From Heliopora coerulea (Eukaryota > Cnidaria > Anthozoa > Scleralcyonacea > Helioporidae), in contig JASJOG010000085.1 of the NCBI GenBank assembly GCA_030142905.1, positions 496,001-560,000 of the forward strand: a stretch of 64,000 bases of DNA. Direction: 5' to 3'. Of the stretch, positions 1 through 64,000 are shown in pieces. Within the stretch, counting starts at the first letter, position 1. Every line of letters begins with the position of its first letter. The position numbers and the translations under genes are program-made. The notes beneath the pieces are model-generated. The model ran no database searches. It was not told the origin of the DNA and was given only the letters and a program-made list of their open reading frames with translations.

Positions 1-3000
1 ACTTGCCGGCATTCCGCTGAAATATGTTTGCCAGATGAGTTGATATTGATTAGCTTTATTATTTTTTGTCATATTCAGAACCTAAAACAGGATAGAAATT
101 ATAATCAGTTGAGTGTTCCCCTTGACTTTTATTCCTTTTTATAGTTTTGGGAATTCTGATGATCCCAGCATTGTTCTGGTCATTAAACCTATGAAGATAA
201 AAGAAAAAAAGAGTTAGTTATGCTACTGAAGTAAACATACAACACGAGGTTAGCTATGGTTTCTCAAACAGTTCTTGAAAGCTTTACATTATTTTGAAAA
301 GCCTTAAGGCTGAAGAAAGAAATAGATTTATTGGTTCAAGTACAACAATAATTACTTTTCTCAATTTACAAAATTATATTGTTATTTGATTTAGATGACA
401 AGACTAAACAAACTTAAATTTCATAAGATCTCTTCAGAATTGTAGCAAAATCCAACCTCAGTTCTCTTCTTATTACCCAAATAGTGTCTGTATTGAGAAG
501 ACATTTTTCCATTTTTTGTCAACTCTTAAATCACTGATTATTTTGCAAAATGGCTAATTTCAGAGTTTCACCCACAATAATTATAATTATGTAAAGAATA
601 TAAACACCAACCACCATGTGATTAATATATAATTCAGGGTTTAGCATTAACGAATTCATGCATTAGAAATCTAACAGTTGTCATAACCACTATGACCAAG
701 AAAAACATACTGTAGGTGAATCAATATAATTTTTATACACAGTGGAATTATTTTATAATTGTGCATGTCATACAAGAACAGTTAAATCAAGATCCCAAAG
801 CACAAACTTTCTTTCTTTTTATTTCTTCATTTCAAGTCAACCACAACTATTAACAGTAACAGGAAATAAAAATTGTCCACTATACACATACAATTGAACA
901 GATTCAAACCATTTGTTTTGCTTATCTTTGTTTTATCATAACCAACACTTAGCTATTTATGAGGGTCATCATTGACTTGTTTAAAAATTATTTGGCACAA
1001 GAAATGACATGAACTGGATTTGAATTTTATTTTAACACAGTGGACACTTGGCTCTTCACACAATAAGGACCCATATTAAGTTATTAATACTCAAGAATCA
1101 ATGTTATAACCTATTCTAAGAACATGAGATCAACAACAACTGAGAAACCTTCATTTTATTCAATCCCATATTTCTAAATTTTTAACTAATTTACAGTGTT
1201 CAAAATAAAGAAGAAAAGGCTGGTTAATTATATTTTACACCCACAGTGATGGAAAAAACTTTTTTTTTAAATCATGCACAATCTTCCACAGATATGCAGA
1301 GAACCATCAGACTAGGATGGAAAAGTGACAGAGAGGTAAGGAGTTTTCAATTGAGGATAATTATAAAATTTGTTTTGTCATTAAATAATTTGGAATAAAT
1401 TAGCTTGGATGTTCATATATGATTAGAAACAAAGATTCTGGGCTCTGTTTGTCAGGTGCATATTAATAATTTTAGTGAATTATCAAGATGCATCAAAGTA
1501 AATAAAACTGTCTGGAATTCAGACCTGGGATCATTAAAGATGCATGTTCCAAAATTGGCATTTCATTGTTAATTTACAAATTTCAGGATGACTGAAGGTT
1601 TAATGACAATGAAGGTTCAATCACTTCACATTCAGTGTATTACAGAGAAACCTTATTCCCTAGCATTTTATTATACCACTTTCAGAGCAACTTGTTCACA
1701 AAAAGTTCATTCATTTGTTAATTTCACACTGTCAGGCAGTTTTGCATGTGGAAAACATGTATCTTACATACTGATGTAAAAACTTCCTGGTAATAGTGTA
1801 TAGTGATTTATATTCTGCATTTTATTTTTGGTTCAGGATTTATTGTTTACAAAGAATTTCCATTGTACTGACTCCTACCAATAAACACGCTCCTCTTCTA
1901 CAGTGACATTTTTGTCATTTATTTTAGGAAAGTATTTGCAAGATGTTGCATTTGTATGTGCAAATGTTCAACAAATTTGGTTTGTCTGTGTTTGCTGCAT
2001 ATTCACTTTAGTACTAGAAAGCACATACATTGCAAGATGAACATTGATGTTTCTTTATATGATTTCTGCAAGGATATAATTCAACTCAGTCATTTACTGG
2101 CATCATAACATTTTTGTGCATTTGCCAAACACTCTTATTTGAATGCAGATTGGAAGACATGGAACAAATATAGAAAAAAAACTACACAAGACAACAATTT
2201 TTCCAAGTTTATTTATAGAAATTGTCACAAATTACCAGTAATACAATAATTTAATTACTAACATTATTGTAGATTAGCTGCTCCTAACCAAACGCCTTAT
2301 CATGCAAAGTGCATAGATAATGAAACATCCTGGCAACTATGTATACATGACCGAACGCCCTAGCAAAAGCTGCAATTTATCTACTAATCCTCAGGAACCA
2401 TCAACATGTTTTGCTTTGTAGTGACAATGTAAAACAAGTCTCAGGATCGAGGATAAATTTGATTTTTACAATTTTTAGGTAATACATGATTGTATACCTA
2501 TGGGGATGGGAAGGACACACCCACAACTAGCTACATGTTAAGTTATATTTAACTACCGAAGATCAACTCATGAACTAAACCACCATGTAAAGTTCTGTCA
2601 ATCCCTTCACATGACAGCAAAACTCATAGGGATGATCTACCATCCTGGTGGCCTGCCAACAAAATTACAAGGAACACTTTCCAAGCACATCACCAGGAAA
2701 TGAATCCCATTTCCTTCAGTAACTTGGCTAGTTTTGTTCCTGTTACCCTAAATAATTATTAAACCCTGTCTACCTGATAAAGTTTCCAGCCTGCTCTCTA
2801 AGAAAAAATACATTAAGAACACACCTGGAATCCAAATGAGATGATAGATGACCAGTTCCACGAGTTGCAGCAGATCTCCAAAGTTAGGATAGACAGAGCC
2901 ACACACACAACAATTACAGTAAATTAAATTTTAATTTCTTAAAAATATACTATAACTTTGCATGAATGCCTTATCACTTATTCAAATCAAAATACACAGA

Positions 3001-6000
3001 AAGTTTCGGTGTAGTTTTTGCCAATCAACCATTTTGTACTGGCCAATTAAGAGTTTTATTTCTTTACTTAGTACCTCCATACATCTGAGATTTTCTGCTA
3101 GCACACGTATGGCCACAGAGAAATGCTGGGCAATTTGTTCACAAGTCAGCATCTAGCTGCAAATGATTAGGATATACTTGAACATTTAAATTCCTGCTTT
3201 TCAATCTCCAGACAGCACCAAAATTATCATTGCCATCACATGGTTTAATTTTACTTTTTGTAATAGGCTTTTTTTTTGTTTGTTTTGTAATTGCTGCAGT
3301 AGAGTCTTAAAACAAGTTTGCTTATCCACACAAAAATAAAATAGCTCAATGAAGTATACAAATCTTAAACTGGACCTCAATATCTTAATCTTTCCTTTTA
3401 ATAGTATATAAATTAACTAAATAAGTAGATCAATTGTCTTCACCAGAAGACAACCTACCCTGAAGATTGTATCCAGTGAAGGATGAATTCCACCAAGTCT
3501 GTTGATTTCCACCAGGAGATGATGGGTACAATTATACCCAGTTACCTATCCCAAGAAAAGCTATACCAGTTATGGAAGGAGTTGATCCTGTCACACATCT
3601 GGTATAGCTTTTCTTGTCCTGCCTGACTGCTCTACCCTAGCCATTCTACTCTAAAACATCATGCCTTAAGTATTTTGCCACCAGGATTCTAACCTTTTGA
3701 TTCAACTTTGACCTTTTGATTCCACTTTGCTTGTCATAAAATGTTGTAAGTATCAATCCTGAGCTCCAATTCCATCCATTAGATGTGAAAATATATATAA
3801 TGGATCCATAATCCAAATACAATTATATCCAGGTGGTAGATGTCCTTTATTATCCATTAACCATGATAATTTTACAGGGTTCTCCCATAAAACAGTTTCC
3901 AGTTTTGATTTTAATAACTGCAACATATTGCAGGGTTTCAGTTACTTTTTTTCCTGTAAGTTGATCCAAACATGCATCATTTAGGATTAAGTCTCCTTTG
4001 CAATAAAATTATTCAAACAACTTCCTCATCAAGTTTAATTTCTCAATTATTTGGAACAAATTTCAGTGAGCAGGCTAGACAATTTTTTGTACCAGAAGTA
4101 CAATCAATCAATCTATTGGTTCACTTATCAGAACACAACAATGAAAATCAATGAGAAAATGAAAATATTTGGGCTAACTAGCCACATATCTTTTCTAAAC
4201 TTTGCTAAACTTAATCATTTCGAAGTCAGTGCTTATTTGGACAATAACAATTAATGGCCTTTACCATGTGCTGAGGAACAAACCAGGTTCATCAAAGCAA
4301 GTGTTAGGTACAGTTATTCTCAATTTTGATCATTTCAGCACTGGTATGAAACCATAAGCATTTTGTTTTACTGGGTAGAAACCATGCAGTATTCTAGAGT
4401 CAATAAAGGTGTTTCCTAATTTTAAAATAATTCAGGCAAGGCCTAGCACATATTTGATGTAAGAACAAAACATGAATGCCTTTCTTCAGTTTGTAGAATC
4501 AAACTTAAGCTTTTTTAATGAAAAAGCCACAATACACAATTTAAAATTCTTTTCATCTGAAAATTGCTCTCATCAAAATATATGGGTAGTATTAAAAATT
4601 TTTAGGGAGAACCCTGATTCTTGACATCTCAATGCAGATATCCCTAAACATAAAAGGTTAAGTTAACACCCAGCAGCCTTTTTTGCATTTGTTGGTATGA
4701 CATTATTACCTGTTTAACATGTACCATTAAGTGTGTGCACCACTGTAAAGTAGTGTTCCTAACAGTAACAATCATATTCCAAGATGAATATTTCTAGTAA
4801 AATGTGTATAAATTTACCTATCCAATGAACAATTTTATTTGGTCAGTTTTTTATATCTGTATTTCTAAAGTAATTTCTTTCCCAAGTTCTCATGGAATTA
4901 ATGAATAAACAATTGACTAGCTCATTCAGATTTTACAACCAAGGCTTTACCAAATCTCTTGCCTTTTCCATTATATTGCCCCTATTTTTGCCTGTGAAGG
5001 TCCAGTTTTGCCATTTCTTAAATCAAGTTCATTCTGGCCCATTGTTAACTCACTGAGCTTCACTAACGCTTATTTTCCGGAGTGATTTTCCGTTCCATTT
5101 GCACTGTGACGTAATTATTGAGATGTCATTCGATAAAAGGTTCAGAAATTGAAGTCCTTTTATTTGCTCTCTAAGGAGTTGTTTGACATGGAAAAAGTGT
5201 CAATGACATTTAGTTTTAGAATAGCAAGGAAGAACCCTGATACCCAAACAGACAAAAGAAAAAGAAAATAAGTGTGAATATAATACCAAATCAAAGGAAA
5301 GAGTTAAAGAGAAAGAATTTAACGATAGACGCAGAGGGTGTTTCGTTTATTGTTCTGAAGTTTTGTTTTATTGAGTGAAAATTTCAAGCTCCGAAGCGGT
5401 GCAAGGGATGAAAGTACACAAGCTACGTCGCCAACCCAACAAGGACATTCCGCGGCGTAATTTTGACCAAAAGTCGTCAGGAAAGCAGCTCAAACTCTTC
5501 CATTACTTCTAGTTTTTGATCCAAACACTTCTTAATCCAGTTGCGGTAGAAGTGACCGAAATAAAAATGTCTCCAAGACGAAGCACAAATGTACCCCACG
5601 TGCAGAATCAAACATACTTGAAATTCCGTTAAACTATTTTGTCCGGAATATATATAAAAATCACTAAAAAGATACTGAAACTTCCACCGACACTTTCAAA
5701 TAACTATTTTCGAAGTCCTTATAGAAGAAAAAGTGAACAAAGGAGGAACCCGGTGTAGAAACGTGATGCCAAAGAGTCGGTCTCCTTCTGTCATGGTGCA
5801 TGAAGGTTAAAACGTTCGTTCGAATTTCTACATTCCAGAGGGAATATAGAACAAAATTAGAATAGAAACAAACGATTACCTGGTGGAACTACTTGATGAA
5901 AATTCCAGCGATAAATAGGTTTTTTAAGAGAAAGAGGCTTTGCAAAGTACGTAATTCTTCTCCAAACACCACACACACTGAACTGAAAGGAAAATGATCA

Positions 6001-6640
6001 AAATTTTACACTTTATGGCGCGATTCAGAGCACTGCTGTGTGATTGGTTGACAAGCCGAGACTTGTGATTGGTCTACTTGGTCAAAAAATTATCCTTCCG
6101 CTTAGTTGTTCTACAAGCTGTTATTTTTATTTCGATAATATTGAACCAAACTAGCCAATTACAGCTTAATTCAAGGGGTAGGCAACTTACTTATACAGTA
6201 ATAACAACTAAATAAAGTTTTGGTGTCTTAAGTCAGCAAGCAATGAGTTTAGGTAGTACAAAAGCTTTGATATGTAATGGAATGTTTGACAGTTGACAGA
6301 AACAAGATAAGTTTTGAAGCATTTACAAAGAAGTTAAATCTATTTAAGTCACATTAAATTCATAAATGATATGCTCCTGCTACCCAAATAACATTCTAAT
6401 GAAAAGTGAAAGGTAGATAACTAAAATGGACCAGTATATAGGCTGCTGGCAAAGCTTATTTTAAGCATGTATGAATACACATTTCTGCACTGAAAATAAA
6501 CTAATTAATTAAACGTAGCTGTCTATGGCATCTTATTCCCAGCAAAAATTGATTTTCTCGTATTACATACATTTCATTTTTTGAAGTAACGTAAAGTGTC
6601 TTTATTTATACTGGATAACCCTATCAGCTATCTAAGTTGG
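1..6640. other. AT-rich non-genic stretch, no supported gene
   Basis: No long open frame, no recognisable domain and no convincing run of spliced exons is visible on either strand. It could be long intron or 3' UTR of a gene off the left edge. The part around 5050-6000 is less AT-rich and holds a tgacgtaa CRE-like octamer near 5107, so it might be a promoter region, but no coding exon can be attached to it. A short hairpin lies at 3553-3615. Confidence 0.4.
3553..3615. repeat. 17-bp perfect inverted repeat (hairpin)
   Basis: The arm aagaaaagctataccag (3553-3569) is matched exactly in inverse orientation by 3599-3615, with a 29-base loop. It lies in otherwise featureless AT-rich sequence and no transposon ends are recognisable. 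It may be the remains of a small MITE. Confidence 0.7.
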
Positions 6641-6872
6641 TCTCCCTAGAGGTCCAGTAAGGGCCTACCCTCATGGGTCCAGTGTTATGACAGGAGGAAA
6701 CCGGAGTACCCGGAGAAAACCTGCGATGCTTGGTAGTGTCAAACTGGGCAACACTCTTCTAACATGTGACTAAGGTAACTTTTAATCAGATTACTGCACG
6801 CGGCCGGAATCGAACCCTAGTCACAGTGGTGAGCGACACGTGCACTACCACTGTGCCACCAGCACCCCAAGC
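6640..6872 (-). mobile_element. tRNA-derived SINE
   Basis: Read on the - strand, the segment near 6872-6795 has a tRNA-like head: a box-A-like ggtggcacagtggtagtgc and a box-B-like ggttcgattcc. Downstream at 6694-6722 is a motif containing gaggaaaccggagtaccc, which resembles the conserved central domain shared by several metazoan SINE families. I recall that domain from memory and could not check it. Ends and target duplications were not resolved. Confidence 0.55.
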
Positions 6873-7844
6873 ACCAGCACGTATGTCACCGAATGTTAAC
6901 CGCTGATCATTATCAGAGCAAACAAAAAAATCTTATTTTATTCCTTTTTCAACATAGCCAAGCCGCGTGACTCGAAACCATCGGAGTTGCCTATCCTTCT
7001 CTTCTAGGTTCTGTTTTACTGAACGAGTTATTAATTTTTAACGCTCACTTCCCTATTTTCTCTGCAAATTATCCCCGACAAGACCATTTTTTAGACAGTT
7101 ATGGGTAACCATATGTTCATATATATGTGTATCATCAAGTATTTCTTAGAACAGGCCAGGCCATGGAATGCAGTAATTGAGTAAATTAATCTCGCCAATT
7201 TCAGTAGGTTATCTGACGCGGTAAGATTGAACAATGCGATCTTTGCTGACCAGTCTGTTACAGCCTTCCAAGAGGATGCACTCGTGGTCGCTACCTGTAT
7301 TCCTTACTCATACTTTTCGACAGGTCTTTTGGAAGCTAAGCTTAGTTATACTTCATTAGGACCGTTTACACTAGAGAAAATAAGGCGCAGCTGATTTTCC
7401 CTCAAGCTGATTTCCCCCCCAGCTCGGGGGGGTGCCGAGCGAAAATTTCCGAGTGATAAAGATTTTCGTTCCAATCTTTCCGATTCAAATCAAAATATTT
7501 GCTATCTGACAAAACAAAGGAGGCAACAAAAATTAACGAGGAAGCCTGTTTAAAATCCGGATAAGAAATCAAAATAAAAGTATATCCGTTATTGGCAAAG
7601 GTATTATATAAGTAAAAATCTCACATATACAGGCTTTTGTTATCTATTTTGTTATGTAAACTTTTTCTGAGAGAACAGCTTGAGAGCGTGCATATTAAGA
7701 ACATAATTACCAAGCTACCACAAACACATCATTGATTAACATACTGTAAAAATAGACGACATATCGAGACTAGCAAACTAGAAGTGCATATGTCTACCAT
7801 CTATACGAACCAGTACACAAATTTAACCTTCGCTCACCATCTGA

Positions 7845-7917
7845 GTCTTTGTAGCTCAATGGTTAGAGCGTCTCACCAGCGGTCAGAAGGTTACGGGTTC
7901 GATTCCCGTCAAGGACT
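7845..7917 (+). tRNA. tRNA-like sequence (probable pseudo-tRNA in a repeat)
   Basis: The 73-nt segment folds as a cloverleaf. The 7-bp acceptor stem is gtctttg/caaggac with one T:G pair. It has a canonical D arm (tagctcaatggttagagc) and a T arm (acggg-ttcgatt-cccgt). The anticodon stem has a C:C mismatch, and position 33 is C instead of the invariant U, with AGC in the anticodon position. Because it sits in a dispersed repeat, I read it as a repeat module and not as a working tRNA gene. Confidence 0.5.
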
Positions 7918-8100
7918 CAAAGTTTTTCTGAAAGAACAGCTTGAGAGCCTGCGTATTAAGAACATAATTACCAAGCTACCACAAACACATCATTGATTAA
8001 CATAAAAATAGACGACATATCGAGACTAGCAAACTGGCAGTGCATATGTCTACCATCTATACGAACCAGTACACAAATTTAACCTTCGTTCACCATCTGA

Positions 8101-8173
8101 GTCTTTGTAGCTCAATGGTTAGAGCGTCTCACCGGCGGTCAGAAGGTTACGGGTTCGATTTCCGTCAGGGACT
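8101..8173 (+). tRNA. tRNA-like sequence, second copy
   Basis: Same 73-nt cloverleaf as the copy 256 bp upstream, with acceptor gtctttg/cagggac, intact box A and box B, and anticodon position GGC. It shares the C33 and the C:C mismatch in the anticodon stem. Probably a repeat-borne pseudo-tRNA. Confidence 0.5.
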
Positions 8174-8479
8174 CAGAAAGTTTTTCTGAGAGAACAGCTC
8201 GAGAGCGTGCGTATTGAGAACATAATTACCAAGCTACCACAAACACATCAACTTCTATACAGTTTATCAATTTAATAGAATTTCCGTAGTTCGCTTCATT
8301 TAAATAGCGTTGATTCTACGGAGCCATTGCTTTCTGAATGGATGAATTATTTTCCGAATATCGGAAATTTCAAAAAGTTGGAGGGTGAAACAGCCCCCAA
8401 TACCCCGCTTTGCTACTGCCCTGCCACAGGGCTTTGTATTAACACGCAGTATGGGTGTCGTCAATTGATAAAACTCACT

Positions 8480-8705
8480 GGGAGATCTCAGCATCCTCAT
8501 GGGGAGATATCCGGTGACCCTGTTTCAGTCTCATAGTCTTAGTTTATAGTCTTATCTCGATCATTATTACCGTGTTCTAGCAGTAATCTTGGAGAGATAT
8601 CTGGTGACCCTTATTTCAAGGGAGATACCCAGTGACCTTGTTTTAATTTTTATTTATCAGGGAGATATCCGGTGACCCCTAAATCTAGGGGAAATACCTG
8701 GTGAC
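8480..8705 (+). repeat. Degenerate repeat of a gggagatatccggtgacc unit
   Basis: The 18-20 base motif gggagatatccggtgaccc occurs in five or six variants, near 8500, 8592, 8620, 8660 and 8690, with irregular spacing of roughly 30-90 bases. It lies about 200 bases upstream of the promoter of the LRRC8-like gene. Function unknown. Confidence 0.65.
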
Positions 8706-8895
8706 TCTATTTTAGTTTTCAATTAAGAAATGTTTTCCAGCAACTTGGATGTACCTTTCGCTGGCCACCAAACCAGAGTAGCACTACCTATAAATGACTA
8801 ATAGTTCACCTGGTTGCGAAAAAAGACTATTCACCAGTAATCAACTTTATTTTCAACCTAAAATGCTAAATTCTCTTTACAATGGAAGCAAGGTA

Positions 8896-8938
8896 ATTGG
8901 CCAATCACTGAGTGCGAAAGGCGCAACATTTTATATAA
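8896..8938 (+). promoter_or_regulatory. CCAAT and TATA elements upstream of the LRRC8-like gene
   Basis: An ATTGGCCAAT palindrome (8896-8905, a CCAAT box on both strands) is followed by TATATAA at 8932-8938. The coding start is at 9095, about 155 bases further on, which leaves room for a 5' UTR of about 130 bases. The assignment as core promoter is inference from motif and spacing. Confidence 0.5.
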
Positions 8939-9094
8939 TTTATTCAAAATTCATGCAGTAGATGATAATCGACGAGAGCCCTACCCACAGGCTTATTAAA
9001 GTATAGCTACTATGTTGGTAAACTTTGATATCCTTGACAAAATCCCGTATTTCAGCCAAGAGATAAAGTTGACCACCGCCTTGAAGGAGACACA

Positions 9095-10847
9095 ATGCTG
9101 CCCTTGACCGAGTTTGCGAAATTTGAAAGTGCAAAATCTGCCGTCCAGATCGTTAAGCCATGGTGGAACTTGGTCACCGATTATCTCCTGAAGCTCTTGC
9201 TAATAATCTCTCTTCTGGTCGGAGGAATGGAATTAACGTCTGGCAGTTTTGATTGCCTACCAACTGTCGACTGCTCTTTGCCGAACAGCCGTACGTTGTT
9301 TTCAAAGGCAAACTATCACAACGCATGCACAGTTTTTTTCACCTCTCGAGAAGCAATGGATTGTAAGGGAACAACAGTTGCAGTTGAGCTTAAAAAGTAC
9401 CCGGCTCACTATGCAAAATATGTCAACTCCGAGTGCAGAAAAACCGCCGTTCATTGGTTTGCTTCCTACTTTTCTTTTATCCTTTTTAGCCAAGCCTTAT
9501 TTCTTTTTGTACTGGATAACTTCTTGGTTAAATTTCCACCCACAGCGTCAGTTATAGAAACTTTCTCTATTCTAGTCATTGAATGCTACGAGTCACCGGA
9601 AACTAGTTTTTGTTTACCACACGAGCTGTTCAACCAACCAGACAGAAACGAAAGAAGTGTAGTTGATAGGAAGCCTGACAAACAAAGATCTGGAGAAAAC
9701 GAACAACTCCTTAGTAACAAACAGCAGGACAACGAAAGCTTCCCCTCCTCGTCTAAAGCTCGAAGTAGTGAGAGTAAGATTTCTGTTGACATTGCGACAG
9801 CTGTTCAAGTTATGGCTTTGTACGAGAAAGTAAAGCGATTTATGGAGCGCATCAAATCGTCTCAAAAGATATGGATAGTGTATCTTATTCAGACTTCAAT
9901 ACAAATCTGTTTAACGGTGGTTTTCGTCTTCTTTAATGCATTCCACGTGACGAGCTTAAAAGGATCAGTGAAGTGCTCAGTGGACAGTGTGTGCATTCCA
10001 GTGGTGCACGGTCATTTTACTTGTACCCACAACCTTCAGCCAATGTTCGAAAGGGCTTTGATTGCATTCATTGTAGTTTTAAGTTTATACTTACTTAGTC
10101 CTATAGGGGTCGTGATACGGACAATTAGCAAAAACAAGTCCGACAGTGACCACAACATAGCCAATTTCCCTAAATTGGAAAAAGACGCGAGATTCCTGTT
10201 GCAATTATTGGAGGCCTATGATAAATCATACGCCCAGCAGTTTCGTAAATACATGTCGGAGAATTCTGAGAAGCATTTGAAGGCTAAAATTTTGAAAATG
10301 CACTGGCCACTGTCAAAACTAGAGGATCATTGTAGTATTAACGAAACTGAGGGAATGACACTTAGTTTGACCGGACTCTCTGGAATTCCGGAGACGTTGT
10401 TTGACCTTACCAGTCTTAACAAGTTGGAGCTAAAACGATGTGAACTGCAGCATGACGAATTTCATCAAATTGAGAAATTGCGCAACTTAGAAGACCTCGC
10501 CCTAGTTGAATGCAAACTTAATAAAATTCCGGAGAAAATTTTATGCATGACCTGGCTAAAAGTTCTAACTCTCAAGTATAATTCAATCAATACCATTGGA
10601 TCTGACATAGGAAAGCTCAAAGAGCTGACAACTTTGGATTTAACTGGTAATGAACTGGTAAGCATCGATGAATCCTTGAAAAATCTTGGTAATCTACACA
10701 CACTTTACCTTTTCAAAAATCCAGAGTTGGGAATAGCGGCAATCAAAACAGCTTTGGAATGCAGAATGTTGAAAAATTTCAAATTATCTGATTCCAAAAT
10801 ACAAGAGCTCAATGGCGATGTTTTGAGAAAGTACAAAAAACTAAATG
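9095..10847 (+). CDS. LRRC8-like channel/LRR block; first coding exon of a probable LRRC8-kinase-KEN fusion
   Basis: The ATG at 9095 opens a protein closely following the LRRC8 (volume-regulated anion channel) plan. Residues 1-30 contain the KPWWNLVTDY stretch next to the first membrane segment. Hydrophobic segments lie at about 31-46, 121-142, 259-283 and 321-341. Extracellular cysteines such as C54, C60, C114, C294 and C310 and the HWFASYF stretch before the second segment also match. Leucine-rich repeats run from about 420 to 575; family members usually carry about 15, this one only five or six. The uninterrupted frame ends with TAA at 10862-10864 (589 aa). A consensus donor, g|GTAAGT, sits at 10848 just before that stop, and no AATAAA follows closely, so I favour splicing to the kinase exon at 12950. 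The unspliced 589-aa reading remains possible. Confidence 0.82.
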
Positions 10848-12949
10848 GTAAGTTGACACTTTAATATTAAATCAGTAATACAATAATTGATTGAGCAACA
10901 GATTTTAAAACATTGAGATACCATAATGGTAGCTAAAGAAACACAACTGCTTTACGATTCATCAAATACGATGCACTTTTATGTTGTCTGAAGTTATGGT
11001 ACGTATGCAAACATCTCTCAACCTTCTCTTTCTCTCTTTGATGAAAATTGTTTGGAACAAATTTTGAAAAAATGTGTTCTTTTTAAATTTGTGCTAGAAT
11101 CATCCTTAGGCTAACATGAAGGGAAAAGTGCATTATTTTCCTGCACTTTCTTTGGCCCAATACACCATGAACTGAAACTCCGATTTGGCACAAGGTCTTA
11201 TAGAAACACTAACCAGCAAGGGAGCTTAAGTTTCTGGGATAAGTTTGCGGACGTTTTGATGGTAATTTTATTTAAAAAATGAAAGTAAAAGATGGCAGTT
11301 TCAATTAACTAAACTGGGTCGTGCCTAGACAGTGATATAAAAGTGGGATGCTGTGTAGGCAGTATAAAACAGCACAAAAAGTTAAGATTAGTAGTCTGCA
11401 ATCTACCAACCTTTTAACATTTTGGTCATACCTAGCTTTCACCAGAAAACTGCAAATATCACTCCAAAGTTGGGTTCTTCACATGAGCAGAAGTTCTTTT
11501 TAATATTTGTCCTTGTTATCTTAGTTATCGGGAGTAACAAGGGAACATGACAAGTAGAAAAGTGCACGGTAAATATGGTACAAAGAAATACCTCACCAAT
11601 CTTTAAAAGATTCTCCGAAAAATGGATTTTTTCCTACAGAAACAGTAACTGCAAGTTTGTGGAAACTAGATAGTTTCTGCTCCGTTTTCATATCTCTTTG
11701 AATACCAGATGACTAAGGTCGACTAGAGAATCTTGTATTTCGGCTGCATGATTAATAAACCCGTTAACCCATTCCATGTTTAAGCTCCCTTATCTGTTTT
11801 TACCAGCGGCTCCTAAGCAATTGCCTGTAATGCCTGTTGGTTAATTCGTAGCTGTATTGTAAACGTTAATCGAAAAAATATGTTGACTTTCGCAGTGTGA
11901 GAAAATCATAAAATTTTCTCTCTATTACCCAGAGAATAAGTCTGAAATTGAACTGAAACACTACATATCTTCACGGATAATCGACAACTTGAAGTGAGAG
12001 TTTCTCGTTCACCAAATATGGATAAAAATCAAAAACTTTTGCAATTAAATCAGGAGCTAATTTAACGGAGCAGGCTGGCCTCGTTAACCGGGCTATCCCG
12101 ATCTGTGTACAAATAGTAAAGTTTTTCAACCATTTGATTACATGGTAAGTAGGCCAGTCAGCTATGCTGGCATCCCGGTTAATTGTTGCAACTCAGGCTA
12201 GCCTGGTTGATGGGGCTAAAAATTTCCATGTAACCGTTTCATCGTGGTAACGCAGGATGAAAATAGTTTGATAGATACGTACTCGTTTCACCTGCGGATC
12301 TATGAATGCGCTTATCTGTACGATTGTCCGTTTAACAGTTCAGCAAGTCAGTAGCCTTTCATAGCCTATAATTTAGCAGCCATTTTCGCAATAGATTACG
12401 TTAAAGTTTGATAGATCCCATTTAGTAAAAATGAAAGAGATAAGCTTAAATGGTGGCAACAACCTGAACGTTAGTTTGACGATTGCCAAAGTTCGCCTCG
12501 TAAAATTTTCACCCGGCATCTGGTTTTTCCACCAAGGATTCAACCTTGGCACCAAATTTTCCCCAGGGCAAATCTCGACGAATCAACCGGCCTAGGATTT
12601 TGTAGGAATCACCCATGTAATAGCTCAGTGAAACTCATTCCTGTTAACTGGACCAGCTCTCTTCATGTAATCAGAACCTCAGTCGCCCAGTTGTTGGAGC
12701 AGCAGTCTGGATACCCGATGGTGCAAGTTCAAATCACGCTCGGCTCAAGGGCGTACACAGGCGTCAAGTTCAGGAGGGGAGGGGGGGCAAAGTCCCCAGA
12801 TTTCCATGTAGTAATGAGACTTCCAAATATGGCTGGGTTGTTTATAGTGTTCATCGTCCATCAAGTGAACTTGGGGGATTTTTATACCCTCATGAATTTA
12901 CCTCTTTCCGAAAGGCAGTCTCTGAGGTTCATCCTTTCATTCTTTGCAG
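10848..12949 (+). other. Probable intron between LRRC8-like and kinase exons
   Basis: The 2,102-base interval starts GTAAGT and ends in a pyrimidine-rich tctttgcag acceptor. Both junctions are phase 1: one base is left at 10847 and two bases open the next codon at 12950. It holds a degenerate tRNA-like segment (12670-12755, gcccagttgttggagcagc to gttcaaatcacgc) and small repeats around 12060-12250, but no other coding exon I can see. Confidence 0.6.
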
Positions 12950-13857
12950 AGGTCAGTTGGACAAAAAGATCTAAAAAACATGAAGAAAAGTTTGCCAACC
13001 TCACGAAACTTCCTCGTGAAAAGTTGATCAGGATTGGAACTTTCTATGTACGTTTTGATCAAGAGTTTATGATTGGCAAAGGTCGCGATGGTACACGTGT
13101 TTACGTTGGTTTATCAGATGATGGTAATGAAGTAGCCGTGAAACGTATGCTAACCCACACTAGTGAAGACGTGGCCGGAAACGAAGAAAGAATATTGAAT
13201 ATGATGGAAAAGTCGCAGCATATCGTGAGATATCTTTCTTGCACAACTGATGAAACTCACACTTTTACATATCTTGTCCTTGAGTTGTGTGAAGAAACAT
13301 TGGAGGATTACGTTCATTCACTTAACCAAGAGGAATTAGACCTCTATGCTCCACGTCTGATACGTGAAATACTGACTGGATTGCTGACACTTCATACGGG
13401 TAAAGTAACGATTCTCCACAGGGATCTGAATCCATGGAACATTTTGGTCGACGTCGAAGGTCATATGAAGTTGGCAGATTTTGGTGTGAGCAGAAGGCTC
13501 AGCCAAGATAGTTCAACTTACAATAGTGCAGGAAATAAAGGAGCCAGATATTGGAGAGCTGTGGAGTCAGTGTCCTTTGAAGAAAAGGATAATGGAAAGG
13601 TGATATATAAAAGGAAATCGGATGTTCAGGTAGTAGGAATGCTCGCTCATTTCATTTTAACAAAAGGTGGACATCCGTTCGGAGATGAATATAACCGAGT
13701 GAAAAATTTGATTGAGGGTAACCCAGTTGATTTAGACAAATTATCCGACCCTTCAGCCAAAGACCTCGTCTCCTGGATGCTCCAACCCAAGATCGAAGAC
13801 CGTCCTTACGTTGAAGAAGCTTTGACACATCCCTACGTTCAGCCACGTGATCGATAA
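12950..13857 (+). CDS. IRE1/RNase L-type protein kinase domain, second coding exon of the fusion
   Basis: The exon begins after tctttgcag. The frame extends upstream to 12628 but has no kinase similarity there and opens with GTG, so it lacks a natural start. Kinase motifs, numbered in the fused reading: glycine loop GKGRDG near 627-632, catalytic-lysine motif VAVK with K649, HRD at 741-743 followed by LNPWNIL, DFG at 761-763, and a HPFG segment after the activation region. The APE motif is altered (WRAVES). Kinase sequence of this type, followed by a KEN domain, is characteristic of IRE1 and RNase L, where nucleotide binding drives dimerisation of the ribonuclease. The reading frame meets TAA at 13855-13857, immediately before the KEN segment. 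Confidence 0.75.
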
Positions 13858-14247
13858 TTTAGTATGTTGGTGTGTTTTGGCAATGAACCAGAGATCAAGG
13901 ATAAGGATACCAATTGTGATGTGGTTAACCAGCTGAATGAAGATTCCTCGTTGAAAAGCGTTGATTGGATATCCACCGTTGATCTTGCAGTCCTTAACTA
14001 CATATACGATAATAGTAAATACAAGGATAATAGTATTACTAGTTTGGTAAGATTTATTCGAAATGCATGGGAAGATTGGCGTGACCAGAAAACTCCAGAA
14101 GACGTTCGGAAGAAACTTGAAGATCCAGAAGAATCTTTTCTGACAAGGTTTCCTATTTTACCAGTTGTCGTTCACAAAGTTATAAGAAGAAACCGAGGTT
14201 GGAGGAAAAGGCCACGGCTGAAGGAGTTTTTCACACTTTCCAATTAA
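13858..14247 (+). pseudogene. KEN (IRE1/RNase L ribonuclease) segment behind an in-frame stop
   Basis: The frame of the kinase continues past the TAA without a shift for 129 codons to TAA at 14245-14247. The sequence matches the KEN fold: SITSLVRFIRN corresponds to the helix carrying the catalytic Arg-Asn of IRE1 and RNase L, and a Tyr about 12 residues earlier (KYK) matches the conserved nuclease Tyr. The position of the catalytic His (H910 in human IRE1-alpha, H672 in human RNase L) is Asp here (codon 14074-14076). Downstream, TRFPILPVVVHKV matches the usual KEN end. Either the protein stops after the kinase, the stop is read through, or this allele is a recent pseudogene. An ATG at 13864 could restart translation. 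Confidence 0.65.
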
Positions 14248-14750
14248 GACAAACTGTCGTGGAATTGGATTTTGCTGTATTTTGTAGACCTTTGGACTGT
14301 TTGTTAATACTTAGCGTTGTGCCGAAGGTGTACTTGATTAGTAAAACAAAAAATTCTCAAAAACTTTTAATGGTCAAGAGGGAAACCCAGTCTAACCTAA
14401 AGTAAGTTTGTGTTAATGTAGAGCAGTAGTCTATGTAATGAACAGGAATTGTTTTGAAGTGTTATTAAGATTATGACATGTATAAAGGAGTTTGTGTGTT
14501 TAGTATTAAAGCCGGTGAAGTTGCGCAAGGCCTATAGTTTGTTCTTGTGAGAAACAAGTTTCGAGTTCTTTAAGAATCATGCCTACAAGCAAAGTTTTGA
14601 TCTGGACTATGGACAAGAAAACTTCAAAAGCAGTTCAAGAAAAAATTAAGGACCCCGTTGAATATTTACAAAAGGGGTTAGCCATTTTGTATCAGTTCAG
14701 TGGGAAGCTAGGAAGCATGTGAGTAGATGTATAATAAACATAAGATATTT
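14248..14750 (+). other. Probable 3' UTR of the kinase-KEN gene with AATAAA
   Basis: After the KEN stop the sequence is non-coding in appearance. AATAAA occurs at 14733-14738, a plausible polyadenylation signal about 485 bases downstream. A 47-codon frame (14579-14722, beginning MPTSKVLIW) lies inside. It has no recognisable relatives and is probably incidental. Confidence 0.45.
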
Positions 14751-15755
14751 GTCAAATTGTGTGATTATCTATCATTGCCATGGTAACAACAGCGTGAGAA
14801 CTTTGGGACATTTTTACGATTATCACAATTAAGACACATAGACCACATTCATAAATGGCTGCCTATTTCATATTCTTTAGCGACTATAAAATTTTTGTGC
14901 GTTTAAATTAGCTTTTCGAACCTCATTCTTGAGTTACATTACGTTATCTTTGACCACATATGATCCTCAGCTCACTCAGGTCAATTTCCTTGAAAATTGC
15001 TATCAGGATAAATATATTTCTCAAGTGAATAACCGATAGCAAAATATGAATGGGAAGTTGTGAAGGCAGAACTTCTGCAATTTAAATAGTGGATTTTTTA
15101 AAAAAGAAAAAAACTTGTGAAAAATTTTGAAAATTAGATATATTGTTACACTCTGTAAACAAAGATCTCGTAATTCGATTTTCGCGTTGATGCGGATGGT
15201 ACTGTCGCGACAGAATAACAATTCGACAACATCAGTGGCTATCCCTGTGTACCAAAAGCACCAATTCCCTATAAAAAATTATCCAAGAGACTTCCCCATA
15301 TGGTTAATTTAGCCTACACGGCTGTGGCAAACGGTCGCTCCTCCTCATGTATCCGATTCAATCACAAAAGTCTTGAGAACATTCTTCAACATTTGCAAAC
15401 GAATCGCAAATGGGAATTGTTTTCCAAAGGCCTATCTATTCGCTCGTGAATGTTGCAATTGGTCCTGAAGACTCTTATGACTGAATCGGATACATTAAAA
15501 TAAACAATCATATACGACAGTCGTACCGTGTAAATGGGCATTTAGAGGTATAGCTTGCACTGTTGGACAATTTGTCGCCAATGTTGCAGTACAACAGCTC
15601 TCTGAGTCATCACTTATTAAAGTAATTTGTGTATGGCTGCAAGTGGGGATTGTTGCTGACGCAGCACAGAAAAAAAGATTTGACGTCGGTCGATTGAAGG
15701 TTTGTCACCTGACTCTTTCGCTGGCTTACATATTTTACGATAATGCTGATTATGC
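14751..15755. other. Intergenic, nothing recognised
   Basis: Only short open frames without domains; one tgatcgac-rich segment and no repeat family I can name. It separates the kinase-KEN locus from a cluster of transposon relics. Confidence 0.4.
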
Positions 15756-15763
15756 CCACTAAT

Positions 15764-15951
15764 TAGTGGCGTACCGGACTATGGTCAGGGTTAGAGCAAC
15801 TCCTAAGGGTCCCCGACCTCTAAGGGCCCCCGATGAATCTGTAAAGACAACTGAGATTAAAGTTTTGAAATATATGTCTGTACTAAGGGGGTGACGGGAG
15901 CCCCCGAACGAAAAATTCCTAACGGCCCCAAGTAGTTCCGTTACGCCACTG
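15764..15951. mobile_element. 188-bp hAT-type MITE with 8-bp target duplication
   Basis: Terminal inverted repeats read agtggcgtaccgga on the left and, inverted, agtggcgtaacgga on the right. They resemble the cagtggcgta ends of Charlie-like hAT elements. An exact 8-bp duplication CCACTAAT flanks the element at 15756-15763 and 15952-15959, which is the duplication length made by hAT transposases. No coding capacity. Confidence 0.85.
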
Positions 15952-16038
15952 CCACTAATTACAGCCTAGCCACCTAAAAGTCTGCACTGTTTCTCTTTTT
16001 TCCATTCTGTTACCAAGTACAAATGTTTTATACCTAGG

Positions 16039-16086
16039 CGTACGGGGCGGGGGCGGGGGGCAGGGGGGGGCCAACTGCCCCCCAAA
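16039..16086 (+). repeat. G-rich run
   Basis: A stretch dominated by G (runs of 4-9 G within acggggcgggggc and following bases) is followed directly by a C run, giving both quadruplex and hairpin potential. Context is non-coding. Confidence 0.6.
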
Positions 16087-16846
16087 AAATTTGGAGAGGA
16101 CCAGATTTGGGCAAATAGCTCAGGTAGAATTGGGAAAAATAAATTTCTAAGCGTGATTAAAACAGAAAAATTTTCAAAAATCGGTGACGATGAACAAGAA
16201 TTTGGACATTAGTGCGCATCCATATATATTACCGTGTGCAGTATGTAATTCTTATTCCCAGGTTTTTTCTGACTAAACATTTGAGCAGAGCGATTCGGGC
16301 AGATTGTCTCTGCCCCCCAAAATGGTTAGCGAAATAAATATGATACACCCCATAGACGAGTTATGCGCATTTGAGGATGTCAAACTCCCATGGTAAGCAT
16401 AAATATAACGACTTCAGTTCAACGCACTGAACATGTCAGAACCAGTGACTCGGGCGGAAATATTTTATCTATTTTCATTCTATGAAAAACTGGATTTTTT
16501 CAAACGTTTCGTCCAACGCACTTTTTTCACTGTAGGACGAAATAGCCATGTGATTGGTAACCCTAGTGTGTAATAGTCAGGCTTTAAGATGAATGAAAAA
16601 CAAAAAAAATCATCAACATATATTTGAGGAGACATTGTATCAGAAAAACAAATTAGAAATGTATGCGATTGCCAGTGTACGAATACGTACGAATTAAAAA
16701 TTAAATGATATTTTAAGGTAATCCGCGAGCCGTTCACACAAAAGTATTCAATCCTTTGATTTGTCAAGCAAAATGGAGAAGTATAACAGGCACCACTGGT
16801 ATTTGCTTCGACGTCAGGAAAACAACAACGGGATTGTTAATGGGAG

Positions 16847-17242
16847 TTGTTGGCAGTCCGAAACCTTTCACCAGAGCAGATCTCGGTTAAGCGCGTTGTG
16901 GCAGATTATGACGCAGGATTATGGAAGCTGTTAAAAATCTCTCCCCCATTACACGAATACAAGGATGCGTATTCGTTGAAGAAAGGTGCAAGAACTCTAA
17001 CTCGCCTCCATTTTAAAAGACGATGGTGCGACGCAAAAATATGTAAGAAAAATCATAGCTTTACCTTTTTTGCCACACGAACACGTTCCCTCGATGTTCA
17101 ACAAGCTCAAAGATTTAGCAACTTCTCTGCCTCTTCAAAGTTTGGTTGGCCATATTCAGAAAACGGGGATAGAGTCCACCGTCTGGTCTCCCGAAGGGCG
17201 GAGTATATTCCATCACAGCGTCCGGATGAGCTACAACGCTAA
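16847..17242 (+). pseudogene. Relic of a MULE-type transposase
   Basis: An open frame here has no ATG start. It reads VVADYDAGLWKLL, which looks like the acidic-Asp region of MULE transposases. From about 17068 a second frame gives LPFLPHEHVPSMFNKL and later ESTVWSP, like the stretch following the catalytic core in MULE-domain proteins of marine invertebrates. The frame change and missing blocks show a decayed copy. Recognition is from memory of the family; no ends were found. Confidence 0.45.
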
Positions 17243-17849
17243 AGTTTGACATCGATGCTCAAACCAGCATGCGTACGTGCAAAGATCCCTATATACTTGC
17301 TGGTGAATCTGCAACGCCAAGAGTCCATATTCGTGTCTCTCTAGGTGTGTCTTCGGTCAGATAAGAAGCTCAAATGACGACAGCGTCGCAAATAAAACGA
17401 GTTGCGATCGAGGATCTTTAAATACTGGGAAGAACTTGCGGGCGAAATGGACAGTGGATGTCTTCGAAGTTTACGCGTTTGTTCACATTCAAACGGCCCT
17501 TGTTGTTGATGCATGGACATTTGAACCTATCATGATTCTAGTTAAATAAAATACATTGCAAGTTGTTGTCTCCTACTTGTTTATTATAAAGCAGAACATA
17601 AATTTTCAAAGTTGAACGATAAATTGCACGTATACCTCTTTCTTAATATCAAAACTATATTCGACAGCGAACGAAAACAGCGCCTCTTGTTATTCTTTCC
17701 AAATTTTGAGAGCTGCCTCGCATGTCGGAGTTTTAATCGATCACATGGCATGGACAAAACTGCTATTAGCATAACCCTATAACATTTCGCCCTTTCGCCC
17801 TGAATGTTTCAAAAGAAATTATAAATTATTCAATCTATTCAAAATTCCT
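17243..17849. other. Intergenic, nothing recognised
   Basis: No coding exon or named repeat. Short open frames on both strands lack any domain. Confidence 0.4.
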
Positions 17850-17853
17850 TTAA

Positions 17854-18289
17854 CCCTTTAACGCTTAAATTTTTTTTCTTTTGTTTTGTGTTCTCTCTTA
17901 GCTTTTCTTTTGTTCTCTCTTTGATTTTTTTTGTTCTTAGGTGTTCGATATATCGGACACTATGCGTTAAAAGGGTCAAAAATCAATTAAAATCTCGTCA
18001 TGCATCTTAATTTGCATACGTTAAAAAGCCCCAATATGCACGGCTGGGGGTTAAAGGGTTGACGCCCAATGCGCGATATATCAGACACCAAGTTCTTAAG
18101 AACAAAAATTAGGACAATAGCAAAAGCAAATAGAGGACAAAGAAAAAAAATGAAAAAATTCATTCATTACAGGGCTAACGCCCAATGTCCGATGTACCAG
18201 ACACCTAAGAACAAAAGAAAAAATCCGAGGACCAAACAAACAACAAAGAGAGGACAAGGAACAAAAGAAAAAATTTAGGCGTTAAAGGG
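17854..18289. mobile_element. Inverted-repeat element, TTAA/CCC-type MITE
   Basis: The left end reads ttaa-ccctttaacgcttaaat and the right end, inverted, reads ccctttaacgcctaaat. The interior has matching arms with ttcttttgttct and gatatatcggacac against gtccgatgtaccagacacc. A third copy of the arm occurs near 18050-18110. TTAA plus CCC ends suggest a piggyBac-like non-autonomous element, but the right flank is ataa instead of TTAA, so the superfamily is uncertain. Confidence 0.6.
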
Positions 18290-19570
18290 ATAACTTTACC
18301 GGTTCCTATTTTAGCTTTCGTCATTGCTTCTGATGGCATATTTGTATGTTTTGTATAAGAAGAAATTTAAAAAGTTTTCAAATACCAAATTCGAAATTAA
18401 CATAATACACAGACAGTTTTACATTCAATATTTAAAAAACGACCGCTCTTTGATGAAATTCCAATTATTTTTTAACAGTAGATTAGTTCCAGCCGATCGC
18501 GCATACAGCCAAAAAGCAAAATGAATCATTATTGAGTCTAGTTTGCGTTATGGCTGGGCCCAACTGCTTGCGCCGAGTTGACTGTAAATCCTTATTTCAA
18601 TGAACCACTACAAAATTGCGCGCAGAAATGAATCATTCTGATCTGACGAGCATTAGTTTTTCCCCCTTTCGTCCAGTGCCATACCAAAGTTGGTGGGATA
18701 CTGATGCGCTTGCGCCGGGCGCAAAATTTGATGGGGTAACATTTTCAGAAACAAAAATTCGAGTATTTGTTTGGGTTTTTTTCCCAAATTTAAAATGTTT
18801 TCCAAAGTTCAACAAAATGTTAGATCAATGTGTCGTTAATGGACGACTTTGCTGCAGTCAAGGCTAAGAAGCACCTGTTTCAAATTTTCAATTACATTTT
18901 GAGTAATAAAAACAAAAAGCACTATTAACACTTGTTTCTACAGGATTACCTCGTTTAGTTGTATAATGCAAGGAGTTTGGTGTGGATTAGATAGGGCCGG
19001 GGGGAGCGCCTTCAACAGAATTTTTCCCGGGTACTAACCAATTAGGCACGGCTCTGCTTCAGTCTACTCGTCCATTATTGAAATAAAAGAATAAAAAATA
19101 AAAAAAAAATTGGTGGAAAAAGCTTGACGATTCGCGGGAAAGGAATGGATATTTTGAATTGGAGTGATGTTCTTATCTCCATTACGAAAATCAAAGTTGT
19201 TCTTTCGAAATTCTGATTTTGATTGCAAGATGCATAGACAAAGAAACTGTGGTTGGACTGATGCCCGGTACTTATGTTTTCTAGCTATTTTTCGAGCTTT
19301 ATTTTCTTACTAATTATAAGTATATAAATTATAAATTATAAGCGTTCTTTCAGCTGCAAAATTTGGTGATAATGAAACAAAAGGGGGAAAAATTAAGTAA
19401 TTAAAACAATTTTGTTTGGTTCAGAACGACCGGGCGCAGTAGAAAAAGTATATTCAATACCCTCCACCCTCCCCCCCTACCACCCCACCTCTTATTTCCA
19501 AGGTAGGATCGAGGAAGGGATTGAGGACGATAACTTTGTGCGTGACTTGATGTTTGATGTCAGCGGAGTT
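18290..19570. other. Intergenic stretch before MCM10
   Basis: No gene seen. The frame at 18616-18867 has no domain. The interval ends at the putative MCM10 promoter. Confidence 0.4.
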
Positions 19571-19578
19571 CTTCGTTA

Positions 19579-19590
19579 ATGGCGGGATTT
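19579..19590 (+). promoter_or_regulatory. E2F-like site upstream of MCM10
   Basis: ATGGCGGGATTT lies about 100 bases before the MCM10 start codon. Its GGCGGGA core fits the E2F consensus. E2F sites are usual in promoters of replication genes, so the placement makes sense, but no binding evidence exists here. Confidence 0.45.
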
Positions 19591-19682
19591 TTCAACAGCT
19601 GATGGATCAACAAGATAGAATTTGCCAATTGTAGAGATCTAAAGACTCCCATTTATAAGGCCATTTGAATTTTTTTAAAGCT

Positions 19683-19689
19683 ATGGATG
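19683..19689 (+). CDS. MCM10: MCM10 exon 1 (start codon micro-exon)
   Basis: ATGGATG followed by GTAAGT. Only Met-Asp and one base are coded. Joined to exon 2 it gives [12 protein letters not shown], which matches the acidic start of animal MCM10. Confidence 0.75.
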
Positions 19690-22600
19690 GTAAGTTGAAT
19701 GACCTTCTATATTAAATTTGTAACTAAACATCTATGAAACGCGTTTTGTTACCCAGTCGATTGCACTGCCTTCATTGATTTGTGGCCCCATGAAAAGTTT
19801 TAGAGCTCATGAGACACATGAGAGATGCCCAAATTACATTAAGACGTGCTGTTTTTGCTAATCAAACAGTACCCATTATATTCAATGTTTTGTTTTCAGA
19901 TAATTAATTCATTATTCTGTGTCAGTGTCTTGAGAGCCCAATAATGTGTAGCGTAGCCACGTTAAGAAAATTGACAGATTTTGGAGACAAGAATGTAAAA
20001 TGTCTGATATTGGCCAAAGTAAAATTGCAAAGGCAGGTTTTCAGAGTTAATGGGTGAAGAACATTTTTATAAACTCTTGTACCCTGAATATAATATTGTG
20101 ACATTTTATTGTAGACCCAGAGTTAGATATTTTAGCTAACCTTATTGAGGCTGATGATTTTGATGAAAATGAGCCTAGTAATTTGGATAGTGGACAAGAT
20201 CAAGCCGCCACCATGTCAGCTAACAGCCAAAATATGTCAAGTGAAAATAAAAGGAAAAACAAACTTGAAGAAGGGTCTAGTACAACAGAAGGATCTGTGT
20301 CAAGTGTGTATTATTTAAATATATTATTACCATATGATTTTTATTAGATTAAAGTTGGTGATTGTATGAAACAGGAAAAAAAAAGACTTGAAAAATATTT
20401 GAAAATGAGCTGAAAAAAGATTGAAGTAGAATAAGAGGTCAAGAAAAAGTGCTTAAACAGAAGAAATAAAAACACTCGGGCCGAAGGGAGGGAATAAAGG
20501 GAGAGAGTGAGACAGTAAAGCAAATAAAGTCCTTGTTGGTATAGATTAAATAATTAACTCAAGATATGTTAGTAATAAAAGTCATTTTCAAAATAATTAA
20601 GATTATTGGAATTATTTTTTTTTGTTTACATCTCTACATTGCCAAAACCAATGTGCAAATTGCTTGTTTCACAATGTTACATCTTACTAATACCTTGACT
20701 TTCATAAGAAAGTAAGGAAAGAAGGAAAGAAAGAAAAAAGAAAATGCCTGTAGTTAGGTTTGTATATTATAAGGAATGAATTGATTCAGTGTAAATGAAT
20801 AAATGCATGAATGGACTAGAAAATAAATGGCAGTTTAACAACACTGCTGCAATAGACATAGGCAATAAGGAAGAACAAAATAGGTTCACCTATAACATTG
20901 TTTTTACACTAAATTTTGATTTTTCACTTTAAAGGGAAATTTACAGAAATGGAAAATTATATAAAATTTCTAGAATCACAATTAAAGACACAAAATAGTG
21001 AAAGTATCCTTTTTGTTAACACATTTTATTTAGTAAAAGTCAACATAATAGTTTGTTTAAATTTTACCTTATCATATCTAAACTTTGACCACTGTAGGTT
21101 TTAGCTGCTTGAAAAATATTGACTAAACTTTTGATTATTACTGCCTGGATACTGCTTGATAGACTTACTTGGTGCAAAGTAATGTTTAAAAAACAAGCAG
21201 GAGTGCTTTATTGGATTTAAAACACGAGTCGATAAAGCACGTACAAGTGAATGGCTTAAAAAGCAAACTCCTTAATGTGCTATTTCATGATATAAAGTTT
21301 AAAAATTAATGATTTCTAAGCCAAGAAAATTGGAAGGGAATAGTAAGTGAGTTTTTATTACATATAAAGACATGAAATGGTTGTGATTTTTCTTTGTATT
21401 TTCCTCATGAATTCTTAATGAGTTTTTTAGTAGATCTTAACCAATTTTTATCATGGATTATAAGTCAAACAACTTCATTTTTTGTTTACACAAGATGGTA
21501 ATTTTCCTGTATTAAAGTACTTTACATTAATTCATTCACGTTAGTCTCAAAAAAGATTGATTTGGTATCCAGTACTATATGTTGAAATTGATCACAAATT
21601 GATTTTTTAAACTACAGCCAATCAAAACATTGAAAAACATTGTTGAACACATCAACCATAGCCTTTTGGCCCTTAAGGCCAACAAACACTTACTAATTTG
21701 TGGGTTTTGGTTGGCTATAAAAACCTAATAATTATTCTCATCAGTTATTACATTACATGTAGTTTACCAAATTAATTCCTGCTCCTCATTGACAAATATA
21801 ATGTGATTAACATAAAGATGTTTAGTCATTAACCAAAAAGTGTGCCTATGTTTAAGACACTGTGTGGTTTCAAGTTACCTTCACTTTGATTATAAGAAAA
21901 CAAATCTCCTGAAACAAATAACGTAAAACCAAACAGCAAGAAATATGCCCCAGTTGTACATGAAACTGAAAACAAGACAAAACTGAGCAACTACAGAACA
22001 CCTGCTCGAGATACTATAAAGGAAACTGCAACAAAATCTGGAAAAGGTCATTCAAAAAACTCACAAAGTATGAGAGATACAGGATCAGTTACAAAGCAAA
22101 CAGTTTCAAAAACTCCTAAATCTATTGAATCATCATCAAATCATGAAAGAGGTGAGTTTGCTGCTGGTAAGAATTATTTGTATTAATAAGTTGAGATAAT
22201 ATGTTTAACATCTTTACATAACCCTGGAGACAATTTTAATTTCTTCAGTGTTTTTATTATATGATCTATTTTACTTTTATATATAGACTATCAATATTTT
22301 TGAGAATTTTAGGTCTCCATAATACTGAAACAATTCATTAATTTATTTTAATTCACTAGAATTAAAAAGCAAGAGTTCAGGCTTAAAGAGAAAGGCAGAA
22401 GGACCTCTTTCCCTGCCATCTGCTCCCAAAAGGCCTGTCCAAGATTTACATGTAGTCACAGATGGGTTCTCAGGATTAAGGATATTGTATGTAATGAATA
22501 TAACTTGTTGAAACCTAGATTCAAGGCAACTGTTTTGTTGCAGAATACTCATTTTCATTCCTTCTTTATTCACATTCTTTTTTCTTTCTTTCTTCTTTTT

Positions 22601-25600
22601 TCTTTCTTTCTTCTTTTTTCTTTCTTGCTTTAGTTCCCTCTTTGTTCCTCTCTTACTTTTTTCCCTTCTTTTCTATTTATGTTTATTCATTTATTCATTT
22701 TTCTTGCAGCTGCTATTCCTCCTTGCCCACCTCTTATCCTTTTTGCCATTCACCCTTCCTTTTTTACTTTGTTTCCTTCACTCACTCTTTCTTTCACCCT
22801 CCATCTCATCTCCATTTTTTCATTCTTCTCATCTTTCTCTCTCCCTTTTTTCCCTTCTTTCTTCTTACATGTACCTTGTTTTCTTCCTACCTTCATCAGT
22901 CCTTCCCCCTTCTCTCCTTCCCTCCTTTCCTACTTTCTTTCCTTCCTCCCTTCCTACCTCTCCTACCTTTCTTTCTTCCTTCTTTTCTCTTTCTCCTTAT
23001 TTCTTTCTTCCTTCTATTCTTTCTTACTTCCTTTCTTCCTCCCTTCCTCCTTTTCTTCTTTCATTCCTTCATTTCCTCTCTCATTCATTTTCATCCCCTT
23101 GGCTCATTATAAATCTGTCGTTATGTACGTTATGTTTTATCAAATTGCTCTAGAAACCCACTCGTTTCGTCTGCCACCATGGAAAGGCGAATGGAGGGAC
23201 GAAAAATGATCAAAATTTCATCAATACAATCAAAAATCCGAAACAATGATGTGGAGGGAGACTGGGTAACTATCGGCGTGTTGGTCCAAAAACTTCCACC
23301 CAAAACGTCGGCTAAGGTACGCTTTTCTTAACCAATTCCCTTACGGAATACCGTAGTATTCAACCACCAATCTTCAATATCTTAGTCAACGATTTTCACG
23401 TAGCCTTGTTATGATTAGCCTATCTAGCGCAGAGAACCTCCTATCATACTGTCGTCGGCAAACTGTTTTACAGGCATACATTTTTATACAAAATATTTTT
23501 CTCTGCCTTTTTCTTCAGCTGCAATTCCGGTTGGAAAAAATTTTTTACAATAAATCTTCCTTTAGTAATGTTAGCGATCCCGTAAAAACGTTGAAGATTT
23601 CTTTTTAAGCGAATATAAGAGTATACATTTGGCAAGCCAGTTTAACAACTCACGCACTAATGATGTTGCTTCGCAGTAAACAACACCAGTTATTTTTTTG
23701 GCTAAAATATTGTGAGTATCCTTATCTGGGACATTCCCAGTCCAGAAAGTGAGGGTGTCCGGACACCCGGTGTTGCCAGAGCCCCTGTTTCTTATAAAGC
23801 TAACTCGATACATACGGAAATCTTCGACCACTTATTCTTTGCAGTGTCAATACGTTGTCAGTCAATAAGTCTTCATTATCGTGATGCGCAGTAGCTACCA
23901 GCATTTTTTCTTCTATTCGTACAAAGGGCAATCAGTACAGTATTTGGAAGCTATCAGACCTGGCATTTCATCTTGGTAACTCAATAGTGTCGTTCTTTTT
24001 ATTTGGTGAAACACACAAAGAAAACTGGAAGACTTCTGAAGGAACTGTAGTCGCTCTACTCAATCCGTCCATCATGCCTTCAAGAGAGGTAAGAATACAA
24101 TTAGATATTCTACAAAGATTTAAATGTAACAAATGCGTCAACTGTCTTCCATGCATTAAGGTTTGCTAGGACGTAAACAAGTTGAGACTAAGATGATCGA
24201 AGAACGTTCGTCAAGCTCTAACCTCAGAAAAACGATTTCTGGGCCCAAGACGGGGATCGAACCCGCAACCTTCTGATGACCGGTCAGACGATCTAACCAT
24301 TGAGCTACCGTGACTCAGATGGCGAGCTAAGATGCAAGTTCGACATAGCTGATGTCTAGGCGGCAACCATGATATGTTGATTATGATATTAAGTTGATAT
24401 GTGTTGTAGATGTGGGAACTTGGAGATATCTTGCATGATCGAGGTTAGGGCTTGACAAACGTTCATTGATCATCTGATATGTCCAACAACTATTAGCAAT
24501 GAAACTTCTATTGCAGCAAAACTGTGTATACTATCATTATTTATCTTTACCATCAGAACTTCCTTTTTTCCTGTTAGAAACAATCCAAGGACATTGCCCT
24601 CACAGTTGACAACCCCAAAAAAGTGATGATGATGGGTGTGTCCCAGGATTTCGGCCGATGTCAAGGAACCAGAAAGGGTGATGGTACTAAATGTTCAAAT
24701 TTTATTAACAAGTAAGTCCCGCCAAATACGATGTTATTCAGAAATGTAAGGTGGGTGGTTAAATATAGGCTGTAAAATGGCTGTAAACTTTAAAACTTGT
24801 TCTTTTCATTGAAGAAGTATTCATTTAGCAATAATAAAACTCGTGCCCTCTTCAGTGCAAATGATAATAGGTTATTTACAAGCGATATTTATATGCGACC
24901 TGATAAACATTACAAGTGTATGACTCATCTAATATAAATTCTCACACATGTGTGTCAGAATGACACACATGTGTGCCGAAACATGTATGCAGTAAATAAA
25001 TTTGTCGTTTACTTGAAGTCTTTATTAGCACTTGTGCTTCTACGATCTTATGGAAATAATAAAACTGTAGTAAAAATTACAGTACATGTATGAAAACAAA
25101 AGTTACAGTATACCCGTGCTACTTGCCAAACCATGCAGCTTTCATGCATTAAAATTATTTCCATAAAAAGTCTTAAGAAACCTATCAAAATCAGAATTGT
25201 TTACTTCTAGTGCATTTGGGGATTTCTGTGAATATCACGTCAGAAAGGAGTATAGCAAGATGCGTTCAAAACGAATGGAGTGCCAACAGGGGTGCGTTGA
25301 TAACAAATTTTTATTCATGATATGATGACGCGAATGTACCAGCTAGGCGCATACTCTCAAATTTGGGATGAAGTTTGTAGGTCAATAGTTTTCTTTTCTG
25401 GTTGGTGGGTTAGCGTGCCAAAGGTTGTAGGTTGACTGTTTTGTTGCTCAGTCGAAACGTTTTGGACTAGAGAGTCGCCTTGTTCAGAAGATGAAGTGTT
25501 GGACTAGAGCGTCATTGGTTGTGGGTTAGATGACCTTATACTTCAGTAGGTGGTGTGTTGAACTATAGTGGCAAAGGTTATAAGTTGGGTGGTCTTTTTG

Positions 25601-28600
25601 TTCAATTGGTGGAAAGCTGGAACTGGAGTAAAGACCATATATGAGTCGGATGTTTTAGTAATTCGGTCGGTGGAGCTTGAACTAGAGTATCATATGTTTT
25701 GGATGAGATCGTCTTGTAACTCAGTTGCTGCACATGAAGTGTTGTACCGAAGTATCAAAGGTTGTGGATTTGATGATCTGGTAGCTCATTTGATGGAATA
25801 TTGTACTAACATACTAAAAGTTGTGTGTCGGATGGTTTGTTACTCAGTTGCCGAAAGATCGGATCAAATTATCAAAGGTTTTAGGTTCGATGGTCTTGTA
25901 GCCCAGATGGTTGAGTGTTGGACTAAAATATTAAAGATAGCTGGTGGAACAGTCTTGAGGGTCATTCGGTTAAAGGTATTGTGGGTTGAATGGTCTTCTG
26001 CCTCAGAGTCAATAGAGTGTTGGCGTCGAGTATCAAAGCTTGTGATCACGCTGAAATTCTCTTGTTAGAGTGTTGGACAGGAAGATCGGAGGATGTGTTA
26101 GATGGTCTTGTGGCTCAGTTGGTTTGTAAAGTGTTAGACTTGAGCAGCAACGTTAGTGGACTGGATGTGCTCTGTAGCTCAATTGCCAGATCATCAGGTC
26201 AGGGTACTAAAGGGTGCGGATTGGTTGATCTTTTGCCTCAGTTGATTGATTGTTGTACGAAAATGTCCAAGGTTATGAGCTAGATTGTCTCGTAGCCAAT
26301 TTAGTAAAGTTATTATAAAGTAGATCACCATATGCTGTGAGCTGGATAATCCAGCTGTAATGCAATTGTCAGAATTTCGTATGGGATTAATGCACCAAAG
26401 TTTTAAACTTGTATGATCTTGTAGCCCAGTTGGTTGAACATGGCCTTCTATGTGAAAACGGTGGACAATTTTCTGCTGAGATGTAGATAAGATTTAATTT
26501 TTTTTGACAGGTATGGAGCACCTTCGAAGCCTTCTGGGAGCAAGCTCAGGAAGAAAGTGGCTTCGGAAAGTTTCTTTTACCAGGGTAAGACAGTGTCGTC
26601 CCACACTCCTCCACCACGAAAAGACAAAGTTACTTTGAAGAGTCTCGCATCAAATGCTAGCGCGGAACATCTAAGCTCATGGAAAGGAAAACAAGCGGGG
26701 AAAGCGAAATTGAATGGAGGTAAGTTGGTGGAGTCATTCATAAGAAGAAGACCTGGACGGGGGCACTAAGACCTGACTGGTCAATCGTGGCTTCAATATG
26801 CCATTCCGTGAAAGGGGAAGGAAACGTGTCCATAAACTGAAATTTCGAATGAAAGCCCTTAACACGGACTATAAATGTTTGAAAAAATATCCTGGTAAAC
26901 TTCAAAAGGTTTCTAAACTTGTGTTTTCCGCTCGTCTAACCTTGACAAACTTAAATTTGTTGCTTTAAAACAAGGTAACGATTTCTGAATTTTGTCGCAG
27001 TAACATGAAAAGACAAAATGCAGTTGCCGATGAAATGTCCCATACTAAGATGTTATCCGGAATTTATTAACCTTATCGATGTTCTTGATGCCGATGTTAC
27101 TTAAAATATACAGTTGACATGAAAGTCACGTGAAGGGTGTACGAAGTTTGGGTGGTTGATGGGAGACTTCATGATAGTGGTTTGACACGGGAATAAACAG
27201 CAAATGCTTAACGTCCTAAAATGGAACAACTATGCTTAAGCTTGCAAAATTGTGTTCAGGTACAATACTGAATGGGTTCGACGGTGCTGTATGCTTGAGA
27301 GCTTTTACTTTTAATATTCAATGACGTTTTTACGTTAAGCGTTGGAAGTCATGGAAGCGTGTTCTTGTTATTTAGGTGAACCTTTTGGAGATAAAGACGG
27401 ACCTTCTGAAGATTTGTAAGTTTACTTGTATTATTCTTAAAGATGATTAGGGGTGCTGTTTACTAGGTACACAGAGTAAGGTATAAATTGATGGAATGCC
27501 TTGGTAAATTCATGCTGACGGACCAACAGACAAGCTGGATAGATAGGTGAGGAAAATGGAAGGTAGATACAGTAAAAACCTAGCTAAGATGGTATGTGGA
27601 TGAGTTGGTAGTTAGGCAGTTTAAGAGGCAGGAAGACAGGTTCAGTAAGTAGGTAGCTCGGTTGGTTGGTAGCTAGGTAGGTAAGTTGGATAATAAGTAG
27701 GTAGATTGGCAAGTAGGAAGGTAGGAAAATAGATAGGTAGGAAAATAGGTAGGTAGGCACGTAGGTAGGCAGGCAGGTAGGCAAGCAGGCAGGCAGGCAG
27801 GCAGGCAGGCAGGTAGTTCGGTAGATAGGTAGGTAGGTAGGGAGGTAGGGAGGTTGGTAGGTAGGTAGATTGACAGACCAACAGATGGACACGAAGACCG
27901 ACAAAGATACTTCCAGAAAAGGCAGCCAAGTGAAATTAGCAGAAACGGATAAGACTTACACAAGCGTAAATTTTAATTTTTATTTCAACCTTTAGTCTTA
28001 ATTTGCTGAAAATTCCTACGGTGGGATCGAGAAATCTTAAGCGACAATTACAAAAGGAGGAAAACAAAGGTAAGAGACCGTGGTTGTCTTTCCTTGCAAC
28101 AGATCAGCACCATTCTCAGTCATCCAAAGTCCAATGACTTTTACCAGGGAATCTAAAATATATTACGTACGTCATAAAGTTTTAAGTGATAATATATGCC
28201 TAAAGCGCCCTGGGACTTTGGAACTCATTTTTGAACAAGTGCTCATGCCAGTGCGTATATCCTTCATGCTTCAGACGTGACAGACGCCCGCCAACTTGTA
28301 TCAGCTTCAGAGTTCCTCAAGACCAACAAAGAAAAGGAACAAAACAGACAGGTGTTCTGTTGTTCACCTACCGCGCCCTTCACTCGAACATCGGCAGAAA
28401 CGTCGTTCTCTAAAGATACGTCGGATTCGCTTGGTAAAATTCCAGTTTTGGGTCGTGGTTTAAACTGCGATGATGATTTAATTTTCGATGAAAACGTTCC
28501 AGAAAATGTGGCCGGGAATAGGTCAACGTACGTCGATAAGGGCAAGGTAATTCCATGTGGAGCGTCTATTGGTTTGAAGCGATGGTAATGATCACAATCA

Positions 28601-31600
28601 GTGATATGGAGCTAAATTGATAAGGAGGAGGCTGCCTCTCACCCACTGCTATCTGTTCCCACGACTGAATTTTCCGCAGCTGAGGGTGGTGAACGGGGCT
28701 CCCCTAAGGAATGAATGACGTTAGAACCAATGACAATTACCAAAGCTGATAAGAGAAACTGTTGATACTCGGTAAAGCAACGAGGAGAGAAGCTATTCGT
28801 ATTGTAGAATGGCTTTAAGTAGTATTTTTTTAACTGTGATCCTTGATAATGGCTAATGCCTACACAAGAGTTTCTTATCTACTGATGGTTGGACAGACAA
28901 GTTTATTCAGAATTTTGCTTCCCGTAAAGGGCTTTACCTAACTTTCGCCGTATTTTTACAGTTACACTTTCTTTTCATGGTCAGTTTTATTCATTCTTTT
29001 CCGCATTTATTTTGTGGATACGAGAAGAGATAACACCGCATCTCCATAGCTCCCAAAACAGAGTTAGCGACTGGGGGTGTTAAATCCAATCAACACAGTA
29101 CCAGCCGTGCTACGCACAATTTTTCATGCAAATTTTAACCATTTTATGAGTAACTGTCTTTGTGTTCGCTGACTGAGTTTTACTGGTCGTCATCGCATCC
29201 CTATTTCCTTCATTTTTAAAGAATTTTAACTTGTATATGTTTGGTTGAAACCTATCAACCCGAACGATGACCCCATGAATCTAGAAATTTTCTAAATTTT
29301 CCTTTGCAGAGACGTGCTCTTGCTCTCGTTCGTGAGATGGGACCATTTTCTCCTAATAACCCAAACGATATCCAAGCAAAGAAACCTCCAAGACGTCAAA
29401 ACGCTATAAAGACTAAATTAGAAAAAGGCCAATCCACAGGTGAGTCACTTTTACAAATAAATGTTATTAACTTGCGTCTGTGTATTCAAATGTGCACTCG
29501 ACTCGCTTTCATATTTTGAAACTGTACTTCTTTGTTTTCGTGAATCGATTCCAAGACCGAGACTACAAGTGTGAGTTCTTGCCGGACAATTTAGCTCTAA
29601 TCGAGTTCGTTCAGTTGCTGTTCTAAGTTTGTTTGTTACTAACTGGTTACCAGCCTTCACAACTTCGAATTAATTCAGGGACAAAAACCCTTTTTTATGT
29701 TATAAAGGGATTCCCACTCAATGTTTAAAAGCGGCTCAAATTTTCCCAGTTACATTGTAATGCCAACAAACTGGATTGAAACGTCATGTTATAACAGCCT
29801 TTTCATATTGTTCATAATAATAATATTCTTTATAAACCAGGGCGAGGTATTAACATCGTTGGTAAAGCATAGAGACCGTCAGTCATTAGCATCTTTTACA
29901 TCAAAAGGGTGTAACGTTGCTTAACTGTCTCAGCTCATGACTCGCCTGCGATTGAATAGTTATATTTCCGGAGAAATAAACGGTTTAAGTTAGCAATCAA
30001 AATAACACGCTTTTAAATGTCTGTTACGCTAATTTAAATGCTTATCACACTGTTTTGAACGGCTTTCAGACAATTTGAAGTGGTAATGCGCTTTTCATAG
30101 CTAATTATTTTAAGTTGATTGTCTTAGCTAGTGTAGACTTGAAAAAGATTGATAGTGGTAATAGTCCTCGAATGGTAGGCGGTCAACGTCGACAGGCACG
30201 TAATGACACTCCTGGGTTCAAACCATTTTCATGGAGGGCTTAATACTTCCGCTGGAAGGAGGAAATAGTGAATTGGGGGTATGTCATCTGATAGGTAATA
30301 ACTAAATATTTACACAAACGGCAAGAAAATTGTTCTTGGTGATCTACAGGATCATTTTGTCAGAGAAAGAAATATTTCATCTGTGTTCAAACAATGAACC
30401 AGCAAAATCATTTATCTGCCTCAACTCATAAGGTATCGAATTTTAAAGCTTTGCGCGACTGTTAGAATGTTTGTATTTCTTCGATTTCATAATCGTTTCG
30501 CGGATTATCGTATGTTGTATCATGTGCGTGAGCTGAAAGGGGAAAGATCGCGAGGACTTGAGGTGGCGTTAAAATTCGCCAGGAGTCGCGCACGGCGCAC
30601 CAGGAAAATCATTCTCACTTTGGTAAGGTTGTGGACAAAAATCCATTTTAACTGAACTTAAAGTACAAGCAATTGGGTTTTCAAACTGCAGGCACAAATC
30701 CAGCCAACTCTTTTCGTGATTTTAAATGACAGTATGGCAATTTATTTCGTCGCTTAAGCGTTTCGTTCCTGTTCGTTCAACTCCTTCACTTTCTTGCTTA
30801 CTTTTGCTTGACATGCGAACGTATGGATAGAATTTAAGGAATTATGCATTCACCAGAGGTGGAATTACATCCGACCCTTTTCTCAAGTTACGGTCTTTCG
30901 ACGGTCTGTTAAAGTAATAAAAATCCATTGTTTGGACAAGATCAATGAGTTAACTCGTGATCAGGAATTATCCGCACACCAGTAGTGAAATTACTTTCGA
31001 CCCTTTTCCTTTGAAGTCACGGTCTTTCGACAACTTGCTGAGGTTATAGATATCCATTGTTTGGATAAGATCAATGAGTTTGTTTCATGATCAGGAATAT
31101 ATTCAGGGTTCATTTACAATTGCGTGGTTGCTTCATTTATGCCGTTAGTAATCGGTTCAAGTGTAATTCTCTAAATGCATGTCTAACACTTCTCACATGG
31201 AAGCCGCGCCCTCTACCCAGAAATTTACACACCTTAGAAAGTCACATGAGGAAGTTCTTAATTATCTATTTGATGTTACGTGCGGAAACGTTTTGGTACC
31301 CTGGAGAAATGTAGCGTTTTTGTCCTAGGTGTCAGGCTTCTCCTCATTCAAGAGCACTGAACTAAACAGTTAAGTTCGGCTTTAAATTTAACTTTAGAAC
31401 AGTTAAATTTAGCTACTCATCATCCTCTGACGAAGACCTTAGCTCGAAACGTTAGAATTCTTTGCGATCAATCACGGCAGTTACCAACCTTCATCTTTTT
31501 GTACCTTACTTGACATTATCTACGCAGTGTCCTATTTATATATTTGAATTCCCGTTGTGCAGTTATTCTTTACACGATCTATGTCAGAGTTCATTCATGA

Positions 31601-34600
31601 GTTATCCTGTGCTTTTACATGTAAATGGTCTTGATATATCCTTTTGTCTTTGTCTGCTCGTTTGCTTTTTGTGATGTCGTTTTCATTTTGGCCTCGTAAA
31701 TATTTCAACCCATAATAGCAACGCCGTCCCGTGCTGTGAATATGTTGTTCTAAGAGGCCACGACTTCCGTTCAATCAACATCCGGCCTTTTCGTAACTTC
31801 GTCTGCAAGGAAAGCCCGTCATTAAAAATGTAGCTGTCTCGTGACTCGTTGGGGGTTTCCCCCCAGAAACTAAATTCTGGGAAGTTTCAACTTCACCATG
31901 TGATGATGTCATCCAGTTTATAAAAGGATCACATGCAGCTAGGTTTGTAATTGAGTTGTGGTTTGGAAAGACTGTAAATCGTGTATTCTCACAGTAAACA
32001 TGGATCTGGTAGACAACATAACTAGTGAGAACGAAGAATCGTTCTACGACGAAAATCCGTCAGAATTGTCTAAGAATCTGTCAAGAGGTCTTCTAGAGGA
32101 GGCTTCGCTGTCTTTACGTCCGTTGGCAAAAGTAGAAGAGATAAAACAAAAACTTGGGAAGGATTTAAGCGAGCTGAACATCAACGAGACAGATTTGATT
32201 GACTTCAAGCTTGATACGATGGAAGTTCTGTTACATCTTAATAAAGATATACCCGTTGATGACTTCCTGAAGCAAACTTTTAGAGGTTGCCTCGACGCGA
32301 TGCTGTGCTTGGAAGTTGTTCAGAGAACGTCAACCGACAAGGAGCTCACCTCACTGACACTCAGACTGGTGTGGTACTTTCAACAGGCACTGCAGGTGTT
32401 GGCTCACGTCTTGGAAGTGCAAGGTTGGTCGGTTCCCGATGCAAAATTGGAAAGACGAAAGTTCCAGGAAATCCTACAACAGCTTCTGCAACTGACTGAT
32501 GAATACCTCAAGGAAAAGCCGAACTATTCCCAACTAAAACGTCACGAAAAACTTATCAGAAATTTTCAGTTAATGAAGGAAGTAGCGCAGGCCATCGAGT
32601 GGTTACGCTACGTATTCGAGGAACTCAGGCACAATTTGGATGTCGTTTCTTGTGAGAACGAGTTTGTCCTCCACGATGAGGTGGAAGAGCATTGGTTTAC
32701 TTACGAAACCATTGTATAACACTCAGTTAACAGATCATCAAGTTTTTCCATTATTTGTTTGAATATATAACATATTTCTTTCTATATTTGCAAGTTAAAT
32801 AATATACACTTATCCTGGTCAGATTACGGATCGTATTAACCTGTAGGCTTACACACTAGGTCCCCAGCGGATTAAAACTTTGTGAAATATTTTAGTAACA
32901 GTGAATTGTTTGATTGAGATAAAAATATTAAAAAATTTCCTGGTGTGGTCTTTGAACCAGGTCTGTCGTGACTCTTCGTGAAAACTGAGAGACAACCCCT
33001 CAACAATTTGCCAAACTTCTCCGTCTGAGATTAGAATTACTAAGGCTCTTTACTCTGAACTGTTACTCAAAGTAACATGACGATGATCCTTTGACTTTGG
33101 TACTTCTACTGCTTATCTAACAACTTGCCTAACATTCTCGAGAATTTACTTTAAACAAACGTTGACGTTGATGGTTTGTTTTGGCTTATAGCTTCTCTTT
33201 AGTTTTGCTGAGTGACCCGAGCTATTTACCTCAACAGCAATTGATTTTGTTAGGAATATTAATCTTAATACGCACGCTCTCAAGCTGTTCTCTCAGAAAA
33301 ACTTTCTGAGTCTCTGACGGGAATCGAACCCGTAACCTTTTGATCGCCGGTGAGATGCTCTAACCATTGAGCTACAAAGACTGAGATGGTGAGCGAAGGC
33401 TAAATTTATGTACTGGTTCGTATAAATGGTAGACATATGTACTGCCAGTCTACAAGTCTCGATATGTCGTCTATTATTTTTTGTGCTAATCAATGATGTG
33501 ATTGTGGTAGCTTGGTAATTATATTCTTATACGAACCAGTACACAAATTTAACCTTTGCTCACCATCTGAGTCTTTGTAGCTCAATGGTTAGAGCGTCTC
33601 ACCGGCGATCAGAAGGTTACGGGTTCGATTCCCGTCAGGGACTCAGAAAGTTTTTCTGAGAGAACAGCTTGAGAGCGTGCGTATTAAGAATATAATTACC
33701 AAGTTACCACAATCACATCATTGATTAACACAAGGAATATTAATACCCAGCATAAAGTTTTTCATAGACCCATAATAATAGAGACATTAGTAAAAAGGAA
33801 CTATTAATTTTACTGAGGTTTCGTCGCTAGCCTTGGGACATCCATCGAGGATGGATTATTTACAAGTTATGTCGACTGATATGCTATTGACAACAACGCA
33901 CAGAAAGTGATCAGGTGTAAATGAAAGATTAATGCGTTAAATTTGACAATTAAACGATAAGGTTGTAAGATGAGTCAAAGGATAAGGTCGGAAGATACGA
34001 CTAACAGAAATCATGATATTATAGAGTAACGTTAAAGGAACAGATGTAATTTTAGCGTTGAGCGACGGATGAAGCTTGCTTATTAATATTAGTAGACTTC
34101 CTCCGTGGAGGTGAAATTGAGCAATTGATTCCCTATTAATTCATATCCACCATTACCTGATTTAGTGGAAAGAAAGGAAACTGATGAGATTCTTTGATTT
34201 CCGAGTAATTCTTGGCGTAAATCTTCTCGATATTGTTTATGTAAGCATGATAAATGAGGGAAAGTTCCTTTGATTGATGGCCTATGTTAAACTATTGAGA
34301 GGCTTACAAATGTCGCGATCCCTCGTGATTTATTTCCTGAAGTTTTGAATTGATTCAACTGCCATGCAGACGAATTGTCTGTTAGGGAGAACATAGATAC
34401 AGTTGTGAAAGCATAATTAATGAGAGAAAGTTCCTTCTGTTGACAACCAGAATTAACAAATGAATGAGTTAATTTTACAAATGAAGCGATCTCTTATGCA
34501 AAGAATTTCCTAAGGTACTAAACTGATTCAGCGATTGGAGTAGTTATCTCTTGGTAGAAAAGTCTTAACATGTACAACTTTGTGATTCCTGTTCTTATTT

Positions 34601-37600
34601 GTTTTATTCGAACTCATCAGCAATTCACAGGGAAAACACAAAGGAAATCAGTACTCAGGCGTTGCCAATTGCGTTGCAGGCCGGAATAAGCGGAAGGTTA
34701 CACATATGTCGAACTTCCACCTTAGCTCACCATCTGAGTCTTGGTAGCTCAATAGTTAGAACCTCTCACCGGTCATCAGAAGGTTGCGGGTTCGATCCCC
34801 TTCTGGGGCTCAGAAATTGTTTTCTGACAAAAGAGCTTGACGAACGTTCATCCATCATTCATCATTCTATTTACCAGCATTCTATATTTCCATCGTCGCT
34901 TTTTTTATCTCTATAACTGGGCTGTGGGATTACCCCACATACGTGTGCTTACGAAGCGATTTTCTTATTTGCGCAGTTGGTTACTGTGCATTGCAGAACC
35001 AGGGGGTTATGGACTTACGAACGTCGTGTACACAGTAATCATCTCATTCGACATTATAGTCATATCGTGGCTGCCTTATAGGCATGCAGCACACATGTTG
35101 AACCTGCGTCTTAGCTCGCCATCCGAGTCTCGGTAGCTCAATGGTCACAGCGTCTCATGGGTCAACAAAAAGTTACGGGTTTGATCCTCGTCTGGGGCTC
35201 AGAAATAATTTTTTGGGGATATGCGAGGTTGAAGATCGTCCACAGATCGTCTTTGATATCACGAAGCTCCTACATGTTCGTTGTGTACAATATTCATCAC
35301 AAATGAGCGAAAAACTAATAATTCGAACTAATTAAGGTATTATTAGTGGCGGTGATTTATCGACCAATACTCTTCTCATATTTTTTTATCAGTATTTGGT
35401 GCTTCGTGACAAAAAATAATGGGTGAAAGAACTCTAACGACGAAAAAACCGGCTAGGTCTCATATTAAAATAGCCAGTATGAGGAGCCCAACAAAGTGTC
35501 TTTCTTTGTTTGCTTCTTGCCACACAGAACAATACAGTGAAGAATCAATGAAAGTACAGTTGTTTGTTATTGGAAGAATAACTTTCCAGTCATCAACCTT
35601 GTCTTGAAGCATCTCATTACAGTTTAACTTATCTTTAGACAAACTAACTAGTAATCACATGCGGTTGATTATGGTAAGGCAATTGGTTAAAAAAAAAAAT
35701 GAGCGTTGATCTTTGTCATGGTTCGTCAATATGACCTGCATGCATATTAGATTGCCTCGTCGCATTTCTTGGCAAACACTTTTGTTAGAACAAACCACAA
35801 TTTCCACTGTAGCCGAAGCTTTGTCGTATTATGGCTGCTACGTTTATGTAACCGTGCTGCATTTGGAGAATCGTCCCATGGATTGCTGTTTAGTACTTGT
35901 AAAACAACGACCAAGCTACCTGGGGATATCTTCACGACATCCGGGAAGCTAAGTTGTCGTTCTTAGTTTACTTGTATGACCAAAACTTTACCAAGAACAA
36001 TTGAACCTCCGTTAAGTGACCACCCAAAATGTTAGGTGGTCGCTAACCGGAGGCAGTCACTTACGAGAGATCAGTCCATAGGATGCTGAAAGTCATGTCA
36101 GATAGCACTTATAATAGCTATACAGCCTTTTAAACTACTTACAAACGTGCTTTATGTCATATGAAAATATAAGACACACTGAATTTGATTTGCTTTATGC
36201 TATATTAACCTTCGGTCTCCTGGCATAGTAAGTTTCAACAGCCTTTTAATTCGCCGAGAAGCTTGACCAGACACGTGGGCAAGTTGCTTACAGTGTATTA
36301 CTATCCTTGCCTTGTGTGATCGCTGATGCGATGTTGAAAATAATTGGCATAACAGTAGTGCAATGGTCGTGTATAGGAAGTGGCCACAGTCTTTTTTTAT
36401 AAATTTTAGTGATTCGATTTTTAGTGTCGATTTTAGTGATTCGATCTCGAGGATTTCAATACCAGGAACCGGTGATCAGTTTAGAGAGGTGTTCATACAG
36501 GAAGGCTTGATTGTAGATGACGTTATTGCTAAATTACCATAACAATGGCATTTCGAAAAATAGCGAAACTTGGGTGTGGATCTTATTCTTGCTACAAATA
36601 TGACATGCCGTCACGTCCTTTGAATGTTCTTATGCTAATGAGAAAGACAACATAAAAAGGCCGCATCTTGCAGTTTGGAATTATTCAATTTGAGCTGTTG
36701 AACTATTCTGGTACAGTTTGGCTGTTTGTGTCATGGAAGAGTCTACGATCTGCCCCGTTGACTACGACGAATCATTTTACGCTGAAGACGAGTTGAAACC
36801 GGACAAATATCGACTTGTAGAAATATCAAAATCGGTAGAGCAGTTGATGAGCCCAATCTACAACATCAAGCAAAAGATAGAAGATGATTTACGAGATTTG
36901 ACGATCAAAGCGGATGACTTCATCGATTTTAAGCTCGACACGATGAAGATCTTGTCAAGGCTGACGGAAAAACTACCCATTCATAAATTTCTGAAAGGAA
37001 GCTATACCGGTTTCTTCATCGCGATGCTTCATTCAGAGGTCATCCTACAGACTACGAAGAACTTAGAAGAGCAAAAAATGGTAAAAGAGATACTAAGAAA
37101 CTTTACAAACGTGCTTCTGGTCATCGCAAATGCATTAAAGATGCAAGGTTGGTCTGTTCCAGATTCGAAGCTTGAAAGACAACACTTCCCGAACTTGAAG
37201 AAAACGTTGGTGTCTCTTGGCGAGGAATATATCAAGGAAAATCCAAATTCTGCACTGCTAAGAACACACAAACAAATAATAGTCAACTTTCAGATAATTA
37301 AGGAAATGGAAACTTCAATCAGAAGGCTACGCCAATTGATTGAAAAACTGAGAGAAAACAGTTATGTCAACACGGTGACGAGAGAAGGAGAAAATGTGTT
37401 TCATTCTGAGATGATGGAGACGGCCACGGTCTGGGGAATGTTTTGGGATTTGGAAAACAATTAAATGGTCGTCTTATGATTCACTGGCTTCGCGTTTACT
37501 TTCATACTTACAAACTCTGCATGTACGCCAGAAACTGTTTTAGGAAGAGCTTCCTGGTGAACTTCCAGACAGTTCTTGTGAAATCGACCTGCGAACCATT

Positions 37601-40600
37601 AAATAGTCAATAATAGTCCTAAAAATGCATGTATACATCAATGAAATTGCCACCGTATGGTAAATATGTTTGTCATTTTGTGTTTAAAAATTCCTGTACA
37701 AAGTCATTGATCAACTTGACTCTACTACACCTTTTGCTGTTGATTACCAGAAAATATATTTACACCAACCTCAAACTCGTTAACGCAAAACGACATTCAT
37801 TCTATTCAATCTACATTCATTATCGCTTCTGTCGCGTTCAATTACCATTTTTGCTTAGAAAGTGACATTCATTAGCGAAGATCCGCAACCATTAGTATAA
37901 AGGGGCATTCTATAGCGGCAACAGACGACCATTAACACCATTCTACTATACTTTAGGGATAATAAAATTTCAATTAGGCAAGATATTTCTCCTGTCTATT
38001 GGAGGGTCGAATTAAAGTTACATGGAATCCCGAAATGTATAAAAGATAATGAAATAAAACTATCATAATTCGTACATAAACTGATTTCGGTTAGACCGTT
38101 TGAACCTCTTTTATTTCGCCAATATGTCCATGACTGTTTTGCCATTTTTCGCTCAGCCGATCACGTTCTATGTGTTCGGCTGAGACCTATCTTAACTCAT
38201 AACAGTAAAATATTTAAGACTATTAGTTCACAGCGCTTTGTTAACACATTGACTTTCGCGTTCCAGAGAAAAAAAAATGTTTTGCGGCTAAATAAAGCTT
38301 CCCGATCAAGGCTTTCATGCAGTCCAGTACCGCCGTGTTTTAAAACATTTTTTTTTTCTCTGGAACGCGAAAGTCAATGTGTTAACAAAGCGCTGTGAAT
38401 TAAAATGCATGTTAAGATTCAATTTTGTCCGAGCAATAGGCTGGACAACTGTTTTCAGTTACATAATTCAATACTGTGAGTTAAGACAGTTCTGAAAGGG
38501 CTCAGCAGAGCAGAACGTGGTAAGTAGAGCATTTTACATAAACAAACCGGTGAACGTGGGCTTGCGATAAACAGAGATTGAAAGCCGTGTGTTCGATCAA
38601 TTAAGACGTTCGAGAAAGGTAGAATAGAACTGCTCTCTATCCTACTACAAAAAATATTTTACTGTTCTGAGTTAAGATAATCTTCAAAGGTCTCGGCCGA
38701 ACACACAAAACGTGGTCGGCTGAGCGAAAAATGGCAAAACAGTCATGGACACATTGGCGAAATGGAATAGGTTCGAACGGTTTAACCACTAGTAGCTATC
38801 AACTACTGAGCAGCTTACGCAGTTCTCTTAACGATTTTAACAGTGACACTTTATTAATCACGGTCTGTCCATTCCTAGGCTAATTACTTGCCATGTTCGT
38901 ATAGTCTCCAACAACAGCAATCTATCTCGACGTAACGTTAACTATCTAACATGCTTTCTACCCGTATACTTCGCTTGTAATATTTTCTCTTATGTAGCAG
39001 ATTATAGTACACATTTCATTTTCACCTATCCAATTCGTTTCAAAGGCAAACACACAAGTAAAAGTTAAAATGAATCTTAACGAGCTCTCAAAAGAACTTG
39101 AAAATCGAAATCGTTCGTTTCCCGAAACGAAAGCAATAGCTAACATGTAAATAGCATACGATAGCTATCATGTTAGTGTTTACCTTTAGGTCATTTGATT
39201 GGTTACATTTATCCCTCCCACCTTTGTCGAACATATAACAGCCGGTGTTTTTCAATTTCTCTTCGCATTTAACTTTAATTAAAGGCTTTCGCTTGAAACG
39301 TCTGTACCTTTGCTGTCTCGTTTTTTTTGTTTTGTTTTGTTTTTTTTTGGCTTAGTACTACCTCCAAACTTCTGCTACGTCGATTCAGAACTGCCTGCGC
39401 AATACTACGCATGCTCATGTTATTCTGTTTGTGGTTAACTTATATTAGTAGAAACTTAGTCGAGTACTATTGCAAATGCTGCATTCTGATTATCTGCGCT
39501 ACTCGCTATCTATTCGTCAATAGATAGCGAGTGGCGAACAGTCATCTCTCATGTTCACGTGTCGTTTAAGTATGTTAACTATTACGAATAAATTATTAAA
39601 AAGCGTTTTGAAATGTTCTTTGCAAAGTGTGTTTCTACTAAAACAATTAGATTATTCGCTCTCGATTTCTATGAAGTGATAGAAATCTCGAACCCATAAT
39701 CTAATTGTTAAATGTTGGGTCAGTTTACAACGCTTCACCAACCTACGTAGACGGGAGAATCCCTTTTACAAAATAGAACTGGCGCTCTTTTAATTTTCCC
39801 AATAAAGCTGATACTATCTTAATCTTTGTTGATGTGTATTTGGTCGAGCTGCGATACCAAATGAAAAGCCCGTTAGATTTACCTAAACGAGTCCACAGAC
39901 CTGACGCAAAATTTCACTTCCAATATTTCCTTCTTTTCACAAACCAACAAAATATCTGAAGTTAAACACTTAAAATTTCGAAAATTGGAGGATGGAAGGG
40001 CATAACTCTAATAATGAGTGCAAAGAAACGTACAAAAGCCAGGGTGGATTTCGTGTAGGTTACGCCGAAGATCTTCGGCGTGAGTTTCGAAAATGCTTTG
40101 CGTGGCGGCGGCGTAAGAATGCGTATGTGTTTGGCGTACAGACCCTAATGGAGCGCCAGTTTGGCGGCCATGCATAGCTAAATCGACGGACTTTGGCAGA
40201 ATTCAGAAATGACTGTTTCGTCTTTCGCTAATTCGAAATAAACCCTGATCGACTGGCAATGTTTCCAGTTCGGGGACTCAAACTGAGACCATCCCGCGCC
40301 CCAGCCTAGCTGCGGGCCTGGCCGTGGCGTGATAATCTAGTGCTCGGTGTGCGTATTCCTTTTCGTTGGCGTACAGCTGAGAATAACTTGGCGCATCTTC
40401 GGCCTACTGTTTACGAGGAATCCACCCTGGTACAAAAGGTCTTCACTTTTGAAACGCTCTGAATTTGTCCTAAGAGAGCCTATTTAGCCGACAAGATTGT
40501 CGTCTACAATTGTTCGTCCTGGGGTATCTAATATCTTCTCAAAGACAGAAGTCCTGCTTCAATTTGCTAATGCACTGATGCAGCAATACGTCCGGATGAC

Positions 40601-43600
40601 TCTAGTGAGATGATCGGATACATCAGAATGAACAATCGTGTCCGAGAATCGTGTGGTGTGAACCTTTGAGACAACATTAGATACCCCAGGACGAACACTT
40701 GGAGACGACCATCTTGTCGGGTAAATAGACTCTCTTAGGACAAATTTAGAGCGTTTCAAAAGTGAAGACTTTTTGTTAGTTTTGTACGTTTCCATGCACT
40801 CATGACTAGAAACTGTGTACAAGTTCCTTATTATTAGAGTTATGCCCTTCCATTCTCCAATTTTCAAAATTTTAAGTGTTTAACTTCAGATATTTTGTTG
40901 GTTTGTAAAAAGAAGGACATTTGAAGTGAAATTTTGCGTAAGGTCTGTGGACTCGTTTATGTAAATCTAAGTACAGATCAACAATGTCTATGTATACTCA
41001 TAGAATTCAGTTTGTCCTTTCACCAAGGAGTATCTAAACGCTTTTGGAACACGAAATCGTGATTGAATTGACCTGTTAAATGGTCCACCACCTATAAAAC
41101 AAAACGTACGCATTATTCACAGTTAGAAATACAAAATGAAACAAACTCCGAATATTAGCATCTTGTAAGCCCAGGATTTGAGTTAAAGAAACAAGACAAG
41201 TAAGAAACGGTAATATTTCGATTTTATTCCAAAATCATTATAATCGAAGCATTACCGTATCTTACTTGTCAAATCGAAATATTACCGTTTCTTGCTCGTC
41301 TTGTCCCTTTAACTGAAATCTTGGGTTTACAAGATGCTAATACTCGGAGTTTGTTTCATTTTTGTATTTCCTTAAATTGTCGGCTGGTCATGGCATTCAC
41401 AGCTAGACCACACTGGCGCAGACACTGGTAACAAAGAGTTGAATAAACAATACTATTAGATATAAACTGACGACTAAGTTTCCTTTTTAATTCTGCTTTA
41501 TGGAATATCCATCAAAACAAACTCGTGTTTTGATTTCAACTTCAGTTCCTCTTAAGTTATATTTAAATGTATAAGCCCCAACATTTCAGGACAACGAAAA
41601 TGAATATATGGTGCTTGAACAACCCTACATTTACTTTCGAAATGTGATATGAAAATTAAGCGACGACGACGCCTTTTGAAAGGCAAACATCCGGTTAGCG
41701 TGAGAGGTGATATCGTCTTCTCCTGCCTGCAACTAAGACCAGTCTCATAATTTGTGTCATCTCTGTCAAAACAACCACAGTTTAAGTTTTTCACATTAAA
41801 GTCTTTTCCTGGCATCCTTGCATTATAACCTTTAAAACGAGACCATGGTTCTCACTTAAATTGGGGAAAAAGCGTGGAAGATTCCCGCTGCACACTTACG
41901 AACCCTTACCTTGACCTCAAAGTTGGCTCGTGATGTGGTCGGGAGCAGTTATCAAGCGTGTTCTTTCCCTTATACAAGAAATTTCCGGACAGGCTTCCGG
42001 ATTTAAATATTTTTTGCGACCCCACGGGAATCAACAATGAATGCCAATGGCCCTGCAAGATTACGTTTTTCGCCTGGTTCTTCGATTGCCACGAATGTGA
42101 ATGGTTTTTTCGTTGAGTAAACAATCACTCTATGACTGATCGTACCGGAGGATAATACTTCCGGTGCGAAAATTAACCTCCTCCCCTTGTGTGCTCTTCT
42201 TCCGGCAGAAGAAGCCAAGATCTGAAGCTCTGCACTACGTTTATCATGACAGAAAAAAATCTTAATGCCCATTCGAGAGGTTTTTGGGAGAATAATAATC
42301 ATTAGAGGATAACCCTGTGACATGTTTGGTTTTTATTTTCATGTGGAGTTATCTCTTTTATATTTCTTTTTACTTCCTTCAGCACATATTAGTTAAACAA
42401 TGGTAACAAATATTAGATCTGCAATTTCGTAATTTTCTGTCACGTCGAACATGCCACGTGTCTCGAAGTTGTTTTTCCTTGATTGGGCGTGGATTCGTAT
42501 TTTCTCCTTACACAAGCACTCAACAATCTGGACTGTTTCCTGTTTCTATTTCGGTTCTTCCAAGAAGGCTACGGATCAACTTTCAGCTTGAGGCGTTCTC
42601 TTCCTTGTCTGTCTACCTCATAGTCCAAATTCAAAGGGGAAATCCCAAATTACGTGCAAACTTATAAAAGTTGATTTCAGTATGCTGTATCTTATTAGCA
42701 TTGCAAATACCCGAACGGTGTGAGAGGATTCGGTCAGTTGGTATACATTACAATTGCAAATAGAATGCTTGCCAAATAATGGGCGGCATTTCTGATGACC
42801 ATTCCATAAAACGTGTTCTGGTTGATCTCCTCGCAGAGGTATACGAGATGGTGGGAAAATTCACATTGGAGCAGAAAGCGAAAGAGGAAGGATTCCTTGA
42901 AAATCAAGGTATTGACGCGCCGGATTTCCCCATTAACATTGGAGAAGAGCATATCTTTGAAAGACTCCGTCACTTCTCTGGCACCGAGGAGGAATTACTA
43001 GCTCTTTGTTACACCCAGTTTGTGCATCTTCTAAACTGTCTCGAAATCCTTGACGACCAACCATCCGATACTCTAGATGCGGTTCGTCGTTTACTCCTCG
43101 AACTTTACAAGGACCTACTGCAGTTCGAGTACGACTTTCCTGACCTGGCAGAGACCAGGCACAGCCTGGAAAAGAAACTGGACAAACTAGTGAGGATATT
43201 CGTAGAAGATCCGGCGTTTGCCCCCTTTTTTCATCAGCGTCCTGAGACTCTAGTCACTGCCTTGCGAAATTACGAACTTAGTCGAGAAATATACATCAGT
43301 CTGAACGACCTCAATGCATTTATCTGTAATCAAAACAGCCAGGGACTTTGAGCAAAAGAGGAACTTTATGGACGCTCTATTCGTGGAATAACGAATGTAC
43401 ATATCGAAGTACATGTAAATCGATAGGTAGCAAGGTCCGAACTTAAGTTACAATCTCCAGCCGTTTGTCACCATGTATGATCGCGCCCAAAAGTCCTTGT
43501 GCGTTTGGATGTTGAAATCGGAGGAAACAGCTGATTTGGTTACTGTTCTGTGATGCTGATTCTGTGCACAGAACTCGTAACCGTAACATGTCTGCTTGTA

Positions 43601-46600
43601 TAAATATTAAGTTATGTTTGGTTGAGTAAACTTCAAAATTGTGATTGAACCGGTTACTCGTATTCGTGTTTAATTAGAGTTTCATTTAAGGTTTTGTTAA
43701 TCGATACATCCTCAAATTTGCATGGTCAAAATCGATGTAAGTTCAATATTTTTAACTTGTGGTTTGTTAAATCTACGTGGTGTACCATAAAAATCGAACA
43801 AATATTTAATCTTTCGTTCTTGTAGAATGAGGAAGATGGTGCTCTGATGAACGTCTCTCCTTACGGTTGAAGAGCCCAGAAACAAACTAATAGTGCACTT
43901 AGACAAACGATACTTGTGCTGTATTCCCTATATACGAACCAGACTATGTTGATTTATGTTGATATATTACTTACAAGGTATTCAAGTAATCAATTTCTTC
44001 AAACCCTTGTATAGCTGGGTTTTAGTATAAATATAAAAGATATATAGGGGATAAATAGTTAAATAGAAGAATGTCCGTAGTGATCTGCCCTGATGTGTCT
44101 TCAGACGAAAAATGGAGGTCGATGCATCTCATTTACTTAGAAAAACGATTTCTGAGCTGGGATTCGAACACGCTACCTTTTGATTACCGGGGAGACGCTG
44201 TGAGTGTCTTTGGCGCAACGGCTTTGACTAAAACTCCGTTTACACTGCAACGTTTTGGGCACGGCACGGCTAATTAGCCGCAACCAGACCTACATATACA
44301 GAGGTGCTCTGCACGACTAAATTTTAAGAAGTCTGCACCGTTTACCATGTGAAAATCACCCATGCCGTGGCCAAAAATAGCGGCACCCGTGCCAAAATTT
44401 TACTCGTGCCGTGCCCAAAATGTTAGCAGTGTAAACGGGGTTTAATTCTCGTTACCCAGAGTTGGTTAACACTTTAACTACAACATGACAATTCTACTAT
44501 TTGATTCTGGCAGACGCCAGACGGTTTTACTCTTCAAGGGGAGACCTCATACGAGGAAAGGGTTATAGCCATCTCAATTAAAGCATTGTCGAAGTTAGTC
44601 ACCAAAGGAGCAGTTTTCCGAAGTACAGACAAGATTCGAGATCTTCCTGTGGAACTGGACCGATTGCTCCACGGATCAGGTGTTGCCCGGTATGTGCTTA
44701 GGAGCTTTGAGGTAGTGGAGTAGAACAAAAGTTGCGAACGTGTGTAACCCGTAAGCTTTGGAAGACCTGTGAGACCCTTGAACCGTTGAGCTAGCGAGAC
44801 TCAGATGTGAAACAAAGGTTATTAATGTGTACAAACCGTAACCTTTAGAAGACTGGTGAAATGCTCCAACCATTGAGCTAGCGAGGCTCGTATGAGTACA
44901 AACCGTAACCTGTGGAAACCTGGTGAAATGCTCCAACTATTGAGCTAGCGAGACTCAGATGTGGAACAAAAGTTACTAATGTGTACAGCCCGTAAACTTA
45001 GGATGGCTGATGAGACACTAACCATTGAGCTTGCGAGATTCAGATGGCGAAATTAGGGTACAAACTAGTGTTCATTCAATTATTAGACAAGAATTTAAAC
45101 GGCAGATAGAATTTAAACAAAGTAGTTTAATGTCTACGGCCGAGAAACAGACCTCACATGCTTAAGTCAAAATGTTCTTTTTCTTCCTGCTAAATCCTTC
45201 CAAGTAATCCTAGTTTGTCGGCTAAATTTTTTCGTCAAATTCAGCCCAGAGCTCTCCTTGTTTTAAGAGACGGCATTGTTGTCAAAACGTTGAAATACTC
45301 TTCCTGACCTCTACTGGAGCCAGGACGGTACGAAGAACATGCCAGGGACCTCAAATTATTCTTTTCCTTTTGTTCTACAAGAGAAATCTTATATCCTAAG
45401 TTCGCGTCGTTGACGTCCGGCCATACTCGTTTACGAGGGATTGCCAAAGAAGGATTGTTAGATCGACGTCGTGAATGCTGAACTAACATGCATGTTCCGT
45501 CTTGTTACCACAAACGGTAAGCTCTCGCCCGTCAAGCTCGAATCCACTGAAAATGTTTTCCGAACCCCACATTGGGATCGCGCCCTTAGTCTTCTGCTTG
45601 TCGGGGCAACGCGTATTCAATTACTAGCAAAGATGGCAGCAGTACATTTGACCCCAATGCTTTGCAAACTCAAGTTACTTTGTTTGGTGTGTTACTATGA
45701 ACTATGCAGATAAGAGCTTCCTTCTGGTCATATTTAATCTTTTCGAAACCCTGCCTTCCTATATTTTGGCAAGATGATACGTTAGTTAAATGCGCACGTC
45801 GACTTCTATTTCGTCACCGATAATAATAATTATTATTATTATTATTTAATGTTATTTAAACACGGTAGCCTTTCAGATAGTCTGCTTTTCAAAGGGCCGT
45901 GTAAATTTCTACTTACAAACATTAAACTACTATATTACATACCTGTATTTCAAACTATATATAGCTATTTACAAAATAAAATAAGTGAACTATTCACTGG
46001 TTGGCTAACAGATTTTTGAATGTTTTCAAGGTCTTTGTATTAATATTGTTTACTATATGTCCATCTAACCTGTTCCAACCCACAGCTCCTCTACAGGAAA
46101 AACTTCTCTTTAGGAAATCAGTTTTTGGCTTATTTAATATAAGATCGGTGTTATTACTCCGTAAGTTATAATAGTGGTTATCACATGTGTTGAACAATTG
46201 TGACAAATATTTTGGTGGTAAACCCTTAAGTATTTTGTACATCATTATCGATTCACGTTGATTCAAAGTGTTGATGACGGGAGACCATTTTAAGTTATTA
46301 AAGATTTCGACTGACCGAATTGCATATGTAGATCCAGTAATAATCCTAGCTGCGCGCTTCTGCAGTTTGAATAGTTTATCTATATTAGAATTGTTACCAA
46401 TCATGCCATACAGTAGAACAATAATTGAAATGGGGCAACAACAGTGCATTATACATGGTGATTAAAGTATCTTGAAGTACAAACTGTTTAGCTTTTTTTA
46501 ACAAGCTAAGATTTCTAGATATAGTTTTGCATTGCCCTTCATTGTGTTTGTCCCATTTCAGCTGTTCATCAATGATTACACCTAACATTACACCTGGACG

Positions 46601-49600
46601 GGTGTATAAATTCCGGAGATACCGTAAAGAGATAGAGATAAAAGCCGCGCCTGACGTAACTGGTCACTAACTGGCTCATTTATACGAGTAGAGCTTGCTT
46701 AACACTGCAAACAGCTCGCTCGTGTCAAATTCAAATTCAAACACTTGTTAATTTCAGTCATGGTAATCCCGTTCAGCAAAACAATACACTGTCAAACAAT
46801 GACGGCCTTTGTTTTTCCGCCATTTTACGTTTGTGGGAGACGCATGCGCAACCAGCCTTCACATCTTGAAGAAGATGCAAACAATTTTTGAACCTGTTGA
46901 CACGTGGACTTTTAAATCCACGGTATTGCGTACCCTGGATAAGGACAGCAAAGTATGCTGCGTTCTAGAACTAGTCAGCCGTGAACATTGTTCTTATCGT
47001 GTTTTTACGAGCATTTTACACCTTACGTAAGGTGCGTTTTATGTGAGTTATGTTTCGTGTTAGATGCGGCTTGCGTAAGCCAAGAACATTGTTTTTATTG
47101 TGTTTATGTGAGCATTGTACGCCTTACGTAAGGTGCATCTTACATGGGTTATTACTCTCACTTACCTTTATCGTATTTTTACAAGCACTTTACACCTTAC
47201 GTAAGCCAGAAACCTTATTTTTTTGTGTTTATATGAGCGTTATACACGTTACGTAAGGTGCGTCTTACATGAGTTGTTATTTTCACTTATCTTTATCGTG
47301 TTTTTACGAGCGTTCTACACCTTACGTAAGATACGTCTTACATGGATTATTATTTTCACTTATCTTTATCGTGTTTTTACGAGCATTTTACACCTTACGT
47401 AAGCCAAGAACATTTTTGTGTTTTGTTTTACGTAAACACGTTTTGTTTTGTGCAAGTTATTTTTGTTGCGTTCATATACGAGCGTTCTACGCCTTAGGTT
47501 AGCTGCGTCATACGTCAGCCATGTGTCATTTCTCACGTGTAGACTGCGCTGTTGTTTCGTGCTGGCGTTAAAAAATAAAATTGAAGCGGGAAAATTGGAA
47601 CTTGGCTGCTACTTTAGAGAAGAATGTTATGCTGCTCGTTTAAAAATTGAAAAACAAGAGAAAACTTCATGATACACTGTTCCCCGATGGATGATAATAT
47701 ATACATTAAACATTCGACCTTCCGTTACAACGAACAGTACTTATACATTCAACCTTTTATAGAACAAACTATGGTTATCCGTTGAACCTTTTACAGAACT
47801 AATGTTGGTTATTTTCCGGTTTTTTTGACTCTTTCAAGGCGGGAGCTCTCCCCTTGACCGGTAAAATAGTCTGGCGTTACCCAGATTAAAGTAATAGAAG
47901 TCTTATGCCGCCGGGAAACAGTTAAAACTGTACTTTGACAATCATTTCACAACTGCTGGTTTTCCGGGAGCTTGGATCTTCCCTAGGCACCACAGCAGTT
48001 ACTTAGATAAACAAATGACATGCCATACGCTTGAAGGAGAGTTTCCTCATCGTATCCGAACACCGAGAAGCGGGTTCAAAAAATGATGGGCAGCCGAATT
48101 GATTTGTCAAAGTTGGAGGTTGTTGGTTGGAGCAGAAATTCTCCGATCATGTCATTGTCCTCTAAAAAGTCCCCACATGAGTAGAAAATATGGTTAGATA
48201 TTGTCAAATCTTTTACTAATCATGATCTGGAATCCAAACCTTTGCGGTACTAATTTCCTTTGTATTTGCATTGCGAATTGTTAACGAGTTTGAGATCGTT
48301 GTTTCCAGGCCTGACTCCCACTTTGCAGTAAGTTACTTCATATCACTTCGTGCCACCCAAATTGAACGCTTTCCTTTCTCTTTTTCCTGGAAACCTCAAG
48401 GTATCTTTAGCCAAACATGTTTAACTCGTTCACGTTTACTGATAATGCCTCAGGTCACGTGGATAATGGTGTCCTACAACCTTGCATACGCTTTAATGGG
48501 TTTTCCCGCGAAACACTTCTCTAGGAAAGCCTGAATCGTTAGCCCGATGGGCTGGAGGTTTTCCTCCCAAAGTAACCCTGCAACTTTCAGGTGTACAAGT
48601 CATTAAAATTCAATCCGCCGCGGTGGACTAGTTATTCCGTCAGTTACATAAGAAAGTAGTTAATGCCTCAGATCGCTCCTGCATTTATCACTTATGGCAA
48701 CTTGTCTACCGCCGAAACTCGTCAGCTGCCTCAGTATCAGCGCGTCTTCTGCGCTCGTCGCCTGTCTGCAACTAAGAAAAATCTATGCAAAGGATCTGAA
48801 AGGACATGGCATCGTTCCGTCTGGGTTGCCATTGAAACTTGGCCAGGACGATCACTTTAAACACCTGAAAAAGACACGACGAAACCCGAAAGACAAGGAA
48901 TTCCTTACAATTTCCTACAAAGGTTTTTGTGCCCTCTTTTGGGGAATCCAAATAATTTTGGAAAAGAAACAAAATAATGGAGTCAATGAGACAGCTCTTC
49001 TCAAAGGTGTTGCTTTTGAATTCAACCGTGCCGTTTTTTATCTCTACAAGTCGTTGGAGAGTTTGAGCTACCCGGTCCCGAAATCAGGTGGAACGGATGT
49101 GAAGAAGAAACTAAGAACTGAACTGGAAAGTTTGGTCAAAACATTCACGAATGACAAACAAATCAGAAAAATGGTTCCACCATTTAGGGGCGAAGAGACT
49201 TTGTTTTTGAAATGGGGTCTCATTAACGACCACATTAACTGCCTGAGAATGTTCTTGGGTAAGCTGGGAAAAGGCCGTTGAAACATTTAACTTTTTGTAA
49301 TCGTGCTAAAAATTTTGACGAAGTGTAACACAGCTGAAACTGAAATTGTTATTAGCTGGTAGTCACGGCATGTTGACCAAACTAGGCGAGATTGGACTTG
49401 CATACAAGCTACTGAAGTACGATCACACTAGTGGGAATTAATTATTCGAAAGCTTAAATAATATGTAGCGTTTATGTCGTAAGTTTTAAACAGCTTGGCT
49501 TTTGCTTTTGTGTTATGCTCAAGAAACGAATAAAGGTTTTACGAATATCTGCTGTTGTTTTACTTGTTTGTCTAAAAAGTTTGGCAAGTGAGGGCTTGCC

Positions 49601-51521
49601 AATACCTTATGTTGTTTACGTCAGTTGCGTTACTCTTAAATATCACTCCTACGCTTGCTAACCACTTCAGATATGTACCATGTGTACTGTTCTAACATCG
49701 TTATATAAATATCAAAATTCTTGCATTAGAATTTCGCCTTTGGGAAGAAACTTCGTGTCCGATGCAAAATTATTTATCAGTTTAAAATAGCACCCATCTT
49801 TAATAACCTCCCCTACAGGAAAACAACTCTCGTAGCTTCATAGGCGGAGTAAGACATGTGAGAATAGTTTAGAACGAACTGAACGTTTTCTTAATTCCTC
49901 CATTGTATTAATTGCAGACAATCACGAACTCTGTTGCTTGTACGTTAGAATTTATTAGCATCAACGTTTCATTGGTCGGATGTCGGGCCGTTGTTTACTT
50001 GTTAGAATCTGTCGCGTCGTGCAAAGAGAAGAGGATTTAGTATCTAAATGGTAAACTATGCCGCAGGATACGCAAACAATACGAAAATCTTGGCTTTGTT
50101 TCAAAACTAAGTCTTTAATAACTATTAGATGATGAGCGAATTTATTTCCCTTCATGAACGTCCATCGGAAACGAAAGTTACGTTTGTCTTAAAATTGATG
50201 GGATTATATTACACTCTTATTGCCTGGAAACCTCGTTGATCGTTTCACCAAGCCGTTTGTTTTAGTCGGCGCAGCGCAGTTTCTTTTCTTCGTATGCATC
50301 TTCGAAAATATTTCACCATCTTTGAGTGTGTTTACCATCAGTCACTTCACCGTAGGAGATCTAATTACAAACTTTGGATGATAAGTATATCCGCTAATCC
50401 GTCTAAGTTTCGTTTTTGTCTTTAAATTTCTCGGGAACTACAACGTGAGGTTGAAACACCAGAAATTCCACACAATGGTTGCTTATCTTCTTGATTCTTT
50501 TGTTCATTGGTTCTTTGTTTGCTTAGGTTGTCAGTTGGTTAGCTGACTGATTGGTTCGTTGGTTGGTTAGTTGGTTGGTTAGATTATTTTGTCATTGGTT
50601 AAAATATTTTGTAGGTTGGTTTTTAAATAGTTATATGTTGTTCAGTTAATTGATTAGCCAATTGTTTGGATAACTTATCGATTGCTTGGGTAGTTTTTGA
50701 TATATTAGTTCATCAGTTGATTGGTTGGCTATTTGGTTAATTGATTGGTTGTTTGGTTAATCTTTGTTTGCTTGGATTGTTAGTTGGTAAGCTGGTTGGT
50801 TGGTTGGTTTGGTTGGTTTGGTTGGTTGGTTGGTTGGTTTGATTGGTTGATTTGATTGGTTGGTTGGTAGGCTGATTGGTTGGTTTGATTGGTTGGTTTG
50901 GTTGGTTTGGTTGGTTGGTTGGTTTTGTTGGTTGGTTGGTTTGGTTGGTTGGTTGGTTGGTTGGTTTGGTTGGTTTGGTTGGTTGGTTTGGTTGGTTGGT
51001 TGGTTTGTTGGTTGGTTGGTTGGTTGGTTGGTTGGTTTGTTGGTTGGTTTGTTGGTTTGTTGGTTGGTTGGTTGGTTGATAAATGGTTGCTAACTTGGTT
51101 GGTTTGATAAATGATTGCTTGGTTGACAATTGGTTGGTTAGTTTGATGAGTTTGTCATTAGTTAAACTATTTTGTATGTTGTTTTTTAAATAGTTATATG
51201 TTGTTCAGTTAGTTGATCAGCTAGTTGTTTGGATAACTTATTGACTGCTTGGGTAGTTTTTGACAAATTAGTTTATCAGTTGATTGGTTGGTTATTTGGT
51301 TAATTGATTGGTTGTTTAGTTAATTGGTTGGTTGTTTAGTTAATTCTTTGTTTGCTTGGGTTGTTAGTTGGTAAGCTGGTTGGTTGGTTTAGTTGATTGG
51401 TAGGTTGGTTGGTTGGTTTGATTGGTTGGTTGGTAGGCTGGTTGGTTGGTTTAATTGGTTGGTTTGATTGGTTGATTTGGTTGGTTTGGTTGGTTGGTTG
51501 GTTTGGTTGGGTGGGTGGTTG

Positions 51522-51553
<32 letters not shown>

Positions 51554-54500
51554 GTTGGTTTGTTAGTTTGTTGGTTGGTTGGTTGGTTTGTTGGTTGGTT
51601 GGTTGGTTTGTTGGTTGATAAATGGTTGTTAACTTGGTTGGTTTGATAAATGATTGCTTGGTTGACAATTGGTTGGTTAGTTTGATGAGTTTGTCATTAG
51701 TTAAACTATTTTGTATGTTGTTTTTTAAATAGTTATATGTTGTTCAGTTAGTTGATCAGCTAGTTGTTTGGATAACTTATTGACTGCTTGGGTAGGTTTT
51801 GACAAATTAGTTTATCAGTTGATTGGTTGGTTATTTGGTTAATTGATTGGTTGTTTAGTTAATTGGTTGGTTGTTTAGTTAATTCTTTGTTTGCTTGGGT
51901 TGTTAGTTGGTAAGCTGGTTGGTTGGTTTAGTTGATTGGTAGGTTGGTTGGTTGGTTTGATTGGTTGGTTGGTTTGATTGGTTGGTTGGTTTGGTTGGTT
52001 TGGTTTGGTTGGTTGGTTGGTTAGTTTGGTTGGTTGGTTCGTTGGTTCGTTAGTTGGTTCGTTAGTTGGTTCGTTGGTTGATAAATGGTTGCTAACTTGG
52101 TTGGTTAGTTTGATGAGTTTGTCATTGGTTAAAATGTTTTGTATGTGGGTTTTTAAATAGCTCTATATTGCTTAGTTAGTTGATTAGCTAGTTGTTTGGG
52201 TAACTTATTGGTTGCTTAGGTAATTTTTGATATACCAGTTTATCAGTTGATCAGCTGATCGCTTTGTTACTTGATTGATTGGTTGGTTGTCTAGTTAATT
52301 GGTTGGTTGGTTGGTTCATTAACAAACTCGTAGATAGATAGTTTGTTTTTTTTTTTCCCCTGGACACTTAATTATTTCGTCGGTGTTTTGTTGTTTAGTC
52401 ATTTGGTTCGTTGATGGAACCACTGGTTGGTAGATTTGTTGGTTAGTTTGTTGGTTGGCTTTACTAGTTTGTTTTTTGGGTAAATGGGTTGCAGGATGAT
52501 TGGTTGATCAATTGGTTGCATGATTATTTGGTTGGTTGATTGACCAATTGCTAGTATGACAGACGTTTGGTCTGTTCACAAGTTGGTTGCTAGTTTGCTT
52601 ATTGGTCACTTGGTCATTTGACTGATAAGTCGTATGGTTTGTTGATATTTTGGTCGGTTGGTCTGTTGGTTGGTTGATCGATTGGTTGTTTTGTTTGTTT
52701 GTGGTTTTTTTTTTACATGGTTTATTGATTGGCTGGGTTAGTTTGTTTGCTAATTGGTTGAATGTTGTTTTATTTATGTTTGGTGGAGTAGTCGGTTGAT
52801 TGGTTCATTGTGTAGTAGCTTGGTTTCTATGATTAGCCTGTGGTTGGTTAGTGAGTGGGTGGGTTGAACAATTGTTTAGTTGGTCGGTTGGTGACTTCTT
52901 ATCTCTGGTTTACTGTAGAGTTGTTCATTGCTTAGTTGATCAATTGATTGGTTGATTTATAAATTGGTTGATTATTGGGTTGAACTGACTATCTTATCAC
53001 TCGAGTAGTAAATTAGCCGGCTGGTTAATTGTTTGATCAGCTGTTTGCATACTTGGTTGGCTGGCTGAATTGATTAATTTATCGGTTTGGTGGTTGATCA
53101 ACTGATTGATTGCTTGAGTTGTGTGAGTTGGTTAGCTTAACGGTTGGGCAGTTCATCAGCTAAAAGATGGGTTCATCAACTGGTTGCATGATTGGTTGGC
53201 AGGTTAATTGGTTTGTAGGTTGGCTGGTTTACTGAGCTGGCTTGCTGAGCTAGCTTGCTGAGCTGGCTTGCTGAGCTGGCTGGCTTGCTGAGCTGGCTTG
53301 CTGAGCTGGCTGGCTGGCTGAGCTGGCTGGCTGGCTGAGCTGGCTGGCTGGCTGAGCTGGCTGGCTGAGCTGGCTTGCTGAGCTGGCTGGCTGAGCTGGC
53401 TAGCTGGCTGGCTGGCCAGTTGTCTGGATGATGGGTTGGTTAATTGGTTGGTTGGCTTGACAATTGTTTAGTGTACTGGTACAGTGCTTGTTTCGCTAGC
53501 TAGTTGACTGGTTCCTTACATGGTTGTTTAGCTGATTGACTTGTTGATTTGTGTATTATTTAACTGGTTGGTCACTTTATTGCTTAGATATAGTTACTTT
53601 GACTGATTGTTTGGTCGATGAGTTAATTGCATGGTTAGTGAGTGTCATGGTTAGGATGTCTGCCATGGTTTGGTTGGCTTTTAGGTCTAGTTGTTTGGTT
53701 GCTTAGCTCGTAAGTAAGTTAATTTAATGGCTAATTCTGGTTTTGGTTGTGAATTGTCATGTAGTAAATTAGATTGTGAACACATGCAAGATCATTACAC
53801 AAAGAACTACGTGTTAAATCCACGAAAAAAATGTGTTTTTATTTAATCTCTCTTTTCAAAACGTTGAACGCAAATCATTCCATGGAAACGACAATTGATA
53901 TACTTATATTGACGTTCTCCAACTTAATATCAAATAACTATACCAAAACTACCAAGTCTATTAAAACAGCTGGAAAAAAATTTTGGGCATGAAACTGCTT
54001 GAAGGAATGCTACTTCTTAACATGTTCTACCAACGTGGGTTTTATCTATTTTGGCTGTTGCACTGACATAATACGAACGTCACGGCTTTTCTTGAATACT
54101 TCCAAACAGACTGTGTGATTTTTCTTGTTTCTGTCACAAAATTATCTCTCTGCTTCACTTCCATAACAGAATGTTTGTGCTTTCTTGTTTTGTTGAAGAA
54201 CTACCCAACAATCGCATTTAACGGTCCACTTTTCGACATATAGTCATATTTAGAGCCGTGCATAATCGTCACCTGAGTTCCACCAGAAGAATACTCACGT
54301 CAACGGTTTTTAGTTTAGTGTTATGTATTATAGGATTGTGCAATGCTGTATCTAATTTCTCAATATGCTAAGACAAATCTTGTGCTTCAGTAACCCAGAT
54401 TTTGCCCAGTTTACTAAGTGGAAGCAAAAAAGCAGGTCTTGAGATGCTTCTTTATTGTTCTTTTTGACGAGCAACATGATAATAATTTTTAGGGCACAAT

Positions 54501-55795
54501 TTAATAGCAAAGATTTCACCTACTAGAATCTATTTCCAGTTAGCAAAGTCTTTACGTGTTCAAAGCTTTCTATGCAGTGATGATGAGGTAATAAAAAGCT
54601 GGAAAAATACCTATTCAATCCTGGTACGTCCAGAAACTTTGGCATGAAAGCTTTGCCACGAAAAGATTGGATGAAGTACTTCAAGCTGTGGAAATGCATC
54701 TAAACAAATAAAAATGTGTTACTTCGGTTCTTTTCCTTAATTTTACGACTATATGAGAGCTGCAAACGTTGCATTAGAGCAATTGTTACACCATATAAAA
54801 GCCAAACTTGTTTCATTATAAGATCGTTTGACCTCTAGGAAGATTGCTGCTCATAGCCGAATCATCGGATTGGCAAAATGCCAAAACAGACTTTCTGTTT
54901 CACTCTGACTATAGGCCAGTTCAACAGTGAATCCTTTCCAAGTATATTCTCACCAACCTTCAATCTTTTTCTTGGAAAGATTTGTTTAAAACAAGGCTTT
55001 CGTTTTCGATAGATCAGAAACCTTGGTGAAATCTGATCTTATCGTGTAAACGAAAGTAAACTCACCAGTTTAAGGGCGTTCTTCTTTGTTCGAGTACTTG
55101 CCCTCGGCTATTCTCATTCAGCGAATCAAGATGTTTGTCATATGTAGTCCGAGTTGTTTCGATGAATTGTATGAGTAATATTCAACTGTTGTCGTTCGTA
55201 AAAATCCACTGGCTTCTGACAAACATCTGGTATTAGCCTTTCATAATCTCTCGCCATCAATAAAATGTTTTAACATTTGACACAACGTCCGTTCTAGAAT
55301 AACCTCGTGTGTTCTTGATGGCGTAGATTGATTCATACACGTTTACACACCACGATAACTGCTCACTATTTCTTTACCGTCTTTGTATTACTTCTAATTT
55401 CGTTTCGTTCTCATAGAAACAGCGAGCAAACATTAAACATTCATCTTCTAGCTTCTTAGAAAACGCGTTCCCCTTACCGGGAATTTTCAGCCAAACCTAC
55501 TTCGTCACCGCATTCTCAGCAGGATACCTGCGGGGTGAAACAAAGGACGTTATACGGATTTACGTCGCTTCCAGCTAGTCTTCTCGTCTTTTTTAGTTCT
55601 CTTTAGGCCTAAATTGCCAAGCATGAAAAGATTGTTTTTTAAATCTCACTTTCATTTCCGAATTTCACAGTTAAAGATGTCACCAAAACCTCCACATTCA
55701 CGTTGGCCAATGACTTTGACCTTAATTCCGAAGCAGGTCAGAAGCTTCTGAAGGCCAAGTCAAGGCATACTGGTGAGGTGAAACAGGTCAGTTTG

Positions 55796-55854
<59 letters not shown>

Positions 55855-58800
55855 AGTTGCTTTCTTAGTTTCTTTCTTTCTTTTTTCTTTGTTTCATTGT
55901 TTCTTTCTCTCTTTCTCTGTCTCCCTGTGCTTCTTTGTGTGTTTGTCGAACTTTCCGCGTTTCTGCCTATCTTTCTGTCCGTTAATATATTAAACTACTG
56001 TCAGATTTCACGGAAGGCAATTTGCGCATAATTGATGAAATTCCAAGATTAAATGACATTCACGGTCAGTCTGTCTGTTAAGGCTGTCACGGTTAAACGT
56101 TTAAACGTTTAGAAAGATCAATATCCGTTTAGTAAGTGACTAAACGTTTAACCGTTTAACTTTAGAACGCTCAGTATTTCAGTAATCTACCAGCAAGAAT
56201 AGTGTGAAACCATCATTAAATGCTAGCCTCTTTTGCTGCGGTATAGAACTGTTTAGTCTGCGTCACAGACGTGCCGGTACATAAAAAAATAGACGCAGGT
56301 TAAAATCGGTTAAAGCTATTGTGCGATATAGCATCTTACCATATATTATGTCGTTTAAAAAAACAACCTCCGATCTGAAGCGCAGGTTCTGCACTGATGA
56401 CGCACTGACGGGCACTGACGACCAAGAAAGCAGAGCAACTCCCTTCGAAGCTATCAGGGAATAAATAAAACAAATCACAATAGTGATTGTCAAAGAAGGG
56501 CCAGTTGCAAAAAAGTCCAAACCTGCACCCGAAATGGACTTTTTGCTTGCAGGTTCTTGGAGAAACACTGCGAGCGAAAATGCAGACACAACTAAGGACT
56601 CTGTCAACGAGTTCCCGGCGTACTTGCAAATTGCTCAAGCGGACAACGGAACCGACCCTCTGCAGCGGTGGAAATAAAATGCTTCCCGTTTCCCAGCAAT
56701 TTCAAAAGTAGTGCAGAAATACCTCGCAACACCTGCCACGTCTGTTCCGTCGGAGAGTGTGTATTCGACGGCTGGCAATATTGTAAATCACAAGCAGAGT
56801 TGCTTGCTGCCAGATAACGTAAACATGTTGAATTTCTTTTGAACAAAAATGCTAAATTGTGAAGCTATTTAATGTTCATTGTATATTGACAAAAAAAGTT
56901 AACTTTGCTTTGCTTCAAAATTTCGTGCCCAATTTTGCGCTTTTACATCTTTGCCACTTCTGGTCTTTAACCCCCCAGGAGGTAATTGCTAGTCGGAAAC
57001 AAACGTTTGAACGTTTATGAAACATCCGTTTAAACGGATACTAAATTAAACGTAAACTGACAACCTTACTGTCTGTGGTGTTGTATCTCATTCATCGTCT
57101 CTCTGTCCATGTCTTAAGTATGCTGGTGAGACGAATTAGCGCACAACACCTTTTTCCCCTCTTCCTTGCTTCCTTCCTTCCTTTCTTTCTCTCTTTCTTT
57201 CTTTCTTACTTTCTCTCTCTCTTTCTCTCCTTCTCTCTTTCTTCCTTTCTTTCTTCCTTTCTTCCTTTCTTTCTTTCTCTCTTTCTTCCTTTCTTTCTTT
57301 CTTTCTCTCTTTCTTCCTTTCTTTCTTTCTTTCTTTCTTTCTTACTTTCTCTCTCTTTCTCTCCTCTCTTTCTTTCTTTCTTTTCTTTTTCTTTTTATTT
57401 CTCCTTCTCTTTCTTAGTTGCTTCCTTTCTTTTCTATCTTCGTTTCTATCTATCTTTCTTCCTGTCTGCTTGCCCTTTTTTCTATCCGTCTTTCTTTTTA
57501 ACTTAATTCGTTTCTTAATTTTCTGTTTCTTTCTTGCTTTCCGTACAACTTTTGTTGTATCTTTGAAATTTGGAGCTTTTTGTTTCCAGTAAAGAAAATG
57601 AAATTTAAAACAGAAGTGATCTTTTTTTCCAGGCTGAAATTGAACAAGAGGAACAGTATTTTAAATTACGAGAGAAGAAAGAGGCGATGGAAGCGAAAAT
57701 GCTCACTATTAAAGAGCTTAAAATAAAAGTATTTCATTGTGCGCAAGTAAGTTGAGTTGTTGGGAGACTGGGAAAATAATAGGAGTGATTAGAAACAATA
57801 GGGGATTGACAGGACCAGGGAAGATACTGCAGGGTTAATAGGACAGGACTGGAAAGAAGAATGTAGGACAATGAAAAAAAAAAGATGTGAAAGATAGAGG
57901 AACTGAAAGAAAAAAGGAGCGAGCGAAAGCGAACAAAATAAAACTTCGCTGTCGTAATCTGCTAAGACATTCCCTATACGTATACCACGCGTTCGACCCC
58001 TGATCATGTGATCTCGGCGAAATAGAACGGCGATGTCTAGTTCACATTCCGAAACCCTTTCGCTTAATTCCGTAACTTATTCGGTTGTCACGTGACTGGC
58101 GCAAACGTAGCCAGCCAGCCACAAGAAGCCGATGGCAATATATGCACTGACCTCCTAAAAGGAAGGTCAGTGAACACAAATATGATAGAGGACAACATAC
58201 ACCTGATTTTTTTTGAGGAAGGTTTTTCTTTTCTTTTACCAAGGAGATCTGAAAAATCCTGGAAAGCTTTTACACTCTTAAGATACTAGAACCCTGAGCA
58301 TCACTGACCTCTGACTTGCCTCAATTTCCACATGGATTTCCGGGAAAGCAGAGTGAGACTTTACGATGTCAGTCTCATTCTCGTCCTCAGACTGTTCATT
58401 TTTCTTAACTTGGTGCTCGAAAAATCTACGGACCCACAACTTTTTTTTTTTAATTTGACTGCTTTTGACAAGAAAATTTAACCGATGTAAGTAATGGAGA
58501 TACAGCGAACTCCCTCTTAACAGACACCACTTTAAGACGGACACTGCGTTTGGTTCCGGCCGTTTATACATTACTTCACTATAACGAAAATTTCTCTTAG
58601 ACAGGCACTTCTAGGACGGGCAACAGACACTATTCGAGTTGGAAAATGTTTAAAATACCTCCCAGAACAGACAGATAATGGTTGATCAATAGATTCGGAT
58701 GTCGAAATTTGAATATTTCACAATAACGAAGACAGCTTTTGTTCTAAAAATTACCAAATTCTTCGTCGTATATTTAAGTACCCGACAGACATTGTAGGGC

Positions 58801-61068
58801 TTTCGCTCGAAACGTCAGTATCTTTCTCTTGCGGCAGAAAGACTGGCGATGAGTGACCGAGGCTTAATCACGTTAATGCTAATGGCTGGTGTCAGACCAC
58901 GTCATCTGCTACTAAAACGGATACCTCTCTGAGACGGACAATAAGAGTGGTCCCTTAGGTATCCGGCTTAGAGGGAGTTCACTGTATATTTAACGAAACA
59001 AGCTTAAATCACGGATTTCATACCGTGAGCAATTCGCCGGCAGAATCTGTTATAAGCTTCAGTCATGACTCTCCAGTCATGACTGTTTCCAGTGATCTTT
59101 GATTCCACAAGACGATTTACAGAGACCGATTTCATTAGGGGACTTGGGAACTAAAATTTGGCTGCCTTGAACAATCTTTGAAGTCACTGAAGCATGGTTT
59201 TTTGTGTCTGTTTTTAGTGTAAATACGTCGCCGAGAAAGCTTCCGCTATCTGTAAGGAGGAAAAGCACGAGTTGAGATCGCTTACCGCGCTAAAGAAATT
59301 CTTTGCTTGTCGGCAATGCAAGGAAAGGACCGTTACCTATGGACAGCGGTATCCAAAACACTTCTGCAGGTTTGAACTGGGTTGACGATATTGGGTGGCT
59401 CAGCTGAAACGCTTACATTATTCCCTACTCCATCGACAAATGCATAGTTCTTGGTTAAACACTCTACAGTCTAGAATCTGGGGAATGCATTAATTTTCGC
59501 TTAGTAAATATCCACGAGTTTGCACTCACTTTACTCAAAGTCTTTCTTGATATGGTGTAAACTTCCATAAAGAAGCCTTTCCGAAAACATTTCCGGCGGT
59601 AAGCCTCACGCTTATGTGCTCAGTCGTCATAGCGACAGCTTCTCGCCGTTGTCATCGGATATTTGTCCATGTGACGTGCGGGAAGGCTTCATCGGGTTTG
59701 CTAAAAGTAGTGGCAGTTCCCTGGGTTCTGCCGCGATATTGACTTAGCGGCTCAGGGAAACCAATGATAAGAACTACAAACATAATCCTGTCTCGATTGT
59801 TAGTTCGATCAGCCACACTTTGTGTGGCAGGAGAATAATCACATTAAACTGGGTTAGTTATCCCTCCAAATCATGAGAGTAATCACCTTAAATTGGCGGA
59901 GTAATCCCCCTAAATCGACGGAATTATCTTCTTGAGTAATCACCATGAATAAAGGTGATACACCGTGACCGAGAAGTTTAACTCCTTCCATCCGGCGTAA
60001 AACCTCCAGTATTTTACTCGACAAAGGGAGAAAGAGTTATGTGGTTCTTTTTTGTTTATTGTTGTTTACTTAAATAGAGTTACATTGCAGCCGAAAGGCT
60101 GAATTGCGTAATTTACAATTAGAATGTAATTCACAATCTGACCATATTTAAGAATATTTGTTGTATGTACAAAGAGATCGACTGTAATAATTGAAAAAGT
60201 AATTAAACCAATATGAATGTGAAAACAAATTACTCATCCACAGAACTGCAAGCGGCTGGTATAAATGACCACTTAAAACGGTCCGTGCGCATACACGGAA
60301 GATCAAATGAGTGCGTTCCTTGCGTCTGTCATGCAGAGAACTATGTTTACATCGTTCTAAATTCAGCCGGTATGACACACCGGGCGATATAATAGATAAG
60401 AGGCCCTCCTCTGCACTCGTTTCAATTACTCAGGAAGAGTAATGATAAACTGGAGAACAATACTCTAAAATCGATTGCTTTGCTTAAACACCGAGGTCAT
60501 TGTACATAACCGACTTACATCATCGTTGGTGAAGTTTCAAAAGGCATTCTGACGTGCCCGACAAAGATATAGAAATGGCGAAATTTTGTCAGAAATTACA
60601 TGAATACCTTAATGAGGTTGAAAAGTTATTTATCAACCTCCGGAAGAACAGAAGAAACTGACCCAACGATGATATAAACTGGAATAATACTTTTATATCA
60701 AGGGAGAAAAGTCCTTCAGTTGCATAAGAAAGATGTTTTATTACGTAATGTTAGGGTCTTGATACTATCTATTTAACTGCGTAATTTTTTTTTATTTTTG
60801 CTTTACAGAAAATGTGGAGGTCGGCATTTCGAAGCTTGTGCTATGTTTCAAGTAAGTTATAAAATGTGGTATCGTTAGTGTTTTCAAATTGAGTGTGAAT
60901 GAATTCATGATTTTCACTAAAACAGCTGGTGTGTTGTACTTTTTGCAGGAGAGAAAAGGACCCCAGTTGGGAGGCGAGACTTTGCTAATTCGAGGATTGG
61001 AACATTCGAAATTTTTAACCAGCCTTAAATCCCCCAAAACTAATGGAGTATTGCCCAAGTACTTGTAA
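19683..61068 (+). CDS. MCM10: MCM10 replication initiation factor, whole spliced gene (19 exons)
   Basis: MCM10 loads at replication origins, binds single-stranded DNA, MCM2-7/CDC45 and DNA polymerase alpha, and activates the CMG helicase in the nucleus. I could follow the coding sequence through 19 exons whose phases all agree, summing to 2,457 nt (818 aa and stop; human about 875 aa). Order: acidic N-terminus ([12 protein letters not shown]), short coiled coil at about 67-88, OB-fold at about 200-345, CCCH zinc finger at about 346-380, a middle region with LGRGL, and a C-terminal zinc domain at about 640-790. Exons: 19683-19689, 20115-20303, 20935-21003, 21897-22151, 22360-22486, 23154-23316, 23927-24088, 24578-24711, 25211-25291, 26511-26719, 27376-27415, 27996-28069, 28275-28546, 29310-29439, 55671-55786, 57633-57746, 59218-59369, 60809-60851, 60949-61068. 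Intron 14 is very large and hosts four other genes. Confidence 0.92.
20115..20303 (+). CDS. MCM10: MCM10 exon 2
   Basis: Acceptor ttgtag; donor chosen as a|GTGTGT because this keeps phase 1 with exon 3. Codes for the acidic N-terminal region (residues 3-65), rich in D, E, N and S. Confidence 0.8.
20935..21003 (+). CDS. MCM10: MCM10 exon 3, coiled coil
   Basis: Short exon after ctttaaag with weak donor GTATCC. It codes [16 protein letters not shown], a heptad-like segment matching the N-terminal self-association coiled coil of MCM10. Confidence 0.75.
21897..22151 (+). CDS. MCM10: MCM10 exon 4
   Basis: Low-complexity K/T/S-rich linker (residues 89-173). Phase 1 at both ends; donor GTGAGT is a consensus match. 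The linker is poorly conserved in the family, so identity rests on position and phase. Confidence 0.7.
22360..22486 (+). CDS. MCM10: MCM10 exon 5
   Basis: Codes the end of the linker and FSGLR, the conserved entry to the OB-fold domain. Donor GTATGT; phase 2. Confidence 0.8.
22563..23100 (+). repeat. Pyrimidine-only tract in MCM10 intron 5
   Basis: About 540 bases almost entirely of C and T on the gene's sense strand, built from ttcc and tttc units. It lies close upstream of the exon 6 acceptor. Apparent long open frames here are composition artefacts. Confidence 0.9.
23154..23316 (+). CDS. MCM10: MCM10 exon 6, start of OB-fold
   Basis: Contains [19 protein letters not shown] and [11 protein letters not shown], which line up with human MCM10 around the OB-fold start. 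Acceptor ctctag, donor GTACGC, ends in phase 0. Confidence 0.9.
23927..24088 (+). CDS. MCM10: MCM10 exon 7, OB-fold
   Basis: Codes YSIWKLSDL and [16 protein letters not shown] followed by GTVVALLNP, the most conserved strand region of the MCM10 OB-fold that binds DNA. Phase 0 at both ends. Confidence 0.93.
24175..24345 (-). repeat. tRNA-like repeat copy in MCM10 intron 7
   Basis: On the - strand this carries box A (tagctcaatggttagatc), box B (gggttcgatcccc) and an anticodon stem tctga/tcaga with loop ccggtca. Its flanks (gagcttgacgaacg) recur beside the copy at 34.73 kb. Same tRNA-derived family type as elsewhere in the window. Confidence 0.7.
24578..24711 (+). CDS. MCM10: MCM10 exon 8, OB-fold end and zinc finger start
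   Basis: Codes [11 protein letters not shown] and [15 protein letters not shown], providing the first two cysteines of the CCCH zinc finger. Donor GTAAGT, phase 2. Confidence 0.92.
24943..24975. repeat. 15-bp perfect inverted repeat
   Basis: cacacatgtgtgtca and its exact inverse are separated by gaa. Each arm is itself built around CACATGTG, an E-box palindrome. It lies in MCM10 intron 8. Confidence 0.8.
25211..25291 (+). CDS. MCM10: MCM10 exon 9, zinc finger end
   Basis: Codes [15 protein letters not shown], giving the third cysteine and the histidine of the CCCH finger. Acceptor ttctag, donor GTGCGT, phase 2. Confidence 0.92.
25380..26450 (+). repeat. Array of degenerate tRNA-like units in MCM10 intron 9
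   Basis: About 1.1 kb made of a dozen or more diverged units of about 60-70 bases. Each unit has a box-A-like part (tgtagctcagttggttgag and variants) followed by a box-B-like part (aaggttgtgggttgga and variants). Examples begin near 25715, 25781, 25838 and 25898. No unit keeps a full cloverleaf. Apparent open frames here (25568-26068) are by-products. Confidence 0.7.
26511..26719 (+). CDS. MCM10: MCM10 exon 10
   Basis: Codes [15 protein letters not shown] followed by a basic S/K-rich linker. The FFYQG matches the FYYGG segment after the zinc finger in human MCM10. A GTAAGA at 26585 is a possible early donor, but the frame continues to a better GTAAGT at 26720. Confidence 0.85.
27376..27415 (+). 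CDS. MCM10: MCM10 exon 11
   Basis: A 40-base exon between tttag and GTAAGT coding [12 protein letters not shown]. Phases 1 and 2 match its neighbours; little conservation, so it rests on splice logic. Confidence 0.65.
27540..27890. repeat. GTAG/GCAG simple repeat in MCM10 intron 11
   Basis: Imperfect ggtag and ggcag units over about 350 bases. Open frames on the - strand are artefacts of the repeat. Confidence 0.9.
27996..28069 (+). CDS. MCM10: MCM10 exon 12
   Basis: Codes [15 protein letters not shown], matching the human LPTCGARNLKQHL segment. Phase 2 in, phase 1 out; donor GTAAGA. Confidence 0.9.
28275..28546 (+). CDS. MCM10: MCM10 exon 13
   Basis: Codes a variable stretch and then [17 protein letters not shown], matching the LGRG and acidic motif of human MCM10. 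Ends in phase 0 at GTAATT. Confidence 0.88.
29310..29439 (+). CDS. MCM10: MCM10 exon 14
   Basis: Codes [17 protein letters not shown] and a K/R-rich stretch, like the region before the C-terminal domain. Donor GTGAGT at 29440 opens the 26.2-kb intron 14; phase 1. Confidence 0.85.
30838..31092 (+). repeat. Tandem duplication of a 125-130-base unit
   Basis: Two diverged copies (30838-30962, 30963-31092) both begin aggaattat, contain cgacccttttc and acggtctttcgac, and end with gatcaatgagtt. A third start follows at 31093. Confidence 0.75.
31427..31455 (+). ncRNA. Hammerhead-like core motif (Penelope-type repeat remnant)
   Basis: ctgacgaag and, after a short stem, gctcgaaacgttag match the two conserved core strands of hammerhead ribozymes (CTGANGA ... 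GAAA) as found in Penelope-like retroelements. Partial versions of the second strand occur at 39281 and 58794. No full ribozyme fold was proven. Confidence 0.35.
31852..31926 (+). promoter_or_regulatory. NF-kB-like, TTCNNNGAA, ATF-like and TATA sites of nested gene 1
   Basis: GGGGTTTCCC (31852-31861) fits the NF-kB consensus. TTCTGGGAA (31875-31883) fits the STAT palindrome. TGATGTCA (31904-31911) resembles an ATF/CREB site. TATAAAAG is at 31919-31926, 73 bases before the ATG at 32000. Such a dense array in 75 bases is typical of immune-inducible promoters; activity here is inference. Confidence 0.6.
32000..32719 (+). CDS. Nested gene 1: small helical protein, TNFAIP8/TIPE-like candidate
   Basis: The 239-aa protein from the ATG at 32000 (context aaacATGg) has no signal peptide or membrane segment and is predicted helical throughout. 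An acidic N-terminus with ESFY is followed by DFKLDTM at 68-74, a hydrophobic helix, QGWSVPD at 141-147, and NFQ at 188-190. These marks recur in nested gene 2 (36733). The pattern of helices and the WxVPD loop remind me of TNFAIP8/TIPE proteins, cytosolic lipid-binding regulators of inflammation and cell death. I cannot confirm this from sequence alone. The single coding exon, κB and TATA sites fit an inducible gene. The frame extends upstream to a GTG at 31958, but the ATG is the natural start. Confidence 0.8.
   Translation: MDLVDNITSENEESFYDENPSELSKNLSRGLLEEASLSLRPLAKVEEIKQKLGKDLSELNINETDLIDFKLDTMEVLLHLNKDIPVDDFLKQTFRGCLDAMLCLEVVQRTSTDKELTSLTLRLVWYFQQALQVLAHVLEVQGWSVPDAKLERRKFQEILQQLLQLTDEYLKEKPNYSQLKRHEKLIRNFQLMKEVAQAIEWLRYVFEELRHNLDVVSCENEFVLHDEVEEHWFTYETIV
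32720..33240 (+). other. Downstream region of nested gene 1
   Basis: Probable 3' UTR and spacer. AT-rich, no exact AATAAA, nothing else recognised. Confidence 0.35.
33309..33381 (-). tRNA. tRNA-like sequence (repeat-borne)
   Basis: 73 nt, box A and box B intact, acceptor gtctttg/cagagac. It shares the anticodon-loop C33 with the 7845 copy. Probable pseudo-tRNA. Confidence 0.45.
33571..33643 (+). tRNA. tRNA-like sequence (repeat-borne)
   Basis: 73 nt, acceptor gtctttg/cagggac, box A and box B intact, C33 in the anticodon loop. Probable pseudo-tRNA. Confidence 0.45.
33731..34700. other. Intron spacer, nothing recognised
   Basis: AT-rich sequence with short open frames only. A possible diverged internal duplication (taatgagggaaagttcctt and taatgagagaaagttcctt near 34250 and 34420) is the only structure seen. 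Confidence 0.4.
34725..35210 (+). repeat. Two diverged tRNA-like repeat copies
   Basis: Box A (gtagctcaatagttagaac; gtagctcaatggtcacagc) and box B (gggttcgatcccc; gggtttgatcctc) occur at about 34740-34815 and 35125-35205. Each is followed by ggggctcagaaat. They belong with the 24.2-kb copy by their shared flanks. Confidence 0.7.
35211..36600. other. Intron spacer with a small palindromic repeat
   Basis: No gene seen. Around 36007-36055, gaacctccgttaagtgaccacc faces ggtggtcgctaaccggagg, the remains of a pogo/Tigger-like terminal repeat or MITE. Confidence 0.4.
36652..36659 (+). promoter_or_regulatory. TATA-like box of nested gene 2
   Basis: ATAAAAAG lies 73 bases before the ATG at 36733, the same spacing as in nested gene 1. 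An octamer-like atgctaat lies just upstream at 36632. No κB site was found near it. Confidence 0.45.
36733..37464 (+). CDS. Nested gene 2: helical protein, paralogue of nested gene 1
   Basis: A 243-aa single-exon protein from the ATG at 36733 (tgtcATGg). It shares with nested gene 1 the N-terminal ESFY in an acidic context, [10 protein letters not shown] at 62-71, [12 protein letters not shown] at 138-149 and NFQ at 185-187. It has no signal peptide, no membrane segment and few cysteines. The family may be TNFAIP8/TIPE-like; this is a hypothesis. The two genes lie 4 kb apart on the same strand and presumably arose by tandem duplication. Confidence 0.8.
   Translation: MEESTICPVDYDESFYAEDELKPDKYRLVEISKSVEQLMSPIYNIKQKIEDDLRDLTIKADDFIDFKLDTMKILSRLTEKLPIHKFLKGSYTGFFIAMLHSEVILQTTKNLEEQKMVKEILRNFTNVLLVIANALKMQGWSVPDSKLERQHFPNLKKTLVSLGEEYIKENPNSALLRTHKQIIVNFQIIKEMETSIRRLRQLIEKLRENSYVNTVTREGENVFHSEMMETATVWGMFWDLENN
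37465..38088 (+). other. Downstream region of nested gene 2
   Basis: Probable 3' UTR and spacer; nothing recognised beyond short frames. Confidence 0.35.
38089..38787. mobile_element. Long-terminal-inverted-repeat MITE (outer element)
   Basis: The left arm (38089-38215) and right arm (38652-38787) are inverted copies of about 125-135 bases. Both begin ggttagaccgtt/ggttaaaccgtt and share ccatgactgttttgcc, cgctcagccga and gttcggc. A second inverted repeat is nested inside. No target duplication was identified. Confidence 0.85.
38227..38399. mobile_element. Nested palindromic MITE inside the 38.1-kb element
   Basis: The outer 50-odd bases (ttcacagcgctttgttaac and onward to ttctctggaacgcg) are repeated nearly perfectly in inverse orientation, leaving a loop of about 60 bases. 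It interrupts the outer element, so it inserted later. Confidence 0.8.
39873..40970. mobile_element. Large inverted-repeat element of about 1.1 kb
   Basis: Ends read ttagatttacctaaacgag and, inverted, ttagatttacataaacgag. The arms match over more than 250 bases (gtccacagacct, ggaagggcataactc, gaaacgtacaaaa, caggacgaac). The left arm is interrupted by a 392-bp hAT-type element, which explains its greater length. Confidence 0.85.
40039..40430. mobile_element. 392-bp hAT-type MITE with 8-bp target duplication
   Basis: Ends ccagggtggatt and aatccaccctgg are inverted repeats. TACAAAAG flanks both sides (40031-40038 and 40431-40438). The opposite arm of the host palindrome has the uninterrupted sequence, an empty-site control within the window. 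Confidence 0.9.
41126..41370. mobile_element. 245-bp palindromic MITE
   Basis: Arms starting gaaatacaaaatgaaacaaa match in inverse orientation for about 95 bases each, with a short AT-rich centre. No coding capacity. Confidence 0.8.
41371..42550. other. Spacer upstream of nested gene 3
   Basis: No coding exon recognised; open frames on the - strand at 41552-42323 carry no domain. The right part grades into the promoter of nested gene 3. Confidence 0.4.
42558..42670 (+). promoter_or_regulatory. TTCNNNGAA, NF-kB-like and TATA sites of nested gene 3
   Basis: TTCCAAGAA (42558-42566) fits the STAT palindrome. GGGAAATCCC (42637-42646) fits the NF-kB consensus GGGRNNYYCC. TATAAAAG follows at 42663-42670, 108 bases before the ATG. 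This is the same trio as upstream of nested gene 1. Confidence 0.6.
42779..43351 (+). CDS. Nested gene 3: helical protein, diverged family member
   Basis: A 190-aa single-exon protein (aataATGg start) predicted all-helical and without signal or membrane segments. Residues 85-180 follow the helical pattern of nested genes 1 and 2, with EYDFPD at 117-122 in the place of GWSVPD, then a charged helix, a RNYEL stretch in place of RNFQL, and a last helix. Its length and the order of helices are close to TNFAIP8-family proteins (about 185-200 aa), more so than in the other copies. The assignment is a hypothesis. Confidence 0.75.
   Translation: MGGISDDHSIKRVLVDLLAEVYEMVGKFTLEQKAKEEGFLENQGIDAPDFPINIGEEHIFERLRHFSGTEEELLALCYTQFVHLLNCLEILDDQPSDTLDAVRRLLLELYKDLLQFEYDFPDLAETRHSLEKKLDKLVRIFVEDPAFAPFFHQRPETLVTALRNYELSREIYISLNDLNAFICNQNSQGL
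43352..44140 (+). other. Downstream region of nested gene 3
   Basis: Probable 3' UTR and spacer. No exact AATAAA close by; nothing else recognised. Confidence 0.35.
44145..44215 (-). repeat. Diverged tRNA-like repeat
   Basis: On the - strand, a box-B-like gttcgaatccc and an anticodon-arm-like stretch ending in ctcagaaatc indicate a decayed copy of the tRNA-like family. Box A is lost. Confidence 0.4.
44231..44443. mobile_element. 213-bp MITE with cgtttacactgc ends
   Basis: aaactccgtttacactgc faces gcagtgtaaacggggttt, followed inward by inverted tttgggcacggcacgg blocks. A similar end (ccgtttacactaga) occurs singly at 7364. Superfamily not identified. Confidence 0.75.
44725..45060 (-). repeat. 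Array of about four tRNA-like units
   Basis: On the - strand, units of about 65-85 bases begin with variants of ctcgctagctcaatggttgg and end with ggttacgg or similar. Each lacks a complete cloverleaf. It is organised like the array in MCM10 intron 9. Confidence 0.65.
45822..46595 (-). mobile_element. 5'-truncated non-LTR retrotransposon (LINE) fragment
   Basis: Two overlapping - strand frames (46588-46394 and 46449-45994) code [41 protein letters not shown] and later MYKILKG. These are typical of the C-terminal reverse-transcriptase region of CR1/L2/Jockey-type LINEs. A frameshift joins them. The 3' end runs into an ATT/TAA microsatellite (45822-45846), a usual LINE tail. The upstream part is missing. 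Confidence 0.75.
46985..47420 (+). repeat. Minisatellite built around ttacgtaa
   Basis: Six or seven units of about 50-75 bases share gtgtttttacgagc, then ttacaccttacgtaaggtgcg or variants. Each contains the palindrome ttacgtaa. It lies in MCM10 intron 14. Confidence 0.8.
47500..48690. other. Spacer upstream of nested gene 4
   Basis: No gene recognised. TTCCTGGAA at 48384-48392 fits the STAT palindrome seen before nested genes 1 and 3, but no clear TATA or κB site was found. Confidence 0.35.
48694..49281 (+). CDS. Nested gene 4: helical protein, most diverged family member
   Basis: A 195-aa single-exon frame from the ATG at 48694. The first 50 residues look unlike the others and the true start may differ. 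Residues 65-190 are helical and follow the family pattern: a hydrophobic helix ([14 protein letters not shown]), SYPVPK at 125-130 in place of GWSVPD, a lysine-rich helix, and a final hydrophobic helix (HINCLRMFL). AATAAA lies at 49529-49534. Function unknown; the TNFAIP8/TIPE-like idea applies as for its neighbours. Confidence 0.68.
   Translation: MATCLPPKLVSCLSISASSALVACLQLRKIYAKDLKGHGIVPSGLPLKLGQDDHFKHLKKTRRNPKDKEFLTISYKGFCALFWGIQIILEKKQNNGVNETALLKGVAFEFNRAVFYLYKSLESLSYPVPKSGGTDVKKKLRTELESLVKTFTNDKQIRKMVPPFRGEETLFLKWGLINDHINCLRMFLGKLGKGR
49529..49534 (+). terminator. Polyadenylation signal of nested gene 4
   Basis: AATAAA about 250 bases after the stop at 49281, in AT-rich sequence followed by a T-rich stretch. 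Confidence 0.5.
49540..50500. other. Intron spacer, nothing recognised
   Basis: No coding exon, domain or repeat family seen. Confidence 0.4.
50510..52330 (+). repeat. GGTT array with about 540-base higher-order repeats
   Basis: Long runs of ggtt/ggttt units on the sense strand of MCM10. Superimposed is a larger unit: gttgacaattggttgg starts at 51122 and again at 51661, a 539-base period. Diverged versions start near 50570 and 52100 (ttttgtatgttg, ttaaatagttatatgttg and gtttggataactta recur in order). Frames coding NQPT repeats on the - strand are artefacts. Confidence 0.9.
52330..53700 (+). repeat. Degenerate GGTT-derived sequence
   Basis: The array decays into imperfect ttggttgattgg-type sequence without a clear higher-order unit. 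It ends about 53.7 kb. Confidence 0.75.
53215..53415 (+). repeat. ctggctgag minisatellite
   Basis: About 200 bases of gagctggctggct and gagctggcttgct units inside the GGTT-derived region. Confidence 0.9.
53700..55670. other. 3' part of MCM10 intron 14, nothing recognised
   Basis: No coding exon or named repeat seen up to the exon 15 acceptor. Confidence 0.4.
55671..55786 (+). CDS. MCM10: MCM10 exon 15
   Basis: Codes [20 protein letters not shown], matching human EEFQKILKAKSKHTG. Acceptor tttcacag in phase 1 agrees exactly with exon 14, 26 kb upstream. This proves the gene spans the big intron at the level of sequence logic. Confidence 0.92.
55793..55925 (+). repeat. CTTT microsatellite in MCM10 intron 15
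   Basis: More than a dozen perfect cttt units directly after the exon 15 donor, then imperfect units. Confidence 0.95.
56079..57068 (+). mobile_element. 990-bp degenerate hAT transposon with transposase remnant
   Basis: The left end taaggctgtcac and the inverted right end taaggttgtcag are imperfect terminal repeats. The 8-bp duplication CTGTCTGT lies at 56071-56078 and 57069-57076. Inside, an interrupted frame (about 56483-56842, stop at 56675-56677) codes [21 protein letters not shown] and [12 protein letters not shown]. These belong to the C-terminal dimerisation domain of hAT transposases. Most of the transposase is missing. Confidence 0.9.
57145..57420 (+). repeat. CTTT/CTCT pyrimidine repeat in MCM10 intron 15
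   Basis: Imperfect cttt, cttc and ctct units; weaker pyrimidine-rich sequence continues to about 57560. Confidence 0.9.
57633..57746 (+). CDS. MCM10: MCM10 exon 16
   Basis: Codes [20 protein letters not shown] and [13 protein letters not shown], matching the helix and first zinc-binding Cys of the C-terminal domain. Phase 0 at both ends; donor GTAAGT. Confidence 0.93.
57747..59217 (+). other. MCM10 intron 16
   Basis: Contains one TA-flanked inverted-repeat element (58503-58984); the rest shows no coding sequence. Confidence 0.7.
58503..58984. mobile_element. 482-bp TA-flanked MITE (Tc1/mariner-pogo-like)
   Basis: Ends cagcgaactccctctt and, inverted, cagtgaactccctcta, each bordered by TA (58501-58502, 58985-58986). 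TA duplication and CAGYGAACTCCCTC ends suggest the pogo/Tigger type. The interior contains a gctttcgctcgaaacgtcag segment of the Penelope-linked type at about 58799. Confidence 0.75.
59218..59369 (+). CDS. MCM10: MCM10 exon 17, C-terminal zinc domain
   Basis: Codes [25 protein letters not shown] and KHFCR. The Cys pairs match those of the metazoan-specific C-terminal zinc domain. Phase 0 in, phase 2 out. Confidence 0.93.
59370..60808 (+). other. MCM10 intron 17
   Basis: No coding sequence or named transposon recognised. Around 59835-59960 a loose repeat of taatcaccttaaat-type units occurs. Confidence 0.5.
60809..60851 (+). CDS. MCM10: MCM10 exon 18
   Basis: A 43-base exon coding [14 protein letters not shown], which completes the last zinc-binding Cys pair with exon 17 (FCRKC). 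Donor GTAAGT. Confidence 0.9.
60949..61068 (+). CDS. MCM10: MCM10 exon 19, C-terminus
   Basis: Codes [20 protein letters not shown], matching the human GPKIGGETLLPRGEEHAKFL end. It continues some 15 residues beyond, ending in TAA at 61066-61068. Confidence 0.95.
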   Translation, partial: ERKGPQLGGETLLIRGLEHSKFLTSLKSPKTNGVLPKYL

Positions 61069-62231
61069 CGCTGGGTTAAAACCACATCATTTTGTGGTGT
61101 AATATACTAATTTCACTGTATAATCACTCACCTGCATGCAGTGCCGCTGGGCGCATAGCTCGTCCGACACGCTGACCGGCAACACTTAGAAACGTTTGCA
61201 TCGTGTGGTTTTTCCGGGCTGTCAAAGAATCACAAGAGGTGTAGGGGTGCATAATCACTCCCACAGCCTGTCAAATCTATCTGCCTCAGAAGTGTTTGTG
61301 ATGTACCCAGCTTGATTTTAATATTTTATACACATTACGCTAAGTCATACTTAGACAATTACGTAAACTAAACACATTTCGATGTAAGTACGCCAATAGG
61401 TTACTTTTACCAAGTGCTCTGTACTGCTCAACTGTTACACGTCTTCCATTGCATCAGTTATCTGATCCGTCCCACATTTCTTGTCGATGTTGCCTTGACG
61501 CGAAAAATATTTTCATGTCCAGTTCAACATGGATAGGTATTTTTGTTTTACTATTAAGAGCCGAACCCGAACGCAAACCTTAGCTCTAATACGGTTTCAC
61601 AGAAACGACGAATAGAATGAAATTTCACATTCAAAGATTGCGGTATGTGGTTTTTGACCCCAAGATGTTCTGCGTGCCAGGCGAATGTGCTAACCACTTG
61701 ATATGGTGACCACTTCACCTACGAATGCATAAACTATTTCTAACGGATTTATGACGAGTTTGGATCATTCTTGCAGACTCAAAACAGGTGCTGACGTCGT
61801 AGCATCTCCGGAGTTCCTTAGTGACCATAGCGGCGTAGAATTACTCCCGAAGCTAATACTGAACTCGATGGTTAAAATGTATTTCTGTACTTTTTTCAGC
61901 AGTTGGCACGCCACGGAAAGAATTTGTGCACGCGAAACCAGTCTGCCGGAGACGAATATACATACATACATATTTATATATACATATACTATGTTACAAA
62001 TTCGTGTAAAATGAGGAGTGGAAAAAATTGTTCACTTCACTTCAAAGCATAAGCGTAATGTCGAGAAAAAATAATTAAAAATAAAATATGAAAAGGCTTT
62101 TAAAGACGGACGTTTCACACAAAGCACAAAAGATATTTTCACAGAAGACACCACACTTTTTTTTCTACTACATTAATAGCACCCCACTGAGTAGGGGATT
62201 AATACTTTCGAAATTATTTTATAAATATTCT
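61069..62231. other. Region between convergent MCM10 and BRPF genes
   Basis: Must hold both 3' UTRs. No AATAAA is close to the MCM10 stop. Small frames at 61751-62014 carry no domain. Confidence 0.45.
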
Positions 62232-62487
62232 CTAAGAACTGTCATCGTCTCCACCTGCCGCCTCCTCCTCCTCACGCATATCTTCCTCGACATCCTCGTC
62301 TTTGTCCATGAAATCGTTCCCGACTTCGTCGTCTCGCGTCGATATTTGTTCTTTGTAAGAGAGAGCGCGCGCGAACGCCTGTTGGACAGACTTGCGCAGT
62401 GATGGCTTTTTGCCTTCGTACAGTTTTGTGCTGTCCACCTTCTGATTCCTTCCCAACAGCTCCAGCTTTTGACGAGGCAGCCATTGC
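62232..62487 (-). CDS. BRPF1/BRD1/BRPF3-type protein, last coding exon (PWWP end)
   Basis: The exon starts after a - strand tctgcag acceptor at 62488. The split codon restores W, giving TWQWLPRQKLELLG, then KSVQQAFARAL, matching the PWWP domain end of BRPF proteins (RTWQWLPRTKLVPLG, KSVQIAYHRAL in human BRPF1). It ends in a very acidic tail (DEDVEEDMREEEEAAGG) and TAG at 62232-62234. BRPF proteins scaffold MOZ/MORF and HBO1 histone acetyltransferase complexes, and the PWWP domain binds methylated H3K36 nucleosomes. Which of the three vertebrate paralogues it corresponds to cannot be told; invertebrates usually have one. Confidence 0.92.
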
Positions 62488-63711
62488 CTGCAGACGAAGA
62501 ATGAAAACAGAAATATCAGGGGTATCTCTACAACGGAGAAAATGTCTGGTGAAGAAACGTTGAAGCAATCTCCAAACAGCGAAAAACGATTTTTGTCAAG
62601 GAAAGTCTGGGATATCCTATTCGAATCAGAACTCATGGAATCTACTGTAGTTATATTCTTTATGTAAACAAGCACGAAAGTTCATTTATACTAAGAAGCC
62701 CAGCAAAAAGCTTTGAAAACCTCAGCATTTTCTCGGGGGTTTTTTCCCTTGTTCTGTTGCTCCACGACTAATGTATGCACGAATGGGTTAACCTAAAGCT
62801 TCCATTGCTTTTTTTTTACCTTCAACTTTCGCCATTTCAAAACATTCTCCTCGTGCACACGACTCAGCATTTCACGTAACATGGCGGGCAATGTTGTAAC
62901 CAGTCTTTGAGCCTTTACACTGTAGTACCGTTACAGCATTCTGATTGGCTGACGGTTTTCACGCCAAAATATTGCCTTTGTCAAAGTCGCTTTTAAGCAG
63001 CAAGTTTTATTGCGTAATCTCAAGGAACGAAAGAAGAAAAAAAGATAAGAAAGATTTTTCTTTCTGAACTTAGGCAAGTGCTAAACAATAGTAGACGAGT
63101 TTTTGTTCGAAACGGACGTACACTTTCGACAAAAATCATTTTCGGGAGCTCCAGCAAGCGATAGAGACGGCTTTGTGACAGAATTATCAGGCGGCTGTTG
63201 CATAACATTTGACTTTTCACTGTCTAACGAGTGACTTCACATTTAGCTTAACGACAAAAGTTGCCTTTCTTCTAAAATTCTTATAAATCGGGAGTTCTGT
63301 CCATTTGCCTTTGGCGAACAAATCGTCGCGAAGCTTAATTTCCCTATTAGTGCTGTTTAATTCATCCGCTACTTTCGGTGTTTCCGAGAATCTTCACTTC
63401 CAAATCTCAATACTTGTATCAGCAAATTACATCGTTGGTGAAAATTTTTTGCTGTAGCGTGAAGAAGTAGGACTTATTTGTACTTTTTTGTGCAAGTTAC
63501 ATCTGGCAAAACGAGTTGCAGAAAGGGGTGTGATGTGCTGCAATTTTTCGTCTATTTTGTAATTAGTTCATCTGTCACCGCATGAGTTGCATGAAAAATT
63601 GCAGCCGGTAACAGCGCCTTACTATGAACTTGCTAACATGATAGCGCAAGTCCAAAACAAGCCCGATGACGTAAAATGAGGTAATTAAACTAATCCACAC
63701 ACACAACTTAC
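62488..63711 (-). other. BRPF-type gene, last intron
   Basis: Bounded by GTAAGT (63711-63706, - strand) and tctgcag. No other feature recognised inside. Confidence 0.8.
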
Positions 63712-63851
63712 CAGGTCCTCCGAGCGTCGAAGAACAGTACTAGGTACAAGTGTTCGTCGGTAGATCGTCGCTCTTTTAAAACGTCTTCCGGAGGCACCGG
63801 TATGGGTACGCCTTTGTGCACGAACCCTCGCTTTGTCTTCGGGTTTATAAT
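63712..63851 (-). CDS. BRPF1/BRD1/BRPF3-type protein, penultimate exon (PWWP core)
   Basis: After the - strand acceptor gcgcag the exon codes [21 protein letters not shown] and [15 protein letters not shown]. These match the PWWP core of BRPF proteins ([10 protein letters not shown] and [15 protein letters not shown] in human BRPF1). It ends in phase 2 and joins the last exon exactly. The remaining exons (PHD fingers, bromodomain) must lie to the right of the window. Confidence 0.93.
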
Positions 63852-64000
63852 CTGCGCCATTAAAAGAAACAATTCCAGTTTGGACAGGTATTTAAAACTA
63901 AATCAATCAGACCTTTCGCCAGTAGCAGGTAGTCTTAGCCTACTGCTGGCTTTTGATCTATGTTTCGTTTAAGTAGGGATAATTAGAGACTTACTGTTAA
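63852..64000 (-). other. BRPF-type gene, start of the next intron
   Basis: Intron sequence upstream of the penultimate exon on the - strand; no further exon before the edge. Confidence 0.7.

Follow-up and report, generated by a model that had tools for sequence, protein, structure and literature searches.

An LRRC8-type exon precedes kinase and KEN frames

Within a 64,000-nt stretch of the Heliopora coerulea genome (GCA_030142905.1, JASJOG010000085.1, positions 496,001-560,000, forward strand; hereafter the window), an LRRC8 TM and LRR exon is followed by a proposed phase-1 intron, a kinase exon, an in-frame TAA and a KEN frame (Table 1). The upstream ORF at 9095-10864 encodes 589 aa, with Pfam matches to Pannexin_like (PF12534, 201 bits) at residues 1-334 and to LRR_8 (41.6 bits) at residues 488-542 that correspond to the N-terminal four-helix TM region and C-terminal LRRs of the LRRC8 family. 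The whole protein matches LRRC8A (E = 2e-68) in an alignment that begins at residue 1 and whose main part spans LRRC8A residues 1-527. Pfam detects no ankyrin match in this exon, so the RNase L arrangement of ankyrins N-terminal to the kinase is absent, and the LRRC8-type exon occupies the place where IRE1 would have a luminal sensor and single TM segment. An intact LRRC8 ORF 98% identical to that of the window lies on another contig (P0001). Elsewhere in the window, seven of nine other ORFs gave no Pfam match; a weak LytTR match lies at 36694-37461 and a PT repeat at 50740-51204.

Table 1. Features of the LRRC8/kinase-KEN locus in the window and of the second pair on C339
Feature	Position	Strand	Basis or remark
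Upstream flank	6432-8500	+	Blocks 6432-6593, 6879-7647 and 8250-8500 common to C71:146; blastn
Dispersed repeat inserted in upstream flank	8497-8837		At least 39 other scored copies, 92-96%
77-bp upstream block	8879-8955	+	CCAAT-like and TATA-like motifs, read by eye
LRRC8-type exon	9095-10847	+	584 codons and one further base, coding for Pannexin-like TM region and LRRs; Pfam, LRRC8A alignment
Splice donor GTAAGT	10848-10853	+	Kept in C339 copy and near-identical duplicate C71:146
Proposed phase-1 intron	10848-12949	+	Both ends and inner block homologous to C339 intron
Stop codon used if donor skipped	10862-10864	+	LRRC8 ORF end
Intron stretch without C339 counterpart (presumed insertion)	11035-12794		Comparison with C339 intron
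Dispersed repeat within intron	12052-12672		Inside 11035-12794
Kinase exon	12950-13854	+	Pkinase with Lys, HRD and DFG all intact
In-frame TAA between kinase and KEN	13855-13857	+	ORF reading, paralogue comparison
KEN frame (Ribonuc_2-5A)	13858-14244	+	53.7 bits; open for 129 codons after TAA
C339 LRRC8 frame	140593-138758	-	Second pair; last exon base before donor 138775
C339 kinase-KEN frame (K136)	137522-136140	-	No stop between kinase and KEN

An earlier sequence-only reading had proposed that the two frames are spliced together, and its description of the junctions holds. The donor 14 bases before the LRRC8 stop (ATG/GTAAGT, cut after 10847) matches 8 of 9 consensus positions, a quality that GT-bearing 9-mers reach at 33 of 127,982 positions on the two strands of the window; the acceptor at 12949/12950 is preceded by pyrimidines at 13 of 15 positions, and the phase is 1 at either junction. 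Another donor-like site, at 12144, was set aside by inspection as being in the wrong phase. The downstream frame at 12952-13854 is a Pkinase (118 bits). This frame had been said to have no ATG ahead of its conserved part, which proved wrong, as it has in-frame ATGs at 12718, 12814, 12829 and 12892, all four ahead of the acceptor and within the presumed intron. Viral contigs scanned with the window kinase yielded nothing useful.

The assignment to a kinase-KEN effector was borne out at the level of domain matches and failed at that of an intact frame, because the TAA separates kinase from KEN and RNAWED stands for the RNxxxH nuclease motif, with Asp in place of the catalytic His; the earlier reading mentioned neither. 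The TAA position is open in the related kinase-KEN genes K136, K160, K753 and K760, as well as in K154, which carries another stop inside the kinase, and active-site Arg and His are both kept in K136 (RTASEH) and K760 (RNAREH). The window copy is probably RNase-dead, since the TAA cuts off KEN and the KEN His is Asp, and the RNA cleavage envisaged as its output is unlikely. Window kinase-KEN sequences give dN/dS values of 0.41-0.49 against four paralogues.

A second LRRC8/kinase-KEN pair has a homologous intron

A second pair on C339 agrees with that of the window in order, donor, acceptor and phase 1, is 46-58% identical to it in amino acids by part, and joins kinase directly to KEN in a 461-aa frame without a stop. 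No in-frame ATG lies ahead of the kinase in this open frame. Neither the HRD nor the DFG motif of the C339 kinase retains its Asp, and the domain is pseudokinase-like; the C339 KEN retains Arg and His, with Thr in place of Asn. The C339 copy is the better candidate for an active form. dN/dS between the two LRRC8 exons is 0.60, and K136 and the window kinase-KEN fall in one clade (94/90).

With unmatched stretches omitted, the two introns (342 and 370 nt) align end to end at 75.6% identity (235/311), with a score of 82.5 against a mean of 2.8 and a maximum of 23.5 in 200 shuffles, a score that is optimistic because the omitted stretches were picked from BLAST blocks. Untrimmed, the window and C339 introns share three BLAST blocks (E = 4e-13, 2e-11 and 0.008), and what is clearly common to both is confined to these three blocks, about 0.35 kb. 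In the inner block no frame is open throughout, and its ATG is unconserved between the copies. Homology from end to end leaves hardly any space in which the kinase could have a promoter and first exon of its own; the best candidate for such an exon, a short ORF with an ATG near 10926, is unconserved in C339. The last 26 codons upstream of the acceptor look alike in the two copies, so the kinase exon may start further upstream than 12950. At the DNA level, homology between the window kinase exon and K154, K160, K753 and K760 sets in no more than about 20 bases from the acceptor.

Related copies occur with and without a partner

LRRC8 and kinase-KEN genes are also found apart. The LRRC8 copy nearest to that of the window (C71:145.7-147.5 kb) is a broken duplicate, and no kinase-KEN was found downstream of it in 140.0-145.7 and 122.0-126.4 kb (127.3-140.0 kb left out). 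Conversely, no LRRC8 lies directly upstream of four close kinase-KEN paralogues. In the frame that runs from the upstream stop to the acceptor, four of the six kinase exons of the clade have no ATG (K136, K154, K160 and K760), K753 has one and the window has four. The same genome contains ankyrin-kinase genes (C137), one with a KEN match in an open frame (C137:489828-490172), and a kinase-KEN gene on C29 (L030) in whose upstream frames no sensor was recognised by eye.

Parts of the upstream flank recur ahead of LRRC8 at C339_139 and ahead of K154 and K760, and the flank was found once with no LRRC8 or kinase-KEN gene read beside it (C339:186.3-184.8 kb). The 77-bp block nearest the LRRC8 exon is common to K760 and K154 (83-84%) and to C71:146, and went undetected by blastn at C339_139; from its motifs we infer a possible promoter role.

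LRRC8-caspase relatives join the effector at the same point

A frame on C149 combines LRRs with Peptidase_C14 (161 bits), and in the public protein P0153, as in a paralogue with one frameshift, LRRC8-LRR continues into caspase. The window donor falls at the very point where these proteins run on from the LRR end into the effector, and the donor itself is absent from both caspase-type copies on C149. An OTU-like tail suspected by eye on an LRRC8 homologue on C4 was unsupported by Pfam. Among the public matches listed, no protein combined Pannexin_like with KEN (0/32 and 0/10, scored among the 7,999 candidates with the most words in common; 0 among 120 of 167 matches listed). Neither an LRRC8-kinase-KEN nor an LRRC8-caspase fusion is named among the literature matches listed, mostly the best part of the matches.

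The locus as one gene, and its alternatives

We consider it likely that a single gene occupies the locus, or did so until recently, and that it encodes an LRRC8-type membrane protein with kinase-KEN spliced onto its cytosolic LRR end. The proposed fusion gains strong, though indirect, support from the C339 pair, the homologous intron, the partly shared flank and the LRRC8-LRR-caspase analogue. These sequences are best read as a small family of LRRC8-effector genes with a lineage-specific LRRC8-LRR-kinase-KEN member, which appears to be degenerating in the window, where the product would be an LRRC8-LRR-kinase protein without KEN, unless the gene is decaying.

That the window gene is already a pseudogene yielding no working protein is a serious alternative to which we give slightly less than an even chance, and one compatible with the one-gene explanation for C339. 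The stop before KEN and the lost His point this way, as do dispersed repeats in flank and intron, the broken C71:146 duplicate and the stop in the kinase of K154. Against it, no stop interrupts the LRRC8 or the kinase frame, the kinase residues are intact, KEN stays open beyond the TAA, and P0001 preserves a near-identical intact LRRC8 ORF.

Two separate neighbours, with LRRC8 ending at 10864 and the kinase having its own promoter and first exon in the 2.1 kb gap, are unlikely. An ATTAAA at 10866, just past the stop that follows the donor, could signal an LRRC8-only transcript; it is present in C339 and absent from C71:146. In-frame ATGs such as that at 12892 could serve a separate kinase gene, and kinase-KEN genes standing alone need some other start. 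The window kinase is also closer to LRRC8-less genes (83-86% identity) than to K136 (57%), which we count against the fusion, together with the altered active sites of both pairs, the LRRC8 and kinase-KEN genes that stand apart, the single flank copy beside neither, and the missing Pannexin_like-KEN combination among the public matches listed. The two-gene reading is opposed by the short common part of the introns and its inner block without an open frame, by the ATG-less C339 kinase frame, by conservation of the donor in C339 and C71:146, and by the LRRC8 flank that partly recurs upstream of LRRC8-less kinase-KEN genes.

It is very improbable that the LRRC8 exon splices instead to some different 3' exon that went unrecognised, such as one with further LRRs: the window LRRC8 is short (589 aa against 806-820 residues in LRRC8A chains) and LRRC8-only ORFs of similar size are known (P0154, P0155; 580-599 aa), but the pairs clearly share no more than three intron blocks, the inner one without an open frame, and caspase-type relatives pass from the same LRR end straight into the effector. 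Chance adjacency was set aside, as the introns are homologous and 2 of about 13 LRRC8 loci (17 matches merged) are followed on the same strand by a kinase-KEN match no more than 3 kb away.

Returning to the one-gene explanation, we infer a spliced LRRC8-kinase transcript and the following mechanism. An LRRC8 oligomer would keep a set of effector tails next to one another on the cytosolic side, and they could pair once swelling, ionic strength, a ligand or a partner alters the channel or its LRRs. Proximity may then switch the tails on, by analogy with the dimerisation that activates IRE1, RNase L and initiator caspases. A sister gene with caspase points to a membrane sensor whose stress or death effectors are interchangeable. 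Whether LRRC8 subunits in this animal lineage are, besides channels, modular membrane platforms, carrying caspase or kinase-KEN as interchangeable proximity-activated effectors on cytosolic LRR tails, we judge evenly balanced; in such platforms, a change in volume, ionic strength or immune ligand could trigger proteolysis or RNA decay without adaptors. If true, welding the channel to a caspase or an RNase-type effector would couple membrane state directly to cell death or to the decay of RNA, and such genes could serve as a natural experiment on how the cytosolic LRRs of LRRC8 move on activation. The immune messenger cGAMP also passes through LRRC8 channels (PMC8204762).

Comparison with known systems

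The window protein shares its start methionine, Pannexin-like TM region and LRRs with the LRRC8A-E anion channel subunits, and differs in a shorter LRR region, fast evolution and a frame that leads via the donor to a kinase-KEN exon. LRRC8 is the textbook volume-regulated channel, a family typified by hexameric anion channels that open at low ionic strength or on swelling; the classic kinase-KEN sensors are IRE1 and RNase L. IRE1 (ERN1) has kinase then KEN, the module order of the window, and K760 matches about 370-390 residues of IRE1 chains of solved structures (best E = 1.7e-42); in the window, LRRC8-LRR replaces the luminal sensor, and KEN is cut off and His-less. RNase L has the cytosolic kinase-KEN module in common with the window gene, which has no ankyrin repeats and a predicted membrane anchor in LRRC8. 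LRRC8-LRR-caspase proteins (P0153, C149) share the LRRC8-LRR front (44-47% identity) and the attachment point, and differ in carrying Peptidase_C14 in one frame with the LRRs, without donor or kinase-KEN. The fusion had been cast as a third kinase-KEN architecture, a count that falls short because public proteins also join kinase-KEN to WD40 or TPR repeats (P0033, P0035; Pfam). In these proteins the kinase-KEN is about 40-41% identical to the window module, and WD40 or TPR repeats stand where the window gene has a channel.

Results

The window frame at 9095-10864 is an LRRC8 homologue: a Pfam profile search identified a Pannexin_like domain, corresponding to the LRRC8 transmembrane (TM) region, and LRRs, and LRRC8A aligned from the first methionine onward (E 2e-68). 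Kinase and KEN (Ribonuc_2-5A) frames lie downstream after a gap of 2.1 kb, and sequence inspection confirmed that the two parts are bordered by a good donor after 10847 and a good acceptor before 12950 in compatible phases, as the sequence-only reading had proposed. Both domains of its proposed kinase-KEN effector are present, but not in one intact frame, as an in-frame TAA at 13855-13857 parts kinase from KEN, and its statement that the kinase frame has no ATG before its conserved part did not hold, with four in-frame ATGs (12718, 12814, 12829 and 12892) upstream of the acceptor. In the kinase, Lys, HRD and DFG remain intact; the KEN motif RNxxxH reads RNAWED, with the His lost. Because of the TAA before KEN and this motif, the window copy, if spliced, would encode an LRRC8-LRR-kinase protein and not a working nuclease. 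We take the animal to be a cnidarian, probably a coral; named matches of the window kinase include octocorals (Xenia, Dendronephthya) and also fish and Branchiostoma.

Coordinates of LRRC8, kinase-KEN and caspase features
Feature	Location	Strand	Detail
LRRC8 frame, 589 aa	window 9095-10864		Pannexin_like 201 bits, LRRs (Pfam)
Kinase frame	window 12952-13854	+	Pkinase 118 bits (Pfam)
KEN frame	window 13858-14244	+	Ribonuc_2-5A 53.7 bits (Pfam)
LRRC8 frame, 612 aa	C339:140593-138758	minus	open frame
Kinase-KEN frame, 461 aa	C339:137522-136140	minus	stop-free, follows the LRRC8 frame
LRRC8-LRR-caspase gene (L020)	C149:204291-206997		one frameshift in TM part
Broken LRRC8-LRR-caspase copy	C149:210.2-211.5 kb		linker as in L020

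A profile search of the 430 Mb assembly (769 contigs) listed 36 KEN matches and 17 Pannexin_like matches, the latter merged into about 13 loci with C71:771 kb and C339:188 kb taken as one stretch (100% overlap). On contig C339, a second LRRC8/kinase-KEN pair, formed by LRRC8 copy C339_139 and kinase-KEN part K136, has the same junction phases as the window. Identity between the pairs is 57-58% for LRRC8, 54-57% for kinase and 46-51% for KEN, with dN/dS of 0.60, 0.44 and 0.44, respectively; evolution is fast in both halves and looks neutral in neither. K136 has lost the HRD Asp and DFG Asp, and its KEN motif, RTASEH, keeps Arg and His and has lost Asn. LRRC8 and kinase-KEN genes form a tandem cluster on one strand at C71:745-776 kb and C339:130-199 kb, probably one genomic stretch given a 14.8 kb overlap between the contigs at 100%.

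BLAST comparison of the window and C339 introns revealed three matching blocks, at positions 1-42/1-46 (E 0.008), 61-187/1029-1152 (E 2e-11) and 1948-2102/1206-1352 (E 4e-13). Only 54 bases separate the second and third blocks in C339; in the window the distance is 1.76 kb and includes dispersed repeat sequence at 12052-12672. With unmatched stretches trimmed away to leave 342 and 370 nt, the introns align end to end with 235 of 311 aligned positions identical and a score of 82.5 against a mean of 2.8 and a maximum of 23.5 in 200 shuffles, an optimistic comparison since the BLAST blocks guided the trimming. Part of the unmatched window stretch is this dispersed repeat; supposing that all unmatched stretches were inserted (deletions in the other copy being possible), LRRC8 and kinase exons would have stood about 0.35-0.4 kb apart in the common ancestor, leaving little room for a separate kinase gene with its promoter, first exon and intron. 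Neither copy has a reading frame that stays open across the inner intron block. A similar open frame spans the last ~80 bases before the acceptor in both (26 residues, 62% identical), and the kinase exon may therefore begin somewhat further upstream than 12950.

A sister architecture on contig C149 joins LRRC8 to a caspase: one frame runs from the end of the TM region through LRRs into Peptidase_C14 (161 bits), with most of the TM region one frameshift away in the adjoining frame. In its public counterpart P0153 (891 aa, ENA contig), a single frame holds Pannexin_like, LRR and Peptidase_C14 domains, and the protein matches LRRC8C and CED-3/caspases in solved structures. In alignment, the window donor falls where the C149 protein and P0153 run on towards caspase; LRRs continue into an effector here in the caspase proteins, and we infer the same for kinase-KEN. 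The window, C339_139 and C71:146 (the last duplicating the window LRRC8 almost identically) share the donor GGTAAGT, which both caspase-type C149 copies lack.

Flank blocks upstream of the window LRRC8, at 6432-6593, 6879-7647, 8250-8500 and 8836 onward, recur colinearly at C71:146, the last continuing through the LRRC8 exon to 11081. Parts also occur upstream of C339_139 (7034-7403, 8424-8500) and of the kinase-KEN genes K154 and K760 (about 6881-7400, 8424-8500, 8879-8955), where no LRRC8 match lies between shared flank and kinase. At C339:144 kb and 188 kb, the LRRC8 copies lack this flank directly upstream. For a flank common to LRRC8-bearing and LRRC8-less kinase-KEN genes, the simplest reading would be one transcription unit that lost, or gained, the LRRC8 exon, a reading drawn from the loci named here. 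Three caveats apply: a flank copy at C339:186.3-184.8 kb adjoins neither LRRC8 nor kinase-KEN, flank piece 6606-6790 has a further, isolated match at C339:170.9 kb, and window 8497-8837 belongs to a dispersed repeat, about 340 bp long, of which the genome has 39 or more additional copies at 92-96%.

Several observations weigh against the fusion. LRRC8 and KEN co-occurred in 0/32 and 0/10 public proteins, scored among 7,999 candidates sharing most words, and in 0/120 among the best 120 of 167 matches listed. The public protein P0001 is 98% identical to the window LRRC8 frame, and its 2.4 kb contig is too short for a kinase exon at window spacing. The C71:146 LRRC8 has lost contact with kinase-KEN in the downstream stretches read (C71:140.0-145.7 and 122.0-126.4 kb): its intron picks up again some 18 kb off, with no kinase-KEN within the next 4.4 kb. 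This duplicate, which reaches from the window flank through the LRRC8 exon into the beginning of the intron, spans C71:126.4-147.5 kb, broken by about 18.3 kb at the equivalent of window 11079-11081 (3-bp overlap). An ATTAAA just 3′ of the LRRC8 stop, kept in C339 and not in C71:146, makes an LRRC8-only isoform possible.

In a 20-row kinase tree, K136, the window kinase-KEN and paralogues K160, K753 and K760 form one clade, whose support of 94/90 falls slightly short of the tool's star and which neighbours further kinase-KEN genes from this genome; left out were K154, owing to a stop inside its kinase, L004 and L005, each without a single intact frame, the KEN genes on C200 and C270, and further KEN matches. 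Also weighing against the fusion, catalytic motifs are eroded differently within this clade, HRD reading HMN in K136, HMD in K160 and HKD in K753/K760, and the KEN His being lost in the window. Against K160, window 12932-14264 has a kinase dS of 0.17 versus a KEN dS of 0.48, suggesting gene conversion of the kinase part. Public kinase-KEN proteins from ENA contigs (P0033, P0034, P0035 and P0037), related to the window module, have N-terminal parts that are WD40, TPR or unassigned.

Discussion

The available text of a HEPN survey links KEN to kinase, ankyrin, CCCH, UBI and BRCT, notes KEN expansions in Oikopleura and monocots, and contains no KEN-LRRC8 link (PMC3710099); the available portions of PMC9573974, PMC13319465 and PMC4715348 describe no LRRC8/kinase-KEN fusion. 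Our literature search, with subscription papers mostly outside its scope, named no such LRRC8 fusion among the matches listed, and the KEN family name appears in none of the best 10 of 4,973. According to the portion available of PMC8204762, cGAMP also passes through LRRC8 channels.

The sequences show domains, order, phase and conservation. In a possible mechanism, an LRRC8 oligomer would hold several effectors next to one another, and a shift in LRR conformation would allow kinase-KEN modules, or caspases, to pair and become active. Cell volume would be just one possible trigger. Activation by proximity is common to IRE1, RNase L and initiator caspases. Elsewhere in the genome, C137:482.4-490.2 kb (L027) encodes two long single-frame ankyrin-kinase genes identified by Pfam, the second with a KEN match within its frame, and both resemble RNase L.
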